Shown piece after piece: positions 1 to 64,000 of a DNA stretch of 64,000 nt; within the stretch, counting starts at the first letter, position 1, and every line of letters begins with the position of its first letter. The stretch comes from an uncultured Prevotellaceae bacterium (GTDB taxonomy: Bacteria; Bacteroidota; Bacteroidia; Bacteroidales; Bacteroidaceae): positions 86,589-150,588 of the forward strand of contig CACXMM010000002.1 of the NCBI GenBank assembly GCA_902768785.1, in the 5' to 3' direction. The translations under genes were made by a program, and so were the position numbers. The notes under the pieces were generated by a model that made no database searches, was not told the DNA's origin, and saw only the letters and a program-made list of their open reading frames with translations.

Positions 1-414
1 CAGCACGTTACGGGCAGTGAGCAGACGACCAGCGTTCTTCTTACGGAATTTCGGAGCGATCTTACCCTTAGAGTTCTCCATCTGGTCATACTTATCGCAT
101 TCGAGAGCGGCATTGATAGCATTCAACGCTGCCTCTGCCATACCAACCTTGTCATAAGGTTCATTCTTCTGAGTGACCTGGTTGGTCAGCTGGATGTTGT
201 TCTCTTTGTCAAATTTCTCCAAAGCGAGGTCCACGAGCCTGTTATAGCCCTGTGCTTTGTCCTCAGCGGACAAGCCACTCAAGTTAGAGTCCAAGATTCC
301 CAATGCCTCCTGGTATGCTTTCGCACCCTTCATCTGCTTCAGGAAATCCTTGTTCTGTGCACCGGCTGAAACAGCTACCAGAGCGGCAACAGCCATCATG
401 ATCATTTTTTTCAT
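1..414 (-). CDS. Exported TPR-like protein, N-terminal part (runs off the window edge)
   Basis: The first 138 codons of a minus-strand gene are visible. The product starts MKKMIMMAVAALVAVSAGAQ, a typical signal peptide ending at Ala-Gln. The mature part is helical and charged (KAYQEALGILDSNLSGLSAE, later AEAALNAINAALECDKYD), which fits tetratricopeptide-like repeats of the kind often found next to gyrA in Bacteroidales. It probably acts in the periplasm or on the outer membrane as a protein-binding scaffold; the exact role is unknown. The start is the only ATG in frame before the signal peptide. The C-terminus lies outside the window, so length and repeat number cannot be judged. Confidence 0.7.
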   Translation of the reverse strand, partial: MKKMIMMAVAALVAVSAGAQNKDFLKQMKGAKAYQEALGILDSNLSGLSAEDKAQGYNRLVDLALEKFDKENNIQLTNQVTQKNEPYDKVGMAEAALNAINAALECDKYDQMENSKGKIAPKFRKKNAGRLLTARNVL

Positions 415-500
415 AAGCTTGTTTATTAAAAAAGGTTGTTAAATAGAATTTCTGTTTTCACACTTTTGATGTCATCGAATTGAAAAGGTTTAATTCCGGA

Positions 501-531
501 TGAAAACCTGTGGATTATTCCTCCACAGGTT
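501..531 (-). terminator. Hairpin over the gyrA stop codon
   Basis: A perfect 10-bp inverted repeat (AACCTGTGGA and TCCACAGGTT, 7-nt loop) surrounds the gyrA stop. On the minus strand it is followed by a short T-run. This is a plausible intrinsic terminator whose upstream arm lies inside the last gyrA codons. Confidence 0.5.
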
Positions 532-3154
532 CATCATCAGCGAAATCTACAATCGGGGGAACCGTGTCGTCTGGTTCACTGCTCTCAGCACCAGCAGTCA
601 CATCCTTACGGATAGCTTCTGAGTTCTGTGCCCATTCCTCACGACTCTTCTGTTCTACGATTGCCTCCAGTTCAGAACTCATCACCTTACAAACGCTGGC
701 GATTACATCATTCTTCTTCGTGAGGTTGATCAGTCGGACACCCTGTGTGGCACGTCCCATCACACGACAATCGGCTACGGCGAGTCGGATCACGATACCG
801 CTCTTATTGATAATCATGAGATCGTTCTCATCTGTCACGTTCTTGATTGCTACCAGACGACCTGTCTTATCCGTGATATTCAGTGTCTTCACACCCTTCG
901 TACCACGGTTGGTGATGCGGTAGTCCTCTACCTGCGAACGCTTGCCATATCCTTCCTCGCTCACCACCATGATGGTCTCTTGTTCAGGATTGTTCACCAC
1001 AACCATACCTACTACGGCATCATCACCCTCGTCAATGCGCATGCCTCGAACACCGGTGGCCACACGACCCATGGTACGGATGGCACTCTCGTTGAAGCGA
1101 ACGGCACGACCGTTCCGGTTGGCAATGATCAGCTCGTTCTTTCCGTTGGTCAGACGAACATCCACCACCTCGTCACCTTCCAGAATATTGATGGCGATCA
1201 CACCATTGGCACGTGGACGGGAGTAGGCTTCCAGACAGGTCTTCTTCACTACGCCGTTCTTGGTGGCGAACACTATGTAATGACTATTGATAAACTCTTG
1301 GTCCTCAAGACCTTTACCGCGTAGTCTCAAGAAATTGTTCACAGAGTCGTCACTATCGATATTCAGCAGGTTCTGAATGGCGCGACCCTTCGAGTTACGG
1401 TCACCCTCAGGAATCTCATAGCACTTCAGCCAGTAACAACGTCCCTTCTTCGTGAAGAACAGCATGGTTTGGTGCATCGTGGCGGGATAGATATACTCCG
1501 TGAAGTCATTGTCACGGGTACGGGCACCCTTGGCACCCACACCACCGCGGGCCTGCTCACGGAACTCCGACAGCGGGGTACGCTTGATATATCCCAGATG
1601 ACTCACTGTAATCACCACGGGATCATTGGGATAGAAGTCCTCGGCGTTGAACTCGTGCTCATCGGGCACGATCTGTGTGCGACGCTCGTCGCCATATTTC
1701 TCTTTCACCTCCTGAAGCTCGTCTTTCATCACCTGCTTGCAACGCTCGGGATTGTCGAGGATTTCCTGCAGGTCGGCGATCAGCTTCTGTAAATCATCAA
1801 ACTCCTGATGCAGCTGATCCACACGCAGACCGGTGAGCTGAGACAGACGCATATCCACGATGGCCTTCGACTGCAGTTCATCCAAGTCGAAACGCTGTTC
1901 CAGGTTCCGCTGAGCATCAGTAGGTGTCTTCGAGTTACGGATGATGTGCACCACTTCATCGATGTTGTTCACGGCGACAATCAGTCCTTCGAGGATATGG
2001 GCACGCTCCTGAGCTTTCTTCAGGTCGTACTTGGTACGGCGGATCGTCACATCATGACGGTGCTCGACGAAGTATTTCACACACTCTTTCAGGGAGAGCA
2101 GACGGGGACGTCCCTTCACCAGAGCGATGCAGTTCACCGAGAAGGCACTCTGCAATGCGGTCATCTTGAACAGTTTGTTCAGGATCACGTTGGCGTTGGC
2201 ATCTTTCTTTACATCGATGACGATACGCATACCCTGACGGCCTGACTCGTCGTTGGCATTTGAGATACCCTCCAACTTCCCGTCTTTCACAAGGTCGGCG
2301 ATGTATTCAATCAGCTGGGCTTTGTTCACACCGTAAGGAATCTCGGTGATCACAATCTTATCGTGTGCCTCATGACTCTCAATCTCAGCCTTGGCACGCA
2401 TCACGATACGTCCACGACCAGTCTCGTAAGCATCCTTCACTCCCTGCAGACCGTAGATAAACGCACCTGTGGGGAAGTCGGGAGCCTGGATATAGGTCAT
2501 CAGTCCTTCAGTATCGATCTCTGGGTTGTCAATATAGGCACAGCAGCCATCGATCACCTCACCGAGGTTATGGGTAGGGATATTGGTAGCCATACCTACG
2601 GCGATACCATTGCCACCGTTCACCAAGAGGTTCGGGATCTTCGTCGGCATCACGCTCGGTTCCGTCAGCGAGTCGTCGAAGTTGTTCACCATATCCACGG
2701 TGTCCTTCTCCAGGTCGTCCATGATATGCTCACCCATCTTCGACAGGCGGCACTCAGTATATCGCATGGCGGCAGCAGAGTCGCCATCCACACTACCGAA
2801 GTTTCCCTGACCATCTACCAGGGTATAGCGCATGTTCCAATCTTGTGCCATGCGCACCAAGGCACCATACACAGAGCTGTCACCATGGGGGTGGTACTTT
2901 CCTAATACTTCTCCCACGACGCGGGCACATTTCTTGTAAGGTTTATCGCTGGTGTTGCCGATTCCCGCCATACCATACAAGATACGACGGTGAACAGGCT
3001 TGAATCCGTCTCTCACGTCCGGGAGGGCACGCGCCACAATCACCGACATCGAGTAGTCGATGTATGACGATTTCATCTCTTCCTCAATGTTGATCTTAAT
3101 AATTCTGTCGTTGTCGATGGTTTGCCCACCATCAAAGGTTTGATTTTCGTCCAT
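515..3154 (-). CDS. gyrA: DNA gyrase subunit A
   Basis: The breakage-reunion subunit of DNA gyrase, which with GyrB introduces negative supercoils using ATP. At 879 residues it has full length. The N-terminal winged-helix/tower core contains the catalytic tyrosine Tyr132 in AAAMRYTE. The C-terminal half carries the six-bladed DNA-wrapping repeats, with a degenerate GyrA box (TNRGTKG). The quinolone region reads [14 protein letters not shown]: Ser93 matches E. coli Ser83, and Gly97 stands where E. coli has Asp87. The start at [10 protein letters not shown] is supported because the conserved core begins within 25 residues. gyrB is not adjacent. A promoter-like TAnnTTTG site about 150 nt upstream implies a long leader. 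Confidence 0.97.
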
Positions 3155-3307
3155 TTCTTATTGTAATCTACTTAATTGTTTCGAGTGTTTTGTTTGGAGA
3201 CAGGAGTCAGGAGACAGGAGACTGGAAGCAGTAGTCTTAAAAAATCCCAAAATCCCGTTTAAGGGCATTTAAAGCCCCTCTGACGGCCTGAGGCCACAAA
3301 ATCTAAG

Positions 3308-3339
3308 CAAAATTACAACAATTTTCCGATATACACAAA
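3308..3339 (-). promoter_or_regulatory. Predicted gyrA promoter
   Basis: On the minus strand TTTG, a 20-nt spacer and TAATTTTG match the Bacteroidetes -33/-7 promoter. Transcription would start near 3302, leaving a leader of about 150 nt before gyrA. Confidence 0.55.
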
Positions 3340-3431
3340 TCTGATGGGTAAAAAGCAGACTTAGTGTTGTTTTTTTAACATGAATACAGAATTATTTCCT
3401 ACTGCAAATCCGTAGGGGGTGGTTCTATGGG

Positions 3432-3541
3432 TTGTTCCGAACGGCGTTATCACTCGTTCCGAAGTCATCTACAACCCTTTCCGCCGTCATCTATAGGGGG
3501 TAAAGTGACGGCGGAACAACTCTTAGATGACGGCGGAACAA
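3432..3541. repeat. 22-bp-period intergenic array, units in both orientations
   Basis: Five contiguous 22-bp units with no spacer. The first three share TTCCG followed by GTCATC or a variant; the last two are inverted and share GACGGCGGAACAA. The 15-mer TTCCGCCGTCATCTA (3479-3493) is perfectly mirrored by TAGATGACGGCGGAA (3524-3538), so the array can also fold as a long hairpin. The function is unknown. Confidence 0.75.
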
Positions 3542-3581
3542 TACATATCTCTTGCTACTTGCCTCCATACAGTAGTTGCAT

Positions 3582-3623
3582 AAAAAACTCTACGAATTAG
3601 CTCGTTCGACTAATTCGTAGAGT
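3582..3623 (-). terminator. Intrinsic terminator of glgP
   Basis: A perfect 14-bp stem (ACTCTACGAATTAG with CTAATTCGTAGAGT, 9-nt loop) lies just after the glgP stop. On the minus strand it is followed at once by six T residues. Confidence 0.85.
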
Positions 3624-3660
3624 CTAGAGGTTATCGCCAAAGGCGATTAAGATACATTTC

Positions 3661-6222
3661 TTAATACTCCAGCCACTTCACGTAGGCGAAGTCCTGACGA
3701 TGCGGCAGCTTGTCGTTCTTCGGGTACATACGTACGGCGGCCTTGAAGCTACCGGCATGAGCCGACAGGAACTTACACTGGAACGTGTAGAGGTTGCCTT
3801 CCTTCTTGATGACCTCGAACGGACGGATGGCACCGATGCGCTCTTCACCATTCTTATCGATCTTGATGGAAACCAGTTCCAGACCAATGGCGTCGTCGAG
3901 ACCCTGCTCGTCGATCACGAAGGTAAGGGTGTAGGGAACACCGCTGATAGGACCTTCTACAGGCATGGTATTCTCCTTGCTCACCACATGGATGGCATCC
4001 CATCGCTCGGCCACCGTCTCCTTCCACAGGGCGATGTTCTTAGCCAGACGGTTGTCATTGGCTGAAAGTTCCTTGAAGCGGGCAGCCTCCTTGTTGTAGT
4101 ACTTATCATAGTAGTCATCGAGCTGGCGCTTCATCGTATAGTGCGGAGCAATGGTAGCGATGGAGTTCTTGATCACCTTGATCCATCCCTCGCTGTAGCC
4201 CTTGTCGTTCTTGTTATAATAAAGAGGTACGATCTCGTTCTCGAGCAGACCATAGATGGTCGCGGCATCGAGACGATCCTGATACTCCTGGTTCTGGTAG
4301 GTACGCTTCTCAGTGAGAGCCCATCCTGCACCCTCACGATAACCCTCGAGCCACCATCCGTCGAGCACGGAGAGGTTCACTACACCGTTCATCTCGGCTT
4401 TCTCACCAGAGGTACCTGATGCCTCCAACGGACGGGTCGGCGTATTCATCCAGATATCCACACCCGACACGAGACGGCGTGCGAGACGGAAGTCGTAATC
4501 CTCCAAGAAAATGATCTTACCCAGGAACTCAGGACGCTGACTGATCTCGTAGATACGCTTGATCAGACCCTGACCGGCACCATCGGCGGGATGCGCCTTT
4601 CCTGCAAAGAGGAACTGCACAGGACGCTCGGGGTCGTTCACGATCTTGCTCAGACGCTCGAGGTCGGTAAACAACAGGTGAGCACGCTTATAGGTGGCGA
4701 AACGGCGGCAGAAACCGATCATCAGGGCGTTCGGATTGATCTTCTCCAAGAGAGAGAGGACACGCGACGGATCACCCTGGTTCTTCAGCCAGTTCTCACG
4801 GAACTTAGAGCGGATATAGTCAGTAAGCTTGTTCTTCAGTGCCATACGGGTAGCCCAGATCTCCTCATCAGCCACATTATAGATAGCATGCCAGATCTCC
4901 TCGTTGCTCTGGTCGGCCATGTGGTTCTTGTCGAAGTGCTTGGCATAGAGGTGACGCCACTCAGAGGCAGCCCACGAGGGGAAGTGCACACCGTTGGTGA
5001 CATAGCCCACGTGGTTCTCTTCGGGATAGTAACCCTTCCAGATGGGGGCGAACATCTTCTGACTCACCCATCCGTGAAGCTTACTCACACCGTTAACCTC
5101 CTGACAGGTGTTAATGGCGAAGGTTGACATAGAGAATTTCTCACCATGGTCATCAGGATTCGTACGACCCATTCCGATGAACTCATCCCATGTGATGCCG
5201 AGGATGGCGGGATAGCCACCCATGTACTTACCGAAAAGGCTTTCATCGAAGTAGTCGTGACCGGCGGGCACGGGGGTGTGACAGGTATAGAGACCGCTGG
5301 CGCGCACCAGCTCCAGTGCCTGGTTGAAGGTGAGGCCGTCCTGGATATAGTCGCACAGACGCTGCAAGTTACAGAGGGCGGCATGTCCCTCGTTGCAGTG
5401 GTAGATATCCTTCTTGATGCCCAGCTTCTTCAAGGTGAGCATGCCACCGATACCCAGCAGGATCTCCTGCTTCAGACGATTCTCCCAGTCACCGCCATAG
5501 AGAGCATGGGTGATGGGCTTGTCGAACTCGGAGTTCATGTCGTTATCGGTATCGAGCAGGTAGAGGGCGATTCGTCCCACGTTGACACGCCATACGTAGG
5601 CATGCACCTGATAGTTCATATAGGGTACATCCACCACCAAGGGGTTACCCTCGGCATCCAGCTGACGCTCGATGGGCAGGGAGTTGAAGTTCTGTGCCTC
5701 GTAGTTCGCGATCTGCTGACCATCGATGCTCAGGCTCTGTGTAAAGTAACCGAAACGATAGAGGAATCCCACAGCACACATATCAACATTACTGTCGGAA
5801 GCTTCTTTCAGGTAGTCACCGGCAAGCATACCCAGACCGCCGGAATAGATTTTCAGGACCTGATTCAAACCGTACTCCATACAGAAGTAGGCTACAGAAG
5901 GCCGCTTACTGTCGGGCTTCACGTCCATGTACTTGCGGAAGAGCTTATAGACGTTCTTCACGTTCTTCATGATCTCTTTGTCCTTCACAATCTCTTCCTT
6001 ACGGTGATAGCTCAGTCGCTCGAGCAAAAGTACGGGGTTGTGGTTCACCTCCTCGTAGAGGTCCTCGTCCAGACTGCGCCACAGCTCACGAGCTTCGTAG
6101 TTCCAAGCCCACCACATGTTATGAGCCAGTTCGTCGAGGCACTTCAGTTCCTCGGGAAGACTCGACTTCACTGCCAACTCCTTCCAGGCAGGAGCATTGG
6201 AATAATCAGCTTTAATTTTCAT
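3661..6222 (-). CDS. glgP: Alpha-glucan phosphorylase
   Basis: A GT35 glycogen/maltodextrin phosphorylase that releases glucose-1-phosphate from alpha-1,4-glucan ends with a pyridoxal phosphate cofactor. At 853 residues it belongs to the bacterial group with an N-terminal DUF3417 segment (about residues 14-120, including [17 protein letters not shown]). The cofactor lysine is Lys608 in [14 protein letters not shown], followed by the family motif [24 protein letters not shown] near the middle is also typical. It follows the glycogen synthase gene by 46 bp on the same strand and probably shares its transcript, so synthesis and breakdown of storage glycogen are co-expressed. A strong terminator follows. 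Confidence 0.95.
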
Positions 6223-6268
6223 AATCTCTGAAGTTTTGTTATTGAATGATTGATTTTTCTATTGATTC

Positions 6269-7936
6269 TCACGATTTTGTCTGTTTCCGCTCCTCAGCTT
6301 TACGCAGGGCATGGTCATAGGCTTGCTGGTAGTAGGTGATGAAATGGCTCCATAGGGCAAGCTTCGACAATTTGGAAGCGTTCGAACGTGACTTCTCCAC
6401 CTCTTTTTCCTTCATGTTGGAATAGTGGGCCACGGTGTCCTTGATCTCATCGGCTACCTCGGAATAATTATAATCGGTGCGATGGATCACCTTCACCCCA
6501 TCCTCGATCTCACTGTAGCGTCCCTTCACACTGTTTGCCCACAAACCGAAGCCTGCGAGGTCGGTGGTGATGCAGGGCACCTTGAAGGCCACCGCCTCCA
6601 GGGGGGTATATCCCCAGGGCTCATAATAAGAGGGATAGATGCAGAGATCGTTGCCCAGAACCAGATCGTAGTAGGCCAGGTTCAGTACTCCGTCGTCGCC
6701 CGTGAGATAACAGGGCAAGAAAATTAGCTTTACCTTGTCCTCAGGACGGTTGTGCATATCAAGAAATTTCAACATGCCCAATACGTTGTCATGAGTCATG
6801 TTATGCAGCCAGTGCGTGATCTCCGGTACGGGCAGCGGGGAATCATATTGTTTACCGCTTTTCAGTCGATCGACCAAATCCTGACGGGGCTCCCCTACCC
6901 AACCAGGTACCTCGATGAAGGCCACTACGTTCTTGTTGAGTTCCTTGTCACGCAGCAGACGGTTCATGGCTTCTATATACACATCCACACCTTTGTTGCG
7001 GAACTCATAGCGACCACTTGTAGAAACGATCAAAGTGTCGTTATCTAAGTTGGTACCTAATAAGGCATTAGCCACATCGAGCAAACGCTTTCTTGCAGCT
7101 TTGCGCTTTTTGGTGAAGGTAGCACCTTTGGGGACGAAACTGTTGTCAAATCCATTGGGGAGAACGAAGTCCACAGGACGGTCGAGCAGTTCTTTGCATT
7201 CGTTGGCAGTGATATCACTCACCGTCGTGAAGCAATCCACGTAATGGGCGGTTTGCTTCTCGATGGAATGCTTGCTCTGCATATTCAGTTCCCACGACAT
7301 CTGGTCACCGTTATAAGCAAAGAGATAATCGTACAAAGGCTTGTTGTTTCCAGCGATGCTACGACCAATACTAGTAGCATGTGTTGTAAAGACCGTTCCT
7401 ACCTCAGGGAGTTTGTTGTTAATATACAGGACACCCAAGCCGGTCATCCACTCATTGCCATGGTAAATCACCTTTTTGGATGCGTCAAGATATTTGTGAT
7501 AATAGCTTTCAACAACAAGAGCAGCAGCATAGGAAAACATCGAAGCCTCGTCGTAGTCGCCGTATGCATGAAGGGAGTCCACTTGGTAGTTCTCCCACAG
7601 CCAGGTGTAGATCTGATCTTTCTGTGCAAAAAAAGGCTGGAAATCAACAAGAATGGCAATCGGTGCTCCTGGTATATCCCAACGTCCTACCCTGAAATGT
7701 AGTCCATTCGCAGCCGCCTCTGTCTTCCATTCCTTGAGCAGAGTCTTATCTTCAGTAAAATACGGACAGCTTTTCTCGCCCCAGCAGTCAGGACCAATGA
7801 AGATGATCCTGTCTATCATCATCTCTTGAAGCGTTTTGGCTCTTGTGGAAAGAACTGTGTATATACCTCCTACCTTATTGCATACTTCCCAACTAGATTC
7901 GAACACATAGTCGGGCGCTAATATCTCTTTTGTCAT
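6269..7936 (-). CDS. Glycogen synthase, GT3 (eukaryotic-like) type
   Basis: A 555-residue glucosyltransferase. The N-terminus FESSWEVCNKVGGIYTVLST carries the KVGGIYTVL donor-binding loop, and the middle (YHGNEWMTGLGVLYIN; later YPSYYEPWGYTPLEAVAF) matches the GT3 glycogen synthases of animals, fungi and Bacteroidetes rather than bacterial GlgA of GT5. It extends alpha-1,4-glucan chains, probably from UDP-glucose as is usual for GT3; this is inferred from the family. The acceptor-side EPWGYTPLE motif contains the conserved catalytic Glu region. It is the first gene of a two-gene operon with glgP and has a clear promoter just upstream, divergent from the next gene. Confidence 0.92.
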   Translation of the reverse strand: MTKEILAPDYVFESSWEVCNKVGGIYTVLSTRAKTLQEMMIDRIIFIGPDCWGEKSCPYFTEDKTLLKEWKTEAAANGLHFRVGRWDIPGAPIAILVDFQPFFAQKDQIYTWLWENYQVDSLHAYGDYDEASMFSYAAALVVESYYHKYLDASKKVIYHGNEWMTGLGVLYINNKLPEVGTVFTTHATSIGRSIAGNNKPLYDYLFAYNGDQMSWELNMQSKHSIEKQTAHYVDCFTTVSDITANECKELLDRPVDFVLPNGFDNSFVPKGATFTKKRKAARKRLLDVANALLGTNLDNDTLIVSTSGRYEFRNKGVDVYIEAMNRLLRDKELNKNVVAFIEVPGWVGEPRQDLVDRLKSGKQYDSPLPVPEITHWLHNMTHDNVLGMLKFLDMHNRPEDKVKLIFLPCYLTGDDGVLNLAYYDLVLGNDLCIYPSYYEPWGYTPLEAVAFKVPCITTDLAGFGLWANSVKGRYSEIEDGVKVIHRTDYNYSEVADEIKDTVAHYSNMKEKEVEKSRSNASKLSKLALWSHFITYYQQAYDHALRKAEERKQTKS

Positions 7937-7958
7937 CTTGTCCTTTATATAACGGCTG

Positions 7959-7989
7959 CAAAGATAACATAAAAATCGTTTATTACCAA
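7959..7989 (-). promoter_or_regulatory. Predicted promoter of the glycogen operon
   Basis: On the minus strand TTG, 20 nt, then TATCTTTG, about 20 nt before the glycogen synthase start. It is divergent from the promoter at 8020-8050, with only 30 bp between the two -33 boxes, so one bound protein could affect both. Confidence 0.75.
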
Positions 7990-8019
7990 CTTTTCAAAGT
8001 CATTTTTTCCCGTAAACCC

Positions 8020-8050
8020 TTGATTTCTTGATTAATGTTAGTTATCTTTG
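8020..8050 (+). promoter_or_regulatory. Predicted promoter of a small exported protein
   Basis: TTG, 20-nt spacer, TATCTTTG. Its position decides the start of the next gene: an upstream TTG codon lies inside the -7 box and cannot be used, so the ATG at 8078 is the start. Confidence 0.75.
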
Positions 8051-8077
8051 CAGCATCAAACAGAAAATCCAGATAAG

Positions 8078-8512
8078 ATGGGAAGAAAAAAAATACTGCT
8101 GTTAGCCGTGCTGCTGCTGTTCACCATGTACGGAAAGGCCCAGACGGTGACTGACTCTACCTTCGTGGGAAAGATCAGTAACGATGAGCTGAAGATCTAT
8201 CTCGTGATGAACCTAATAGAGAAAAATGTCATTGTTCCCCAGCAGGAAGTGTTCGGCGAGGTGGATGGATACATGGGGTGTAAGGACACGGTTCATGTAT
8301 GGACCATTGTCTCGTCGGAGATCAAAGGTCACATGGCTCGCATTGAGATGATCAACAACTACGGAAGTGAAGATATCACAGCAACAATCACCCTGGAGAA
8401 AGACGGTTCTTTTACTTACAAACACATCTCAGGGAGCACACTGAAGTTCCCTGTAGGACAGAAATGGTATAAGATTCCATCGAAGGTATCGTTCAAGAAA
8501 GCCGGGAAGTGA
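8078..8512 (+). CDS. Small exported protein of unknown function
   Basis: A 144-residue product starting MGRKKILLLAVLLLFTMYG, a signal peptide cut after KAQ. The mature domain (FVGKISNDELKIYLVMNLIE onward) looks like an alternating beta-strand protein with a single cysteine and ends in a basic tail, FKKAGK. I recognise no family. It faces the glycogen operon head to head and converges with the PurF-like gene with only four bases between the stop codons. The start was moved to the ATG because the promoter covers the longer reading frame. Confidence 0.7.
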   Translation: MGRKKILLLAVLLLFTMYGKAQTVTDSTFVGKISNDELKIYLVMNLIEKNVIVPQQEVFGEVDGYMGCKDTVHVWTIVSSEIKGHMARIEMINNYGSEDITATITLEKDGSFTYKHISGSTLKFPVGQKWYKIPSKVSFKKAGK

Positions 8513-8535
8513 TGAATCACTCCTCGGCTTTCTTG
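8494..8535. terminator. Shared bidirectional hairpin made of two coding ends
   Basis: Two 20-nt arms, matching at 18 positions with a 2-nt loop, straddle both stop codons of the convergent genes. The left arm encodes the C-terminus of the small exported protein and the right arm that of the PurF-like protein. It is probably a bidirectional terminator, although no long T-run follows. Confidence 0.55.
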
Positions 8536-9947
8536 TCTTGGAAGAAATAACTGCTACCATCGAAGCAGTGGGTGCATACCTTGCATTTGGGTAAACCGAT
8601 GGCATCAATCAAAGTCTCTATCTTGTTGAACTTCACACTGGTAAGACCCAACCTGCGACCAATTTCCTCTACCATTCGATTGTACTGAGGACTGTCTGTC
8701 GTGGCATATTTTTCCAGGTCCTTGTTCACATCCCCCTCGAAGTCTTGAATGATACGACGGGTGATCAGCTCCAAGTCGCTCTTCGAGGCGGTGAAACCGA
8801 TGAATGGACAACCATAGACCAGCGGAGGACAAGAAATACGGGCATGCACCTCCTTGGCGCCGTACTCGAAGAACATCTTCACGTTGTCACGAAGCTGGGT
8901 GCCGCGAACAATGGAGTCGTCGCAGAACACCACGCGCTGGTTTTCCATCAGTTCACGGTTTGGTATGAGTTTCATCTTTGCCACGAGGTTTCGGCGACTT
9001 TGGTTACCAGGGGTGAAACTTCGGGGCCAAGTGGGGGTATATTTCAGGACGGCACGCTTATAGGGGATCTGATGACCCACCGCATAGCCTAAGGCCGTTC
9101 CAACTCCACTATCAGGGATACCGCACACGCAGTCGGCCTCGGTAGTATCTTCCTCTCCCATCACTTTTCCCACTTTTTCGCGCACATCCTCAGCATTGAC
9201 TCCCTCGTAGTCACTGGCAGGGAATCCGTAATACACCCAAAGGAACGAACAGATCTGCTCGCGTTGGAAAGGCTGTTGCATCACCTCTACGCCATCGGCA
9301 CGAAGACGGACTATCTCTCCAGGACCAACATCACGGATGGGCTGGTATTCGAGGTTCGGCAGACTGGTGGTCTCGCTGGTCACGGCAAAGGCACCCTCTT
9401 TCTGACCGATTACCACAGGCGTTCTTCCTAATGCGTCACGAGCAGCAATGATACCATCCTCGGTGAGGATCAACATCGAACAGGATCCTTTCACTTTCTG
9501 ATAAACAAGGTTGATACCATCTACGAACGTGTCACCCATATTGATCAGCAGGGCTATCAGCTCGGTCTGGTTGATGTTGTTCGCACTCATCTCACTGAGA
9601 TGCATGCGCTTCTCCAACAGTTCTTGGGCGATTTCTCGGAGGTTGTTCACCTTGGCAACGGTGACAAGCGCGAAACGACCTAAATGGGAGTTGATGAGGA
9701 TAGGCTGTGGATCGGTATCGCTGATGACACCAATACCTGCCGAACCGGCAAAGCCATCCAGTTCCTTCTCGAAACGGGAACGAAAATAGTCACGTTCCAA
9801 GCTGTGAATAGAACGTGAGAAGCCTTTGTTGCAATCGAATGTAACCAAACCAGCACGTTTTGTCCCTAAATGAGAATTATAATCCGTTCCGTAAAACAAA
9901 TCGTTTACGCAATCTTTTACTGAAATTGTTCCGAAAAAACCACCCAT
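8517..9947 (-). CDS. PurF-like phosphoribosyltransferase lacking the glutaminase cysteine
   Basis: A 476-residue homologue of amidophosphoribosyltransferase. In PurF an Ntn glutaminase domain (mature N-terminus Cys-Gly-x-Phe-Gly) passes ammonia to a PRPP transferase domain. Here the N-terminus is MGGFFGTIS, with Gly2 where the catalytic cysteine should be. The PRPP loop is intact (VVFCDDSIVRGTQLRDN). Cysteines in ICSFLWVYYGFP, YGCPFIGF and the C-terminal KCKVCTHCFDG sit where Bacillus-type PurF binds its 4Fe-4S cluster. No in-frame Met or Cys lies upstream, and the promoter is about 25 nt away, so a missed N-terminus is unlikely. It may use free ammonia, another amine donor, or act as a regulatory paralogue. 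Annotation as purF would be unsafe. Confidence 0.85.
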   Translation of the reverse strand: MGGFFGTISVKDCVNDLFYGTDYNSHLGTKRAGLVTFDCNKGFSRSIHSLERDYFRSRFEKELDGFAGSAGIGVISDTDPQPILINSHLGRFALVTVAKVNNLREIAQELLEKRMHLSEMSANNINQTELIALLINMGDTFVDGINLVYQKVKGSCSMLILTEDGIIAARDALGRTPVVIGQKEGAFAVTSETTSLPNLEYQPIRDVGPGEIVRLRADGVEVMQQPFQREQICSFLWVYYGFPASDYEGVNAEDVREKVGKVMGEEDTTEADCVCGIPDSGVGTALGYAVGHQIPYKRAVLKYTPTWPRSFTPGNQSRRNLVAKMKLIPNRELMENQRVVFCDDSIVRGTQLRDNVKMFFEYGAKEVHARISCPPLVYGCPFIGFTASKSDLELITRRIIQDFEGDVNKDLEKYATTDSPQYNRMVEEIGRRLGLTSVKFNKIETLIDAIGLPKCKVCTHCFDGSSYFFQDKKAEE

Positions 9948-9973
9948 AAATGTCGATAATCTATTTGAGACTG

Positions 9974-10004
9974 CAAAGGTACTTTAAAATGCAGACACTA
10001 CAAA
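9974..10004 (-). promoter_or_regulatory. Predicted promoter of the PurF-like gene
   Basis: TTTG, 19 nt, TACCTTTG on the minus strand. The leader would be only about 20 nt, which fixes the start codon used for the PurF-like protein. Confidence 0.75.
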
Positions 10005-10058
10005 ATTATTAATAATTTATTTTTTGATTGTATTTCAAATCATCTATCAGGCATCCAG

Positions 10059-11024
10059 TCACTCTTCCTTCTTCCGCTGCATCCACAACTCCCAGCTGTT
10101 GACGATATTCTGCCAGAGGATATAACATCCTGGACCTACGGATGCTACGGGATTGAGATAGGTATAGGCAATCCATATGGCAAAGGCTGTGTTCTTCTGT
10201 CCCAGGGCCTGTCCGGCGTTGATTGTTGACAGGAAAAAATGTCCGATATATTTCCCCACAGCAAACTGCAGGATACAGAGAAATAGCGACACCACAGCGA
10301 TGCCCAGAAGTAAAGAGACCGGTGACTGACTGTTCACGATATTCTTCACGGTGGTGCCCGTGACAATCGTCAGCGAGATTCCCCAGAGATAGAAGCCAAG
10401 ATCGGGAATGCTGATAATACGGCGATGAAAACGGTGCATATAATGCTTCACAAACCAGCCCATGATCAGAGGTACCACCAGAATCAGCGCCACCCGCTGC
10501 AGGATTATCCAGAAAGCGGTGAGGAAAGTGATATGTGCACTCTTCTCGATCAATGGAAAGAAAGTGGGGATCAGGAGAGCGGTGATGAAGTTCGACAGGA
10601 AGGTGTAGGTGGTCATTGAACTGAGGTTACCACCTAACTTTGTCGTGACGACAGCTGCCGCAGCGGCACAAGGACCGATGATGCAGCACAGAATACCCTC
10701 CCACAGAATTTTGCCGTTGGTGTCGCCTGCACCGAGGCCTAAGAGGATGATGGCCACGACAACTAGAACGAAGAGGATCTGGAACAGGGAGACCCAGAAA
10801 TGCCACCACTCCAGCCGCATCTGATGGAAGTCCACCTTACAGAAAGTGACGAAAAGAATAAGAAACATGAAGAGCGGAAGGATGTCATTGAAGATCGGCT
10901 CAAAGAACCTGCTTGCCGACTCCAGCTGAGGTGTCATGGCGAAGAAGAGATAGACAATCGTTCCTATGCTCATCGACACCGGCAGGGTCCAATCTTTCAG
11001 AAATCTCAAGATTGTGGAGCCCAT
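10059..11024 (-). CDS. BASS-type (bile acid:sodium symporter-like) transporter
   Basis: An integral membrane protein of 321 residues from the chosen start MGSTILRFLKDWTLPVSMSI. It shows about nine to ten hydrophobic segments and BASS-like motifs: GPCAAAAAVVTTKLGGNLSS in the middle and NAGQALGQKNTAFAIWIAY near the end, the broken-helix region that binds ligand and sodium in this fold. The substrate cannot be read from the sequence; organic anions are usual for the superfamily. Several earlier in-frame starts (up to a GTG at 11102) would add a hydrophilic, unconserved-looking segment of up to 26 residues. It is the last gene of a run with the YebC and TSCPD genes, 123 bp after the latter. Confidence 0.75.
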   Translation of the reverse strand: MGSTILRFLKDWTLPVSMSIGTIVYLFFAMTPQLESASRFFEPIFNDILPLFMFLILFVTFCKVDFHQMRLEWWHFWVSLFQILFVLVVVAIILLGLGAGDTNGKILWEGILCCIIGPCAAAAAVVTTKLGGNLSSMTTYTFLSNFITALLIPTFFPLIEKSAHITFLTAFWIILQRVALILVVPLIMGWFVKHYMHRFHRRIISIPDLGFYLWGISLTIVTGTTVKNIVNSQSPVSLLLGIAVVSLFLCILQFAVGKYIGHFFLSTINAGQALGQKNTAFAIWIAYTYLNPVASVGPGCYILWQNIVNSWELWMQRKKEE

Positions 11025-11147
11025 TTGATGTTTCTTTTCTATCCCTTCCATTCCTGTTGATATTCTTCCCATCACTTTTACCTTTCCATCCATCTCCTTC
11101 ACAAAAAGAAAAAGGACACGAGGTTGTATGCCCCATGTCCTTATTTC

Positions 11148-11396
11148 CTATTCTGCTTGTTCAAGTGCCCTGACAAGCTGATCAGGACAGCTGGTACTCT
11201 TATAACCACAACGGATGCCGTCCAGACGGCTCTTCACATCCTCCACCTTCATTCCACGCACCAACTGGGCGATTCCCTGAAGGTTTCCGTTGCAGCCGCC
11301 GAGGAACTGCACATTCTGCACGCGGTTCTCGTCGTCAATGTCCAACTCGATCTGCTGGGAGCATGTGCCGGTTGTCTGATAAACGATATGCTTCAT
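11148..11396 (-). CDS. TSCPD domain protein
   Basis: An 82-residue protein carrying the TSCPD domain (TIGR03905-like), named for the conserved STSCPDQL near its C-terminus. Four conserved cysteines (CSQQ, GGCNGN, IRCGYKSTSC) suggest metal binding. The domain also occurs at the end of class II ribonucleotide reductases; the function of stand-alone copies is not established. The start codon directly abuts the stop of the YebC gene, so the two are probably translated from one mRNA. Confidence 0.85.
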   Translation of the reverse strand: MKHIVYQTTGTCSQQIELDIDDENRVQNVQFLGGCNGNLQGIAQLVRGMKVEDVKSRLDGIRCGYKSTSCPDQLVRALEQAE

Positions 11397-12128
11397 TTAT
11401 TCTTCCTCGGGCTTCATGTTGGTATAAACGGTCTGGACATCATCGAAGTCCTCCAATCTCTCCACCATCTTGTCAATGGTCTCACGTTGCTCTGCCGTCA
11501 CATCCTTCAGGTCGTTGGGGATACGGGTGAACTCTGCACCCGTCACCTCGAAACCGTTCTCCTCCAGGTGTTTCTGGATGGCACTGAAGCTCTGAGGGTC
11601 ACCGTAGATGGTGATGCTGTTTTCCTCGTCATCCTCGTCAAACTCATCCTCCACGCCGTAGTCGATCAGGTCGAGGATCAACTCGTCCATATCCAGATCA
11701 TCTTTCTTTTTGAAGGTGAAGACAGCCTTGTGGTCGAAAAGGAAGGCCAGACTGCCCTGTGTACCTAAGTTTCCATTGAACTTGTTGAAGACCGAACGCA
11801 CATCACCCACCGTACGTGTGGTGTTGTCGGTCAACGTCTCCACGAAGATAGCGATGCCATGAGGTCCGTATCCCTCATAGGTCACCTCTTTGTAGTCGCT
11901 CTGGTCCTTACCCATCGCATTCTTAATGGCACGTTCGATATTGTCCTTCGGCATGTTCTCACGCTTGGCATTGGCGATGATTGCGCGAAGACCTGGGTTC
12001 ATGTCAGGATCAGGACCGCCAGCCTTCACGGCGATGGCGATTTGCTTTCCAATCTTTGTAAATGTCTTGGCCATGTGGCCCCATCTTTTCAGTTTCGCAG
12101 CTTTGCGATATTCAAATGCTCTTCCCAT
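11397..12128 (-). CDS. YebC/PmpR family regulatory protein
   Basis: A 243-residue YebC/TACO1 family protein. It starts with the family signature MGRAFEYRKAAKLKRWGHMA, followed by FTKIGKQIAIAVKAGGPDPD and NMPKDNIERAIKNA. Family members have been described as DNA-binding regulators (PmpR, YebC) and as ribosome-associated factors that relieve translational stalling (TACO1, YebC2-type). Sequence alone does not decide between these roles. The C-terminal half contains an acidic stretch (VEDEFDEDDEENS). It is the first gene of a likely three-gene transcript with the TSCPD and transporter genes. No standard promoter was recognised in the AT-rich 66 bp before pheT's end. Confidence 0.93.
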   Translation of the reverse strand: MGRAFEYRKAAKLKRWGHMAKTFTKIGKQIAIAVKAGGPDPDMNPGLRAIIANAKRENMPKDNIERAIKNAMGKDQSDYKEVTYEGYGPHGIAIFVETLTDNTTRTVGDVRSVFNKFNGNLGTQGSLAFLFDHKAVFTFKKKDDLDMDELILDLIDYGVEDEFDEDDEENSITIYGDPQSFSAIQKHLEENGFEVTGAEFTRIPNDLKDVTAEQRETIDKMVERLEDFDDVQTVYTNMKPEEE

Positions 12129-12194
12129 ATATTTATAAATTTCGTATTATTCGGTTTTCGATATATCGATATTTTTTATAACGATAGAACAATA

Positions 12195-14660
12195 TTATCG
12201 AAGCTCTGCTCCCAGTTTCTGCTTGAGATTACTGATCAGCTTCTGCATGATGGCATCGATCTGCTTATCGTTCAGCGTTTTCTGCTCATCTTGGAGAATG
12301 AAATTCACAGCGTAGCTCTTCTTACCAGCAGGCAGATTCTTACCTTCATAGACATCGAAGAGTTCCACCTTCTTCAACAATTTCTTCTCACTCTGGTATG
12401 CGATCTGCTCTATACTGGCAAACTCCACATTCTCATCGAGGAGCAAGGCAAGGTCACGGCTTACTGCAGGATACTTACTGATTTCCGTATAGGTAACCTT
12501 GTTCTTACGGATAGCCTTCATCAGGGCAGTCCAGTTCATGTCTGCATAATACACCTCATGATCGATGTCAAACTGCTTCTGAAGGTTCTTGGCCACAACG
12601 CCCAACTCTACCAGAACCTTACCACCACGGTTCTCGATGGCCATGGCCTTAGTGAAAATCTCATTACTGCTCTCTTTGAACACAAGTGCACCGAACGACA
12701 GACCGATTCTGCGAAGAATGTTCAGCACGTAGGCTTTCAGCTCAAAGAAAGTACTCTCCTCATCGGGGTGTGCCCATGAGCCCTCCACACGCTTACCGGT
12801 AACCCATAAGCCCAGATGGTTCTCCTCCTTATAGGCGTTCATCGGGTTCTCCACGTCGGCATGCTCGGGGTAATAGAAATAGACATTTCCGAATTCGAAG
12901 AATTTGAGGTTCGGGTTCTTGCGGTTAGCATTATGGGTAATGCTCTCCAAGCCTCCGAACAACAAGGACTGGCGCATCACGTTCAGGTCGGAGCTCAGCG
13001 GATTCATGATTTTCACTAGATTCTCGTTCTTGTAGCTCTCGGGGGTGTTATCGTAATACGCCATCTTGGTCAGGGAGTTATTCAGAATCTCGTTGAATCC
13101 GCAGCCTACCAACTGCTCACCTACAAGGTTCTCCAGCTGGTGCTTGCGATCTTCCTCCCCTTTGATCACCAACGATGATTTCAACTGGGTTGGAATCTCC
13201 ACGTTGTTATAGCCATAGACACGAAGGATATCCTCAACGACGTCACAGGGACGCTGCACATCCACACGGTAGGCTGGGACCAGCAGCTTCAGTCCTTCGG
13301 CATCCTCACTCTCTATCTTCATTTCCAAGGAGGTGACGATATTCTTGATGGTCTCTATGGGGATCATTTTACCAATCAGTTGGTGGACATAGTCATATTT
13401 CAGGTCAACGGGGAAATCGGACAGCGGGTTGGGATACACATCCTTGATTTGCATGCTCACTTTTCCGCCAGCCAGCTCCTTACAGAGGATAGCGGCCTGT
13501 TTCAGAGCATAGATGGTACCATTGGGATCGATACCGCGCTCGAAACGGAAACTCGCATCCGTACTCAGACCATGGCGGCGGGCACTCTTACGAATCCAGG
13601 TTGGGTGGAAATAAGCCGACTCCAACACCACATCCTTGGTGGTCTCGTAGGTACCGCTACCCTTGCCGCCGAACACACCGGCGATACACATCGGCTCCTC
13701 GGCATTGCAGATTGCCAGGTCACGGTCGGAGAGCTTGTGCTCCACACCGTCAAGTGTGACAAACGGTGTGCCCTCTGGCATCGTCTTTACCACGATCTGA
13801 TGACCGGTCACCATGTCGGCATCGAAACAGTGCAACGGCTGACCATAGGCCATCATGATATAGTTGGTGATATCCACGATATTGTTGATCGGACGGAGGC
13901 CGACAGTGGTCAGCTTGTTCTTTAACCACTCAGGACTCTCCTTTACCTCACAGTCGGTAATGCTCACACAGGCATAACGCTTGCAGGCTTCTTCGTTCTC
14001 AATCACCACATCGATGGGCAGTGACTCGTTGTCAACGGTGAAGGCACTACTGTCGGGACGGTGCAGAGATGTTTGGTAGCCTTTCTGTTTCAGCCAGGCA
14101 TAGAGATCACGTGCCACACCCCAGTGAGAGAGAGCATCGGCACGGTTGGCCGTAATGTCCACCTCAATAAGCCAGTCACTTTCTAAATGATAGTATTCGG
14201 CAGCAGGAGTACCTACGACAGCATCTTCCGGTAATACGATGATACCGTCATGACTGCTACCTACGCCAATCTCATCCTCGGCGCAAATCATACCGCAGCT
14301 TTCCACGCCACGCAGTTTGCTCTTCTTGATCACAAATTCCTGATCACCATCATACAGAACACAGCCTAAGTCGGCCACGATCACTTTCTGCCCTGCCGCC
14401 ACATTAGGGGCACCGCATACAATCTGCGAAGGCTCACCCTTACCCAGGTCAACCGTCGTCACATGAAGATGATCGGAATTGGGGTGCATCTCACAGGTTA
14501 GCACCTTTCCTACATACAATCCTTTTAATCCTCCTTTGATACTCTGTACTTCTTCTAACGCGTCCACTTCAAGACCTTCCGAGGTCAATGCGTCGCACAC
14601 CTCTTGCGGTGTAAGATCAAAGTCAACGTATTCTTTAAGCCATTTATATGATATATTCAT
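12195..14660 (-). CDS. pheT: Phenylalanyl-tRNA synthetase beta subunit
   Basis: An 821-residue beta chain of the alpha2-beta2 phenylalanyl-tRNA synthetase. The domain order fits: N-terminal B1 (MNISYKWLKEYVDFDLTPQE), an EMAP/OB tRNA-binding fold (LYVGKVLTCEMHPNSDHLHV), the B3/B4 editing domain, B5 (YDYVHQLIGKMIPIETIKNI), the catalytic-like core (NNSLTKMAYYD, MRQSLLFGGLESITHNANRK) and a C-terminal anticodon-binding FDX-ACB domain (ISKYPAVSRDLALLLDENVE). The alpha subunit gene pheS is not in the window. The gene has its own promoter 35 bp upstream. Confidence 0.97.
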   Translation of the reverse strand: MNISYKWLKEYVDFDLTPQEVCDALTSEGLEVDALEEVQSIKGGLKGLYVGKVLTCEMHPNSDHLHVTTVDLGKGEPSQIVCGAPNVAAGQKVIVADLGCVLYDGDQEFVIKKSKLRGVESCGMICAEDEIGVGSSHDGIIVLPEDAVVGTPAAEYYHLESDWLIEVDITANRADALSHWGVARDLYAWLKQKGYQTSLHRPDSSAFTVDNESLPIDVVIENEEACKRYACVSITDCEVKESPEWLKNKLTTVGLRPINNIVDITNYIMMAYGQPLHCFDADMVTGHQIVVKTMPEGTPFVTLDGVEHKLSDRDLAICNAEEPMCIAGVFGGKGSGTYETTKDVVLESAYFHPTWIRKSARRHGLSTDASFRFERGIDPNGTIYALKQAAILCKELAGGKVSMQIKDVYPNPLSDFPVDLKYDYVHQLIGKMIPIETIKNIVTSLEMKIESEDAEGLKLLVPAYRVDVQRPCDVVEDILRVYGYNNVEIPTQLKSSLVIKGEEDRKHQLENLVGEQLVGCGFNEILNNSLTKMAYYDNTPESYKNENLVKIMNPLSSDLNVMRQSLLFGGLESITHNANRKNPNLKFFEFGNVYFYYPEHADVENPMNAYKEENHLGLWVTGKRVEGSWAHPDEESTFFELKAYVLNILRRIGLSFGALVFKESSNEIFTKAMAIENRGGKVLVELGVVAKNLQKQFDIDHEVYYADMNWTALMKAIRKNKVTYTEISKYPAVSRDLALLLDENVEFASIEQIAYQSEKKLLKKVELFDVYEGKNLPAGKKSYAVNFILQDEQKTLNDKQIDAIMQKLISNLKQKLGAELR

Positions 14661-14694
14661 TGCAATGATGATTAATATTCTTTGAAAGCGGTTG

Positions 14695-14725
14695 CAAAAT
14701 TACTAAAAAATCTACACCCCTACAA
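14695..14725 (-). promoter_or_regulatory. Predicted pheT promoter
   Basis: TTG, 20 nt, TAATTTTG on the minus strand, about 35 nt before the pheT start codon. No T-box or leader-peptide attenuator was recognised in the short leader. Confidence 0.65.
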
Positions 14726-14746
14726 GAAAAACGATGAAAATCAGCT

Positions 14747-15676
14747 CTACCGCAGACGAAGTTCATCACCGATGCGCAACTGGTAATCCGGACTCAGTTT
14801 GTTCATCTTATACAGATTCTTCAGACGGATGCCGTAATACTGGGCGATCGAATACATGCTCTCCCCTGCCTTCACCCTGTGCGGACGGTTCTTATAGGCC
14901 TCGTCAGCCTTCTTCTGCTTCTTCTTCAGCCAGACCATCTCGTTCTCCAGCAACGGGGAACGGTAGTCACGCTCGTTGTATTTGGCAATCTTCTTCCCGC
15001 TGATACCAATCTCTTTCCCAATGCTTTCATAGGTGTCACCTTTTCTTGCCTGCAGGAAATAATTCTTGTTATAAATATGGATGGGATGAAGGAAGCCGTC
15101 TTCCCGATGACCATTGTTCTGGGCCATGAACTTGTCATAGCTCTTGGCAGTATCATAACGGTACAGCTTATAAAGCTCAATCAGGTTGATAAGCTGTGGC
15201 GCGTAATTGGGATTCGTGGCATAGCCGCATGCTTTCAGTCCGCGGGCCCAGCCTTTGTAGTCGGTGATAGAAAGATTGAAAAGGGGTGCGTAGCGTTTGT
15301 TCTTCCTAAGGAACTGGCTATGGTCATCATAGCTCTCCTGAGCATTGTTATACGCCCGGAAACATTCCTTCTGGGCATCATCATCGTGATGGACAGTACG
15401 TCCCATCCATCCATGACATTTGATCCCGAAATGGTTGTTACCTTTCTTTACCAGGTCACTGTTGCCCGCACCGCTCTCCAGAATACCCTGAGCCAGTGTG
15501 ATGCTTGCGGGAATCTTGTTCTTCAGCATCTGCTCGATGGCCAGATCGCGGTATTGGTCGATATAGGTCTGATAACGTTGATTCCACTTCATCTGCTGCG
15601 CCATAACGGAGAAAGCGCCAAACAAAGTGAAAACAAAAAGGAGCGTACCCCTAAATAAACTCACAATTCTAAACAT
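14747..15676 (-). CDS. Exported GH73 glucosaminidase with LysM repeats
   Basis: A 309-residue peptidoglycan hydrolase. It has a signal peptide (hydrophobic stretch ending at VMAQ, residues 1-26), a FlgJ-like glucosaminidase domain (about 35-170; the catalytic Glu is in TLAQGILESGAGNSDL, and KGNNHFGIKCHGW is also typical) and two LysM peptidoglycan-binding modules (about 205-250, and 263-309 beginning HRVKAGESMYSIAQYYGIR). It cleaves N-acetylglucosaminyl bonds in the cell wall, probably during growth or division. Its promoter lies so close that the mRNA would be almost leaderless from this ATG; an in-frame GTG four codons later is an alternative start that keeps the signal peptide. Confidence 0.9.
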   Translation of the reverse strand: MFRIVSLFRGTLLFVFTLFGAFSVMAQQMKWNQRYQTYIDQYRDLAIEQMLKNKIPASITLAQGILESGAGNSDLVKKGNNHFGIKCHGWMGRTVHHDDDAQKECFRAYNNAQESYDDHSQFLRKNKRYAPLFNLSITDYKGWARGLKACGYATNPNYAPQLINLIELYKLYRYDTAKSYDKFMAQNNGHREDGFLHPIHIYNKNYFLQARKGDTYESIGKEIGISGKKIAKYNERDYRSPLLENEMVWLKKKQKKADEAYKNRPHRVKAGESMYSIAQYYGIRLKNLYKMNKLSPDYQLRIGDELRLR

Positions 15677-15681
15677 GCCCG

Positions 15682-15712
15682 CAAAATTACACTAAATTTC
15701 GCAGATAACAAA
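15682..15712 (-). promoter_or_regulatory. Predicted promoter of the GH73 gene, overlapping the upstream terminator
   Basis: TTTG, 19 nt, TAATTTTG on the minus strand. The -33 box is formed by the end of the poly-T tract of the upstream terminator, and the -7 box ends six bases before the ATG. Confidence 0.6.
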
Positions 15713-15738
15713 AAAATAACACATGATTGTGTTATTTT
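15710..15738 (-). terminator. Intrinsic terminator of the envelope operon
   Basis: A perfect 10-bp stem (AAAATAACAC with GTGTTATTTT, 6-nt loop) followed by seven T residues on the minus strand. The stem includes the stop codon of the CpxP-like gene. Confidence 0.78.
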
Positions 15739-16175
15739 GTTGGGCCTCTTCTGCCAGCGACACGCTGGAAGGACTGTCTGTGGAATCGGTCTTCCGCATT
15801 GATAGCATCAAACACTTTCTTTGCCGGAAGTATCTTCAAGAAGCGCTCATGGTACTTTTTCTGTATCTCCTTGATCTGGAGTTCCAATTCATCGCGCTGT
15901 AGAATGGCCTTACGGCACGAAGCATCATCTGTGGGCCTTACAAATCCATTGCGCCCAGCTCGCATATACAACGCTCGTTGCTTGTTCAGCATCTCGCGAT
16001 AAACAGGAAAGAAGGCGGCAGCCTCCATAGGCGTAAGACCGGCCTCGCGGGTGATGAACTGCTCCAGATCAGCCTGGAAGCGTTGAGGATCGAAGCGCAT
16101 CTGCGGCATCCTGCCTTGAGCATAAATCGCGCTTGTCAGCATCAACACCATGTATAGATTCAGTATTCTCTTCAT
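15732..16175 (-). CDS. Small periplasmic CpxP/Spy-like protein
   Basis: A 147-residue product starting MKRILNLYMVLMLTSAIYAQ, a signal peptide. The mature part is arginine- and glutamine-rich and almost wholly helical, with a Spy/CpxP-like layout (FITREAGLTPMEAAAFFPVY, then LQRDELELQIKEIQKKYHER). In other bacteria such proteins sense or chaperone misfolded periplasmic proteins. Its place as the last gene after an ECF sigma factor and an anti-sigma-like protein supports an envelope-sensing role, which is inference. A longer frame from a TTG at 16211 overlaps the previous gene and lacks a signal-like N-terminus, so the ATG was preferred. Confidence 0.7.
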   Translation of the reverse strand: MKRILNLYMVLMLTSAIYAQGRMPQMRFDPQRFQADLEQFITREAGLTPMEAAAFFPVYREMLNKQRALYMRAGRNGFVRPTDDASCRKAILQRDELELQIKEIQKKYHERFLKILPAKKVFDAINAEDRFHRQSFQRVAGRRGPTK

Positions 16176-16200
16176 CTCTGGGTTCGTTGAATATCGTTTG

Positions 16201-16599
16201 TCAGTTTTCAATCAGATACGAATAAATTTCCGCATTGTCAATCATAGCGTAATCCACCATCTCATCCATCATGTAATCAGACTGGACAGATTTCGTTTCT
16301 GTATTTTTTAGCGCTGCCGATGCCATCTCTTTCTGGGAATCCTGGTCTCTGTTCACCCCAGTTGATGCATAGTAAGTGGCAGCACCGAAAAGCACAGCAG
16401 CAAAACTGGCCGCTATGGCGAAGCGCCGCATCGGCCTAATCCACGTTCTCTTGGCAACAGGCATCTCCACTTCCACAGCCTTAGGCTCCTCCTCGGGCAA
16501 CTGCTCCATGAACTTGCTGGCAAAGTTGTCAAAGTATCCCTCAGGCACCTTGAAAGGGTTCTCCTGACCGAATTTCTGTTTCAGTAGTTCTTCTGTCAT
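16201..16599 (-). CDS. Putative membrane-bound anti-sigma-like protein
   Basis: A 132-residue protein with a cytoplasmic N-terminus (MTEELLKQKFGQENPFKVPE), one transmembrane helix (about residues 59-78, FAIAASFAAVLFGAATYYAS) and an acidic external tail (YMMDEMVDYAMIDNAEIYSY). Its start overlaps the stop of the ECF sigma gene by four bases (ATGA), a sign of translational coupling. Topology and position are those of an anti-sigma factor, but no zinc-binding ZAS motif is visible, so this is a positional inference. Confidence 0.65.
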   Translation of the reverse strand: MTEELLKQKFGQENPFKVPEGYFDNFASKFMEQLPEEEPKAVEVEMPVAKRTWIRPMRRFAIAASFAAVLFGAATYYASTGVNRDQDSQKEMASAALKNTETKSVQSDYMMDEMVDYAMIDNAEIYSYLIEN

Positions 16600-17177
16600 G
16601 ATCTTTCTATTTTGTTATTAGACGTAGTATTCGTTGAATGGTTTAAAACATATTCAGATATTTTTTTTACTGCGATATGATAGGAGGCTTTGAGCGCTCC
16701 CTCACTAGTTCCCATGAGCTTGGAGAGCTCACTGTATTTCATCTCATCAAAGTAACGGAGAGTGAACACAGTGCGCTGAACTTCGGGCAGGGCTGCTATG
16801 GCCTCCTGCAACAAGGCCTGGGCCTCGTCACCATCGAAGTAGTCGTCGGCCATCAGTCGGTTGGCCACAGCGAGATCGGCATCCGCACTCACCTTGTGCT
16901 GTTGTCGGCGCAGGTGGTCAAGACTCTCATTGATCGCGATGCGGTAAAGCCAAGTGGACAGTTTCGACTTGTTCTGGAAGTCCTTGATACTGTTCCACGC
17001 CTTCATGAACGTGTTCTGCAGTACGTCATTGGCATCATCATGATCGAGCACAATACGACGGATCTTCCAGTACAGCGGTTCAGTATAGAGCTGTACGATC
17101 ATGCCAAAGGCGCACCGTTGCTGGGCGGGTTCCATCAGCATGCTTAGTATCTGTTCCTCGTCGTATTGCTTGGGCAT
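16596..17177 (-). CDS. ECF-type RNA polymerase sigma factor
   Basis: A 193-residue sigma-70 family protein with region 2 (about residues 25-90: VLDHDDANDVLQNTFMKAWN, then KLSTWLYRIAINESLDHLRR) and region 4 (about 125-175: ALPEVQRTVFTLRYFDEMKY, ending in the helix-turn-helix LMGTSEGALKASYHIAVKKI). It would direct RNA polymerase to its own promoter set. It starts six bases after the L,D-transpeptidase stop and is followed by overlapping anti-sigma-like and CpxP-like genes. The neighbourhood points to control of cell-wall or envelope functions, probably including this operon itself. Confidence 0.93.
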   Translation of the reverse strand: MPKQYDEEQILSMLMEPAQQRCAFGMIVQLYTEPLYWKIRRIVLDHDDANDVLQNTFMKAWNSIKDFQNKSKLSTWLYRIAINESLDHLRRQQHKVSADADLAVANRLMADDYFDGDEAQALLQEAIAALPEVQRTVFTLRYFDEMKYSELSKLMGTSEGALKASYHIAVKKISEYVLNHSTNTTSNNKIERS

Positions 17178-17183
17178 ACCTTA

Positions 17184-18716
17184 TTAAATATATATATATG
17201 GTTTCAGATGCTCTTTCAGCGCTCTGTCATAACCATAGACATCCATATACTCTTTCAGCACCCCGTCCTGGTCGGGATATAGTGTAAAATAGGTGATGAA
17301 CACCGGAACATGTGGCTCCACCTTCACCTGATGGATCAGCAGATCCTTGTCGATATCGGGCTGATCCTCATTATCCCCATCATGCGGTCTCAGGTCAGCC
17401 GTCATGGAGTATTTGATCTTTTCCAACAGATCGCCGTCAGGATCATGAAGCAGGAACCTTGCCAGTTCAAACGGTTGCTGCACACGTACACATCCATGAC
17501 TCACAGCCCTAAACGATCGGTCAAACACCCACGGCGATGAGGTGTCGTGGAGATAGACCGAGTGGTTGTTCGGAAAACGGAAAATGATCCGTCCCAGAGA
17601 GTTTCCCGGTCCACCCCGTTGCACGATATACTGTCTTCCGTCAGCTATCCTGCTATATGACCCGCGGTAATACTCCAGTTTTCCTTCCTTCTTGTCATAG
17701 ATATACATGTTGTTCCGTTTCAGGTATCCATGACTATAGACAATGCCCAAGGCAATGCTTTTCGGGACAAACCACTGCGGGTTGACATCCATGCGCTCGA
17801 TCCGACTGGTGAGCAAGGGGGTCTTGCTCTTCTTCGTCCCACAGCCCACACGCATCGACAGAGTGGAATCAGGACAGACGGCATAAAGCCGGAAGGCAGG
17901 CACATTCACCAGCACGTATTTCTTGTGCTGCTCTGGAGCATCCTCGAGATACCACCGGCAACGCTCAATGTTACAAAGAATAGTCAGTTTCTCTGCCTCC
18001 GACAAGTTCTTATCCCTGAGCCTCTGGCATAATGTCTTATACAGTTTGTTCGTGGGTTGTACCTCTTTGAGGAAGGTGGCCACACTGTCATGACTTATCT
18101 TACCAAAAGCGCAAGAGAAGAAAGCATCCTTCGGTCGCTTCACCTTCACGTCGAATAACTGATAATAGGTGACATGCAAAGAGTCACTGTCCTTCACGTC
18201 GCAGTGGTTCATCACATACTCCGCATTAAGGTATCCGTACCGCTGTCCGACACAGTAGCGCAGGAAGGCCTTTGTGAGGTTATACTCCAGTCGTGCCAAT
18301 ACTGCGTTCAGGTTCTTCACACTGTCACCCACCTCCAACTGCCGGATTCTCTCCAGGTCGATCTGAATCTGTCGGCGACGGAATACCTCAGGTGAGATGC
18401 CACCCTCCTCTACCCTGTCCAGATAAGACACCAAGGAGTCAGCACGACGATCCACACCATGGCGGTCTATCCAAAGCAGCGGTTGTTCCTGCAAGTAATG
18501 GTTGCGTGTATGGCGATCGGCCGCCAGATCCCCATGATCCTCCAGTGCAAGTTGTCTGAGCTGTTTCCTGATCTGATGGGCATCCACCACATAATCGGTC
18601 CTCTTCATCGCAGAAAAGGTCTCAAGGGTTAAAAAGCGATTGGGATTTTCTTGCTTCTCCTGACAGGCAACAAGCACGCATGTCAAGAGAAGAAGGTATA
18701 TCGTTACTCTACACAC
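17184..18716 (-). CDS. L,D-transpeptidase lipoprotein (YcbB/LdtD-like)
   Basis: A 510-residue cell-wall enzyme. The N-terminus is a lipoprotein signal with lipobox LVAC. The catalytic YkuD domain sits at about residues 280-440 and contains SHGCVRVQQPFELARFLL, whose cysteine is the nucleophile, and the preceding histidine in VYLHDTSSPW. The size and the long N-terminal part fit YcbB-like enzymes, which make 3-3 cross-links between meso-diaminopimelate residues or attach proteins to the wall. The start is a GTG, the only start before the signal. It follows the small sorting-domain-like gene by 18 bp and precedes the ECF sigma gene by 6 bp. Confidence 0.9.
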   Translation of the reverse strand: MCRVTIYLLLLTCVLVACQEKQENPNRFLTLETFSAMKRTDYVVDAHQIRKQLRQLALEDHGDLAADRHTRNHYLQEQPLLWIDRHGVDRRADSLVSYLDRVEEGGISPEVFRRRQIQIDLERIRQLEVGDSVKNLNAVLARLEYNLTKAFLRYCVGQRYGYLNAEYVMNHCDVKDSDSLHVTYYQLFDVKVKRPKDAFFSCAFGKISHDSVATFLKEVQPTNKLYKTLCQRLRDKNLSEAEKLTILCNIERCRWYLEDAPEQHKKYVLVNVPAFRLYAVCPDSTLSMRVGCGTKKSKTPLLTSRIERMDVNPQWFVPKSIALGIVYSHGYLKRNNMYIYDKKEGKLEYYRGSYSRIADGRQYIVQRGGPGNSLGRIIFRFPNNHSVYLHDTSSPWVFDRSFRAVSHGCVRVQQPFELARFLLHDPDGDLLEKIKYSMTADLRPHDGDNEDQPDIDKDLLIHQVKVEPHVPVFITYFTLYPDQDGVLKEYMDVYGYDRALKEHLKPYIYI

Positions 18717-18734
18717 AACCAGTGTCAGTAAAAC

Positions 18735-19049
18735 TTATTTCACGGAAATCTTGCGAACAACCTTACCTACCTTCACAATGTAGCATCCCTTCGGCAGACT
18801 AAGCTCAAAGCTGCGCTCCGGACCATCTACTTTCACACTCATCACACGCACACCGGCAACATTGTAGATGTACAACATCTGACCGTTGGCGTTCGACACC
18901 ACCAACGTATTCCCCTGTAGCACGATTGAGGGCTGGATGATTTCCTGCTCTATGATCTCGATAGAACGTGATGACGACGCAATCATGGTGGCAGGAACGC
19001 CCATCATCATTGCGACGGCAAGGGTTATCGTGAGTATCTTTTTCTTCAT
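18735..19049 (-). CDS. Mini-protein: signal peptide plus T9SS sorting-like domain
   Basis: A 104-residue protein made of a signal peptide (MKKKILTITLAVAMMMGVPA) and little else than a C-terminal beta domain resembling a type A type-IX-secretion sorting domain (LVVSNANGQMLYIYNVAGVR, then LSLPKGCYIVKVGKVVRKIS, ending in the usual basic strand). These domains normally form the last 70-80 residues of large exported proteins. Here there is no cargo, so it may be a remnant, a decoy or a small surface protein. It has its own promoter and leads the L,D-transpeptidase/ECF operon. Confidence 0.75.
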   Translation of the reverse strand: MKKKILTITLAVAMMMGVPATMIASSSRSIEIIEQEIIQPSIVLQGNTLVVSNANGQMLYIYNVAGVRVMSVKVDGPERSFELSLPKGCYIVKVGKVVRKISVK

Positions 19050-19067
19050 AAGCGCTTATATTTTGTG

Positions 19068-19098
19068 CAAATATACACGTTTTCTTCGAAACATGCAA
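19068..19098 (-). promoter_or_regulatory. Predicted promoter of the envelope operon
   Basis: TTG, 20 nt, TATATTTG on the minus strand. A 12-bp palindrome (ATAAGCGCTTAT) covers the region from the transcript start into the ATG of the first gene. Confidence 0.65.
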
Positions 19099-19144
19099 CA
19101 AAAATTGTGAAAAAATGCACCATCCATAACGGATTTTAACGATA

Positions 19145-20059
19145 TCACAGCTCAAAGACATCATTTTCTGCGGTTAGGTATGACTCGGGGAAAACCGCAC
19201 GGGCTTCTTCGAGCATCACCTGCTCATCCTCATAACGGGCGGAATAATGTCCCAGCAGCAGGCGTCTTGCACCAGCAGCCTTCGCCACCTTTGCAGCCTG
19301 AGCCGCCGTACTGTGATAGTAGAGCTTCGCTCGCTCTTTTTGTTCGTTGCAATAGGTACTCTCATGGTAGAGCAAGTCAACACCCTTGACAAACTCTGCC
19401 AGTTCCGGCATGTATCTCGTATCACTACAGAAAGCGTAAGACCTCACCGGATCGGCAGGTGTCACCAGTTCTTCATGGGGCACAATCTCCCCGTTTTCCT
19501 TCAGCCAACCGGCACCGTTCTTTATGTTGTTAATCTGACTGACTGGAATCTCCAGGTAGTCGATCATGTCGCGTCGTATATGGGGCAACGTGGCCTTTTC
19601 CCTGAATAGGAAACCGCAACAAGCAATACGGTGGTTCAAAGGGATACTGCTCACCGTCAGACTTTTATCCTCGTAGATCATCTGCATCACGGTGGTATCG
19701 ACGGCATGGAACACCACCTGAAACTCCAAACCGCGACAGAACAGTTCCATCTGTGACTGAAGTATCGCTTCAAGTTCCTGAGGAGCATAGACATGCAGTG
19801 GAGCCGTTCGTCCCAACAGTCCGAAGGTACTGATCATACCGATCAGACCAAAACAGTGGTCACCGTGAAGATGGGAGATGAAAACAGCATGCAGACGGCT
19901 GAAATGGATATGTGATCGGCGTAGCTGTATCTGTGTTCCTTCACCGCAGTCGATCATGAACTGCTTGTCACGCAACTCCACAACCTGCGAGGTGGGCATG
20001 TGCTTCAAGGTTGGCAACGCACTCCCACATCCCAGAATATATACTTTAAATGGCTGCAT
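19145..20059 (-). CDS. rnz: Ribonuclease Z
   Basis: A 304-residue metallo-beta-lactamase fold nuclease that removes 3' trailers from tRNA precursors lacking encoded CCA. The zinc motif is HLHGDH (FISHLHGDHCFGLIG, about residues 60-67). Further ligands are in YAFCSDTRYMPELAEF, DLLYHESTYC and LLLGHYSARYEDEQVMLEEA, with the flexible-arm region between. Full length for the short RNase Z group. It is the last gene of a mazG-lipoprotein-rnz run, starting one base after the lipoprotein stop. Confidence 0.95.
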   Translation of the reverse strand: MQPFKVYILGCGSALPTLKHMPTSQVVELRDKQFMIDCGEGTQIQLRRSHIHFSRLHAVFISHLHGDHCFGLIGMISTFGLLGRTAPLHVYAPQELEAILQSQMELFCRGLEFQVVFHAVDTTVMQMIYEDKSLTVSSIPLNHRIACCGFLFREKATLPHIRRDMIDYLEIPVSQINNIKNGAGWLKENGEIVPHEELVTPADPVRSYAFCSDTRYMPELAEFVKGVDLLYHESTYCNEQKERAKLYYHSTAAQAAKVAKAAGARRLLLGHYSARYEDEQVMLEEARAVFPESYLTAENDVFEL

Positions 20060-20060
20060 C

Positions 20061-20624
20061 CTATTTCAGACGTTTGTAAGCATAGATACCCTTGTCATTC
20101 TCCAAAAACAAACTGTCAGCTCCCAGTTCATAGATGCAGAACGTGTCGGTGGAGAGAACCAGACGGCCATTACATATTTTCCAGTCAACCAACGGCTTCG
20201 GCTCGGTGATGTTCGACACCACAACACCGCCTTCCTGCAGTTCGAAAGACTTGTCGAGACTCACCCATTTACCCAGTAAGGTCGTAAGGTTAATCACCTC
20301 CTCTGCCTTAGCAGGCTCTTCATCGGTGGCCTCACGTGCCAGCGTCACCGCCATTCGGTCGCCCACGCCAAGTCCTCCTTTCACGTTCGAAACCGAGTCA
20401 TCGTTGATACTGATGTAGAGGGTGTCGCCTTTATCGGTAATCAGCTCCAGCGTATGCATGGCTGACCCGTCACCGCACCGTCCGTAAAGACTCATATCCT
20501 CGATGGAATCATCAACAATGATTGTTGAATCTTTTTCAACTACAGGAGCAGGTTTCTGATCCTTACATGAGAACGTTAGGGTGATAATCATCAGTCCCCC
20601 CAAAAAATAAACCAACTTCTTCAT
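20061..20624 (-). CDS. Lipoprotein of unknown function
   Basis: A 187-residue protein with a lipoprotein signal (MKKLVYFLGGLMIITLTFSC; lipid-modified Cys20). The mature part repeats a beta-rich pattern: an acidic linker, MHTLELITDKGDTLYISIND, then a second half (LLGKWVSLDKSFELQEGGVV) that reads like the lipocalin-type 'GKW' domain common in Bacteroidales lipoproteins. No specific family is recognised. It lies between mazG and rnz on one probable transcript, which says little about its function because both neighbours are housekeeping genes. Confidence 0.75.
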   Translation of the reverse strand: MKKLVYFLGGLMIITLTFSCKDQKPAPVVEKDSTIIVDDSIEDMSLYGRCGDGSAMHTLELITDKGDTLYISINDDSVSNVKGGLGVGDRMAVTLAREATDEEPAKAEEVINLTTLLGKWVSLDKSFELQEGGVVVSNITEPKPLVDWKICNGRLVLSTDTFCIYELGADSLFLENDKGIYAYKRLK

Positions 20625-20649
20625 AAGCTATACTTGATTCAATGCTGTT

Positions 20650-21513
20650 CTACTCTTGTTTCTTGGCTTCATTCCATAGTTTATCCATTTCCGATAAGGT
20701 CATTTCTATGAGAGGCTTACCTATTTTAATGGAATGTTCTTCTATATAGTTAAAACGACGGATGAATTTCTGATTAGTATGCTCCAGGGCATTATCGGGG
20801 TTTAGTTTGTACAAACGGGCGGCATTGATCACTGAGAAAAGGAAGTCACCCAGCTCTTTGGTTGACTTCGTTTTGTCTTCTTTTTTCAATTCTGCTTCTA
20901 GTTCATCGAGTTCTTCCCTCACCTTTTTCCACACATCTTGTTTATCCTCCCAGTCGAAGCCCACATTGCGTGCCTTGTCCTGGATGCGGTAGGCCTTAAT
21001 CAGACTGGGCAGGGCGTCGGGCACACCGCTCAGCACGCTCTTGTTCCCGTCCTTCTCCTTCAGCTTGATCTGTTCCCAGTTCTGCAGCACCTGCTCGGCC
21101 GTGGTCACGTTCTGACCCTCCCTCTTCTTGCTCTTTGCAAGGAAGCGGGGATCATCGAGGGGCAGCGGCTCCTTCTCCCCCACCTGCGAGGGATCATAGA
21201 TATGAGGATGACGGAAGATCAACTTGTCGGCCTGCAGGTTACACACATCAGCAATATCAAAGTCATGTGTCTCCGAGCCGATCTTCGAATAAAACAGCAC
21301 GTGCATCAGCACATCGCCCAATTCTTTCCGGATGTTGTGGGTATCGTTCTTCATCAGCGCATCGCAGAGTTCAAACGTCTCCTCTATGGTGTTGGGGCGC
21401 AAACTCTCGTTGGTCTGCTTTCTGTCCCATGGACATTTCTCTCGCAGTTGATCGAGAACATCCATCAGTCGCCCGAAAGCATCCAGTCTCTCTTCTCTTG
21501 TATGCATTTCCAT
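20650..21513 (-). CDS. mazG: Nucleoside triphosphate pyrophosphohydrolase MazG
   Basis: A 287-residue protein with two MazG domains. The N-terminal one (about 10-120) has the EExxE...ExxD metal site (TIEETFELCDALMKN, then KELGDVLMHVLF). The C-terminal one (about 175-265) repeats it (VREELDELEAELKKED, then STKELGDFLFSVINAARL). It hydrolyses NTPs or dNTPs to monophosphates and pyrophosphate, cleaning the nucleotide pool or lowering stress alarmones. Start MEMHTREERLDAFGRLM is standard. First gene of a run with a lipoprotein gene and rnz. Confidence 0.95.
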   Translation of the reverse strand: MEMHTREERLDAFGRLMDVLDQLREKCPWDRKQTNESLRPNTIEETFELCDALMKNDTHNIRKELGDVLMHVLFYSKIGSETHDFDIADVCNLQADKLIFRHPHIYDPSQVGEKEPLPLDDPRFLAKSKKREGQNVTTAEQVLQNWEQIKLKEKDGNKSVLSGVPDALPSLIKAYRIQDKARNVGFDWEDKQDVWKKVREELDELEAELKKEDKTKSTKELGDFLFSVINAARLYKLNPDNALEHTNQKFIRRFNYIEEHSIKIGKPLIEMTLSEMDKLWNEAKKQE

Positions 21514-21654
21514 ATTCTTTTATCAACTGCAAATGTCGCAATAATTTCGCATACTACCAAATAAATCGCATAGATTTTTATAATCGGTCTGTTGTTCGCA
21601 AACCTTTACGTTAATTTAACACAGGAGAACGTATCAATGTAAGCAAGAATTTTA

Positions 21655-21662
21655 TACCTTTG
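21655..21662 (+). promoter_or_regulatory. Predicted -7 box of uxaB
   Basis: TACCTTTG 38 bp before the start codon. No good -33 TTTG lies at the usual distance, which may mean a weak or activator-dependent promoter, as would suit a catabolic gene. Confidence 0.5.
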
Positions 21663-21700
21663 CATCACAAATCAAAAAACAATCAATTTTTAAACAAATC

Positions 21701-23179
21701 ATGAAAAAATTACAAGCTTTAAACAAACAGACTGCGCCCAAAAGCGTGATGCCTGAGAGAATCATTCAGTTTGGTGAAGGTAACTTCCTCCGTGCATTTG
21801 TCGATTGGATCATCTGGAACATGGATGCCAAGACCAACTTCAACGGAAGCGTCGTAGTTGTGCAGCCTATTGAAAGAGGTATGGTTGACTGGCTCAACGG
21901 TCAGGACTGTCTGTACCACGTAAATCTCCAAGGCCGTCTCAACGGGGAAGCCGTGAACAGCCTGGAGCGCATCGATGTCATCAGCCGCGCACTGAACCCC
22001 TATAGCCAAAACGCTGCCTTCATGGCCCTGGCCGAGCAGCCCGAGATCCGTTTCGTTATTTCCAACACCACCGAGGCCGGTATTGCCTTCGATGAAACCT
22101 GTAAGTTCACCGATGCACCTGCCAGCAGCTATCCTGGTAAGCTTGTTCAGCTGCTCTACCGTCGTTTCAAGACCTTCGACGGTGATCCGAAGAAGGGTCT
22201 CATCATCATGCCTTGCGAGCTGATCTTCCTCAATGGACATCACCTGAAGGAGTGCATTTATAAGTATATCGAGCTGTGGAAAGAGGATTTGGGTACTGAC
22301 TATGAGGCATTCAAGGAGTGGTTCACCAAATATAACTATGTCTGCGCCACCCTCGTTGACCGTATCGTTCCCGGATTCCCCCGTAAGGAGATTGCCGACA
22401 TCCAGCAGAAGATTGGTTACAAGGACAACCTCGTTGTACAGGCTGAGATCTTCCACCTCTGGGTGATCGAGAAGCCGGAGAACATGGATATCGATGCACT
22501 CCGCGAGGAGTTCCCCGCAGAGAAGGCCGGACTTCATGTGCTCATCGCCGAGAGCGAGAAGCCTTACCATGAGCGCAAGGTGACACTCCTCAACGGACCA
22601 CACACCGTTCTCTCCCCCGTCACCTTCCTCAGCGGCGTGAACATCGTGCGCGATGCCTGCAACCACGAGGTTTTGGGTAAGTATATCCACAAGGTACAGT
22701 TTGAGGAGCTGATGGAAACATTGAATCTTCCGATGGACGAGCTTCGACAGTTTGCAGGTGATGTGCTGGAGCGCTTCAACAACCCATATGTGGATCATCA
22801 GGTGACAAGTATCATGCTTAACTCATTCCCGAAGTTCCAGGCTCGCGACCTCCCCGGTGTGAAGACATACCTGGAGCGCAAGGGCGAATTGCCACAGGGA
22901 CTCGTCTTTGGTCTGGCTGCTATCATTACCTATTATAAAGGTGGTAAGCGTGAGGATGGTACCGAAATCGTTCCCAACGACGACCAGAAGATTATGGATC
23001 TGCTCAAGGAACTGTGGGCTACAGGCGACACACAGAAAGTTACCGATGGTGTACTGGGTGCCGAGTTCATCTGGGGTGAGGATCTACACAACGTGAAGGG
23101 TCTGGCAGAGCTTGTGAAGAAGGATCTCGATCTGATTCAGGAAAAGGGCATGCTCGAGGCTGTGAAGACGATCTTGTAG
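21701..23179 (+). CDS. uxaB: Tagaturonate reductase (altronate oxidoreductase)
   Basis: A 492-residue mannitol-dehydrogenase-family enzyme that reduces D-tagaturonate to D-altronate with NADH in galacturonate breakdown. The N-terminal Rossmann part begins ERIIQFGEGNFLRAFVDWII, the typical form of this family, and the C-terminal domain contains LLNGPHTVLSPVTFLSGVNI. It stands alone: no uxaA, uxaC or kdg genes are adjacent. The organism may nevertheless use pectin, since a CE12-like esterase with a pectinesterase-like tail lies 20 kb away. A terminator follows. Confidence 0.92.
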   Translation: MKKLQALNKQTAPKSVMPERIIQFGEGNFLRAFVDWIIWNMDAKTNFNGSVVVVQPIERGMVDWLNGQDCLYHVNLQGRLNGEAVNSLERIDVISRALNPYSQNAAFMALAEQPEIRFVISNTTEAGIAFDETCKFTDAPASSYPGKLVQLLYRRFKTFDGDPKKGLIIMPCELIFLNGHHLKECIYKYIELWKEDLGTDYEAFKEWFTKYNYVCATLVDRIVPGFPRKEIADIQQKIGYKDNLVVQAEIFHLWVIEKPENMDIDALREEFPAEKAGLHVLIAESEKPYHERKVTLLNGPHTVLSPVTFLSGVNIVRDACNHEVLGKYIHKVQFEELMETLNLPMDELRQFAGDVLERFNNPYVDHQVTSIMLNSFPKFQARDLPGVKTYLERKGELPQGLVFGLAAIITYYKGGKREDGTEIVPNDDQKIMDLLKELWATGDTQKVTDGVLGAEFIWGEDLHNVKGLAELVKKDLDLIQEKGMLEAVKTIL

Positions 23180-23195
23180 TTCCGCTTACATTCAA

Positions 23196-23240
23196 TAAAA
23201 AAGAGTCTGGAAATATCGAAATTTCCAGACTCCTTTTTAT
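23196..23240. terminator. Bidirectional intrinsic terminator
   Basis: A perfect 12-bp stem (GAGTCTGGAAAT with ATTTCCAGACTC, 6-nt loop) flanked by an A-run on the left and a T-run on the right, so it works for both uxaB and the convergent cupin/receptor transcript. Confidence 0.9.
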
Positions 23241-23253
23241 TGTACTTTTAGAC

Positions 23254-23583
23254 TCAATGCTCCGGTACCACCGCGAAGAAGGTGAGATCTTCACTTCCTT
23301 TGTTCATTAAGGTATGATGTTTCCCCATGGGGTTATAGTGTACCTCACCCGGCAGCACCACCTCCTCCTCTCCTTCATAGATATAGGTGGCCACTCCCGA
23401 TAGGATGTACATGATCTCGGAGTTTCCCTCATGGGTGTGCAAACCGATAGAGCATCCGGGCTCCAGTCTGCCATACATAATCTTCACCTTGTCATCGGTG
23501 TAGTGTTTCATGATGTATCGTCCCTCACCTCCTTTGAAGTTCGGGACGATGGTCTCTGCTATCTGCCTGAAATCGATTTTCAT
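23254..23583 (-). CDS. Small cupin-domain protein
   Basis: A 109-residue single-domain cupin. Motif 1 is GLHTHEGNSEIMYILSG (two His, Glu and the second-motif His in GEVHYNPMGKHHTLMNKG form the metal site). Small cupins of this type bind a metal and a sugar or other ligand; the substrate is not evident. The gene starts 13 bases after the TonB receptor stop and is probably co-transcribed with it, so it may act on the compound imported there. Confidence 0.85.
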   Translation of the reverse strand: MKIDFRQIAETIVPNFKGGEGRYIMKHYTDDKVKIMYGRLEPGCSIGLHTHEGNSEIMYILSGVATYIYEGEEEVVLPGEVHYNPMGKHHTLMNKGSEDLTFFAVVPEH

Positions 23584-23596
23584 GTTGTTTGGTTTT

Positions 23597-26500
23597 TCAA
23601 TTAAAGAAATACTTCACACCCACCTGCACCTTCCAGCAGTTGCTGTAGCTCATGTTGGTGTCGTAGCTTTTCGTGGGGTATTCACCGTTAACCTTGTACA
23701 TCGAGACGATGGGACGGTTGGCATCATCCACACCCTCGTACTTCAGGATCTTGCCGTAGTTAGATACCTGCGCATTCTTCGGGATGCCCCAGTGGGAGTT
23801 CAGCATGTTACCTAAGTTGATGATGTCGGCAGAGAGCTGCAGCTTGTGCTTCGTACTGCCCACCTTGACCTGGAAGTCCTGAGCGATGCGCATATCCACA
23901 CGGTGAACCCAGGGAGAGCGTGCAGCGTAGGCCTCTGCATACTCACCGCGATGACTGTTCAGGTAGCTGTCCTGCTCCACGAATTTCCAGAAGGCGATGC
24001 GGTCGGCCTCTGTCTTGAACTGAATCTCGCTGTCGTTGGCAGGGATATAGATCAGGTCGTTGCTTACACCATCGCCGTTGAAGTCGTTGGTATAGAGATA
24101 GCTGTTGTTCACGGCAGAGTATCCCTTATAGAAGATGTCGAAGTGAGTGCCCCAGTCACTACCGAACACACGGTACGGCAGGTAGTAGCTGACGGAAGCG
24201 ATCACCTGGTCGGGTGTGACATAGCTCGAACGGTGCAGCTTGGTGGAGTTCGGACCATCCACGGTGATACCGCCCGTCCATGTCGATACGGCGTTCTGTC
24301 CAGGCAATCCAGACACCTCTTTATTCTCCATAAGCGTATAGGCTGCCATCAGCTTCAGGTTGTCCATTGGCTCGGCATTCACTTGGATACTGGCACTGTA
24401 ACCATAGCCCTTGTGAGTGTTCTTCAGCATGATGCCGTACTTACCCTTGTAATAGAGGTCGTCATTGCCGTACTTGATACGGTCGTCGGCACCATTGAAA
24501 TGGTTCATTGCCTCGGGATTATCATCCTTGATGTTGATGTTGTCCATATACACATCGTTGATTCTCTTGTTGTAGATGAACTCTCCTGTTACGGTGAAGG
24601 GGAAGCTGACGGGCAGCTGGTAGTCGATGGCGATGCTCGACTTCCATACCATCGGCATCTTGAAGTCGGACGACACACCCGTCATGTTCGCACTGGCCAC
24701 GTGTTTCTCATTGGTACGCGGCATGTCGAAGTAGTTCTTCAGCTCCTCCACACCCAGGAACTTACCGGCCAAACCGTTGATCTTTCCTTCCACATAGGCG
24801 GCATCACGACCTAAACCATCGGCATACGTCTTGCTCTTGTCATTCCATCCTGCCTGATAGTTCAGCTGGAACACATCGGCGTTACCTGGCATGTTAGTGA
24901 AATACACCAGCGGGAAACGTCCCTGGAACAGACCTGTACCGCCGCGCACCTTCAGGATCTTGTCACCGAAGACATCCCAGGTGAAACCCAGACGCGGTGA
25001 GAACTGCCAGGATGTGTCGGGCCACTTACCCGTATCGATGTGTTGTCCGTTGAAGTCGAGGGCATAGATGGCGGTGTTCCGCTCCACATCCTTCTCGTTG
25101 TAGGAGATGTTCTCTGCACGCACACCTAAGGTGAGCTTGAGGTTCTTCAGGATGTCCCACTCGTCCTGCAGGTAGATGCCCAGCTGGTTGTAGCGCACCA
25201 TACTCGATGGAGAGGCGTTGTCGTTGAAGCCATAGGTGAACGACACGGCGTTCGGTGCCTCACCGTTCAGGAAGCTGTCAAGACTGTCGAAGCGGTAGTA
25301 GCCCGTACCGTTACGCATGTAGTTGTTCTTTGCCTGCACATGCTCAAAACGGAAACCAGCCGTGATCTTGTGGCTACCGGCATAGTAGGTGAAGTTGTCC
25401 GTCAGGTTCGTAGTCTTCGTATCCACCACGTTGTTGTAGGAGAACAGCTCATATCCCGCACTGATATACGGCTCGAACACACCTTTCTCATACATGATGT
25501 CGATGAAGGGGAAGTTGCTAGAGTCGGTGCCACGACTGTCATCGAGGTCGGAATAGGTGAAGAGCAGCTGGTTGGATGCCTTCGTACCGAAACGACTGTT
25601 CAGATCAGCAGAAAATGACTCCACATCGTTGTGGAAATAATACAAGCTGTTGGCGAAGGCCATTGACTTCGGACCGATACGTGAGTCGGTGAACTTCGAG
25701 GCTCCCTGCACCACGTCGTGAGAGCTGGCATTACACGTACGCCAGTCAACCACCTTCGTCTTGTTGTACCTCAAGGCAATATGGTGGTCATCGGTGATGT
25801 TCCAGTCCAGACGTGCCATGAACTTCTCATTCGAGTCGTCGGCGGGATAGTTGGTCCATGAACCTGTATTGTATCCGTAGTTGTTCTTCAGGTAGTCAGA
25901 CACGCGCTGCATGTCGCTCTCGGTGGTTCTCGAGACATATCCCCCAGGGGCCTCACTGTCCTTGCGGGCACGATACTGCACAACCTGTTTGGCCGTGAGT
26001 TCCTTCTCGTAGTTCACAAAGAAGAACAGCTTGTTCTTGATGATCGGACCACCTAAGGTGAAACCATAGGTTTTCACCTCATCATTGGCGCGTTTGCCCA
26101 GGTCCTCTCCGTTGATCTTGTTTCCGCGCATGTCCTCATTGCGGAAATAGGTGTATGCCGTGCCCTTGAAGGTGTTCGTACCTGACTTCGTCACGGCGTT
26201 GATACCACCACCGATGAAGTTCGTCTGGCGCACATCATACGGAGCAATCACCACCTGCATCTCCTCGATGGCATCGATGGAGATCGGTGTACCGCCACCT
26301 GGCAAGTTCGAGGTCAAGCCGAAGCTGTTGTTGAAGTTTGCACCATCCACAGTGAAATTGGTGGAACGGGGGTCAGCACCGGCAAGGTTCGTACCACCGC
26401 CCGAATAGGGTGATAACTTGGCTACATCGGTCAGGCTGCGCCCGATGCTCGGCATCGACATCAGCTGCTCGTTGTTGATGTTCATCGAGGCACCCGTCTT

Positions 26501-26893
26501 CTCACCAGCGAACTTCGAGGCCTTACCTGTGACCACCACCTCGGCCAGTTCGTTGGAATCCTCCGAGAGCCATACCTGCAGGTTATAGGTCTCACCCAGC
26601 TGCAGCACAATCTCCCTGAACCGTTTGGTCTGGAATCCGATATAACTCACAGTCACGGAATAGGGTCCGCCGGTACGCATACCTTGGATGGTGAAACGGC
26701 CATCCATGTTGGTCACTGCCTGATAGCGTGTGCCCGAAGGCTCATGAACGGCTTGTACCGTCGCACCGATCACCTCCTCCTGAGTGCTTTTAATCACGAC
26801 TTTACCCGTCATGCCTGACGTGGTAACCTGCGCTAACGCTGCCGACAAGGCCGTCAGCCACAGCGCAACGAACAATAGCAATCTTCTTTGCAT
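23597..26893 (-). CDS. TonB-dependent outer-membrane receptor (Oar-like)
   Basis: A 1098-residue outer-membrane protein with a signal peptide (ends ALAQ, about residue 21), a carboxypeptidase-regulatory-like domain (about 28-120: MTGKVVIKSTQEEVIGATVQ, then YSVTVSYIGFQTKRFREIVL), a plug (about 125-260, including NFTVDGANFNNSFG and IEEMQVVIAPYDVRQTNFIG) and a long beta-barrel ending in an aromatic strand (VQVGVKYFFN). The GGGINAVTKSGTNTFKGTAY segment is typical of Oar-like receptors rather than SusC. There is no SusD partner, so a glycan-import pair is unlikely; substrate unknown. Followed by the cupin gene. Confidence 0.9.
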   Translation of the reverse strand: MQRRLLLFVALWLTALSAALAQVTTSGMTGKVVIKSTQEEVIGATVQAVHEPSGTRYQAVTNMDGRFTIQGMRTGGPYSVTVSYIGFQTKRFREIVLQLGETYNLQVWLSEDSNELAEVVVTGKASKFAGEKTGASMNINNEQLMSMPSIGRSLTDVAKLSPYSGGGTNLAGADPRSTNFTVDGANFNNSFGLTSNLPGGGTPISIDAIEEMQVVIAPYDVRQTNFIGGGINAVTKSGTNTFKGTAYTYFRNEDMRGNKINGEDLGKRANDEVKTYGFTLGGPIIKNKLFFFVNYEKELTAKQVVQYRARKDSEAPGGYVSRTTESDMQRVSDYLKNNYGYNTGSWTNYPADDSNEKFMARLDWNITDDHHIALRYNKTKVVDWRTCNASSHDVVQGASKFTDSRIGPKSMAFANSLYYFHNDVESFSADLNSRFGTKASNQLLFTYSDLDDSRGTDSSNFPFIDIMYEKGVFEPYISAGYELFSYNNVVDTKTTNLTDNFTYYAGSHKITAGFRFEHVQAKNNYMRNGTGYYRFDSLDSFLNGEAPNAVSFTYGFNDNASPSSMVRYNQLGIYLQDEWDILKNLKLTLGVRAENISYNEKDVERNTAIYALDFNGQHIDTGKWPDTSWQFSPRLGFTWDVFGDKILKVRGGTGLFQGRFPLVYFTNMPGNADVFQLNYQAGWNDKSKTYADGLGRDAAYVEGKINGLAGKFLGVEELKNYFDMPRTNEKHVASANMTGVSSDFKMPMVWKSSIAIDYQLPVSFPFTVTGEFIYNKRINDVYMDNINIKDDNPEAMNHFNGADDRIKYGNDDLYYKGKYGIMLKNTHKGYGYSASIQVNAEPMDNLKLMAAYTLMENKEVSGLPGQNAVSTWTGGITVDGPNSTKLHRSSYVTPDQVIASVSYYLPYRVFGSDWGTHFDIFYKGYSAVNNSYLYTNDFNGDGVSNDLIYIPANDSEIQFKTEADRIAFWKFVEQDSYLNSHRGEYAEAYAARSPWVHRVDMRIAQDFQVKVGSTKHKLQLSADIINLGNMLNSHWGIPKNAQVSNYGKILKYEGVDDANRPIVSMYKVNGEYPTKSYDTNMSYSNCWKVQVGVKYFFN

Positions 26894-26924
26894 AGGTTTT
26901 TAGTTTAATATTGAATATTTGGTA

Positions 26925-26955
26925 CAAAGATACGAAAAGTCGGGCGCACTACAAA
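26925..26955 (-). promoter_or_regulatory. Predicted promoter of the TonB receptor, extended type
   Basis: TTTG, 19 nt, TATCTTTG on the minus strand. The spacer ends in ACTTTTCG directly before the -7 box, as at three other starts in the window. Confidence 0.75.
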
Positions 26956-27262
26956 ATAAAATCATTTATTTTTTTGCCGAGACAGATTATCTTCGACTAT
27001 TTTAATGAATATAACGAGGGTACGAAGGCTTGTGAGCTCGAGGATAAGTCAATGAAAGATTCTTACAATTCATTATGAAATTTTCCGACAAGTGACCCTC
27101 TGAGAATTGCATTTTCACGAATAATCGACCGGTTGGCCGCAAAAACAGTCAAAAATACGCACTTACTTAACCTGCTGAAAAATAGGGACATTAGATTAAA
27201 AACATAGTTTTGAGATAATGAAAACACCTTATTTTATGCGTAGATGACGCTGGAATAACTAA

Positions 27263-27372
27263 AAATAGACTTTACTTTGGGGCGAAATAGACTATACTTT
27301 GAAGTCAATTAGACTATACTTTGAGACCAAATAGACTATACTTTGGGTCAAAAGAGACTATATTTGTTGATA
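27263..27372. repeat. 22-bp tandem array, five direct units
   Basis: Five head-to-tail units of 22 bp without spacers. The shared core is AGACTATACTTTG, followed by a variable 5-6 nt tail (GGGCG, AAGTC, AGACC, GGTCA). The first unit has one change in the core and the last is shortened to ACTATATTTG. No gene lies within 300 bp on either side. Confidence 0.85.
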
Positions 27373-27647
27373 AAGTTGGATTATCTTTCCAAATCTCACC
27401 CGTATTTTGATCCAGAAATGCGCCAATCATGCTCAATTCTTTCTTTTTGGGTTCCTTTTCAGGGAAGTATTAATTTGAAATTTTCCTGACAAAACTCAGT
27501 AAAGAAATGTAAGGTGAATCTTCATGATAACAGTAGATATCCACAACGGTCAACCAGTAAAATAAAGCGCTGTTCATTGAAATAACATCAAATGAAGAAA
27601 CATTCCCAACGATTTCGCAATACTATCAGAAATAGTCACGTTTTTAC

Positions 27648-27678
27648 TTGCATAATTACAATTAAACTCGTATATTTG
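27648..27678 (+). promoter_or_regulatory. Predicted promoter of two exported-protein genes
   Basis: TTG, 20 nt, TATATTTG, 25 bp before the ATG of the next gene. Confidence 0.75.
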
Positions 27679-27703
27679 CACAATACAAAAGACAATCAAT
27701 GAA

Positions 27704-28075
27704 ATGAAAAAACTATTTACTATCCTGATGCTTATGTTGACGCTGACCGCTCAGGCGCAAGGCCAACAAATATCATATATTGAAGAGACAAAGAACTGGT
27801 ATAACGTCTATGACGAACAGGGTAAGAAAATTGGCGGACTGTCGCGTGGCAGCATAGGAGAACTCAAGGGCTGGGGCACCGATTTCCTGGTGGCCAAGTA
27901 CTACTCTTTTTACCGCATCTATGATGCGAAAGGCAAAGTGCTGAAAGTAATGAACGTCTCTGACGTCGGCGAAATCGTCGGCGTATCCAATAATACGATC
28001 ACCAGTCAGAAAGGCAGTTGGATATTCACTTGGAACAAGGAGGGAAAGAAAATCAGTGTAAGGACAAAGAATTAA
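27704..28075 (+). CDS. Small exported protein of unknown function
   Basis: A 123-residue protein with signal peptide MKKLFTILMLMLTLTAQAQG. The mature part contains three similar beta segments (WYNVYDEQGKKIGGLSRGSI, FYRIYDAKGKVLKVMNVSDV, WIFTWNKEGKKISVRTKN), so it looks like a short beta-repeat protein with a 'YDxxGK' motif per repeat. No known family is recognised. It is followed after three bases by the next gene's long frame, and both are probably on one transcript. Confidence 0.8.
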   Translation: MKKLFTILMLMLTLTAQAQGQQISYIEETKNWYNVYDEQGKKIGGLSRGSIGELKGWGTDFLVAKYYSFYRIYDAKGKVLKVMNVSDVGEIVGVSNNTITSQKGSWIFTWNKEGKKISVRTKN

Positions 28076-28150
28076 AATATGAAGAAAACGAGATGGGCGG
28101 AATCACACATCGTCGCTTTCTGCCAATGCACGAAGAATCTCTGGCTGAAG

Positions 28151-29173
28151 ATGTATATAACAAGAAGGGCAGCACTCTTCCTGACGTTGCTATTGGGAGT
28201 TTGCCTGAATCTGATGGCACAGGAGGCAGACAGCATCTCGATGCGTCCTTCGTTTGGCGTGGACTATACTGGAGAGGTGCAGACAGATTTCGAACGGGTC
28301 CGTGTGGCCAATCTCCTTCAGCTTCATGCTGATGTCCCCCTTTCCAGAAAACTAACCTTTCAGGTAGGTTCTCTCAGTACGCTTTCAACGAATCAAGAAC
28401 TGGAGGTCTATGACGTACAGGGATTTTCCAACATCGACACCTACGATTTGAACGTTCCGTTTGCCCTCACCGTGGCCGGCATTGCCTGGCAAATCAACGA
28501 TCGCCATTCACTCTTTGCCGGTATCCGCTGCGTCGATGAGGATTATTTCTGCAGCGATGGACTAACCCTTTACACCTGCTGTTCACCCGGTATCTTCCCT
28601 ACTCTCAGTTATAATGCAAATATTGCCACATTCCCTGTGGCTGCGATGGGCATTCATTATGCCTATGACCATAAGAACCTGCGCCTGCAGGCATCGGTCT
28701 ATAACGGTGAGGGAAACTACCGTTTCGAGGGCCGCAACAATGTCTTCCGCATCTGTCCCAATAGTGACGGCATTTTTGCTATCGGTCAGGTCGAATACCG
28801 TCATCGAGACAATCACTATTATCTGGGCGGTACTGTGCATACCGTTTCAGATATTCAGCCTTCGGCATGGGTTTACACTGAGCAGACACTGATGCCCAAC
28901 CTCACCTTGGTTGCCGTCTATAGTCATGCTTTCGGTGGTGATAACATGTGTAATGACTTCTTCGGTCTTGGCGGAAATTACTCCTTTAAGTGTGCTCAGC
29001 TTGGCTTGTTCACAGACTATACCCGTGTGCTTGGCGTGGATGAATGGGCCACCGAGCTAATCTGCAGTCTTCACCTCACCGACTACCTGAAAGTGAAACC
29101 AGTGCTGCATGTCATCACCACCGACGGCACAACCAAGTGCGTCGGTCTGTTGCGAGTGGACATTGGTATCTGA
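28151..29173 (+). CDS. Putative outer-membrane beta-barrel protein
   Basis: A 340-residue product from the ATG that opens a signal peptide (MYITRRAALFLTLLLGVCLN, cut after LMAQ). The rest is a series of amphipathic strands with aromatic ends (LTFQVGSLSTLS, LRLQASVYNGEGNYRF, YYLGGTVHTV, LTLVAVYSHAF, AQLGLFTDYTRVLG) and ends in an alternating strand (CVGLLRVDIGI), as in porin-like barrels, distantly recalling OprB-type carbohydrate porins. An in-frame ATG at 28079 would add 24 hydrophilic residues before the signal and is less likely. Function unknown. Confidence 0.7.
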   Translation: MYITRRAALFLTLLLGVCLNLMAQEADSISMRPSFGVDYTGEVQTDFERVRVANLLQLHADVPLSRKLTFQVGSLSTLSTNQELEVYDVQGFSNIDTYDLNVPFALTVAGIAWQINDRHSLFAGIRCVDEDYFCSDGLTLYTCCSPGIFPTLSYNANIATFPVAAMGIHYAYDHKNLRLQASVYNGEGNYRFEGRNNVFRICPNSDGIFAIGQVEYRHRDNHYYLGGTVHTVSDIQPSAWVYTEQTLMPNLTLVAVYSHAFGGDNMCNDFFGLGGNYSFKCAQLGLFTDYTRVLGVDEWATELICSLHLTDYLKVKPVLHVITTDGTTKCVGLLRVDIGI

Positions 29174-29359
29174 TGCGTATAATAGTTAATAATGCTTAAT
29201 ACCATTGTAACGGGTTTTTACAAGGAAATGCAACGAATTGAAAGGATTGTCCCACTTTTGTCTTGAATATCAAAACAAACGGGCATCAATCACTCTCCCA
29301 CTGTTCTGCCCCACCCCTTCCTCCTCTTTCTCGTGTTAAGAAAAATCATCATTTTTTTG

Positions 29360-29390
29360 TTGGAGGATTGGTGGAAATTTCCTATATTTG
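29360..29390 (+). promoter_or_regulatory. Predicted promoter of the lplA-gcv operon
   Basis: TTG, 20 nt, TATATTTG, 33 bp before the lplA ATG. It lies inside the longer lplA reading frame that begins with a GTG at 29333, which rules that start out. Confidence 0.75.
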
Positions 29391-29422
29391 CAAAAGGAAT
29401 CCTAAACAATCGAATTGATACC

Positions 29423-30412
29423 ATGGTACATATTACCCTGCCTAGGACTATCGACAGACAGTTGAGCTTCTACTTGGCCATGGAAGAGTATGTGGCCCGT
29501 TATATGGACATGCCTCACGCCTTCTTTATCTGGCAGGTGGAGCCCAGTGTGATCTTCGGAAGGAACCAGCTGATTGAGTCAGAGGTGAACACCAGCTATT
29601 GTGAACGCAAGGGTGTGCGAATGTTTCGGAGGAAGAGCGGTGGCGGTTGCGTTTATGCCGACAAGAGTAACATGATGCTATCGTATATCACCGACAGTGA
29701 CAGTGTGAACTTCACCTATCATCAATACACCACCTTGGTGGTAAATGCCTTACAGCGTATGGGGATACGAGCTACAGCCAACGGCCGGAACGATATCATG
29801 ATCGAAGGAAAGAAAGTGAGTGGCAACGCCTTCTACCACCTCTGTGCCCATCAGACGGACAGTGGCAAGGGGCGAAGCATTGTCCATGGCACCCTGCTCT
29901 ACGACACCAATATGGAGAATATGCTGGGATGTATCACACCCGATGATGAGAAGTTGCTGAGTAAGGGCGTGAAAAGTGTCAGGCAACATATCACCTTGTT
30001 GAAAGACCATACCCGACTGTCGTTGGAAGAGATCCGCAACGAACTGATCCGTTTCGTATGCAACGAGGAACGGATGCTGACACCCGAGGAAGTAGAGAAG
30101 GTGAAGGATATAGAGAAAGAATACCTGTCACCTACTTTTATCTACGGTCATAACCCTCGCTATACCGTTGTGAAGAAGCAGCGCATTGAAGGCGTCGGCA
30201 CCCTCGAAGTAAGGATGGAAGTGAAGAACGGCATTATCAAAAACATCGACCTGAAAGGTGACTTCTTCCTGATAGGTGATCTCAACGAGATCAGACAAGC
30301 ACTGAAGAACCAGCCGTTAGATAGGATGTCGATGGAAAAGGTGCTGCCTGATACCAAAAACCTGATCGTCAACCTAAGCAAAACCGATTTGATTACTTTA
30401 ATCTTGAAATAA
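29423..30412 (+). CDS. lplA: Lipoate-protein ligase A
   Basis: A 329-residue ligase that activates free lipoate with ATP and attaches it to lipoyl domains. The N-terminal catalytic domain has the family motif RRKSGGGCVYAD and the lysine region NGRNDIMIEGKKVSGNAFY. The C-terminal accessory domain (about 240-329) is present, so the enzyme should do both steps. It is the first gene of the glycine cleavage operon; its stop overlaps the start region of gcvT, and gcvH four kilobases into the operon is an obvious substrate. The start is fixed by the promoter. Confidence 0.93.
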   Translation: MVHITLPRTIDRQLSFYLAMEEYVARYMDMPHAFFIWQVEPSVIFGRNQLIESEVNTSYCERKGVRMFRRKSGGGCVYADKSNMMLSYITDSDSVNFTYHQYTTLVVNALQRMGIRATANGRNDIMIEGKKVSGNAFYHLCAHQTDSGKGRSIVHGTLLYDTNMENMLGCITPDDEKLLSKGVKSVRQHITLLKDHTRLSLEEIRNELIRFVCNEERMLTPEEVEKVKDIEKEYLSPTFIYGHNPRYTVVKKQRIEGVGTLEVRMEVKNGIIKNIDLKGDFFLIGDLNEIRQALKNQPLDRMSMEKVLPDTKNLIVNLSKTDLITLILK

Positions 30413-31503
30413 TGGAAAATAAAAGAACATGTCTTTATGACAAACACGTGGCTCTGGGTGCCCTGATCTCACCCTTCGGCGGCTTCGATATGCCGATCCA
30501 GTATTCAACCATCATCGACGAGCATAATGCCGTGCGACAGCACTGTGGTGTGTTTGATGTCAGTCACATGGGTGAAGTGACAGTGAAAGGACGTGATGCC
30601 GAACGCTATGTCAACCATATCTTTACCAACGATGTGTCAGGTGCCCCCGACGGACAGATCTTCTATGGAATGATGTGCTATGAGAACGGAGGTACTGTGG
30701 ATGACCTTCTGGTATATAAGATGGGCGACCAAGACTATTTCCTCGTAATCAATGCTGCGAACATTGACAAGGATTGGGCATGGATGCAGCAGCACGCTGA
30801 AGGCTTCGACATCGACTTACAGAATTGTTCTGACTATTATGGACAATTAGCCGTTCAGGGACCGGAGGCAGAAACCGTTGTGGAAGAGGTGCTTGGTCTT
30901 TCTTGCAAGGAACTGGTGTTTTATACCACGAAGACCCTTGATGTAGAAGGTGAGACCATCATCGTCAGTCGCACAGGCTATACCGGTGAGGACGGCTTTG
31001 AGATCTATGGTTCCCATGCCTTCATCCAGTGCAATTGGGACAAGCTGATGGAAAGCGGACGGTGCAAGCCCTGCGGTCTGGGATGTCGTGATACCCTGCG
31101 TTTCGAGGTCGGACTGCCTTTGTATGGCGACGAGCTGTCGGATGACATCTCTCCAGTGATGGCGGGCTTGTCGATGTTCTGTAAGTTCGACAAGGATGAG
31201 TTCATCGGTAAAGAGGCCTTAGCAAAGCAGAAAGCAGAGGGCGTGAAGCAGCGTGTCATCGGTATTGAGCTGAAAGACAAAGCCATACCACGACATGGCT
31301 ATAGCGTTTTGTGCCAAGGTGAGAAGGTGGGTGAAGTAACCACCGGCTATAACTCGATATCCACTGGAAAGAGTGTCTGCATGGCATTGGTTGATACTCC
31401 CTTCGCCAAGTTAGGAACGGAAGTGGAAGTGCAGATCAGAAAGAAAACCTTCCCTGGAGTGGTGGTGAAGAAACGGTTCTACGACAAGCACTACAAGAAA
31501 TAG
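30412..31503 (+). CDS. gcvT: Aminomethyltransferase, glycine cleavage T protein
   Basis: A 363-residue T protein. It moves the methylene group from the aminomethyl-lipoyl arm of GcvH to tetrahydrofolate and releases ammonia. The N-terminal folate-binding part contains GVFDVSHMGEVTVKGRDAER and the C-terminal barrel ends PGVVVKKRFYD. SRTGYTGEDGFEIY is the classical T-protein segment. The gene overlaps lplA by one base and is 79 bp before gcvH. Confidence 0.96.
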   Translation: MENKRTCLYDKHVALGALISPFGGFDMPIQYSTIIDEHNAVRQHCGVFDVSHMGEVTVKGRDAERYVNHIFTNDVSGAPDGQIFYGMMCYENGGTVDDLLVYKMGDQDYFLVINAANIDKDWAWMQQHAEGFDIDLQNCSDYYGQLAVQGPEAETVVEEVLGLSCKELVFYTTKTLDVEGETIIVSRTGYTGEDGFEIYGSHAFIQCNWDKLMESGRCKPCGLGCRDTLRFEVGLPLYGDELSDDISPVMAGLSMFCKFDKDEFIGKEALAKQKAEGVKQRVIGIELKDKAIPRHGYSVLCQGEKVGEVTTGYNSISTGKSVCMALVDTPFAKLGTEVEVQIRKKTFPGVVVKKRFYDKHYKK

Positions 31504-31582
31504 AAGTCCACCCAAACCCCTTCAAAGGGAGGGAGTAAGGACAAGTGATAGAAAATAATTTATCTATAAAACATAAGAAAAT

Positions 31583-31960
31583 ATGGCAAAAGTATTAGAA
31601 GGACTCTACTATTCAGAGAGTCATGAGTTTGTGAAGGTGGAAGGCGACTTCGGTTTCATCGGTATTACCGATTATGCTCAGAACGCCTTAGGTAACGTGG
31701 TGTATGTAGATATGCCCGAAGTGGATGACGAAGTCACTGCCGGAGAGGAATTCGGAGCTGTGGAGAGTGTGAAGGCTGCCAGCGACCTGATGTCACCCGT
31801 CAGCGGTACAGTGGTAGAGATCAACGAGGCTCTTGAGGATCAGCCTGAGCTCGTGAACGAGGATCCGTACGCTAACTGGATCATCAAGGTGGAAATGAGT
31901 GACAAGGCAGAGCTTGATAACTTGATGGATGCAAAAGCTTACGAGGAGTTTACTGCTTAA
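31583..31960 (+). CDS. gcvH: Glycine cleavage H protein
   Basis: A 125-residue lipoyl carrier. Lys64 in GAVESVKAASDLMSPVSG is the lipoylation site. It shuttles the aminomethyl group from P to T protein and the reduced dithiol to L protein. Length and fold are standard. The preceding 79-bp gap contains a short C-rich/G-rich inverted segment (CCCCTTC, GAGGG) that could stabilise the transcript end of gcvT. Confidence 0.97.
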   Translation: MAKVLEGLYYSESHEFVKVEGDFGFIGITDYAQNALGNVVYVDMPEVDDEVTAGEEFGAVESVKAASDLMSPVSGTVVEINEALEDQPELVNEDPYANWIIKVEMSDKAELDNLMDAKAYEEFTA

Positions 31961-31971
31961 GAAGCAAGCAT

Positions 31972-33300
31972 ATGAATTACAAGTATTTCCCTCACACCGA
32001 GGAAGAAATCAAGCAGATGCTGGAGGTTGCTGGCGTGAAGACGCTTGACGAACTGTATGCCGATGTACCCGACAGTATCCGCTTTAAAGGGGATTATGAG
32101 ATTCCCGAGGCGATGAGCGAGCTCGAGGTGAGGCAGTTCTTCGACAGTCTGGCACTGATGAACGAGACACTTACCTGTTTCGCAGGAGCTGGTGTCTATG
32201 ACCATTACACTCCGTCGGTGATCCCGAGTATCATCGAACGCTCGGAGTTCCTTACCAGCTACACCCCCTATCAGGCAGAGATCTCACAAGGTACCCTGCA
32301 TTATATTTTTGAATTCCAGAGTATGATGGCAGAGCTGACTGGCATGGATGTATCGAACGCTTCGATGTATGATGGTGCCACCGCTACTGCCGAGGCTGTA
32401 ATGATGGCCTTTGCAGCAGGGAAAAAATGTACGAAAGTGCTGGTAAGCGATACCGTTGATCCGAAGGTGCGCCGCGTGGTTGATACCTATGCAAAATACC
32501 ATGGCATAGAGATCGTGAGCATCGCACAGAAAGATGGTGTAACTGACAAAGCAGACATGGAGATAAAGCTCGCTGAAGGCGGAGTGGCAGGTGTCGTCGT
32601 ACAGATGCCAAATTATTACGGTATCATAGAGGATTATACCGGATTCGCCGAGGCTGTGCACGAGAAGAAAGGACTGTTCATCATGAATAGCGTGGCAGCA
32701 GACCTCGCCGTACTGAAGACACCCAAGGAATGGGGTGCTGACATCGCTGTAGGCGATGGACAGAGCTTAGGAATTCCCATGACGTTCGGCGGTCCTTCTG
32801 TGGGCTATCTCTGCTGTACGGAGAAACTCATCAGGAAAATGCCTGGGAGAATCGTAGGAATGACCAAGGACAGCCGTGGCCAGCGAGCCTTCGTACTTAC
32901 CTTGCAAGCTCGTGAGCAGCATATCCGTAGGCAGAAGGCTACGTCGAATATATGTTCGAACCAGAGTCTGATGGCACTATTCGTCACGATCTATCTCTCA
33001 CTGATGGGTAAGGAAGGTGTTAAGGAAGCCGCCGAACTGTCGTATGCCGGTGCGCACTACCTATGTGATCAGCTGGTGGCAACAGGTCTGTTCAAGAAAA
33101 CGTTCGACCAACCGTTCTTCAATGAATTCTGCCTGACCTACGAAGGTGATGTGGATGCCTTACAGAAGAAATGTGCCGAGAAGGGCTATCTAGCTGGTGT
33201 GAAAGTGGATGAGCATACCATAATGTTCGCTGTCACTGAGAAAAGGACACAAGAAGATATGGATGATTTGGTGGATGTAATCAAGGAGGACGAGCAATGA
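31972..33300 (+). CDS. gcvPA: Glycine dehydrogenase (decarboxylating) subunit 1
   Basis: The N-terminal half (442 residues) of the split P protein. With subunit 2 it decarboxylates glycine with pyridoxal phosphate and loads the aminomethyl group on GcvH. Motifs include FAGAGVYDHYTPSVIPSIIE and ASMYDGATATAEAVMMAFAA; the cofactor lysine is on the other subunit. Its stop overlaps the gcvPB start by four bases (ATGA), which should keep the two subunits in equal amounts. Confidence 0.97.
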   Translation: MNYKYFPHTEEEIKQMLEVAGVKTLDELYADVPDSIRFKGDYEIPEAMSELEVRQFFDSLALMNETLTCFAGAGVYDHYTPSVIPSIIERSEFLTSYTPYQAEISQGTLHYIFEFQSMMAELTGMDVSNASMYDGATATAEAVMMAFAAGKKCTKVLVSDTVDPKVRRVVDTYAKYHGIEIVSIAQKDGVTDKADMEIKLAEGGVAGVVVQMPNYYGIIEDYTGFAEAVHEKKGLFIMNSVAADLAVLKTPKEWGADIAVGDGQSLGIPMTFGGPSVGYLCCTEKLIRKMPGRIVGMTKDSRGQRAFVLTLQAREQHIRRQKATSNICSNQSLMALFVTIYLSLMGKEGVKEAAELSYAGAHYLCDQLVATGLFKKTFDQPFFNEFCLTYEGDVDALQKKCAEKGYLAGVKVDEHTIMFAVTEKRTQEDMDDLVDVIKEDEQ

Positions 33301-34793
33301 ACAACAAACTATATGGCAATCTGATCTTCGAACTATCACATGAGGGTCGAAGAGGCTATTCACTTCCCAAGAACAGACTGGATGGTTATTCTATCCATGA
33401 TTTGCCGAATGGTCTTCAACGTCAGGAAGAGGCTAAGCTGCCTGAATGTGACGAGATGACGGTGGTACGACACTATACTAACCACAGTGCGAATAACTTC
33501 GGTGTGAACAACGGATTCTACCCGTTGGGCAGTTGTACCATGAAATACAACCCTGTGATCAACGAGGAAATTGCAGGCATGAAGGATTTCGCCGAACTTC
33601 ACCCTCTGCAGCCAGTGGAAACCTGTCAAGGTGCCTTGGAGGTATATTATTGTGTGCAACAACTGCTGGCGGAACTCGCAGGACTGAGTGAGTTCACCCT
33701 GAATCCCTGTGCCGGTGCCCATGGTGAACTGACGGGATTGATGGTGATCCGTGCCTATCATCAGAGTCGCGGTGACTATCAACGAACGAAAGTGATCGTA
33801 CCTGATTCTGCCCATGGCACGAATCCCGCTTCTGCCGCCGTCTGCGGTCTGGATATCCTCGAAGTGAAGAGTACGGCAGAAGGATGTGTTGACCTGCCCG
33901 ACTTGATTGCACTGATCGAGCAATACGGAGAGGAGATTGCAGGAATGATGATGACCAATCCGAATACGTTAGGACTCTTCGAGAAAGATATCCCTGAGAT
34001 TGCCATGCGTATTCATGCCTGCGGTGGATTGATGTATTACGATGGTGCCAACCTCAATCCGATGCTCGGTGCTTGTCGTCCCGGTGACATGGGGTTTGAT
34101 GTGATGCATATCAACCTGCACAAGACATTCTCTACACCACATGGTGGTGGCGGTCCTGGTAGCGGACCGGTAGGAGTACGCGAAGGACTGGAGCAGTTCC
34201 TGCCCACACCGAGGGTTGTCCTAAATGAAGAGCAGAATATGCTCACTGTGGAAAGAAGTGACTTTGAGCAGTCGTTAGGTAGCATAGGCTCATTTTTCGG
34301 GAACTTCGGCGTTGTTCTGCGTGCTTTCGCCTACATCCTCTCGTTAGGAAAGGAGAACGTGAAAATGGTGGGACCGCTCGCCACCCTGAACGCTAACTAC
34401 ATCAAAGAAAGTCTGAAAGACGACTATGAGCTGCCGATCGGTGGTTTGTGCAAGCATGAATTTGTGTTCGATGGACTGAAAGACAAGTCAACGGGTGTCA
34501 CAACCATGGATGTGGCCAAACGACTGCTCGACTATGGATACCATGCACCAACCATCTACTTCCCCCTACTCTTCCATGAGAGTCTGATGATAGAACCCAC
34601 GGAGAATGAGAGTAAGGAGACGATAGACGGATTCATTGAAGTGATGCACAAGATTGCGAAGGAAGCCAAGGAGAATCCAGAATTGGTGAAAAGTGCTCCT
34701 CATAACACACCGATAGGACGTGTGGATGATGTGCTGGCCGCCAAACATCCTGTAGTCACCTTCCGACAACTGAAAAACGAAGAACCGTCATGA
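33297..34793 (+). CDS. gcvPB: Glycine dehydrogenase (decarboxylating) subunit 2
   Basis: The C-terminal half (498 residues) of the split P protein. It carries the pyridoxal phosphate lysine in MHINLHKTFSTPHGGGGPGS, and the glycine-rich loop that follows is characteristic. NPCAGAHGELTGL and PDSAHGTNPASAAVCG are also P-protein motifs. It overlaps lpd by four bases (ATGA). Confidence 0.97.
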   Translation: MNNKLYGNLIFELSHEGRRGYSLPKNRLDGYSIHDLPNGLQRQEEAKLPECDEMTVVRHYTNHSANNFGVNNGFYPLGSCTMKYNPVINEEIAGMKDFAELHPLQPVETCQGALEVYYCVQQLLAELAGLSEFTLNPCAGAHGELTGLMVIRAYHQSRGDYQRTKVIVPDSAHGTNPASAAVCGLDILEVKSTAEGCVDLPDLIALIEQYGEEIAGMMMTNPNTLGLFEKDIPEIAMRIHACGGLMYYDGANLNPMLGACRPGDMGFDVMHINLHKTFSTPHGGGGPGSGPVGVREGLEQFLPTPRVVLNEEQNMLTVERSDFEQSLGSIGSFFGNFGVVLRAFAYILSLGKENVKMVGPLATLNANYIKESLKDDYELPIGGLCKHEFVFDGLKDKSTGVTTMDVAKRLLDYGYHAPTIYFPLLFHESLMIEPTENESKETIDGFIEVMHKIAKEAKENPELVKSAPHNTPIGRVDDVLAAKHPVVTFRQLKNEEPS

Positions 34794-36100
34794 GTGATCT
34801 GATCATTATCGGTAGTGGTCCAGGTGGGTATCGCACAGCGGAATATGCCGCTCGCAAGGGATTGAGTGTGACCATCTTCGAAGAGAAAGAAGCGGGTGGC
34901 ACGTGCTTGAACTGCGGTTGTATCCCCACCAAGGCCCTCTGTCATGAGGCTGAAGTGGCCGACATGCTGAAAGAGGCAGGAGTGACGACCATCGACTACT
35001 CCGCCATTAAGGCAAGGAAGGAACTGGTCATTGCCCAACTTCGCGGTGGTGTTGAGACCTTATTGGGAGGTAACAACATCTCTTTTGTTCGTGGTCATGC
35101 CACACTGGAGGACACCCAGACAGTGAGAGCCAATGGGGAGACTTACACGGCGAAAAACATGATCATCGCCACGGGCTCTCATGCCAAGAGGCTTCCTATA
35201 GAGGGAATCGATCAAGAGAATGTGATGACCTCCACGGAACTGCTTGACATCAACGAGGTGCCCCGTCGTCTCTGTATCGTCGGGGCTGGTGTCATCGGCA
35301 TGGAGATGGCTTCCGTCTTCAACAGCTTCGGCAGTGAGGTGACAGTTATAGAGTTCCTGAAAGAGTGTCTTCCGATGCTCGACAGTGATATCGCAAAACG
35401 ACTCAGACAAACCATCAGTAAACGGGGCGTGAACTTCTTCATGCAGAGTGGAGTGAAAAGAATCAATGGCAAGACGGTGTTCTTCGAGCGGAAAGGCAAA
35501 GAAGAACAGGTGGAAGCAGATGTCATTCTCATCGCCACTGGAAGAGGTGCGAACGTGGATGGCTTAGGATTGGAGAACGCTGGCGTAGCCTTCTCACCCA
35601 AAGGAATCGATGTCAATGACATGATGCAAACCAATATCCCCAACATTTATGCCATCGGTGATGTGAATGCCAGGATGATGCTGGCACATGCTGCTACCTT
35701 CCAAGGCTTCCGGGCCGTGAATCACATCTTGGGATGTGAGGATCAAATCAACCTTGACATCATGCCTTCCGCCATCTTCACGAAACCAGAGGCTGCCAGT
35801 GTAGGACTGTCAGAAGATCAGTGCAAGGAGAAGGGTATCCCATTTATCTCTAAAAAAGGATTCTTCCGTGCCAATGGCAAAGCATTGGCCATGAACGAGA
35901 CCGACGGTTTACTGAAACTCATAGCAGCAGAGGATGGAAAGATAATAGGTTGTCATGTGTTTGGTGCCCACGCTGCAGACATCGTTCAGGAAGTGAGTGC
36001 ACTGATGTGCAAAGACACTTCTATACAGGAACTGGCTCAGATGGTGCATATCCACCCCACCCTCGGTGAGATTCTTCAGGACACCGCCCTTTCCTTCTAA
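34790..36100 (+). CDS. lpdA: Dihydrolipoyl dehydrogenase (L protein)
   Basis: A 436-residue flavoprotein that re-oxidises dihydrolipoyl-GcvH with NAD+. It has the FAD-binding GSGPGGYRTAEYAA, the redox disulfide GGTCLNCGCIPTKALC, an NAD-binding GAGVIGMEMASVF and the C-terminal His-Glu pair HIHPTLGE. It is at the short end for the family. As the last gene of the gcv operon it is probably dedicated to glycine cleavage rather than to a 2-oxoacid dehydrogenase, though it could serve both. A terminator follows. Confidence 0.96.
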   Translation: MSDLIIIGSGPGGYRTAEYAARKGLSVTIFEEKEAGGTCLNCGCIPTKALCHEAEVADMLKEAGVTTIDYSAIKARKELVIAQLRGGVETLLGGNNISFVRGHATLEDTQTVRANGETYTAKNMIIATGSHAKRLPIEGIDQENVMTSTELLDINEVPRRLCIVGAGVIGMEMASVFNSFGSEVTVIEFLKECLPMLDSDIAKRLRQTISKRGVNFFMQSGVKRINGKTVFFERKGKEEQVEADVILIATGRGANVDGLGLENAGVAFSPKGIDVNDMMQTNIPNIYAIGDVNARMMLAHAATFQGFRAVNHILGCEDQINLDIMPSAIFTKPEAASVGLSEDQCKEKGIPFISKKGFFRANGKALAMNETDGLLKLIAAEDGKIIGCHVFGAHAADIVQEVSALMCKDTSIQELAQMVHIHPTLGEILQDTALSF

Positions 36101-36115
36101 TGATTTGACAGGAAA

Positions 36116-36154
36116 TAGAAAGGGGCTGCTTCCAACAAGAAGCAGCCCCTTTTG
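36116..36154. terminator. Bidirectional terminator between lpd and atpG
   Basis: A perfect 12-bp GC-rich stem (AGGGGCTGCTTC with GAAGCAGCCCCT, 6-nt loop), followed by TTTT on the plus strand and TTTCTATTTCC on the minus strand. It ends both the gcv and the atp operons. Confidence 0.88.
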
Positions 36155-36174
36155 ATGGCCAGTTCGGATTCAAA

Positions 36175-37146
36175 TTAATTATTCACCGAACCACCTACGA
36201 TATCCAACAGTTCGGAGGTGATGGCCTGCTGACGACTCTTGTTGTACTGGAGGTTCAGCTCACGTAACAACTCATCCGCATTATCAGTGGCCGTCTGCAT
36301 GGCTACCATTCGTGCTGCATGCTCAGAGGCATTACTGTCGAGCAAAGCAGTATAGAGCATGAGATGGGCTAACTTCGGGATCAACTGCGAGAGCACAGTA
36401 TCCATGTCAGGCTCAACCAGGAAGTTATCGTTCAGCGGCTTTACATTTTCCTCCACCTGCGTGTGCTCCTTCTCACCACGTTTCTTCAAGTACTCCTGCG
36501 ACTCCTTCGTAGCAATCACAGAGGTGAGATCACGCTCATGATCGCGTTCAAGTTCCTCTTCGATATCGATAGGAAGGAAGGTCTTACGGGTAAGCACCTG
36601 AGAACCGGCACTTTTGAAGTGGTGGTAGATCAGCTCCACCTTGTCAATCTCCCCCTCAGCGAATTTACGACCCAGTTCCATGGCGATCTCGATACATTCC
36701 TGGACATTGGGCTTATCTGCCAGAGCAGAGTACTCTCCTTGTATCTTCAGTCCCATCTTCCGCGCTTTCTCATAGACCTTCCGGCCAATAGGATAGATCT
36801 CCACATTATCGCGTCCAATGGTCTTGTCATATTCGTCGAGCGCATGACTCATCATCTTGATGATATTGGCATTGAAACCACCACAAAGAGAAGAATTTGA
36901 CGAAAAGACCAGAAGGGCAGCCCTTTTGACAGGACGTTCTTGATCGTAAATTGTCTGGGCCTCTGCTTCAGCAGCAAGGAAAGACTTGAGGATGTGCTCT
37001 AGCATCGTCTCGTAAGGTAGCATGTTCTGAATAGCCACCTGTGCGTGATGGAGTTTGCTGGAGGCCACCATCTTCATAGCCGACGTGATCTTACGTGTCG
37101 AATTTACTGAGGCAATGCGGCCTTTAATTTCTTTCAGACTAGGCAT
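36175..37146 (-). CDS. atpG: ATP synthase F1 subunit gamma
   Basis: The central shaft of F1 (323 residues). The N-terminal helix MPSLKEIKGRIASVNSTRKI TSAMKMVA region and the C-terminal helix (NADELLRELNLQYNKSRQQA) form the coiled coil that turns inside alpha3-beta3. It is somewhat longer than the E. coli chain, with an insert rich in charged residues around 200-225 (KKRGEKEHTQVEENVKPLND), as is common in Bacteroidetes. It is the last gene of the operon, separated from atpA by 137 bp with a large inverted repeat. Confidence 0.96.
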   Translation of the reverse strand: MPSLKEIKGRIASVNSTRKITSAMKMVASSKLHHAQVAIQNMLPYETMLEHILKSFLAAEAEAQTIYDQERPVKRAALLVFSSNSSLCGGFNANIIKMMSHALDEYDKTIGRDNVEIYPIGRKVYEKARKMGLKIQGEYSALADKPNVQECIEIAMELGRKFAEGEIDKVELIYHHFKSAGSQVLTRKTFLPIDIEEELERDHERDLTSVIATKESQEYLKKRGEKEHTQVEENVKPLNDNFLVEPDMDTVLSQLIPKLAHLMLYTALLDSNASEHAARMVAMQTATDNADELLRELNLQYNKSRQQAITSELLDIVGGSVNN

Positions 37147-37153
37147 TATATTC

Positions 37154-37275
37154 TTTGAACTTTGAGGTTTGAACTTTGAACTTTATGATTTGAATTTTTG
37201 AAATCTCACTTTGAACTCCGAGAATTGACTTTGCGATTACTTGGTAATCAAAAAGATCAAAACTCAAAGTTCAAA
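37154..37275. repeat. Inverted repeat with inner hairpin between atpA and atpG
   Basis: The 13-mer TTTGAACTTTGAG (37154-37166) is mirrored by CTCAAAGTTCAAA (37263-37275). More copies of TTTGAACTTTGA stand beside the first arm, and an inner stem GATTAC-TTGG-GTAATC type hairpin (37235-37249) lies near the second. The transcript between atpA and atpG can therefore fold into one large structure. Confidence 0.7.
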
Positions 37276-37283
37276 GGTCAAAG

Positions 37284-38867
37284 TCACTTGTAAGTTCCTG
37301 CAATATCAGCCATAACAGCCTCAATCTTCTTCGTCGTCTCGTCATCGATCTTACCACTGGCCAAGGTCTCGATCACCTCGGGATTGGCAGAACGCAACTT
37401 ATCGAGGAACTGAGTCTGACACTCACGTACCTTGGGGATGGGCACCTCGCGCATCAGTCCATGCACACCACAATAAAGGATGGCGATCTGCTCACCTACG
37501 GGCATCGGACTGTACTGAGGCTGAATCAGCAACTGGTTGTTCTTACGACCACGGTCAAGGGTCATTGCCGTCACAGCATCCATATCACTGGAGAACTTGG
37601 AGAATGCCTCCAACTCACGATACTGTGCCTGGTCAATCTTCAAGGTACCAGCCACCTTCTTCATAGACTTGATCTGTGCCGAACCACCCACACGACTCAC
37701 GGAGATACCTACGTTGATGGCAGGACGGAAGCCCTGGTTGAAGAGGTCGCTCTCCAAGAAAATCTGACCGTCGGTGATAGAGATCACGTTCGTCGGGATA
37801 TAAGCCGATACGTCACCTGCCTGTGTCTCGATGATCGGAAGAGCAGTAAGAGAACCACCACCCTTCACATGACCCTTCATGCACTCGGGCAGGTCGTTCA
37901 TCTGCTCAGCCACCTCCTGCTGCTCGTTCATCTTTGCCGCACGCTCCAACAGACGAGAGTGCAGATAGAACACATCACCAGGATAAGCCTCACGTCCTGA
38001 AGGACGACGAAGGATCAGTGACACCTCACGGTAAGCCACAGCCTGCTTCGAAAGATCGTCATACACCACAAGGGCTGGCAGACCACGGTCACGGAAATAC
38101 TCGCCAATAGCAGCACCGGCAAACGGTGCATAGTACTGCATGGCAGCAGGATCAGCAGCGGTAGCAGCTACCACGATGGTATAAGGCATAGCCCCGTGTT
38201 CCTGCAAAGTACTGACAAGTGCGGCCACGGTAGATGCTTTCTGTCCGATGGCCACATAGATACAATAGACAGGCTTACCTGCCTCATAGAAACTTTTCTG
38301 GTTGATGATGGTATCCACAGCAATGGCGGTCTTACCCGTCTGACGGTCACCGATGATGAGCTCACGCTGTCCACGACCGATAGGAATCATCGAGTCGATG
38401 GCCTTCAAGCCCGTCTGCAGTGGCTCCTTCACTGGCTGACGGTAGATCACACCAGGAGCCTTACGATCCAGCGGCATCTCGAAAGCATCGCTCAGGTCGA
38501 TGTCTCCCTTACCGTCGATAGCCTGTCCCAACGGGTTGATGACACGACCGAGCATGTTGTCGTTCACGCGGATGGAGGCAATACGCTTGGTACGCTTCAC
38601 CACCATACCCTCCTTGATGCCCGATGTAGTACCTAAGAGTACACAACCGACGTTGTCTTCCTCCAGGTTCATCACGATAGCCATCGTCCCGTTCTCAAAC
38701 TCCAACAACTCATTGGCTTCAGCATTGCGCAGACCGTAGATACGGGCCACACCATCGCTCACGGTGAGTACAGTACCCACTTCGTCAAACTTCTCTGCAT
38801 TGGAGATGCCTTTCAGTTGTTCAAGCAGAACCTGCGATACCTCGCTTGGTTTAATCTTATCTGACAT
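37284..38867 (-). CDS. atpA: ATP synthase F1 subunit alpha
   Basis: A non-catalytic nucleotide-binding subunit (527 residues). Walker A is [13 protein letters not shown], and the typical segment [20 protein letters not shown] follows. It alternates with beta in the F1 hexamer. All expected regions are present and the length is usual. It lies between atpH (50 bp upstream) and the structured gap before atpG. Confidence 0.98.
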
Positions 38868-38917
38868 GTTTTCTGTTTTTATTCATTATTACGTTAAAAC
38901 GTTTTTACGTGATAACG

Positions 38918-39454
38918 TCATTTCTTAAGTGTTTGTAGAATCGATTTGAGTTTTGACTTCACGCTCGCATCCAGACGATACGTGTCGTACTCGAGGATGA
39001 AACCACCGATGATATCAGGGTTCACCTCTGTCTCAAATTCTACTGTTCCATTAGTCTTACTCTCTACCATCTGTCGCATCTTCTGTTCGGTGACAGGAGA
39101 AACATGTGCAGCGGTAATGAGGCGTCCGCGGATGATATTCTTCTGTTGGCGGTAAAGCGTGACGTACGAATTAGCCATGAACTGCATCACACTCTCTCGG
39201 TCCTCACGTAGCACAAGCTGCACGAAGGCCTTTGTCAAGTCGGAGGGTTTCTTTCCGATTGCCGTGAGCAATAGGACCTCTTTCTTGTCTTTTGAGAGCA
39301 TCGGATTGTCTATCGTAAACCGCAGCTGTGGTACTTCAACGTAACTCTTTGCGAGAGTCTGCATCTCCGTATATACAGCATCTTCGATTTTCGCGTCTGT
39401 CGCACTCTTGAGCAGTGCTCGGGCGTATCTTACCGATATGACTCCTATATCCAT
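38918..39454 (-). CDS. atpH: ATP synthase F1 subunit delta
   Basis: The peripheral-stalk cap (178 residues, OSCP/delta family), which links the b-subunit stalk to the top of F1. The N-terminal helical domain (VISVRYARALLKSATDAKIE) and the C-terminal IIGGFILEYDTYRLDASVKS are the standard family motifs. It starts nine bases after atpF. Confidence 0.95.
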   Translation of the reverse strand: MDIGVISVRYARALLKSATDAKIEDAVYTEMQTLAKSYVEVPQLRFTIDNPMLSKDKKEVLLLTAIGKKPSDLTKAFVQLVLREDRESVMQFMANSYVTLYRQQKNIIRGRLITAAHVSPVTEQKMRQMVESKTNGTVEFETEVNPDIIGGFILEYDTYRLDASVKSKLKSILQTLKK

Positions 39455-39463
39455 ACGCTATAC

Positions 39464-39979
39464 TTATTTGTCAGTAGAAACCTCATCCAGCATACGGTCA
39501 ATCAAATCCATCTGAGCCTTGTCGTCCTTCAGGTTCTGGCGGAGCACCTTCTCGGCAATCTCCACACTGAGCTGGGCGACTTGCTGACGGATGTCGGCGA
39601 TGGCAGCCCTCTTCTCTTGTTCGATAGCGACCTTAGCATCACCTAAGAGACGGGCGCCTTCCTCACGTGCCTTTTGCTGAGCCTGTTCCACGATGGCATC
39701 GCGTGTCTCGGCGGCCTCTTTGAGGATCTGCGCCTGACGGTCACGTGCCTCCTGAAGGATCGCTTCGCCTTCCTGCTTGATGTTCTCCAGTCGCTCAGAG
39801 GCCTCATGGGCTTTCTTCAGACTGTCCTCGATATATTGGTTTCGCTCTTCCACCATGTTAACGATGGCCGGGAAACCATATTTGGCAAGCACGAAGAAGA
39901 CGACGGCAAACGCCAGAAGCATCCAGAACAGGAGTCCCAGATCAGGAGTGAGGATTGCTGGCAGTTTACTGAAATCCAT
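39464..39979 (-). CDS. atpF: ATP synthase Fo subunit b
   Basis: The peripheral-stalk subunit (171 residues). One N-terminal membrane helix (DLGLLFWMLLAFAVVFFVLA, about residues 14-33) is followed by a long charged coiled coil (EASERLENIKQEGEAILQEA and onward) that reaches F1. Standard size, 40 bp downstream of atpE. Confidence 0.96.
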   Translation of the reverse strand: MDFSKLPAILTPDLGLLFWMLLAFAVVFFVLAKYGFPAIVNMVEERNQYIEDSLKKAHEASERLENIKQEGEAILQEARDRQAQILKEAAETRDAIVEQAQQKAREEGARLLGDAKVAIEQEKRAAIADIRQQVAQLSVEIAEKVLRQNLKDDKAQMDLIDRMLDEVSTDK

Positions 39980-40019
39980 TCGCTGTAATATTTAGTTGAT
40001 TACCTAATGGAAACAGTGT

Positions 40020-40280
<261 letters not shown>

Positions 40281-40327
40281 TTATTAATAAATGTTTGTTT
40301 CTAAATTCTTAACTATAAATTCTAATC

Positions 40328-41371
40328 TTACTCTGCGCCGTGTTCCTTATGGGCAAGCCCGATGAACACCGCACTAAGCATGGTAAATACGTATGCCTGA
40401 ACAAAGGCCACCAGCAGCTCCAGTGCATTCATGAAAAGGAGCATGATGATGCTGAAGGCGTTAAGTCCGAGGCCGAATCCTACACCCATTGACCAACCGA
40501 GGAAGATCACGCAAGTGAACGAGAGGATCACCGCATGTCCTGCCATCATGTTGGCAAAGAGACGGATCATCAGGGCGAAGGGCTTGGTGAACACGCCAAA
40601 GAGTTCAATCAATGGCATCACCGGGGCTGGATAGGCTTTGAGGAACAAAGGCACCTCCGGCCAAAATATCTCCTTCCAGTATTCCTTATTGGCAAAGATG
40701 TTGATGGCCAGCATCGTACACAATGCCAGAAAGAAGGTGATATTGATATTACCCGTTACGTTGGCTCCACCGGGGAAGATCGGGATCAATCCGATGAGGT
40801 TACAAGTCAGGATGAAGAAGAACACCGTGAGCAGGTAAGGAGCATAGGGTTTGTAGTGTTTCTCACCGATCGACGATTTGATCAGGTCGTCGTGAATCGT
40901 CATCACGACCATCTCCATCGCTCCGACAAAGCCTTTGGGAGTCTCGCTCTTCGCGTCGTGTTTCTTATACCAGCGGGCACAACTGAGGAAGACGATGATC
41001 AGTATCGCCACAACGATCCATATCTGCAGAACTGACTTGGTGATGCTCAGGTCAATCGGACGCACCTCTTCGCCATTCACACGCTCATAGATTTTGCCAT
41101 GGTGCTCTTCACTGAAGAAGAACCCCTCTGGTAAACTATGAGCAGTGCAGAAATGCCACTTTCCAGTATTCTCACTACGGATGATGATAGGTAGTGGGAT
41201 GCTCAGATGCTTACCTTGATAGGAGGCGATATGCCACTCATACGAGTCAGCAAGATGCTCAAGGACGATCTCTGGGATGTCCAAGGCTTCGCCTTCCTTC
41301 TCCTCAGCCATCATGGGCATCGGCAGCAAGACTACCATCAACAGGAGGATTATCGACTTTATTTGTTTCAT
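40328..41371 (-). CDS. atpB: ATP synthase Fo subunit a
   Basis: The ion-channel subunit (347 residues). It has the usual a-subunit helices, with the essential arginine in KPFALMIRLFANMMAGHAVI. As in other Bacteroidetes it carries a long N-terminal extension: a signal-like segment (MKQIKSIILLLMVVLLPMPM) and about 90 residues outside the membrane before the first core helix (SVLQIWIVVAILIIVFLSCA). The purpose of the extension is not known. It lies between the AtpI-like gene and atpE. Confidence 0.96.
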   Translation of the reverse strand: MKQIKSIILLLMVVLLPMPMMAEEKEGEALDIPEIVLEHLADSYEWHIASYQGKHLSIPLPIIIRSENTGKWHFCTAHSLPEGFFFSEEHHGKIYERVNGEEVRPIDLSITKSVLQIWIVVAILIIVFLSCARWYKKHDAKSETPKGFVGAMEMVVMTIHDDLIKSSIGEKHYKPYAPYLLTVFFFILTCNLIGLIPIFPGGANVTGNINITFFLALCTMLAINIFANKEYWKEIFWPEVPLFLKAYPAPVMPLIELFGVFTKPFALMIRLFANMMAGHAVILSFTCVIFLGWSMGVGFGLGLNAFSIIMLLFMNALELLVAFVQAYVFTMLSAVFIGLAHKEHGAE

Positions 41372-41406
41372 TGATTCTAATATGTATTAGCAAACTGTTA
41401 AGATCG

Positions 41407-41796
41407 TCAGGAGCGGTTAGACACTCTGGCGAAGAAAAAGGTATGATGTACCAATGATACTACATAGTAGGCCATGAATACCAGGAAGAACTGAAGCATC
41501 GAGTCGCGTGAGTCCGTCAAGTAATAGACAAACATCACGGCCAATGCCAACAACAACCGGAAACCGGACACAGCTGTGAAATAGGTAGGCAGTGAATCCT
41601 TGTGATTCAAAGCAACCCATCGCCAGATAAGAGCTATGACGATGCCTGTCAATAACAGGAAAGAAGAACTGACTATCATCTCAGTCAACAAGTCGAGGCT
41701 GAACACCTTTTCTACGATGATCACCAGACCATTCATTACAGCAAATAGGAATATGACCTGTATGATATACGACTTGCACAGCTTATTGATGTCCAT
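41407..41796 (-). CDS. Small four-helix membrane protein in the atp operon (AtpI-like position)
   Basis: A 129-residue protein with four hydrophobic segments (VIFLFAVMNGLVIIV, MIVSSSFLLLTGIVIALIW, LLLALAVMFVYYL, FFLVFMAYYVVSLV). It sits between atpC and atpB, where Bacteroidetes operons carry an unnamed membrane protein. In other bacteria this position belongs to AtpI, which helps assemble the c ring; whether this protein does so is inferred from position and topology only. Confidence 0.8.
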   Translation of the reverse strand: MDINKLCKSYIIQVIFLFAVMNGLVIIVEKVFSLDLLTEMIVSSSFLLLTGIVIALIWRWVALNHKDSLPTYFTAVSGFRLLLALAVMFVYYLTDSRDSMLQFFLVFMAYYVVSLVHHTFFFARVSNRS

Positions 41797-41808
41797 ATCC
41801 TTCGTTGC

Positions 41809-42051
41809 TTAATTCAATTCAACACAGAGACTTACCTGATTCTTCTGCACTTCCACGAAACCACCTAAAATCTCCAGACTATCCTTTCCTTCTTGGGTGC
41901 GGATCTCCACCGTACCCTTCTGAAGAGTAGAGATAATAGGTGCGTGGTCTGTGAGTATCTCGAACTGTCCCATGGTGCCAGGCACGAGGATGCTCTCGAC
42001 GACTCCATGATACTCAACCTTTTCAGGTGAAACGATTCTTAAATGCAACAT
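41809..42051 (-). CDS. atpC: ATP synthase F1 subunit epsilon
   Basis: A short epsilon subunit (80 residues) consisting of the N-terminal beta sandwich (MLHLRIVSPEKVEYHGVVES, then PGTMGQFEILTDHAPIISTL). The C-terminal helical hairpin that inhibits ATP hydrolysis in E. coli is missing, as in many Bacteroidetes. The start was set at the ATG that opens this domain; a longer frame from 42123 would overlap atpD and adds an unrelated basic segment. Confidence 0.93.
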   Translation of the reverse strand: MLHLRIVSPEKVEYHGVVESILVPGTMGQFEILTDHAPIISTLQKGTVEIRTQEGKDSLEILGGFVEVQKNQVSLCVELN

Positions 42052-42073
42052 AATTATCAATTTTAATTGCCAA

Positions 42074-43645
<1,572 letters not shown>

Positions 43646-43674
43646 TTAGTAATCCTTTTTAGATTGTAATTGTG

Positions 43675-43706
43675 CAAAAATAGCAATTATTTTTCTTAAT
43701 CACAAA
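43675..43706 (-). promoter_or_regulatory. Predicted promoter of the ATP synthase operon
   Basis: TTTG, 20 nt, TATTTTTG on the minus strand, with a leader of about 70 nt before atpD. Confidence 0.65.
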
Positions 43707-43766
43707 TATTTTCTAATTTTATTTTCAAAGGATGTCAAAAAAGACATTTAGGACACCTATCCACTA

Positions 43767-44810
43767 TCATTTCACGACCGCATCTTGTGTCAGGATCAGA
43801 CGGATATCCTTTCCTTTGGGCATCACTGGCAGTGACCATTCCCCAGGACCGACCAGAATTGTAATAGCCCTACCTCCTTTTACGATTCCCTTGCCTAAGG
43901 GAGAAGGAATCTGTCCTTTAGCGGCCATCGCTAAAGCTTTTGGTAGATCAAAGAAGTGACCACTGCCGTCTTTTGCCACGCTGATGTCACAATGTCTGAT
44001 ATACGGGGTGAGTGCAGGAACCTGTCTTCCTATTTCATCTATTAGCATGCCAGCTACGACATGAGCCCCATATATATTATAATGTGTATTGTCTTTCCTC
44101 CCCTTCGGAATGCTTGGATGTTCACCAGGCTTGAACCACATGTGCAATCTCCTGGATCCTTTAATGCCCAGGTTCTGCTCAATCTGTTTCGTCACATGAT
44201 TGGCGTCAACAAAAGGAACGTCTAATTGACGTGCCACGTTCTGAGGAGCCACGATATATGCACCATGGGTGTCAATCAGTGTGTCACTGTTAACTTGTTC
44301 ATCAAGGTCTGAGAACGTGGTGTTCCGTAATGACTCATCATCGACAGAAGTATCTGACTGCCGAAAGAAATTCCTACGGACTACAGCATTGAAAAGAACT
44401 GGTATTCCGCCCTTTGCACGTGTTTCGTTCACGAACTTCTTAAGGTTCTCATCGAACGTAGAACCTGGATCTGTATGACGATCGGGATTAGCTTTTTCAT
44501 CATTATGGCCAAATTGGATAAAGACATAATCGCCTGGCTTTATCCTATCAACAACCTTCTGCCATCGTCCCTCGTCAATGAAACTTTTAGAAGATCTTCC
44601 ATTCACAGCATGGTTCTCAACCACGACGTCATCAGTGAAATACGACTGGAGTACCATGCCCCACCCTCTCTCCTGCTTGTCATCACTGATGTCTTTGTTG
44701 GCCATGGTTGAATCGCCAATCATGAAGACGGTGATAACGTGATCATGCTGGAAGGACATCAATACGATGACAAAAGTTAATAAGGTTAATAATTTTGAGA
44801 TTTGTTTCAT
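43767..44810 (-). CDS. SGNH/GDSL esterase (rhamnogalacturonan acetylesterase-like, CE12) with pectinesterase-like tail
   Basis: A 347-residue exported hydrolase. After a signal peptide (about 1-20) the SGNH core has the nucleophile Ser in FMIGDSTMANKD, block II in ENHAVNGRSSKSFID, block III in FIQFGHNDEKAN and the Asp/His block KDNTHYNIYG, all as in CE12 acetylesterases of pectin. The last 75 residues do not belong to this fold: ISVAKDGSGHFFDLPKALAM followed by AITILVGPGEW resembles the first two strands of a pectin methylesterase. Between them lies PSPLGKGIVKGG, encoded by a hairpin-forming CTCCCTTAGGCAAGGGA segment. The tail looks like a truncated fusion. Confidence 0.83.
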   Translation of the reverse strand: MKQISKLLTLLTFVIVLMSFQHDHVITVFMIGDSTMANKDISDDKQERGWGMVLQSYFTDDVVVENHAVNGRSSKSFIDEGRWQKVVDRIKPGDYVFIQFGHNDEKANPDRHTDPGSTFDENLKKFVNETRAKGGIPVLFNAVVRRNFFRQSDTSVDDESLRNTTFSDLDEQVNSDTLIDTHGAYIVAPQNVARQLDVPFVDANHVTKQIEQNLGIKGSRRLHMWFKPGEHPSIPKGRKDNTHYNIYGAHVVAGMLIDEIGRQVPALTPYIRHCDISVAKDGSGHFFDLPKALAMAAKGQIPSPLGKGIVKGGRAITILVGPGEWSLPVMPKGKDIRLILTQDAVVK

Positions 44811-44910
44811 GATTGTTCAAAATAAGAGTTCAAGTGTTTGTTAGTAGTTGTGGATGATACAGGATTGAGAAAAGACTCATCCTGCACCATCCAGCTATGT
44901 ATCAAGTAAG

Positions 44911-46272
44911 TTATCCGACTGCAGCAATCAGTTGGTCTGTCGTTACCAGCATCTGTTCACCCGTCAACATGTTCTTCAGGGTTACCTTTCCTTCGGAAAT
45001 CTCATTCTCCCCAGCCAATGCAACGAACGGTATCTGTTTGGCGTTGGCGTAGCTCATCTGTTTCTTCATTTTGACGGAATCAGGATAGATTTCTGTACGA
45101 ATCCCTGCTTCACGTGCCTTAGCGGCAATCGGCATACAATAAGCGGTTTCCTTTTCCCCGAAGTTGATGAACAGCAGCTGTGTACCGTTCATAGATTCCT
45201 TGGGATAGGCATCAAGAGCGTTAAGCACATCGAAGATACGGTCAACTCCGAATGAGATGCCAACACCAGAGATTCCTGGCATACCGAAGATTCCTGTTAG
45301 GTTGTCATATCGACCACCACCAGTAATACTGCCAATCTGCACGTCAAGTGCTTTCACTTCGAAAATCGCACCGGTATAATAGTTCAGACCACGTGCTAAA
45401 GTCAGGTCAAGTTGTACCTCGTTCTTTAAATTGAATGACTCAAGTGTATGCAGGATGAAACGAATTTCTTCCACACCTTTCAATCCTATCTGAGAATCAG
45501 CAAGAACATTACTGATTACTTGAAGCTTTTCTTCATTAGTGCCTGACAGAGAGATAATTGGCTGAAGCATCTGAATGGATTCTTCAGAAATGCCGTCACG
45601 TGCCAATTCCTCATTCACTGCATCAATGCCGATCTTATCGAGTTTGTCGATGGCTACTGTAATATCCACTATCTTATCAGCTTCACCTATCACTTCTGCA
45701 ATACCTGTGAGGATTTTCCGATTATTAATCTTTATCTGCACACGTACACCGAAACGAGAAAATACAGTATCTACGATCTGCATCAGTTCCACCTCGTTCA
45801 ATAATGAATCAGATCCAACCACATCACCGTCGAACTGATAGAACTCACGATAGCGGCCCTTCTGTGGACGATCGGCACGCCATACCGGTTGTACCTGATA
45901 GCGTTTAAAGGGTAACTGCAATTCATCACGGTGCATCACCACATATCGTGCAAAAGGAACAGTGAGATCATAACGTAGTCCTTTCTCACATAGTCTGGCA
46001 GCCAAATGAAGGGCATTGCGCTCTTGCAGTTCCTCATCGCTCACCTTATTCAGGAAATCACCGCTATTGAGTACCTTGAAAAGGAGTTTATCCCCTTCCT
46101 CGCCATACTTTCCCATCAGTGTCTGAAGTGTTTCCATGGCGGGTGTTTCAATCTGTTGGAACCCATAGAGCGCATACACGCTTCGAATGGTATCAAAGAT
46201 ATAGTTGCGCTTTGCCATCTCCACTGGGGAGAAGTCGCGCGTTCCTTTGGGAATACTGGGTTTATTTGCCAT
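44911..46272 (-). CDS. hisS: Histidyl-tRNA synthetase
   Basis: A 453-residue class II synthetase that charges tRNA-His. Motif 1 ([20 protein letters not shown] region), motif 2 ([20 protein letters not shown]) and motif 3 ([13 protein letters not shown]) are present, as are the histidine-binding stretches [14 protein letters not shown] and [13 protein letters not shown]. The C-terminal anticodon-binding domain begins near residue 350. It follows purA by a single base and is the last gene of the fur-purA-hisS run. Confidence 0.97.
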
Positions 46273-46273
46273 G

Positions 46274-47548
46274 TTATTGTCTCACGATTGTCTGTTCTCG
46301 ATCAGGACCGATGGAGATGATTTTAATAGGTGTATCTAACTCTGCTTCTAGGAATGCAATATAGTCTTTGAATTCCTTCGGGAACTGGTCTTCAGAAGTG
46401 AACTTTGTCATGTCGGTCTTCCATCCTGGAAGTTCTTGATAGACAGGCTCAATACCTTCTTCAATACTGTAGGGGAAGTGATCAATCTGCACACCGTTCT
46501 GTTTATAGGCTACGCAGGCCTTGATGGTATCAAAACCATCCAACACATCACTCTTCATCATGATCAGTTGAGTAACACCGTTCACGTCAATGGCATAACG
46601 CAAGGCAACCAGATCGATCCAGCCGCAACGACGCTCACGACCAGTCACAGCACCGTACTCATGACCCAGGTCACGGATCTTCTTCCCAGTCTCGTCAAAC
46701 AATTCCGTAGGGAAAGGACCTGCACCAACACGGGTACAATAGGCTTTCATGATGCCATATACCTCACCGATCTTATTCGGTCCGATGCCTAATCCGGAAC
46801 AAGCACCCGAACAGATGGTGTTCGATGATGTAACAAAAGGATAGCTGCCAAAGTCGATGTCGAGCATCGTGCCCTGAGCACCTTCACAGAGAATACTCTT
46901 CCCTTCACGTAGCAACTGGTTCACTTCAAATTCAGAATCTACAATCTTGAACTGTTTCATATACTCGATACCTTCCATCCAGGTCTTCTCCACCTCAGAT
47001 ATATCATAATCCGTGAAGTTCAGAGAGCGGAGCATCTCCTCATGACGAGCTTTGTGTATTGCATACTTCTCCTCGAAATTCTCAAAGATATCGCCTACAC
47101 GCAGACCGTTACGTGAAATTTTATCCGTATAGGTAGGACCGATACCCTTCCCTGTGGTTCCCACCTTGCTCTTACCTTTCTGTGCCTCATAGGCAGCATC
47201 CAGTACACGATGGGTAGGCATGATTAAATGAGCTTTCTTGGAGATATGAAGACGGGAACGCAGATCGTGTCCGCTTTTCTCCAGATCCTTGGCCTCCAAC
47301 ATGAACAAGTCAGGTGCCAACACCACCCCATTACCTATAATATTCACTTTCCCTCCTTGGAAAATGCCGGAGGGAATGCTGCGAAGCACATATTTCTCCC
47401 CCTCGAACTCCAAGGTGTGTCCAGCATTGGGACCACCTTGAAAACGAGCCACTACATCATACTTGGGGGTCAGCACATCGACCACCTTGCCTTTTCCTTC
47501 ATCTCCCCACTGTAAACCAAGCAGGACATCTACTTTTCCTTTGTTCAT
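46274..47548 (-). CDS. purA: Adenylosuccinate synthetase
   Basis: A 424-residue GTP-dependent ligase joining IMP and aspartate, the first step from IMP to AMP. The N-terminal [16 protein letters not shown] loop, [20 protein letters not shown] and [16 protein letters not shown] are diagnostic. The catalytic Asp (WGDEG) and His (AGH) are present. It starts three bases after the Fur-family gene, so the regulator and purA share a transcript. Confidence 0.97.
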
Positions 47549-47551
47549 AAT

Positions 47552-48022
47552 TTATAGTTGTTTCTTGTTTTTCTGACGCGTAATCCGTGCCTGACAGCTG
47601 CTGCACACCCCATAAATATAGAGCGAAAAACTTTCCTTTCGGAATCGGCGTAAACGTGTTTCATCAACTGCACGGATGATAGCTGGCGACTTCACCACAC
47701 TCTCCCTTCCGCATACCGTGCATACTTGATGACAATGGCTCACATTATCGTAGGCTGCTTCGTAACGGGTTTCACCTGCTACACGGTACGAGATAACCAA
47801 TCGAAGTTCCATGAACAGATTGATCGTGTTGTAAAGTGTTGCTCTACTCACTCGGAAATGACGGGATAATAACAACTCGTCAAGTTCCTGTAATGAGAAG
47901 TGGGATGGAAAATCGAAGATAGCATCAAGCACCGCAAAACGCTCTGGCGTTTTACGGCGTTTATTCTGCTCTAAATAGTTAGTTAGCACCTCTCTGACAG
48001 CTATCTTTACATGATCCTTCAT
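47552..48022 (-). CDS. Fur-family transcriptional regulator
   Basis: A 156-residue regulator from the ATG at MKDHVKIAVREVLTNYLEQN. The winged helix (RKTPERFAVLDAIFDFPSHF, then LLLSRHFRVSRATLYNTINL) is followed by a dimer/metal domain with SHCHQVCTVCG and a second pair CSSC for structural zinc. It could sense iron, peroxide (PerR) or zinc; the sequence does not decide. A longer frame starting at 48112 exists, but the promoter at 48046-48076 lies inside it, so the shorter start is preferred for at least that transcript. Operon with purA and hisS. Confidence 0.88.
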   Translation of the reverse strand: MKDHVKIAVREVLTNYLEQNKRRKTPERFAVLDAIFDFPSHFSLQELDELLLSRHFRVSRATLYNTINLFMELRLVISYRVAGETRYEAAYDNVSHCHQVCTVCGRESVVKSPAIIRAVDETRLRRFRKESFSLYIYGVCSSCQARITRQKNKKQL

Positions 48023-48045
48023 GCGGTCATCTACATAAATCCGTG

Positions 48046-48076
48046 CAAAGTTACGAAAAGTCGAGCGAAATGCAAA
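48046..48076 (-). promoter_or_regulatory. Predicted promoter P1 of fur-purA-hisS, extended type
   Basis: TTTG, 19 nt, TAACTTTG on the minus strand, with ACTTTTCG directly before the -7 box. Just upstream, GAAATG-AAAAG-AAA faces TTTCCTTTTGCATTTC, a dyad shared with the serS promoter. Confidence 0.75.
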
Positions 48077-48128
48077 AGGAAAATTCATTTTTCTTTTCAT
48101 TTCCGAGAACATATAACTTCTACATATG

Positions 48129-48159
48129 AAAAGATACGAAAAGTCAAGAGCAATACAAA
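48129..48159 (-). promoter_or_regulatory. Predicted promoter P2 of fur-purA-hisS
   Basis: TTTG, 19 nt, TATCTTTT on the minus strand: same layout and same ACTTTTCG spacer end as P1, but the last -7 base is T instead of G, so it may be weak or decayed. Confidence 0.5.
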
Positions 48160-48436
48160 ATAAATGGGAACTATTTTATTTAACCCAGGTGGATTCTTAT
48201 CAATAATTAGAGAACTATAGTTCTCAAATTATTGAAAAATGGGGTCTAAAAGTATATAATAGCCTAAGAAAAAGTATTCGTGGATTAATTATGGTTATTA
48301 TTCACATTCGTTTCTAAGATCATCATGTAGTCGAAGCACAGAATGCAGATATATCAGCCTGTACGGTTGATAGTCCTTATTGTCCAATAAGTCCGTAGAT
48401 CTCTGCGAAGATGATGTTTTTGAGGCATTTCAAACC

Positions 48437-48490
48437 GGGTATAGGCGCACAATAGTTTGGGTATAGGCGCACAATTGTTTGGGTTTAGGC
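48437..48490. repeat. 22-bp tandem array, about 2.5 units
   Basis: Two units of 22 bp differ at one position (core GGGTATAGGCGCACAAT, then AGTTT or TGTTT). A third begins GGGTTTAGGCAAT and then diverges. No spacer and no adjacent gene. Confidence 0.75.
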
Positions 48491-48602
48491 AATCGATGGA
48501 AAAACGGCAGTTCCTCCCCTTTATCCTTATGGTTTTGCCCCGTAAGTTCTATGATAAAACCCTCCAATAACATATGTCTTATACTGAAAATTAACAGCAA
48601 AT

Positions 48603-48634
48603 GGTTACATGGTTACAGCTGTAACCATGTGACC
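48603..48634. repeat. Palindrome A (GGTTACA type)
   Basis: A perfect 24-bp palindrome centred at 48618/48619 (half-site ACATGGTTACAG), extending to 32 bp with one T-G pair. Each half contains two tandem GGTTACA-like hexamers. Confidence 0.75.
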
Positions 48635-48723
48635 GCTAGGGTTAGCATACAGATAATAAATATCAGTAATGTTTTGATTATTAGTTACTTATAATAAGTT
48701 TACGATTTACAAAAGAGCAAATT

Positions 48724-48753
48724 GGTCACATGGTCACAGCTGTGACCGTGACC
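48724..48753. repeat. Palindrome B (GGTCACA type)
   Basis: Related to palindrome A with T-to-C changes on both arms (half-site GGTCACATGGTCACAG), but the right arm is two bases short. It sits 15 bp after the stop of the AlkD-like gene and may also work as its transcript end. Confidence 0.65.
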
Positions 48754-48767
48754 GTTTTATTCATGCC

Positions 48768-49388
48768 TTAAATAAAGTCTAAATCAATGGATCTCATCGC
48801 AGAACGGGCTACATGCTCGTACGACTCCCCCAATTCGGCAAAGCGTTGCATACATGACATGGCCGCATGTCTCACAGACAGAGAATCTCCCAGTAAAGCC
48901 GTCTGTGCCTGATCGATCACCTCGTTGATACCCCGATCGTTTGGTTCCATCCCTTTCATAAACAATCGGGAGAGGACATGGAAACCGCACACCTGCTGTA
49001 AATCCTTTTCTGAAGCGATCCATTGAAAAGCAAGCACTGAGGCATCATCGAGATACTGATATAGGTTGAATGCGGCCTGTTCTGCAACTTCCAACGATGG
49101 GGTCTGTTCCATCCAAAGATCGACAATCTCCAGAGGTATCTCTTCAGGAGGCATGATCATCGTGGCAAGAATCTTACACTCACGAATATTCTCTTTCCAC
49201 AATTCGATCGCCAAATGGTAGTCTTTCCCATATTCCTCGGCCATCTTTCGCAAATCAAGGATATTCACTCCCCAGTTCAGGTGGTAATCAACGCCTTTAT
49301 CGCGCATTGACCTCGTCGCCTCACCGTTCATCAACAGTCTGAAGCTCTGCTTGATTTCTTTCAGTTTTTGATGTGTCTCTTCTGTCAT
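48768..49388 (-). CDS. AlkD-like HEAT-repeat protein (putative DNA alkylation repair)
   Basis: A 206-residue, all-helical protein from the ATG MTEETHQKLKEIKQSFRLLM. Repeated helix pairs (LAIELWKENIRECKILATMI, then MEQTPSLEVAEQAAFNLYQY) resemble the HEAT-like repeats of AlkC/AlkD DNA glycosylases, which remove alkylated bases. The catalytic Asp and Trp/Arg residues of AlkD could not be placed with certainty, so enzymatic activity is not claimed. It is the third gene after the AraC-type regulator and DPP III. A TTG at 49412 is a less likely start. Confidence 0.7.
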   Translation of the reverse strand: MTEETHQKLKEIKQSFRLLMNGEATRSMRDKGVDYHLNWGVNILDLRKMAEEYGKDYHLAIELWKENIRECKILATMIMPPEEIPLEIVDLWMEQTPSLEVAEQAAFNLYQYLDDASVLAFQWIASEKDLQQVCGFHVLSRLFMKGMEPNDRGINEVIDQAQTALLGDSLSVRHAAMSCMQRFAELGESYEHVARSAMRSIDLDFI

Positions 49389-49415
49389 GGAACTATCAAC
49401 TCTCAAATACAACTC

Positions 49416-51386
49416 TTAACAAAAATCAACCCCATACTCCCTGCTATACCGAAGCATTTGGTGGGTATATCCTTCTGAATAGTCAAGGGTAACATCCGTC
49501 ATCTCTCCCTGCTCATCATAAATGGGAATCATGACAGGGTTCAAAAAACCCTTATAGGGTGCAAGGTTAAGCTTCTGATAACGTGAAAGGATCTCCTCAT
49601 GAATCACAGGATCAACCTTCACGGCATATCGCTCCACCATATAACGTGCTGCGTCAAAATCGCCCTCGCTCTTGATACGCTGGATCTCAGTCAACAACTG
49701 AGCGATCAGCCCTCTTAGTTTATGATAATCATTGATTTTCAAGTAGGTTTTCCCTTCTCGCTTCACCAGTTCCATCACACGATCCTGTTTACTTTGCTCC
49801 ATACACCAATGGGCAATCAACGAACGGTTACGCATGTGGGCCTCTTCGATTTGATGACCTGGTTTGATACGAGTCAGTTGGGTCAGTAATCCGTTCATCA
49901 TGTAGGTATAATACTGACTTTTATATGCTTCCTCATCAGGAGTAAGACCCAATTCTACCAGTTTTAGGTCAGCAATATAATACAAGCCGAACAAATCAGC
50001 ACGTGCCTCCTCGATGGTATTACCGTATGCTTTCAATGCATCCGGATCCGTATCAGGCAATAGCTGGCCACTACCATGTCCCAAGCACTCATGTAAGTCA
50101 GTATGCAGATCATCGCAAATGTCTCCATATCGTTCTATCAAAGAGATAGTTTCGTCGTCAATGACGAACTCTTCCTTGAATCCATTTCCATGTGCAGCCT
50201 TGTTATAGGCCTCAGTCAGATTACCAATGGTAACACTCTTCGATCCATACTCTGCTCTGATCCAATCGGCATTAGGAAGGTTGATCCCAATCGCCGTTGA
50301 GGGATATTCGTCACCACCCAACATGGCAGCACAGATGACATGAGCCGTCACTCCTTTCACATGTGTCTTGCGGAAACGGGCATCCACGGGAGAATGGTCT
50401 TCGAACCATTGTGCGTTGTCAGCAATCAAACGAGTACGCTTCGTAGCCTCTAAGTCTTTGTATTCAACGATGCCCTCCCAAGTGCCTTTCAGTCCGAGTG
50501 GATCACCATACACTTCAATAAACCCATTGATGAAATCGACACGAGCATCATGCTCACCAACCCATTCTATGCAGTATTGGTTGAAGTCACGCAAATCCCC
50601 AGTTTGATAAAACTTGATCAAAGTAGAGATATACTGTTGCTGTCTTTCGTTTTCAGCTACATCATGGGCTTTTTGCAGCCAAAAGACAATCCGGCTGATA
50701 GCAGCACCATAACGTCCGTTCAATCGCCACACATCTTCCTGTACAATGCCATCATGCTTCACCACAGTGGAGTTTAGGCCAAAAGAGGGAGGCTGTGGAT
50801 CATTGGCCAACCGTTCCTTTAAGTCTCTATAGAACTGCTCCACTTCCTGTTGGGTAACATCTTCATAAAAATGACAGGCAGAGGTCAGCACAAGATCGTC
50901 GCCGTCTGCTTTGTTCACGCGTTTGGGCAACACATCAGGCTGGAACATCACAGGGAAGAGTTCCTCCAAAAAAGCATCCTTATTCTGGCCCTCATGTAAA
51001 GGCAACAAGGTCTCGTCCAAAGTGTCGATCACTTCTCGAAAATACGACACACTGAAGTCTGGAACAAATTTCTCACAACCATAGTGATGATAGATGCCAT
51101 TGGAGAACCATACACGTTTCAGATATACCTCCAAAGCCATGAAATCGGGACAAGTTCTATCTCCAGTATAATGAACATAGATCGCTTCCAACAGTTGACG
51201 GATTGTTAAATTGTACTTTCCGAACTGGTCGAAGGTGATGTCACGACCGCACAACGTGGCCTCTGACAGGTAATATACCAATTGTTTTTGCCGCAAAGAT
51301 AATGCTGAGAAGCCGTTTAAACGGTATCTCAGCATCTGTATGTCGGCAAAACGTTCATCCGTGTAACAGAATGTACCCGTTTGCAT
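49416..51386 (-). CDS. Dipeptidyl-peptidase III (M49 zinc peptidase)
   Basis: A 656-residue metallopeptidase that removes dipeptides from the N-terminus of short peptides. Bacterial-type zinc motif HECLGH (His432, Glu433, His437), with the third ligand in NTIEEARADLFGLYYIADL. No signal peptide is seen at MQTGTFCYTDERFADIQ, so it is probably cytoplasmic, unlike some Bacteroides homologues that carry an export signal. It follows the AraC-type regulator by eight bases and precedes the AlkD-like gene by 27 bp. Confidence 0.92.
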   Translation of the reverse strand: MQTGTFCYTDERFADIQMLRYRLNGFSALSLRQKQLVYYLSEATLCGRDITFDQFGKYNLTIRQLLEAIYVHYTGDRTCPDFMALEVYLKRVWFSNGIYHHYGCEKFVPDFSVSYFREVIDTLDETLLPLHEGQNKDAFLEELFPVMFQPDVLPKRVNKADGDDLVLTSACHFYEDVTQQEVEQFYRDLKERLANDPQPPSFGLNSTVVKHDGIVQEDVWRLNGRYGAAISRIVFWLQKAHDVAENERQQQYISTLIKFYQTGDLRDFNQYCIEWVGEHDARVDFINGFIEVYGDPLGLKGTWEGIVEYKDLEATKRTRLIADNAQWFEDHSPVDARFRKTHVKGVTAHVICAAMLGGDEYPSTAIGINLPNADWIRAEYGSKSVTIGNLTEAYNKAAHGNGFKEEFVIDDETISLIERYGDICDDLHTDLHECLGHGSGQLLPDTDPDALKAYGNTIEEARADLFGLYYIADLKLVELGLTPDEEAYKSQYYTYMMNGLLTQLTRIKPGHQIEEAHMRNRSLIAHWCMEQSKQDRVMELVKREGKTYLKINDYHKLRGLIAQLLTEIQRIKSEGDFDAARYMVERYAVKVDPVIHEEILSRYQKLNLAPYKGFLNPVMIPIYDEQGEMTDVTLDYSEGYTHQMLRYSREYGVDFC

Positions 51387-51394
51387 ATCTATTT

Positions 51395-51871
51395 CTATTT
51401 CGTAGCCTTCTTACGGCCTCTTTTTTTAGGTTTCTTCTCCTCCGGCTGTGGTGGAAGCGGTGGCAGATGATTTAACTTATACTCCCGTGGGGTGATACCA
51501 TTGAACTTGTAGAAAGCCGCATAGAACGACTGTCTGTTGGCAAATCCTACCATATCACTGATGTCCTCCATGTTCAAATCACGATAGCGACGATCTAATA
51601 GAAGTGTCATCGCCTCGTCAATACGATATTTATTGACAAACGAGGTGTAATTCATATGGAACCTTACGTTGACCACAGCTGATATATACCGGGTATTAGT
51701 ACCCAGATCCTCTGCTAAACGTTTGGCAGAATAGTCCTTATCCTTGAATTTTTTCTGAATGAGAATAATGTCAAGGATCCTCTCTTTCAGCTCATCCATC
51801 AGTTTGGGACTTACCAGATTACGGTAAGCTGCCTCTTTCTCCTTTTTCTCAGTAATGTTATACTTTGTCAT
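51395..51871 (-). CDS. AraC-family transcriptional regulator, DNA-binding domain only
   Basis: A 158-residue protein. The C-terminal AraC double helix-turn-helix is complete (YSAKRLAEDLGTNTRYISAV, then LNMEDISDMVGFANRQSFYA, ending FNGITPREYK). The N-terminal 45 residues are charged and helical, with no ligand-binding cupin. The tail is basic and proline-rich (PPLPPQPEEKKPKKRGRKK), perhaps a second DNA contact. The start is fixed by the promoter: a longer frame from 52003 runs through it. Probably autoregulatory and controlling the DPP III gene behind it. Confidence 0.85.
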   Translation of the reverse strand: MTKYNITEKKEKEAAYRNLVSPKLMDELKERILDIILIQKKFKDKDYSAKRLAEDLGTNTRYISAVVNVRFHMNYTSFVNKYRIDEAMTLLLDRRYRDLNMEDISDMVGFANRQSFYAAFYKFNGITPREYKLNHLPPLPPQPEEKKPKKRGRKKATK

Positions 51872-51906
51872 GGAATGAATTATTGATAGTCCAGAAATTA
51901 CTCTCG

Positions 51907-51937
51907 CAAATATAAGAAAAAAATCGACAATATCAAA
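51907..51937 (-). promoter_or_regulatory. Predicted promoter of the AraC-family gene
   Basis: TTTG, 19 nt, TATATTTG on the minus strand, about 35 nt before the ATG. Confidence 0.75.
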
Positions 51938-52128
51938 GTAAAATGGTTTGTTTTTAATATTATTTAAACAAATAATGAGAATCATGCAACAAATCAAATA
52001 CATACTATTATATCAGCAAGGACGTAATGTCGCCTATTATAATTGATTTGAAATTGATTTAAAATTACGGTGTTTTGAAGTCGAAAAAGCATATTTACTC
52101 AACAAGACCATTATTTTTCACCAAAATA

Positions 52129-52160
52129 TTTGGAGTTTGGGAGAAAAAGTTGTACCTTTG
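52129..52160 (+). promoter_or_regulatory. Predicted promoter of rplU-rpmA
   Basis: TTTG, 20 nt, TACCTTTG. The 85-nt leader is long enough for ribosomal-protein feedback control, although no known leader class was recognised. Confidence 0.8.
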
Positions 52161-52253
52161 CGGCCGATTTTATAGTATTTAGTCCGTGGAGGCTCAAAAA
52201 GTTGCTGCACGAAGCATGCACGCCTTGCGGAAAAACCCGTTTAAATTAACAAA

Positions 52254-52571
52254 ATGTACGCAATCGTAGAAATTAACGGTCAGCAGTTCAAGGCAGAACA
52301 GGGAAAGAAACTGTTCATCAACCACATCCGTGAGGCGGAGGAAGGCCAGACTGTTGAATTTGACAAAGTACTGCTCGTTGACAACGAGGGTGCTGTCACA
52401 GTAGGTACACCCACTGTAGAGGGTGCAAAAGTAGTGTGTGAGGTGATTGCTCCCCTGGTGAAGGGTGACAAGGTGATCGTCTTCAAGATGAAGCGCCGTA
52501 AGGACTATCGTAAGAAGAATGGCCATCGTCAGCAGTACACACAGGTTGAAATTAAATCAGTAATCGCTTAA
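52254..52571 (+). CDS. rplU: Ribosomal protein L21
   Basis: Large-subunit protein of 105 residues. [20 protein letters not shown] and the C-terminal [20 protein letters not shown] are diagnostic. First gene of a two-gene operon with rpmA, 17 bp apart. Confidence 0.98.
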
Positions 52572-52588
52572 CAAAGGAGGAACAAGAA

Positions 52589-52861
52589 ATGGCACATAAA
52601 AAAGGTGTAGGTAGTTCTAAGAACGGACGCGAGAGTGCTGCTCAGCGACTCGGCGTGAAGATTTGGGGCGGTCAGAAATGCGTTGCCGGTAATGTCATCG
52701 TTCGCCAGCGTGGTACACACCACAATCCTGGTAACAATGTTGGTATCGGTAAGGACGACACCCTCTTCGCTCTTTGTGACGGCGTTGTGAACTTCAAGAA
52801 AGGCCGCAACAACAAGAGCACGGTTTCTGTGATTCCTGTAACAGAGGAGGCAGAGGCCTAA
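52589..52861 (+). CDS. rpmA: Ribosomal protein L27
   Basis: Large-subunit protein of 90 residues beginning [20 protein letters not shown]. The N-terminal tail reaches the peptidyl-transferase centre. There is no cleavable N-terminal extension of the Firmicutes type. GTKHHPG-equivalent [20 protein letters not shown] is standard. Confidence 0.98.
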
Positions 52862-52897
52862 CTTAATTCGAAACATCTTATTCCAAACAAACAACAG

Positions 52898-52926
52898 AAT
52901 CCCAGTCCTGCAAGACTGGGATTTCT
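52898..52926 (+). terminator. Probable terminator of rplU-rpmA
   Basis: A perfect 10-bp stem (AATCCCAGTC with GACTGGGATT, 6-nt loop) 36 bp after the rpmA stop, followed by a weak TCTT tract. Confidence 0.65.
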
Positions 52927-53024
52927 TGGTAATTACTGGTTATTCCCAACGTGGAATAAAGTGGTAACTTTGGCTTAGTCGAAGTTACAGGCACTCGGAA
53001 ATGAAAAGAAATGCATACTTTCCT

Positions 53025-53055
53025 TTTGCATTTCTCTTGTTTTTTCGTAACTTTG
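53025..53055 (+). promoter_or_regulatory. Predicted serS promoter, extended type
   Basis: TTTG, 19 nt, TAACTTTG with TTTTTTCG directly before the -7 box. The 40 bases before it closely match those of the fur promoter P1, including GGAAATGAAAAGAAA and TTTCCTTTTGCATTTC. Confidence 0.8.
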
Positions 53056-53093
53056 CAGCCAATTATCGATCACACATTAATATAATAGAGTAT

Positions 53094-54412
53094 ATGCTTA
53101 CATTGAAACTCATCAGTGAGGAAACTGAACGCGTTATCAAAGGTCTGGAAAAGAAGCATTTTGCCGATGCAGAACAGGCCATTCAACAAGTGCTCGCTGT
53201 AGATAAACAGCGTCGCGAAGCTCAACAGCAATTAGATGCCAACCTGAACGCGGCATGGCTGCGCAGATTGGTGGTTTGATGAAGGAAGGAAAGAAGGATG
53301 AGGCCAATGCCGTGAAAGAATCCGTTTCCCAACTGAAGGAAACAAACAAGCAGCTGGAGGAACAGATGAGCAAGGCACAGGAGGAGCTGATCACCCTGCT
53401 CTGTCAGATTCCGAATATCCCTTATGATGAGGTTCCAGAAGGAAAGTCGGCAGAAGATAACCACGTGGTGAAAAGTAACCTCAAGGAGTGCACAGAGAAT
53501 GATACCGTTGGCAACTGGGACGTCAATCCTAAGCTCGCCGCAGAGGGTTTCACCCCACTGCCCCACTGGGAACTGGCAAAAAAATACAACCTCATAGATT
53601 TCGACCTAGGTGTGAAGATAACCGGTGCTGGCTTCCCTGTTTATATCGGTAAGGGAGCAAGACTGCAGCGTGCGCTGATTAACTTCTTCCTTGATGAGGC
53701 TCGCAAGAGCGGTTATACAGAGATTATGCCACCTACGGTGGTTAACCAGGCTTCAGGATATGGTACAGGACAACTGCCAGACAAGGAAGGACAGATGTAT
53801 CACTGTGAGGTAGATGACTTCTATCTGATTCCTACCGCAGAGGTACCCGTAACGAATATCTATCGCGACGTGATTCTCGACGAGAAGGACCTGCCCATCA
53901 AGAACTGCGCTTATACAGAGTGTTTCCGCAGAGAAGCTGGCAGCTATGGTAAGGATGTACGCGGACTGAACCGTCTGCATGAGTTCTCAAAGATTGAGAT
54001 TGTACGCATCGACAAGCCTGAGCATTCCAAAGAGAGTCATAAGGAAATGCTGGAACATGTGGAAGGTCTGCTGAAAAAGCTGGAACTGCCCTACCGCATT
54101 CTGCTGCTCTGTGGTGGCGACCAGAGCTTTACTTCCGCTATCTGCTACGACTTTGAGGTATATAGCGAAGCACAGGGTCGCTGGCTCGAGGTTTCGTCAG
54201 TATCTAACTTCGATACCTATCAGGCTAATCGACTGAAGTGTCGTTATCGCAACAGCGAGACGAAGAAGACAGCCCTCTGTCATACACTCAATGGTTCTGC
54301 CCTTGCATTACCGCGTATCGTTGCTGCACTTTTAGAGAACAACCAAACAGAAAACGGCATCAAAATTCCTGCTGCCCTAATTCCCTACACAGGTTTCGAT
54401 ATCATTGACTAA
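53094..54412 (+). CDS. serS: Seryl-tRNA synthetase, interrupted by a frameshift
   Basis: Class II synthetase charging tRNA-Ser and tRNA-Sec. The gene is in two frames. The first starts at MLTLKLISEETERVIKGLEK and runs to QQQLDANLNAA, then reads out of frame to a TGA at 53277-53279. The second continues from about 53255 (MAAQIGGLMKEGKKDEANAV) with all of the rest: the coiled-coil arm, motif 2 (YTECFRREAGSYGKDVRGLN, RLHEFSKIEI) and motif 3 (LNGSALALPRIVAALLENNQ). The join lies in the N-terminal arm and appears to lack seven bases relative to relatives. Since the enzyme is essential and no other copy is visible, a sequencing or assembly error, a recent strain mutation, or recoding must explain it. 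Confidence 0.9.
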
Positions 54413-54457
54413 AAAAAAAGGAGGATTCTCGTCCTCTCTGTCTGAAAGATAAACATT

Positions 54458-56821
54458 ATGAATAAAATCGTCAGAAAAGAACAATTCTCAGAGAAAGTCT
54501 TTCTCTTTGAGATTGAGGCACCACTGATTGCCAAGAGTCGTAAGGCAGGAAACTTTGTCATTGTGCGCGTTGGCAAAAAAGGCGAGCGCATGCCCCTAAC
54601 CATTGCGGGTGCCGACATTCAAAAAGGTACTATCACCATTGTGGTACAACAGGTTGGATTGTCATCCAAGAAACTCTGTATGTTGAATGTGGGTGACTAT
54701 GTGACAGATGTAGTAGGACCATTAGGCAATCCCACACACATCGAGAAATTCGGTACAGTGGTTTGTGCTGGTGGTGGCTTGGGTGTTGCTCCTATGCTGC
54801 CCATCATACAGGCACTGAAGGCTGCGGGGAACCGTGTCCTGTCGGTAATGGCTGGACGTTCGAAAGACCTGATTATTCTTGAAGATAAGGTTCGCGAGAG
54901 CTCTGACGAGGTGATCATCATGACTGATGACGGCTCGTATGGAGAGAAAGGTGTAGTAACCGTGGGTATTGAGAAGTTCATTGAACAGGAGCATGTCGAT
55001 AAGGTATTCGCCATCGGTCCTCCAATCATGATGAAATTCTCGAACCTCACCGCACAGAAGCATGGCATTCCTTGTGAGGTATCACTGAACACCATCATGG
55101 TGGATGGTACTGGAATGTGTGGTGCCTGTCGTCTCACCATCGGCGGAAAAACAAAGTTCGTCTGCATCGACGGTCCTGAGTTCGATGGTGCACTCGTTGA
55201 CTGGGACGAGATGTTCAAGCGCATGGGTACCTTCAAACGGGCCGAACAGGAAGAGATGGAGCACTTTGAAGAGCATATGAGTGATGGGCAGGATAAGACT
55301 GATGGTCAGAATGGTTCTATTAAGCCCATTGAGCCCATTGAGCCCATTAACCCCATTGACTCTATAGAGTCTCTTACCGACCGAAATGCTCCTTGGCGTG
55401 ATGAGCTCCGCAAGAGCATGAAAGCAAAGGAACGCACTCAGATAGATCGTGTCATCATGCCCGAACTTGATCCGGTTTATCGTGCCACCACTCGTACAGA
55501 AGAGGTGAACATCGGTCTGACCAAGGAGATGGCCATGACTGAGGCTAAGCGTTGTCTCGACTGTGCCAAGCCTTCTTGCGTAGAAGGATGTCCGGTAAAT
55601 ATCAATATCCCTTCGTTCATTAAGAATATCGAGCGTGGTAATTTCCTTGCTGCAGCCAAGGTTCTTAAGCAGACCTCTGCCCTACCCGCTGTATGCGGTC
55701 GTGTTTGTCCGCAGGAAAAGCAGTGCGAAAGCAAGTGTATCCACCTGAAGATGAACGAGCCTGCTGTGGCAATCGGTTATCTGGAGCGTTTCGCTGCAGA
55801 TTACGAACGTGAGAGCGGCAATATCTCATTACCAGAGATTGCTCCTGCCAACGGCATCAAGATTGCCGTGGTGGGTTCAGGTCCTGCTGGTCTTTCGTTT
55901 GCTGGTGACATGGTGAAGAAGGGTTACGACGTATATGTTTTCGAGGCGCTGCACGAGATTGGCGGTGTATTGAAGTACGGTATCCCTGAGTTCCGTCTGC
56001 CGAACAAGATCGTTGACGTGGAGATTGAGAACCTCGCGAAGATGGGTGTTCACTTCCAGACAGACGTCATCGTTGGTAAAACCATCAGCGTAGAGCAGTT
56101 GGAGAAACAGAACTTCAAGGGTATCTTCGTGGGTTCTGGTGCCGGTCTGCCGAACTTCATGAATATCCCTGGCGAGAATGCCATCAACATCATGTCGTCC
56201 AATGAATACCTGACACGTGTGAACCTGATGGATGCTGCCAATCCTACTACAGATACTCCGCTTAACTTCGGTAAGAACGTACTGGTAGTGGGTGGTGGTA
56301 ATACGGCTATGGACTCTTGTCGTACTGCCAAACGACTGGGTGGAAACGTCACCTTAGTATATAGACGTAGCGAACAGGAGATGCCTGCTCGTCTGGAGGA
56401 GGTGAAGCATGCCAAGGAGGAAGGTATCAACTTCCTGACCCTGCACAACCCCATCGAGTATATTGCCGACGAGAACGGTGCTGTTAAGGCTGCTGTGCTG
56501 CAGGTAATGGAACTGGGCGAACCTGATGCTTCCGGTCGTCGCTCTCCTGTTCCCGTTGAAGGCAAGACGGTAACCCTTGAGGTGGATCAGGTGATTGTGG
56601 CTGTTGGTGTATCTCCCAACCCGCTCGTACCGAAGTCTATTGAAGGACTGGAACTGGGACGTAAGAACACCATCGTGGTGAACGAGGGAATGCAGTCGGC
56701 CCGTTCAGAGATCTTCGCAGGTGGTGATATCGTACGCGGTGGTGCTACGGTGATTCTCGCCATGGGCGATGGTCGTCGTGCGGCAGCCAACATGGACGAG
56801 TATCTTCAGAAGAAACAGTAG
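54458..56821 (+). CDS. Fused NfnA/NfnB-type flavoprotein (DHOD-B NAD subunit + GltD-like)
   Basis: A 787-residue fusion. Residues 1-250 form a ferredoxin-reductase-like module with a [2Fe-2S] site in GTGMCGACRLTIGGKTKFVC. Residues about 310-787 form a glutamate-synthase small-subunit-like module with Fe-S cysteines (CLDCAKPSCVEGCPVNINIP and CGRVCPQEKQCESKCIH), an FAD fold (VVGSGPAGLSFAGDMV) and an NAD(P) fold (VVGGGNTAMDSCRTAKRLGG). In NfnAB such parts couple NADH, NADPH and ferredoxin; for this fusion that role, or glutamate synthase or sulfide dehydrogenase activity, is inferred. The parts are joined by an acidic, repetitive linker (PIEPIEPINPIDSIESL). Confidence 0.88.
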   Translation: MNKIVRKEQFSEKVFLFEIEAPLIAKSRKAGNFVIVRVGKKGERMPLTIAGADIQKGTITIVVQQVGLSSKKLCMLNVGDYVTDVVGPLGNPTHIEKFGTVVCAGGGLGVAPMLPIIQALKAAGNRVLSVMAGRSKDLIILEDKVRESSDEVIIMTDDGSYGEKGVVTVGIEKFIEQEHVDKVFAIGPPIMMKFSNLTAQKHGIPCEVSLNTIMVDGTGMCGACRLTIGGKTKFVCIDGPEFDGALVDWDEMFKRMGTFKRAEQEEMEHFEEHMSDGQDKTDGQNGSIKPIEPIEPINPIDSIESLTDRNAPWRDELRKSMKAKERTQIDRVIMPELDPVYRATTRTEEVNIGLTKEMAMTEAKRCLDCAKPSCVEGCPVNINIPSFIKNIERGNFLAAAKVLKQTSALPAVCGRVCPQEKQCESKCIHLKMNEPAVAIGYLERFAADYERESGNISLPEIAPANGIKIAVVGSGPAGLSFAGDMVKKGYDVYVFEALHEIGGVLKYGIPEFRLPNKIVDVEIENLAKMGVHFQTDVIVGKTISVEQLEKQNFKGIFVGSGAGLPNFMNIPGENAINIMSSNEYLTRVNLMDAANPTTDTPLNFGKNVLVVGGGNTAMDSCRTAKRLGGNVTLVYRRSEQEMPARLEEVKHAKEEGINFLTLHNPIEYIADENGAVKAAVLQVMELGEPDASGRRSPVPVEGKTVTLEVDQVIVAVGVSPNPLVPKSIEGLELGRKNTIVVNEGMQSARSEIFAGGDIVRGGATVILAMGDGRRAAANMDEYLQKKQ

Positions 56822-56827
56822 TTCAAG

Positions 56828-57196
56828 ATGAACGGACTATATACCATCATTTTGCTCATACTAAGCAATGTCTTCATGACACTTGCTTGGTATGGGCATC
56901 TTAAATTACAAGAGACGGGTGTTTCCAGCCACTGGCCGCTTATCGGTGTTATCGTTTTTTCATGGGGAATTGCCTTTCTGGAGTATTGCTGTCAAGTTCC
57001 TGCCAACCGTATGGGATTTGAAGGCAATGGCGGACCATTCAGTCTGGTACAGCTGAAAGTGATCCAAGAATGTGTTTCATTGGCTGTGTTTGCCGTCATT
57101 GCTAACATCCTCTTCCAAGGCGACCATCTTCACTGGAATCACATCCTCGCCTTTTTCCTCATTATCTGTGCTGTGTATCTGGTCTTTATGAAATAG
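56828..57196 (+). CDS. DUF486 / DMT-like membrane protein
   Basis: A 122-residue protein with four membrane helices (IILLILSNVFMTLAWYGHL, WPLIGVIVFSWGIAFLEYCC, LVQLKVIQECVSLAVFAVIA, ILAFFLIICAVYLVFM). It matches the DUF486 family of the drug/metabolite transporter superfamily (NRMG and the FSLVQLKVIQE segment are typical). Substrate unknown. It starts six bases after the Nfn-like gene and may be co-transcribed. Confidence 0.88.
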   Translation: MNGLYTIILLILSNVFMTLAWYGHLKLQETGVSSHWPLIGVIVFSWGIAFLEYCCQVPANRMGFEGNGGPFSLVQLKVIQECVSLAVFAVIANILFQGDHLHWNHILAFFLIICAVYLVFMK

Positions 57197-57231
57197 GATC
57201 ATATCTATCATAGCAAAAAATCGTTAATCGC

Positions 57232-57262
57232 TTTGATAATTAAAATATTCTTTGTATCTTTG
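57232..57262 (+). promoter_or_regulatory. Predicted promoter of the PD40-like gene and following operon
   Basis: TTTG, 19 nt, TATCTTTG, 23 bp before the ATG at 57286. Confidence 0.75.
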
Positions 57263-57285
57263 TTGTTCTAAATCACTGAAGAATA

Positions 57286-58431
57286 ATGAAGATACTTAGA
57301 ATTTTTATTTCTTTTCTGATCATCGCTTCCTGTCAGGGGACATACGCCCAAAAGAAGAAAGGTAGTAAAACTGCCGCCAAGAAAAAAACAGAGGTTGTAC
57401 AGCCATCTGCGGAGGACTTGCTCTACGAGAATATGCTTGAGAGTACACAGCGTGTGTTCTTCATCGACAGTATCGTAGTCGATCAAGATGACTTTATCCG
57501 TCACATTCCCCTGCCCAAGGAGTGTGGTGTACTCAAGAACCTAAGGAGTGAACAGAAAACAGGTTATGCCTTCATCAATGAGTTTGGAAACAAGATGTAT
57601 TATTCCGTTGAGGATACACTTGGGCATTCTTCCCTATTCACCAAAGATAAACTGGGCGAGAAATGGTCCAATCCAATAGCAATCTCAGGAATTTCTGACG
57701 ACCATTCCAACTACCCGTTTATGATGGCCGATGGTATGACGTTCTATTTTGCTCAGAAAGGTGAGAACTCTCTGGGAGGATACGACATCTTCGTGACACG
57801 GTATGACAGTGAGACCGGAGAATTCCTTCGACCCAACAATATCGGCCTTCCCTTTAACTCCAAAGCCAACGACTATATGTATGTAGTGGATGAACTCGAC
57901 TCTTTGGGATGGTTGGTAACCGATCGAAATCAGCCGGAAGGAAAGGTGTGTATTTATACTTTCGTCCCGTCAAAGAACCGTGAGAGTTTTGATCTGGAAG
58001 AAATGTCTGATCAGGTTGTAAGACGGTTTGCAGACATTCAGAGCATCGAGGCGACATGGCCATCAGCTGAGGCTCAACAGACAGCCGTCAGGCGATTGGA
58101 AATGATGAAGAACAGACGCTCGACAGATATGCAAACAGCTTCCTTCTCTTTCGTCGTCAACGACATGATAACCTATCATTCTCCCTCAGACTTCCATTCA
58201 TCTACTGCACGCACTATGTTCATGGATATGCTTCAAGCAAGAGAGAGAAGGGAAAACGATGCCAGACAACTAGAAGCCCTCAGGGAACGCTATTACCATG
58301 CTGATGAAGAGGAACGCAAAGAACTTAAAACTACTATTCTTGAAGCCGAGAAAGAACTGGAACTGCTGAGTATTTCCATTAGTAAAATGGAGAAAGCAAT
58401 ACGTAATGAAGAAATAAAAACGACTAACTAA
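57286..58431 (+). CDS. Exported protein with PD40-like beta-propeller repeats
   Basis: A 381-residue protein with a signal peptide (MKILRIFISFLIIASCQGTY, cut after AQ; the cysteine does not form a clear lipobox) and a lysine-rich start (KKKGSKTAAKKKTE). The middle holds WD40-like/PD40 blades (NYPFMMADGMTFYFAQKGEN SLGG region and NDYMYVVDELDSLGWLVTDR), as in OmpA-type and TolB-like envelope proteins. The last 80 residues form a coiled coil (RERRENDARQLEALRERYYH). Role unknown; 13 bp before the nucleoside phosphorylase gene. Confidence 0.78.
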   Translation: MKILRIFISFLIIASCQGTYAQKKKGSKTAAKKKTEVVQPSAEDLLYENMLESTQRVFFIDSIVVDQDDFIRHIPLPKECGVLKNLRSEQKTGYAFINEFGNKMYYSVEDTLGHSSLFTKDKLGEKWSNPIAISGISDDHSNYPFMMADGMTFYFAQKGENSLGGYDIFVTRYDSETGEFLRPNNIGLPFNSKANDYMYVVDELDSLGWLVTDRNQPEGKVCIYTFVPSKNRESFDLEEMSDQVVRRFADIQSIEATWPSAEAQQTAVRRLEMMKNRRSTDMQTASFSFVVNDMITYHSPSDFHSSTARTMFMDMLQARERRENDARQLEALRERYYHADEEERKELKTTILEAEKELELLSISISKMEKAIRNEEIKTTN

Positions 58432-58444
58432 ATACATTGAATCT

Positions 58445-59320
58445 ATGAGTAAAAGACATTTTCCAGAATCTGAACTGATCATCAATGCTGATGGTTCGTG
58501 TTTCCACCTTCATCTGAAGCCAGAACAGCTGGCAGACAAAGTGATTCTCGTGGGCGATCCTGCACGAGTAGATACAGTAGCCGCACACTTCGACACAAAA
58601 GAATGCGAGGTCAGCAGCCGGGAGTTTCATACCATCACAGGTATTTATAAAGGGAAACGTATCACCGTTCAAAGTCATGGAATAGGCTGTGATAATATTG
58701 ACATCGTAGTCAACGAACTCGATACTTTAGCTAACATCGACTACAACACTCGAGAGGAAAAGGAAGAACATCGTACGCTGACAATGGTACGCATAGGTAC
58801 TTGTGGCGGGCTCCAGCCATTCACGCCCACAGGTAGCTTTGTGGCATCGGTGAAGAGCATTGGTTTCGATGGGCTTCTCAACTTCTATGCTGATCGCAAT
58901 AAGGTGTGCGACCTCGAACTCGAAGAAGCGTTCAAGAAACACATGAATTGGGATGCCGTCAAGGGAGCACCCTATGTTTCCATTGCCGATGCAAAACTCA
59001 TCAATCAGATTGCACAAGACGATATGGTGCGCGGCTACACCATTTCTTGTGGCGGTTTCTATGGCCCTCAGGGACGTATTCTACGTGCCGAGATTGCCGA
59101 TCCTGACCAGAATCAAAAGGTGGAATCATTTAAGTATAACGACTTAAGAGTCTGCAACTTCGAGATGGAGTCATCTGCCCTTGCTGGTCTCGCATCGATA
59201 CTCGGCCATCGCGCCATGACCTGCTGCATGGTCATCGCCAACCGTTATGCTAAGGAAATGAACACGGAATATAAGAACTCTATCGACACGCTGATTGAAT
59301 TAGTCCTCGACCGTATATGA
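58445..59320 (+). CDS. Nucleoside phosphorylase (uridine phosphorylase-like)
   Basis: A 291-residue enzyme of the PNP/UDP family, splitting nucleosides with phosphate into base and ribose-1-phosphate. ILVGDPARVDTVAAHFD, the phosphate/ribose segment MVRIGTCGGLQPFTPTGSFV and the late NFEMESSALAGLASILG are typical. The base specificity cannot be fixed by eye; uridine is the usual assignment. Its stop overlaps the start of the DUF3784 gene (ATGA). Confidence 0.9.
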   Translation: MSKRHFPESELIINADGSCFHLHLKPEQLADKVILVGDPARVDTVAAHFDTKECEVSSREFHTITGIYKGKRITVQSHGIGCDNIDIVVNELDTLANIDYNTREEKEEHRTLTMVRIGTCGGLQPFTPTGSFVASVKSIGFDGLLNFYADRNKVCDLELEEAFKKHMNWDAVKGAPYVSIADAKLINQIAQDDMVRGYTISCGGFYGPQGRILRAEIADPDQNQKVESFKYNDLRVCNFEMESSALAGLASILGHRAMTCCMVIANRYAKEMNTEYKNSIDTLIELVLDRI

Positions 59321-59616
59321 TCATTAGTATCAGCTTGGCCATCCTCTTTGTCGTCCTTGCTGTCATCTTTTTGATGGGTAAGGGCGATAAACTCATTGCA
59401 GGCTACAAAACTGCCAGCGAGGAGGAAAAACAGAAAGTGAACATCCATCGTTTGCGCCTGCTCATGGCAATCTTATCTGTGATTACAGCCGTTTTCTGCG
59501 CCAGCCAGCCCTTCATTGGTAGCGAACCCAGAGACCACCTGGGCATTGGTTTCGTGTTCTTTTTAGTCACCTTGATATTCGTAATTCTCGCCAACACATG
59601 GGCAAAGAAGAAATGA
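59317..59616 (+). CDS. DUF3784 small membrane protein
   Basis: A 99-residue protein with three hydrophobic segments (ISLAILFVVLAVIFLMG, LLMAILSVITAVFCASQP, LGIGFVFFLVTLIFVILANT) and the DUF3784-type GKGDKLIAGYKTASEEEK loop. Function unknown. Its last codons overlap the mnmE start by four bases (ATGA), so the three genes phosphorylase-DUF3784-mnmE form a coupled chain. Confidence 0.85.
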   Translation: MIISISLAILFVVLAVIFLMGKGDKLIAGYKTASEEEKQKVNIHRLRLLMAILSVITAVFCASQPFIGSEPRDHLGIGFVFFLVTLIFVILANTWAKKK

Positions 59617-60971
59617 ACCACAACGATACCATCTGCGCTCTTGCAACAGCACCTGGCGGTGCCCTCGCCATCATTCGCGTTAGCGGTCTTGAAGCCTTGT
59701 CTGTTGTTGACACAATATGTCGCAGTTCCATAGCGTCTGCCCCTGCCAACACCATCCGTTATACCCACGTCACAGATGGATCTGAACTCATCGACGAGGT
59801 CGTGGTCAGCGTCTATCGTGCTCCTCATAGCTATACAGGTGAAGACTCTGCGGAGATTTCGTGTCATGGTTCCTCATACATCATTACCAAGATATTGGAG
59901 GCGCTCATTGCCAATGGTTGCCGCATGGCAAACCCTGGCGAATACACCATGCGCGCATACCTCAACGGGAAGATGGATCTCTCACAAGCGGAAGCCGTGG
60001 CCGACCTGATTGCATCAACCAACAAAGCCACACATAAAATAGCGATGAGTCAACTAAGAGGACATTTCTCTTCGGAACTATCCTCTTTGCGTGAACAATT
60101 GTTGAGACTTACCTCTTTGTTAGAACTCGAACTGGATTTCTCTGACCATGAGGACTTGGAGTTTGCCGACCGTAACGAACTATTGGAAATTGCCCAACGA
60201 ATAGAAAGTCACATCAGCCATCTTGTACAGACTTTTGAAGCAGGTCAAGCCTTGAAAAACGGTATTCCCGTTGCAATTATCGGAAAGACCAACGTTGGAA
60301 AATCCACATTACTTAATAAACTACTAAAAGACGAACGCGCCATCGTGTCTGACATTCATGGAACGACACGCGACACCATTGAAGACACCATCGGCATTCA
60401 AGGAATTACCTTCCGCTTTATCGACACCGCTGGCATCAGACAAACCGTAGATACCGTGGAGCAAATTGGCATTGAGCGCACTTATCAAGCGATGGAGAAA
60501 GCCCGCATCATCCTCTGGCTCATCGATGAGGAACCGTCAAAAGAGGAGTTACAAGTGATGCAAGAAAAGTGCGAAGGAAAGTCTTTAATCATCATTCAAA
60601 ACAAAATCGACAAGGAAGAGAAAATCCAAGCCTCTACCCTATCGTCATTAACCACTCATTTCATCACCATCTCCGCCAAATTTGGCACCAACATCGACCA
60701 ACTGGAAAAGGAGATTTACACTGTTGCCAACATACCCGAAATCAAGGAAAACGACATCATCGTAACCAACGCCCGCCACTATAACGCCCTACTTCTAGCC
60801 CAAGAGGACATTCAACGGGTAATATCGGGATTAGAACAAAACCTAAGCGGCGACCTACTAAGCGAAGACCTCCGCATGATTCTATCAACCTTGGCAGAAA
60901 TTACAGGCGGCGAAATCACCCCCGATGAAGTATTAGGAAATATCTTTAAGCATTTTTGCGTGGGTAAATAG
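59613..60971 (+). CDS. mnmE: tRNA modification GTPase MnmE
   Basis: A 452-residue GTPase which, with MnmG, adds a carboxymethylaminomethyl group to U34 of certain tRNAs. N-terminal folate-binding domain (ICALATAPGGALAIIRVSG), a helical domain, and the inserted G domain with P-loop GKTNVGKSTLLN, switch DIHGTTRDTIEDT, DTAGIR and NKID. The C-terminal catalytic motif is FCVGK. Start MNHNDTICALATAPGG was chosen because it overlaps the preceding stop as ATGA. The last third is clearly more AT-rich than genes before 59 kb. mnmG is not in the window. Confidence 0.97.
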   Translation: MNHNDTICALATAPGGALAIIRVSGLEALSVVDTICRSSIASAPANTIRYTHVTDGSELIDEVVVSVYRAPHSYTGEDSAEISCHGSSYIITKILEALIANGCRMANPGEYTMRAYLNGKMDLSQAEAVADLIASTNKATHKIAMSQLRGHFSSELSSLREQLLRLTSLLELELDFSDHEDLEFADRNELLEIAQRIESHISHLVQTFEAGQALKNGIPVAIIGKTNVGKSTLLNKLLKDERAIVSDIHGTTRDTIEDTIGIQGITFRFIDTAGIRQTVDTVEQIGIERTYQAMEKARIILWLIDEEPSKEELQVMQEKCEGKSLIIIQNKIDKEEKIQASTLSSLTTHFITISAKFGTNIDQLEKEIYTVANIPEIKENDIIVTNARHYNALLLAQEDIQRVISGLEQNLSGDLLSEDLRMILSTLAEITGGEITPDEVLGNIFKHFCVGK

Positions 60972-61059
60972 GTTGTAACACGTTGATTATTAAATAGTTA
61001 TAGTTCTTTGTTAGAGTATTTTAACAAATATGATAACTGTCTGATTATCAGCTGTTTGC

Positions 61060-61181
61060 AAAAATCTGCAAATAAAAATTATCACATTCTGCGGTAGAAA
61101 GTACGAAAAATGGGGGTAAAAATCTGCAAATATCCGATACTCATTTTGAGGGTAGTTGTCACCTGATATTTGCAGATTTTT
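61060..61181. repeat. Three perfect 15-bp sites upstream of the recombinase module
   Basis: AAAAATCTGCAAATA occurs at 61060-61074 and 61118-61132 on the plus strand and at 61167-61181 on the minus strand. The second and third form a perfect 17-bp inverted repeat with 30 bases between. They look like binding sites for a recombinase or its regulator. Confidence 0.85.
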
Positions 61182-61210
61182 GTAGATGTTTGTATTGCGC
61201 CGATTTCATT

Positions 61211-61249
61211 ATATTATCATGCCTGCACTAAAGCAGGTTTTGATAATAT
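61211..61249 (+). promoter_or_regulatory. Hairpin covering the start codon of the triple-HTH gene
   Basis: ATATTATCA-TG-CCTGC and GCAGG-TTT-TGATAATAT pair across a 6-nt loop. The right arm ends inside the ATG at 61248, so the mRNA hairpin would mask the start. Confidence 0.55.
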
Positions 61250-61853
61250 GATATACAACAACAAAAAACACTTCTACGATCCATACGATAGTTTGGACGC
61301 AGAATGGAAAGCAAGACTCTCTCATGAGATGCTTTCCGTAAGAGAAGCGGCTCGCCTTTCTGGATTCAGCCGCCAGTACATTAACAAACTCATTGCAAAC
61401 GGCATCATTGACGCTAAAAAGAACAACGATGGGAACTATGTGATTGCTTGGAAAAAGTTCGTCAGATGGTTCTCGGCTCTTCCAATTACACCAACCTCCC
61501 CTATCGGTTATGCCAGTTACTCTTTGAAAGAGCTGATGCGCTACACGGGCATGAGCAGATGCTGGTTACTTAAGTTTGCGACACGTAATTCTATTCCTTC
61601 ATACTATGTTGGTATGTATCGTCGTTTCTGCAAGTCAGCCTGTGAAGAAGCATGGAAACGTGAATCTATAGCACTGAAGCGTTGGCTTATCATTGAAGAA
61701 GCCTGCGCACTCTTCGATATTGATGAGGAAGTCATCTTTGCTCTTGCCGCCCTACATAAGATAAGAGTGAAAAGACTGAATAAAAGCCAGGTTTATAATA
61801 AGGCAGATATACTGTCCGTCGTGAAGAAAGGAGGTAAATTATGTCACGAGTGA
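61248..61853 (+). CDS. Triple helix-turn-helix (excisionase-like) protein
   Basis: A 201-residue protein built from three consecutive HTH_17/MerR-like DNA-binding units: 29-75 (LSVREAARLSGFSRQYINKL), 91-137 (YSLKELMRYTGMSRCWLLKF) and 147-192 (LIIEEACALFDIDEEVIFAL). Single units of this kind form excisionases of tyrosine recombinases. Three in a row is unusual. It overlaps the recombinase gene by 13 bases, so the two are translated together and probably act together, for example as a directionality factor or repressor. A frame from 61170 would add 26 residues but lies over the repeat sites. Confidence 0.8.
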   Translation: MIYNNKKHFYDPYDSLDAEWKARLSHEMLSVREAARLSGFSRQYINKLIANGIIDAKKNNDGNYVIAWKKFVRWFSALPITPTSPIGYASYSLKELMRYTGMSRCWLLKFATRNSIPSYYVGMYRRFCKSACEEAWKRESIALKRWLIIEEACALFDIDEEVIFALAALHKIRVKRLNKSQVYNKADILSVVKKGGKLCHE

Positions 61854-62938
61854 TTCTAAAGTACAGAAATATTTCACAGGGTAAAATGAAATCCATCTAC
61901 CTGGAGTTTAATCCTGCTATTCATGACATCAAGGGCAATAGCATAAGATACGAATGCTTGAATTTGGAAATATACACCAATCCGGAGAATAGCCATCAGT
62001 TCAAGCACAATAGATCCGTAGAGGAGATTGCAGAAACAATTAGATGTGAAAGGTATCTGCAGCTGGTTCGTCACGACTACAGTTTCTTGGCTAAGGCCAG
62101 GCTTGACGAGGACTTTTTAGAGTATTTCAGATTGAATGGTGATTGTCATGGTGCAAAATATCAAAGCAGCCGACTTCATTTTGAGAGATTTTGCAAGGGA
62201 CAATGCAAGTTTAGGGACATCAATGCCAGTCTCTGCGAGCGGTTCCGTCTTTACCTGCTTCGTGCCAGGGGGTTGCAGCACACCAAGAAAAAGCTATCCA
62301 AGAACTCTGCAAGTGCATATTTTAATGCATTCCTTAGCATTGTCCATTTTGCCTATAGGGACAATATTCTTTCTGAAGACTACACCACATGCATAGAAAA
62401 GATAAAATGGAACCATGACATTCCAAAGGAATACTTATCGAGTGCAGAAATCAAGCAGTTGGCAAGTACACCATATGATGATAATCCAGATGTGTATAGG
62501 GCTGGCATGTTTTCCATCTATACAGGATTAAGAAGGAGTGACATCCTTGCTCTCAGATGGGAGAACATACATCATGACCGTGGACGAAAAGCATATATCA
62601 GGTTCCGTATCAAAAAAACGAGAACATTGATTCAATTGCCTTTGTCTCTTCCTGCCATAAGGGTATTAGGGGATCCGAAATCTGAAGGAAAGATATTCCC
62701 CATGATAACAGAAAGCATCCTTACAATACATATCCCCAGATGGGTCAGCAAGGCTAGAATCCGCAAGCACATCACCTTCCATTGCTTCCGGCACACTTTT
62801 GCTATGCAGTTGTTAGACAAAGGGGTAGACATTTATACCATCGCTGCACTTCTCGGACACAAGCAGGTGTCAAGTACACAGAACTATGCTAAAATGTCTT
62901 CGAAGAAAATGATTGAGGCAATCGTGAAGATGGAATAA
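61841..62938 (+). CDS. Tyrosine-type site-specific recombinase
   Basis: A 365-residue integrase/invertase. An arm-like N-terminus (about 1-60), a SAM-like core-binding domain (about 80-185) and a complete catalytic domain: Arg231 (GLRRSD), Lys259, His314 and Arg317 (HCFRHT), His340 (GHK) and Tyr349 (NYAKM). It should cut and rejoin DNA at paired sites, as an integrase of a mobile element or an invertase acting elsewhere on the chromosome. The only partner is the triple-HTH gene; no transfer, replication or cargo genes follow. Base composition is more AT-rich than in the left part of the window. Confidence 0.92.
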   Translation: MSRVILKYRNISQGKMKSIYLEFNPAIHDIKGNSIRYECLNLEIYTNPENSHQFKHNRSVEEIAETIRCERYLQLVRHDYSFLAKARLDEDFLEYFRLNGDCHGAKYQSSRLHFERFCKGQCKFRDINASLCERFRLYLLRARGLQHTKKKLSKNSASAYFNAFLSIVHFAYRDNILSEDYTTCIEKIKWNHDIPKEYLSSAEIKQLASTPYDDNPDVYRAGMFSIYTGLRRSDILALRWENIHHDRGRKAYIRFRIKKTRTLIQLPLSLPAIRVLGDPKSEGKIFPMITESILTIHIPRWVSKARIRKHITFHCFRHTFAMQLLDKGVDIYTIAALLGHKQVSSTQNYAKMSSKKMIEAIVKME

Positions 62939-62974
62939 TAGCGTTTTTTACAACAAGGATAACAGATCCTAATA

Positions 62975-63016
62975 TAATAAGAGGTTTCCATCAATTGATG
63001 AGAACCTCTATTATTT
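62975..63016 (+). terminator. Probable terminator after the recombinase
   Basis: TAATAAGAGGTTTC pairs imperfectly with GAGAACCTCTATTA around a short loop, followed by TTTATC, 40 bp after the recombinase stop. Confidence 0.5.
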
Positions 63017-63101
63017 ATCAGAACGTTTTGCTTTATAAAGAGACTTTTATATAGCAACAACAAATTACATTCTCTTATATAGGAGGAATGGAAGATTTTT
63101 G

Positions 63102-63734
63102 TTAATGATTCTTCTTAATGGCCGCAATGATTTGACTGGCAACTTTCTTAACAGGCATTACCCAAAACAGTCCCTCGCCTTTGGCCATTCCAGTATCAAC
63201 TAAGCCAGGGCGAATATCTGTAACTACTATATTTCCTCCTTTTTTAAAAGCTTTCTTACGCAAAGCTTCCATATAGTTGATTTGATAGGCTTTTGTCGCA
63301 CTATAGGCAGGAGCCATTGGTTCGCCTCGCAGTCCGCCAGCCGAAGTGACGGCAACAAGATAGCCGCTGCCTTGTTGCTCGAAGATATGGTAGAACATAT
63401 CAATGGTAAACGTCCAACCTACAACATTAGTATCAATTGCTGGACGCTCCACAGCATAGTCCAGCGTGACGTTAATATCACCTACACCAGAACAAACAAT
63501 AGCAATATCTATGTGCTCCAGTTCTTTGTGAAGCGTATTAATCGTTTGTTCAATCTCTTCTAAATTGGTTATGTCTGCTTTAGCAGGAATGGTCTTGGAT
63601 GGATATTTCTGAAACAATTCGTCAAGCAAATGTGCACGTCGGCCAATAATGCCAATTCTATTGTTCTCATTTGCATATTTCTCGAAAAGAGCTTTACCAA
63701 TACCAGAGGTGGCTCCTATGATAACGATATTCAT
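63102..63734 (-). CDS. Short-chain dehydrogenase/reductase
   Basis: A 210-residue SDR. NAD(P) loop IIGATSGIGKALFEKYA with GRRAH after the second strand, the NAG-equivalent region IVCSGVGDIN, the catalytic Ser in VAVTSAGGLRG and the YxxxK motif in YSATKAYQINYMEALRKKAF. The substrate is not identifiable. Stand-alone gene with a -7 box (TACTTTTG) just upstream. It is short for the family but all catalytic elements are present. Confidence 0.93.
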   Translation of the reverse strand: MNIVIIGATSGIGKALFEKYANENNRIGIIGRRAHLLDELFQKYPSKTIPAKADITNLEEIEQTINTLHKELEHIDIAIVCSGVGDINVTLDYAVERPAIDTNVVGWTFTIDMFYHIFEQQGSGYLVAVTSAGGLRGEPMAPAYSATKAYQINYMEALRKKAFKKGGNIVVTDIRPGLVDTGMAKGEGLFWVMPVKKVASQIIAAIKKNH

Positions 63735-63751
63735 ATTGTGCTTTTTGTGTA

Positions 63752-63759
63752 CAAAAGTA
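63752..63759 (-). promoter_or_regulatory. Predicted -7 box of the SDR gene
   Basis: TACTTTTG on the minus strand, 18 bp before the ATG. No good -33 box at the usual distance. Confidence 0.45.
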
Positions 63760-63838
63760 AAAATTTATTTGTAAGCATAAGCACAATAGAAAGTAAAAGA
63801 AGCCTCATTATGGCAAACTCTCAAAACATTTTGAGAAT

Positions 63839-64000
63839 TTACAGACCAAATGTTATCTCTCTACGAATGTTGCTGATAGTTGTAGGTGTAACTTTTAGAT
63901 AAGAGGCTATGTCTTTTAGGTTGATACTTTGTACTATTTCAGGACAACGAAGGAGTAAACGCTTATACCGTTCTCTGGTTGTCATTCGATATGTATCAAG
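63839..64000 (-). CDS. Crp/Fnr-family regulator, C-terminal end (partial)
   Basis: The last 53 codons of a minus-strand gene that enters from beyond the window. The visible part reads TTRERYKRLLLRCPEIVQSI then NLKDIASYLKVTPTTISNIR, ending REITFGL. This is the helix-turn-helix of Crp/Fnr regulators, in which DIASYLxxTP-TxSxIRR is the recognition region. The ligand-binding domain is outside the window. It lies 104 bp upstream of the SDR gene in the same direction and could regulate it. Confidence 0.85.
   Translation of the reverse strand, partial: LDTYRMTTRERYKRLLLRCPEIVQSINLKDIASYLKVTPTTISNIRREITFGL

Follow-up and report, generated by a model that had tools for sequence, protein, structure and literature searches.

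Genomic islands of the SGI1 and MGIVchHai6 type are inserted at the 3' end of trmE (mnmE), with the last 18 bp of the gene as the target of SGI1, and the consulted sections of the reports list an integrase of their own of the Tyr type, tandem integration and phage-resistance cargo (PMC2297512, PMC7449626, PMC5704250). Stacked islands bounded by repeats of the target 3' end are also described for the Dehalococcoides ssrA-GIs, for which an integration module is reported in 16 of 31 islands and not in the other 15, with accretion suggested (PMC3146451). Cis-mobilizable elements (CIMEs) are summarized in a review excerpt as having no integrase, keeping their attachment sites and stacking with a related element (PMC5704250), and RdfS and winged-HTH factors, according to the part of the report consulted, are HTH factors that act with a tyrosine recombinase to promote excision (PMC11963761). 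The locus described here and its relatives resemble the islands in the features just named and the CIMEs in part, and the HTH protein would be a factor comparable to RdfS. It lies in a window (the whole stretch of DNA analysed, 64,000 nucleotides from an uncultured Prevotellaceae bacterium) whose contig ends exactly at position 64000. From comparison with related genomes, we consider it very likely that two overlapping genes behind mnmE encode a directionality factor and an integrase, and make up the left-hand border of a mobile genomic island, which would insert into the last codons of mnmE and restore the gene. The features of the locus are the following.

59598..60971, + strand: mnmE (tRNA modification GTPase), protein ending in FCVGK and stop; its 3' end is the insertion target
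60954..60971, + strand: left attachment core TTTTGCGTGGGTAAATAG, 18 bp, the final codons of mnmE plus stop
60972..61247, + strand: left end (LE) of the island with putative arm-type sites, up to the HTH gene
61059..61074, - strand: putative arm-type site 1, exact match to TATTTGCAGATTTTTG
61117..61132, - strand: putative arm-type site 2, 1 mismatch to TATTTGCAGATTTTTG
61167..61182, + strand: putative arm-type site 3, exact match to TATTTGCAGATTTTTG
61177..61192, + strand: putative arm-type site 4, degenerate, 3 mismatches to TATTTGCAGATTTTTG, shifted by 10 bp from site 3 and overlapping it
61248..61853, + strand: multi-HTH_17 protein, 201 aa, probable recombination directionality factor (excisionase)
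61841..62938, + strand: tyrosine recombinase, island integrase, 365 aa
63102..63734, - strand: SDR-family gene, first cargo gene, with a counterpart in the closed integrase-less unit E7 (L096, G153)
63839..64000, - strand: Crp-like regulator, cargo, truncated by the contig end; its 190-aa counterpart in L039 matches cNMP_binding

The recombinase and its multi-HTH partner

The 201-amino-acid HTH ORF and the 365-amino-acid recombinase ORF, with their 13-base overlap, were found as given in the preliminary description, which had set the start of the module at 61050; the element begins instead at 60954, with the core in the end of mnmE. The full catalytic set claimed for the recombinase was also recovered, R231, K259, H314, R317, H340 and Y349 being unchanged across 12 aligned recombinases, and the protein matches the Pfam families Phage_integrase and Phage_int_SAM_5. 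The Arm-DNA-bind_5 model gave no match with the window recombinase (P0002). Residues 4–362 of this protein align with the integrase encoded beside mnmE in S. baroniae B14, of which residues 14–75 match Arm-DNA-bind_5, and this alignment is the one element that points to a putative N-terminal arm-binding domain in the window recombinase. Integron membership was considered and rejected, the IntI-type model TIGR02249 giving 60.6 bits for a cut-off of 265.

The partner protein belongs to the Pfam family HTH_17. Among the three HTH units attributed to it, the first is clear (E 9.7e-11); units 2 and 3, searched singly, remain under the cut-off, yet their best family is HTH_17, both in the window (E 0.016 and 0.16) and in the relative L031 (E 0.0049 and 0.00017). 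Comparison of the HTH profiles gave probabilities of 86% for unit 1 against 3, 16% for 1 against 2 and 1.5% for 2 against 3, and a profile search of the HTH alignment against the PDB returned 0 matches at E 1. The protein passes the NCBIfam excisionase DNA-binding model TIGR01764 (36.7 bits for a cut-off of 28.8), which places an excisionase-family HTH domain next to int in overlapping ORFs. Partners encoded 5' of other mnmE-adjacent recombinases carry several HTH_17 stretches (three in L019, five in L016), so fused multi-HTH partners are not unique to the window pair.

On these similarities, the HTH protein is rather likely to be a directionality factor. It might instead be a mere transcriptional repressor of the recombinase operon, a role suited to the position of the 15-bp sites just 5' of the HTH gene, where a promoter is expected. 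This alternative appears doubtful to us in view of the above-cut-off match to an excisionase DNA-binding domain and of the multi-HTH partners that precede other mnmE recombinases too; furthermore, the two roles are compatible, RdfS being described in the consulted sections as binding both attP and its own promoter (PMC11963761).

Attachment cores, repeated sites and boundaries of the units

One scan of species genomes yielded 15 loci related to the HTH protein, with record titles naming Prevotella, Segatella, Prevotellaceae, Bacteroidaceae or Bacteroidales and including yak reticulum and omasum. The comparison of the mnmE 3' region called for by the preliminary description placed the pair directly behind mnmE in 12 of the 15 loci (the gene tail is cut in L027), the exceptions being B14 (L022), S. 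albensis (L029) and a deleted copy (L034). Eight loci (L021-L024, L026, L028-L030) are 85–98% identical to the window over a stretch that starts at or close to 60954 and stops where the recombinase does, and mnmE, separately aligned in four of them, shares 69–71%; the remaining seven show partial similarity or a single alignment extending through mnmE (71–95%). Within the relatives, LE is 74–97% identical across most of its length (blastn). For L028, similarity reaches 64000 (88% overall), and the 250-bp bins range from 73 to 100% behind the core versus 47 to 77% ahead of it.

Five integrase-bearing units are closed, i.e. they have a second core at the right, and measure 5.3–10.6 kb from core to core:

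L021: 5,309 bp, recombinase in two pieces
L026: 6,400 bp, left core degenerate
B14: 10,044 bp core to core
MA2016 and ne3005: 10,565 bp core to core each

The target core is a direct repeat at both ends of all five, allowing for the degenerate left core of L026. Insertion at the 3' end of trmE/mnmE is a feature that the island has in common with SGI1 and MGIVchHai6. Taken with the seven closed units devoid of integrase described below, 12 of 12 closed units are bounded by direct, not inverted, cores, and each terminates in a pair of tandem cores that lie 19 bp apart; the overlap of the first is a variant one (TGCGTCGG, TGCATCGG or TGAATCGG). The MA2016 and ne3005 units differ by 2 mismatches in 10,566 bp, one at the third base of the left core and the other 6 kb inside. 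Outside the left core, the nearest 50 bp of mnmE are 84% identical, and most 50-bp bins farther out lie at 64–88%, with a 34–54% stretch at 200–400 bp and artefactual bins at the far end of the alignment; on the right, identity drops to about 50% where the core is reached. This one species pair thus provides a case of whole-unit horizontal transfer. Since the left cores of the two differ at the third base, before TGCGTGGG, and the right cores from the twelfth base onward, after it, strand exchange would take place within TGCGTGGG.

The right end of the window's own island is unseen because the contig stops at 64000; its own genome contains no right-end match and no second exact core, and the two 1-mismatch cores on other contigs of that genome have no arm-like sites nearby. 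No common host flank was found behind the right ends of the relatives. Comparison among relatives nevertheless shows cores at both ends, sharp boundaries and recent transfer of a whole unit between two species. Matching att sites and cargo around the pair, which the preliminary description had named as the signs of an ordinary integrated element, are what the relatives display.

Several copies are altered. In L021 (6594-7653), the recombinase reads as two pieces, and this otherwise closed unit may be inactive by itself. In L034 (5743-6199), the left end and the HTH start are joined to the recombinase end and to a nucleoside-phosphorylase-like sequence, so that the locus is either an internally deleted element or an assembly chimera. 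Contig C50 of G019 (L142, 3312-3583) carries mnmE, the core and a left-end remnant followed by other genes, with no HTH or recombinase match, and two module copies of this genome lie on other short contigs (L054, L055). In Prevotella MA2016 (G217, L147), one internal TGA in mnmE was reported by the genome search.

The three perfect 15-bp sites reported 5' of the HTH gene are present at the expected place, as copies of AAAAATCTGCAAATA at 61060-61074 (+), 61118-61132 (+) and 61167-61181 (-), and putative site 4 is found at an equal position in most relatives. With up to 2 mismatches, the 14-mer AAAATCTGCAAATA occurs 3 times in the window (shuffle mean 0.72; 3 reached in 1 of 100 shuffles). Throughout the 3.41-Mb genome, the search for further 15-bp sites yielded no exact copy besides the window's 3 and 1-mismatch copies at 3 more places (1 for the reversed control). 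We also scanned left and right ends for arm-like sites with up to 4 mismatches to TATTTGCAGATTTTTG and compared the counts with shuffles. All 12 left ends, 11 of them distinct in sequence, have 4–6 hits each, some overlapping, and among 14 right ends 12 have 3–6 hits, one has a single hit and one has none, for shuffle means of 0.05–0.28 over left and right ends; these hits are not independent, since the scanned ends are related to each other. Five aligned right ends have about 240 bp in common, and the core-nearest arm-like sites have the same inward orientation at left and right ends. Inward-reading repeated sites at both ends resemble the arm-type integrase sites of lambda and CTnDOT. Because they recur at the right end, the 15-bp sites are probably arm-type sites of the integrase.

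This distribution bears on two earlier proposals. The first was that three HTH units, by reading three sites, set the direction of recombination; the site-reading part is weakened, since right ends have the sites as well, even in units that do not carry the HTH gene, and what survives is an excisionase-like protein that, we infer, sets the direction. The second was a domesticated recombinase with an HTH lock, acting elsewhere in the chromosome or inverting a segment, with which one could reconcile the orientation of the sites (two one way, one opposite) and the inverted right end found in S. albensis on the far side of a cassette. We hold this to be very improbable: a whole unit, module included, held in common by two species with 2 differing bases among 10,566 speaks against domestication, the direct cores that bound 12 units speak against inversion, and the lack of a further exact site in the window's own genome speaks against remote action. 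An invertible-promoter or phase-variation recombinase was discarded on the last two grounds.

Cargo, integrase-less units and stacking at mnmE

The preliminary description had seen no cargo gene. The SDR-family and Crp-like genes 3' of the recombinase have counterparts inside the closed unit E7 of G153, and by this comparison we interpret them as probable cargo. A family search was run on 20 selected cargo proteins against Pfam and PADLOC, and on four ne3005 proteins against Pfam alone. Matches, often to anti-virus systems, include AbiEi, AbiEii, GmrSD, PD-T4-3, a helicase and a KAP NTPase with PifA similarity, as well as TmtA (734 bits) in the G051 locus, which shares the first cargo gene of the window, and Avs4 (981 bits) in the unit of G127, where the recombinase is 47% identical. 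The ne3005 cargo includes an efflux operon (RND pump, adaptor, outer-membrane factor and acetyltransferase). Several of the searched proteins had no family, and among the 24 no transfer gene was recognised and no capsid, terminase or replication family was found.

The sizes of the units (2–11 kb) and the lack of a recognised transfer gene in the searched cargo are what one would expect of a phage satellite, or of a prophage remnant, that depends on a helper phage for packaging, and recombinase relatives (31–39% identity) occur in 10 viral-contig loci. We nonetheless regard such an origin as unlikely, as capsid, terminase and replication families are absent from the 24 proteins searched and B14 has, behind its mnmE, an element that matches an integrase, TraG and ArdC. 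The preferred reading is still that of a mobile island, which would rely on a helper, given that no transfer gene was recognised in the inspected cargo.

The right end is more widespread than the module. Among 200 genomes of the genus, 26 have the right end and 13 the HTH protein, a count that takes in weak matches (down to E 1e-5) as well as the protein of the window itself. A recombinase with at least 80% identity is found in three of the 26 (G019, G143, G185) and one with 47% in another (G127); the other 22, some of which are incomplete MAGs, have no recombinase match of at least 40% identity at E 1e-20. G117, a single contig and 99% complete, has no recombinase match at E 1e-20. Seven closed units of 2.1–10.3 kb match neither of the two module proteins in tblastn at E 0.01. 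All seven have a core at both ends (with 2 mismatches in the left core of E13), and E7, E8, E9 and E10 begin directly behind mnmE. Counted at up to 3 mismatches, left-end arm-like sites number 2 in E11 and 1 in E13 and are absent from the other five of the seven; right-end sites number 3–5 in five units and are lacking in E9 and E10. By comparison, the units thus have a right end in common, their cargo is exchangeable, and some sister units lack the integrase.

The E8 unit (G110) matches the second unit of B14 at 97% identity across its initial 1.5 kb and at 90% across a segment of 0.8 kb farther on, despite mnmE genes that are 58.6% identical. This E8-type cassette lies behind the integrase unit in B14 and, for its greater part, just before it in S. 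albensis. In the latter (L140 19774-19901, L141 1-413), the right end and the cassette start are inverted relative to the rest of the cassette, as if an inversion had broken a GIY-YIG gene. Both genomes carry a different integrase directly behind mnmE, the island unit being about 22 kb from mnmE in S. albensis and about 95 kb away in B14 (unit at 945 kb, mnmE at 848890-850248). The B14 integrase is followed further on by the TraG and ArdC matches, so that a conjugative element probably shares the mnmE target and could be a helper. The corresponding loci (L136-L139) comprise TraG, ArdC, a helicase and several very large ORFs (1,653–2,043 aa) that may represent a defence locus.

In 40 relatives, the mnmE tail was matched in 31, and 30 loci could be read behind the core. 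By eye, the left-end type of the window is present in two (the window's own and L107) and a second type in two others (L116, L125); the remaining 26 have neither in the bases shown behind the core. The second type, TTTTTTGCAAAGAAAAGCATACTAT and variants (L116 1789-2188, L125, and L147 beyond the right core), has similar arm-like sites and is perhaps the mark of another island family using the same core.

Proposed mechanism and relation to described systems

In the mechanism that we propose, the N-terminal domain of Int would bind the repeated 15-bp sites at both ends and Int would cut within the core. Alone, it would join the circle and mnmE (attP x attB), restoring the last codons of the gene, while the multi-HTH protein, as a fused excisionase binding the left end, would enable excision (attL x attR) and probably also repress its own promoter. 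Transfer of the island would depend on a helper, be it a phage or a conjugative element of the kind that follows mnmE in B14, and the same Int would move the integrase-less units.

A bolder extension, which we advance as a tentative idea, is that non-autonomous cassettes at mnmE, mostly of the defence type, form a pool that depends on a single integrase, with their traffic following a reversed logic. With a bare core on the left of a cassette and arm sites at its right end, an attR-like site would be present on its circle, so that its capture ahead of a resident integrase unit would proceed as attL x attR and require the fused multi-HTH factor, its release (attB x attP) would require Int only, and departure of the integrase unit would leave the cassette fixed behind mnmE. 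Consistent with this scheme are the S. albensis cassette placed directly before an integrase unit (its first ~200 bp rearranged) and, in G153 and G110, the units lacking an integrase that follow mnmE. Against it are the left arm-like sites of two of the seven integrase-less units, the lack of right arm-like sites in two units, one of them that of G117, and the fact that the G117 and G153 units share the cargo just behind the integrase with integrase-bearing units, for which reason simple loss of the module is possible.

In Prevotella and relatives, cargo of anti-phage and other kinds appears to stack at the mnmE end, which parallels the situation of the gammaproteobacterial trmE islands. Its short bounded units and their integrase-less relatives offer a tractable case of how defence genes spread without integration or transfer genes of their own, and a tractable question is whether HTH units fused in one chain stand in for an excisionase filament. 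In the titles and abstract openings of the open-access papers surveyed, we found no description of an mnmE island in Bacteroidota.

Precedents exist for each piece in the sections of the literature consulted, namely trmE islands, stacked islands with and without the module, CIMEs and winged-HTH factors. The excerpts on SGI1 and MGIVchHai6 describe islands that possess mobI/oriT and depend on IncC plasmids, by way of AcaCD, for their mobilisation, whereas the present units belong to Bacteroidales, have a multi-HTH partner, measure 2–11 kb, include integrase-less sister units and show no recognised mobilisation gene among the cargo searched. The Dehalococcoides ssrA-GIs differ by a serine recombinase, a tmRNA target and much reductive dehalogenase cargo (PMC3146451). 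CIMEs are described in the excerpt as keeping both attL and attR, unlike the five of seven integrase-less units without a left-end arm-like site, and RdfS is presented as oligomerising as separate subunits, whereas several HTH_17 units appear fused in one chain here. As far as our searches show, novelty lies in the host group, in a partner with several fused HTH units, in the small size and clear bounds of the units, and in cassettes without an integrase, most of them one-armed.
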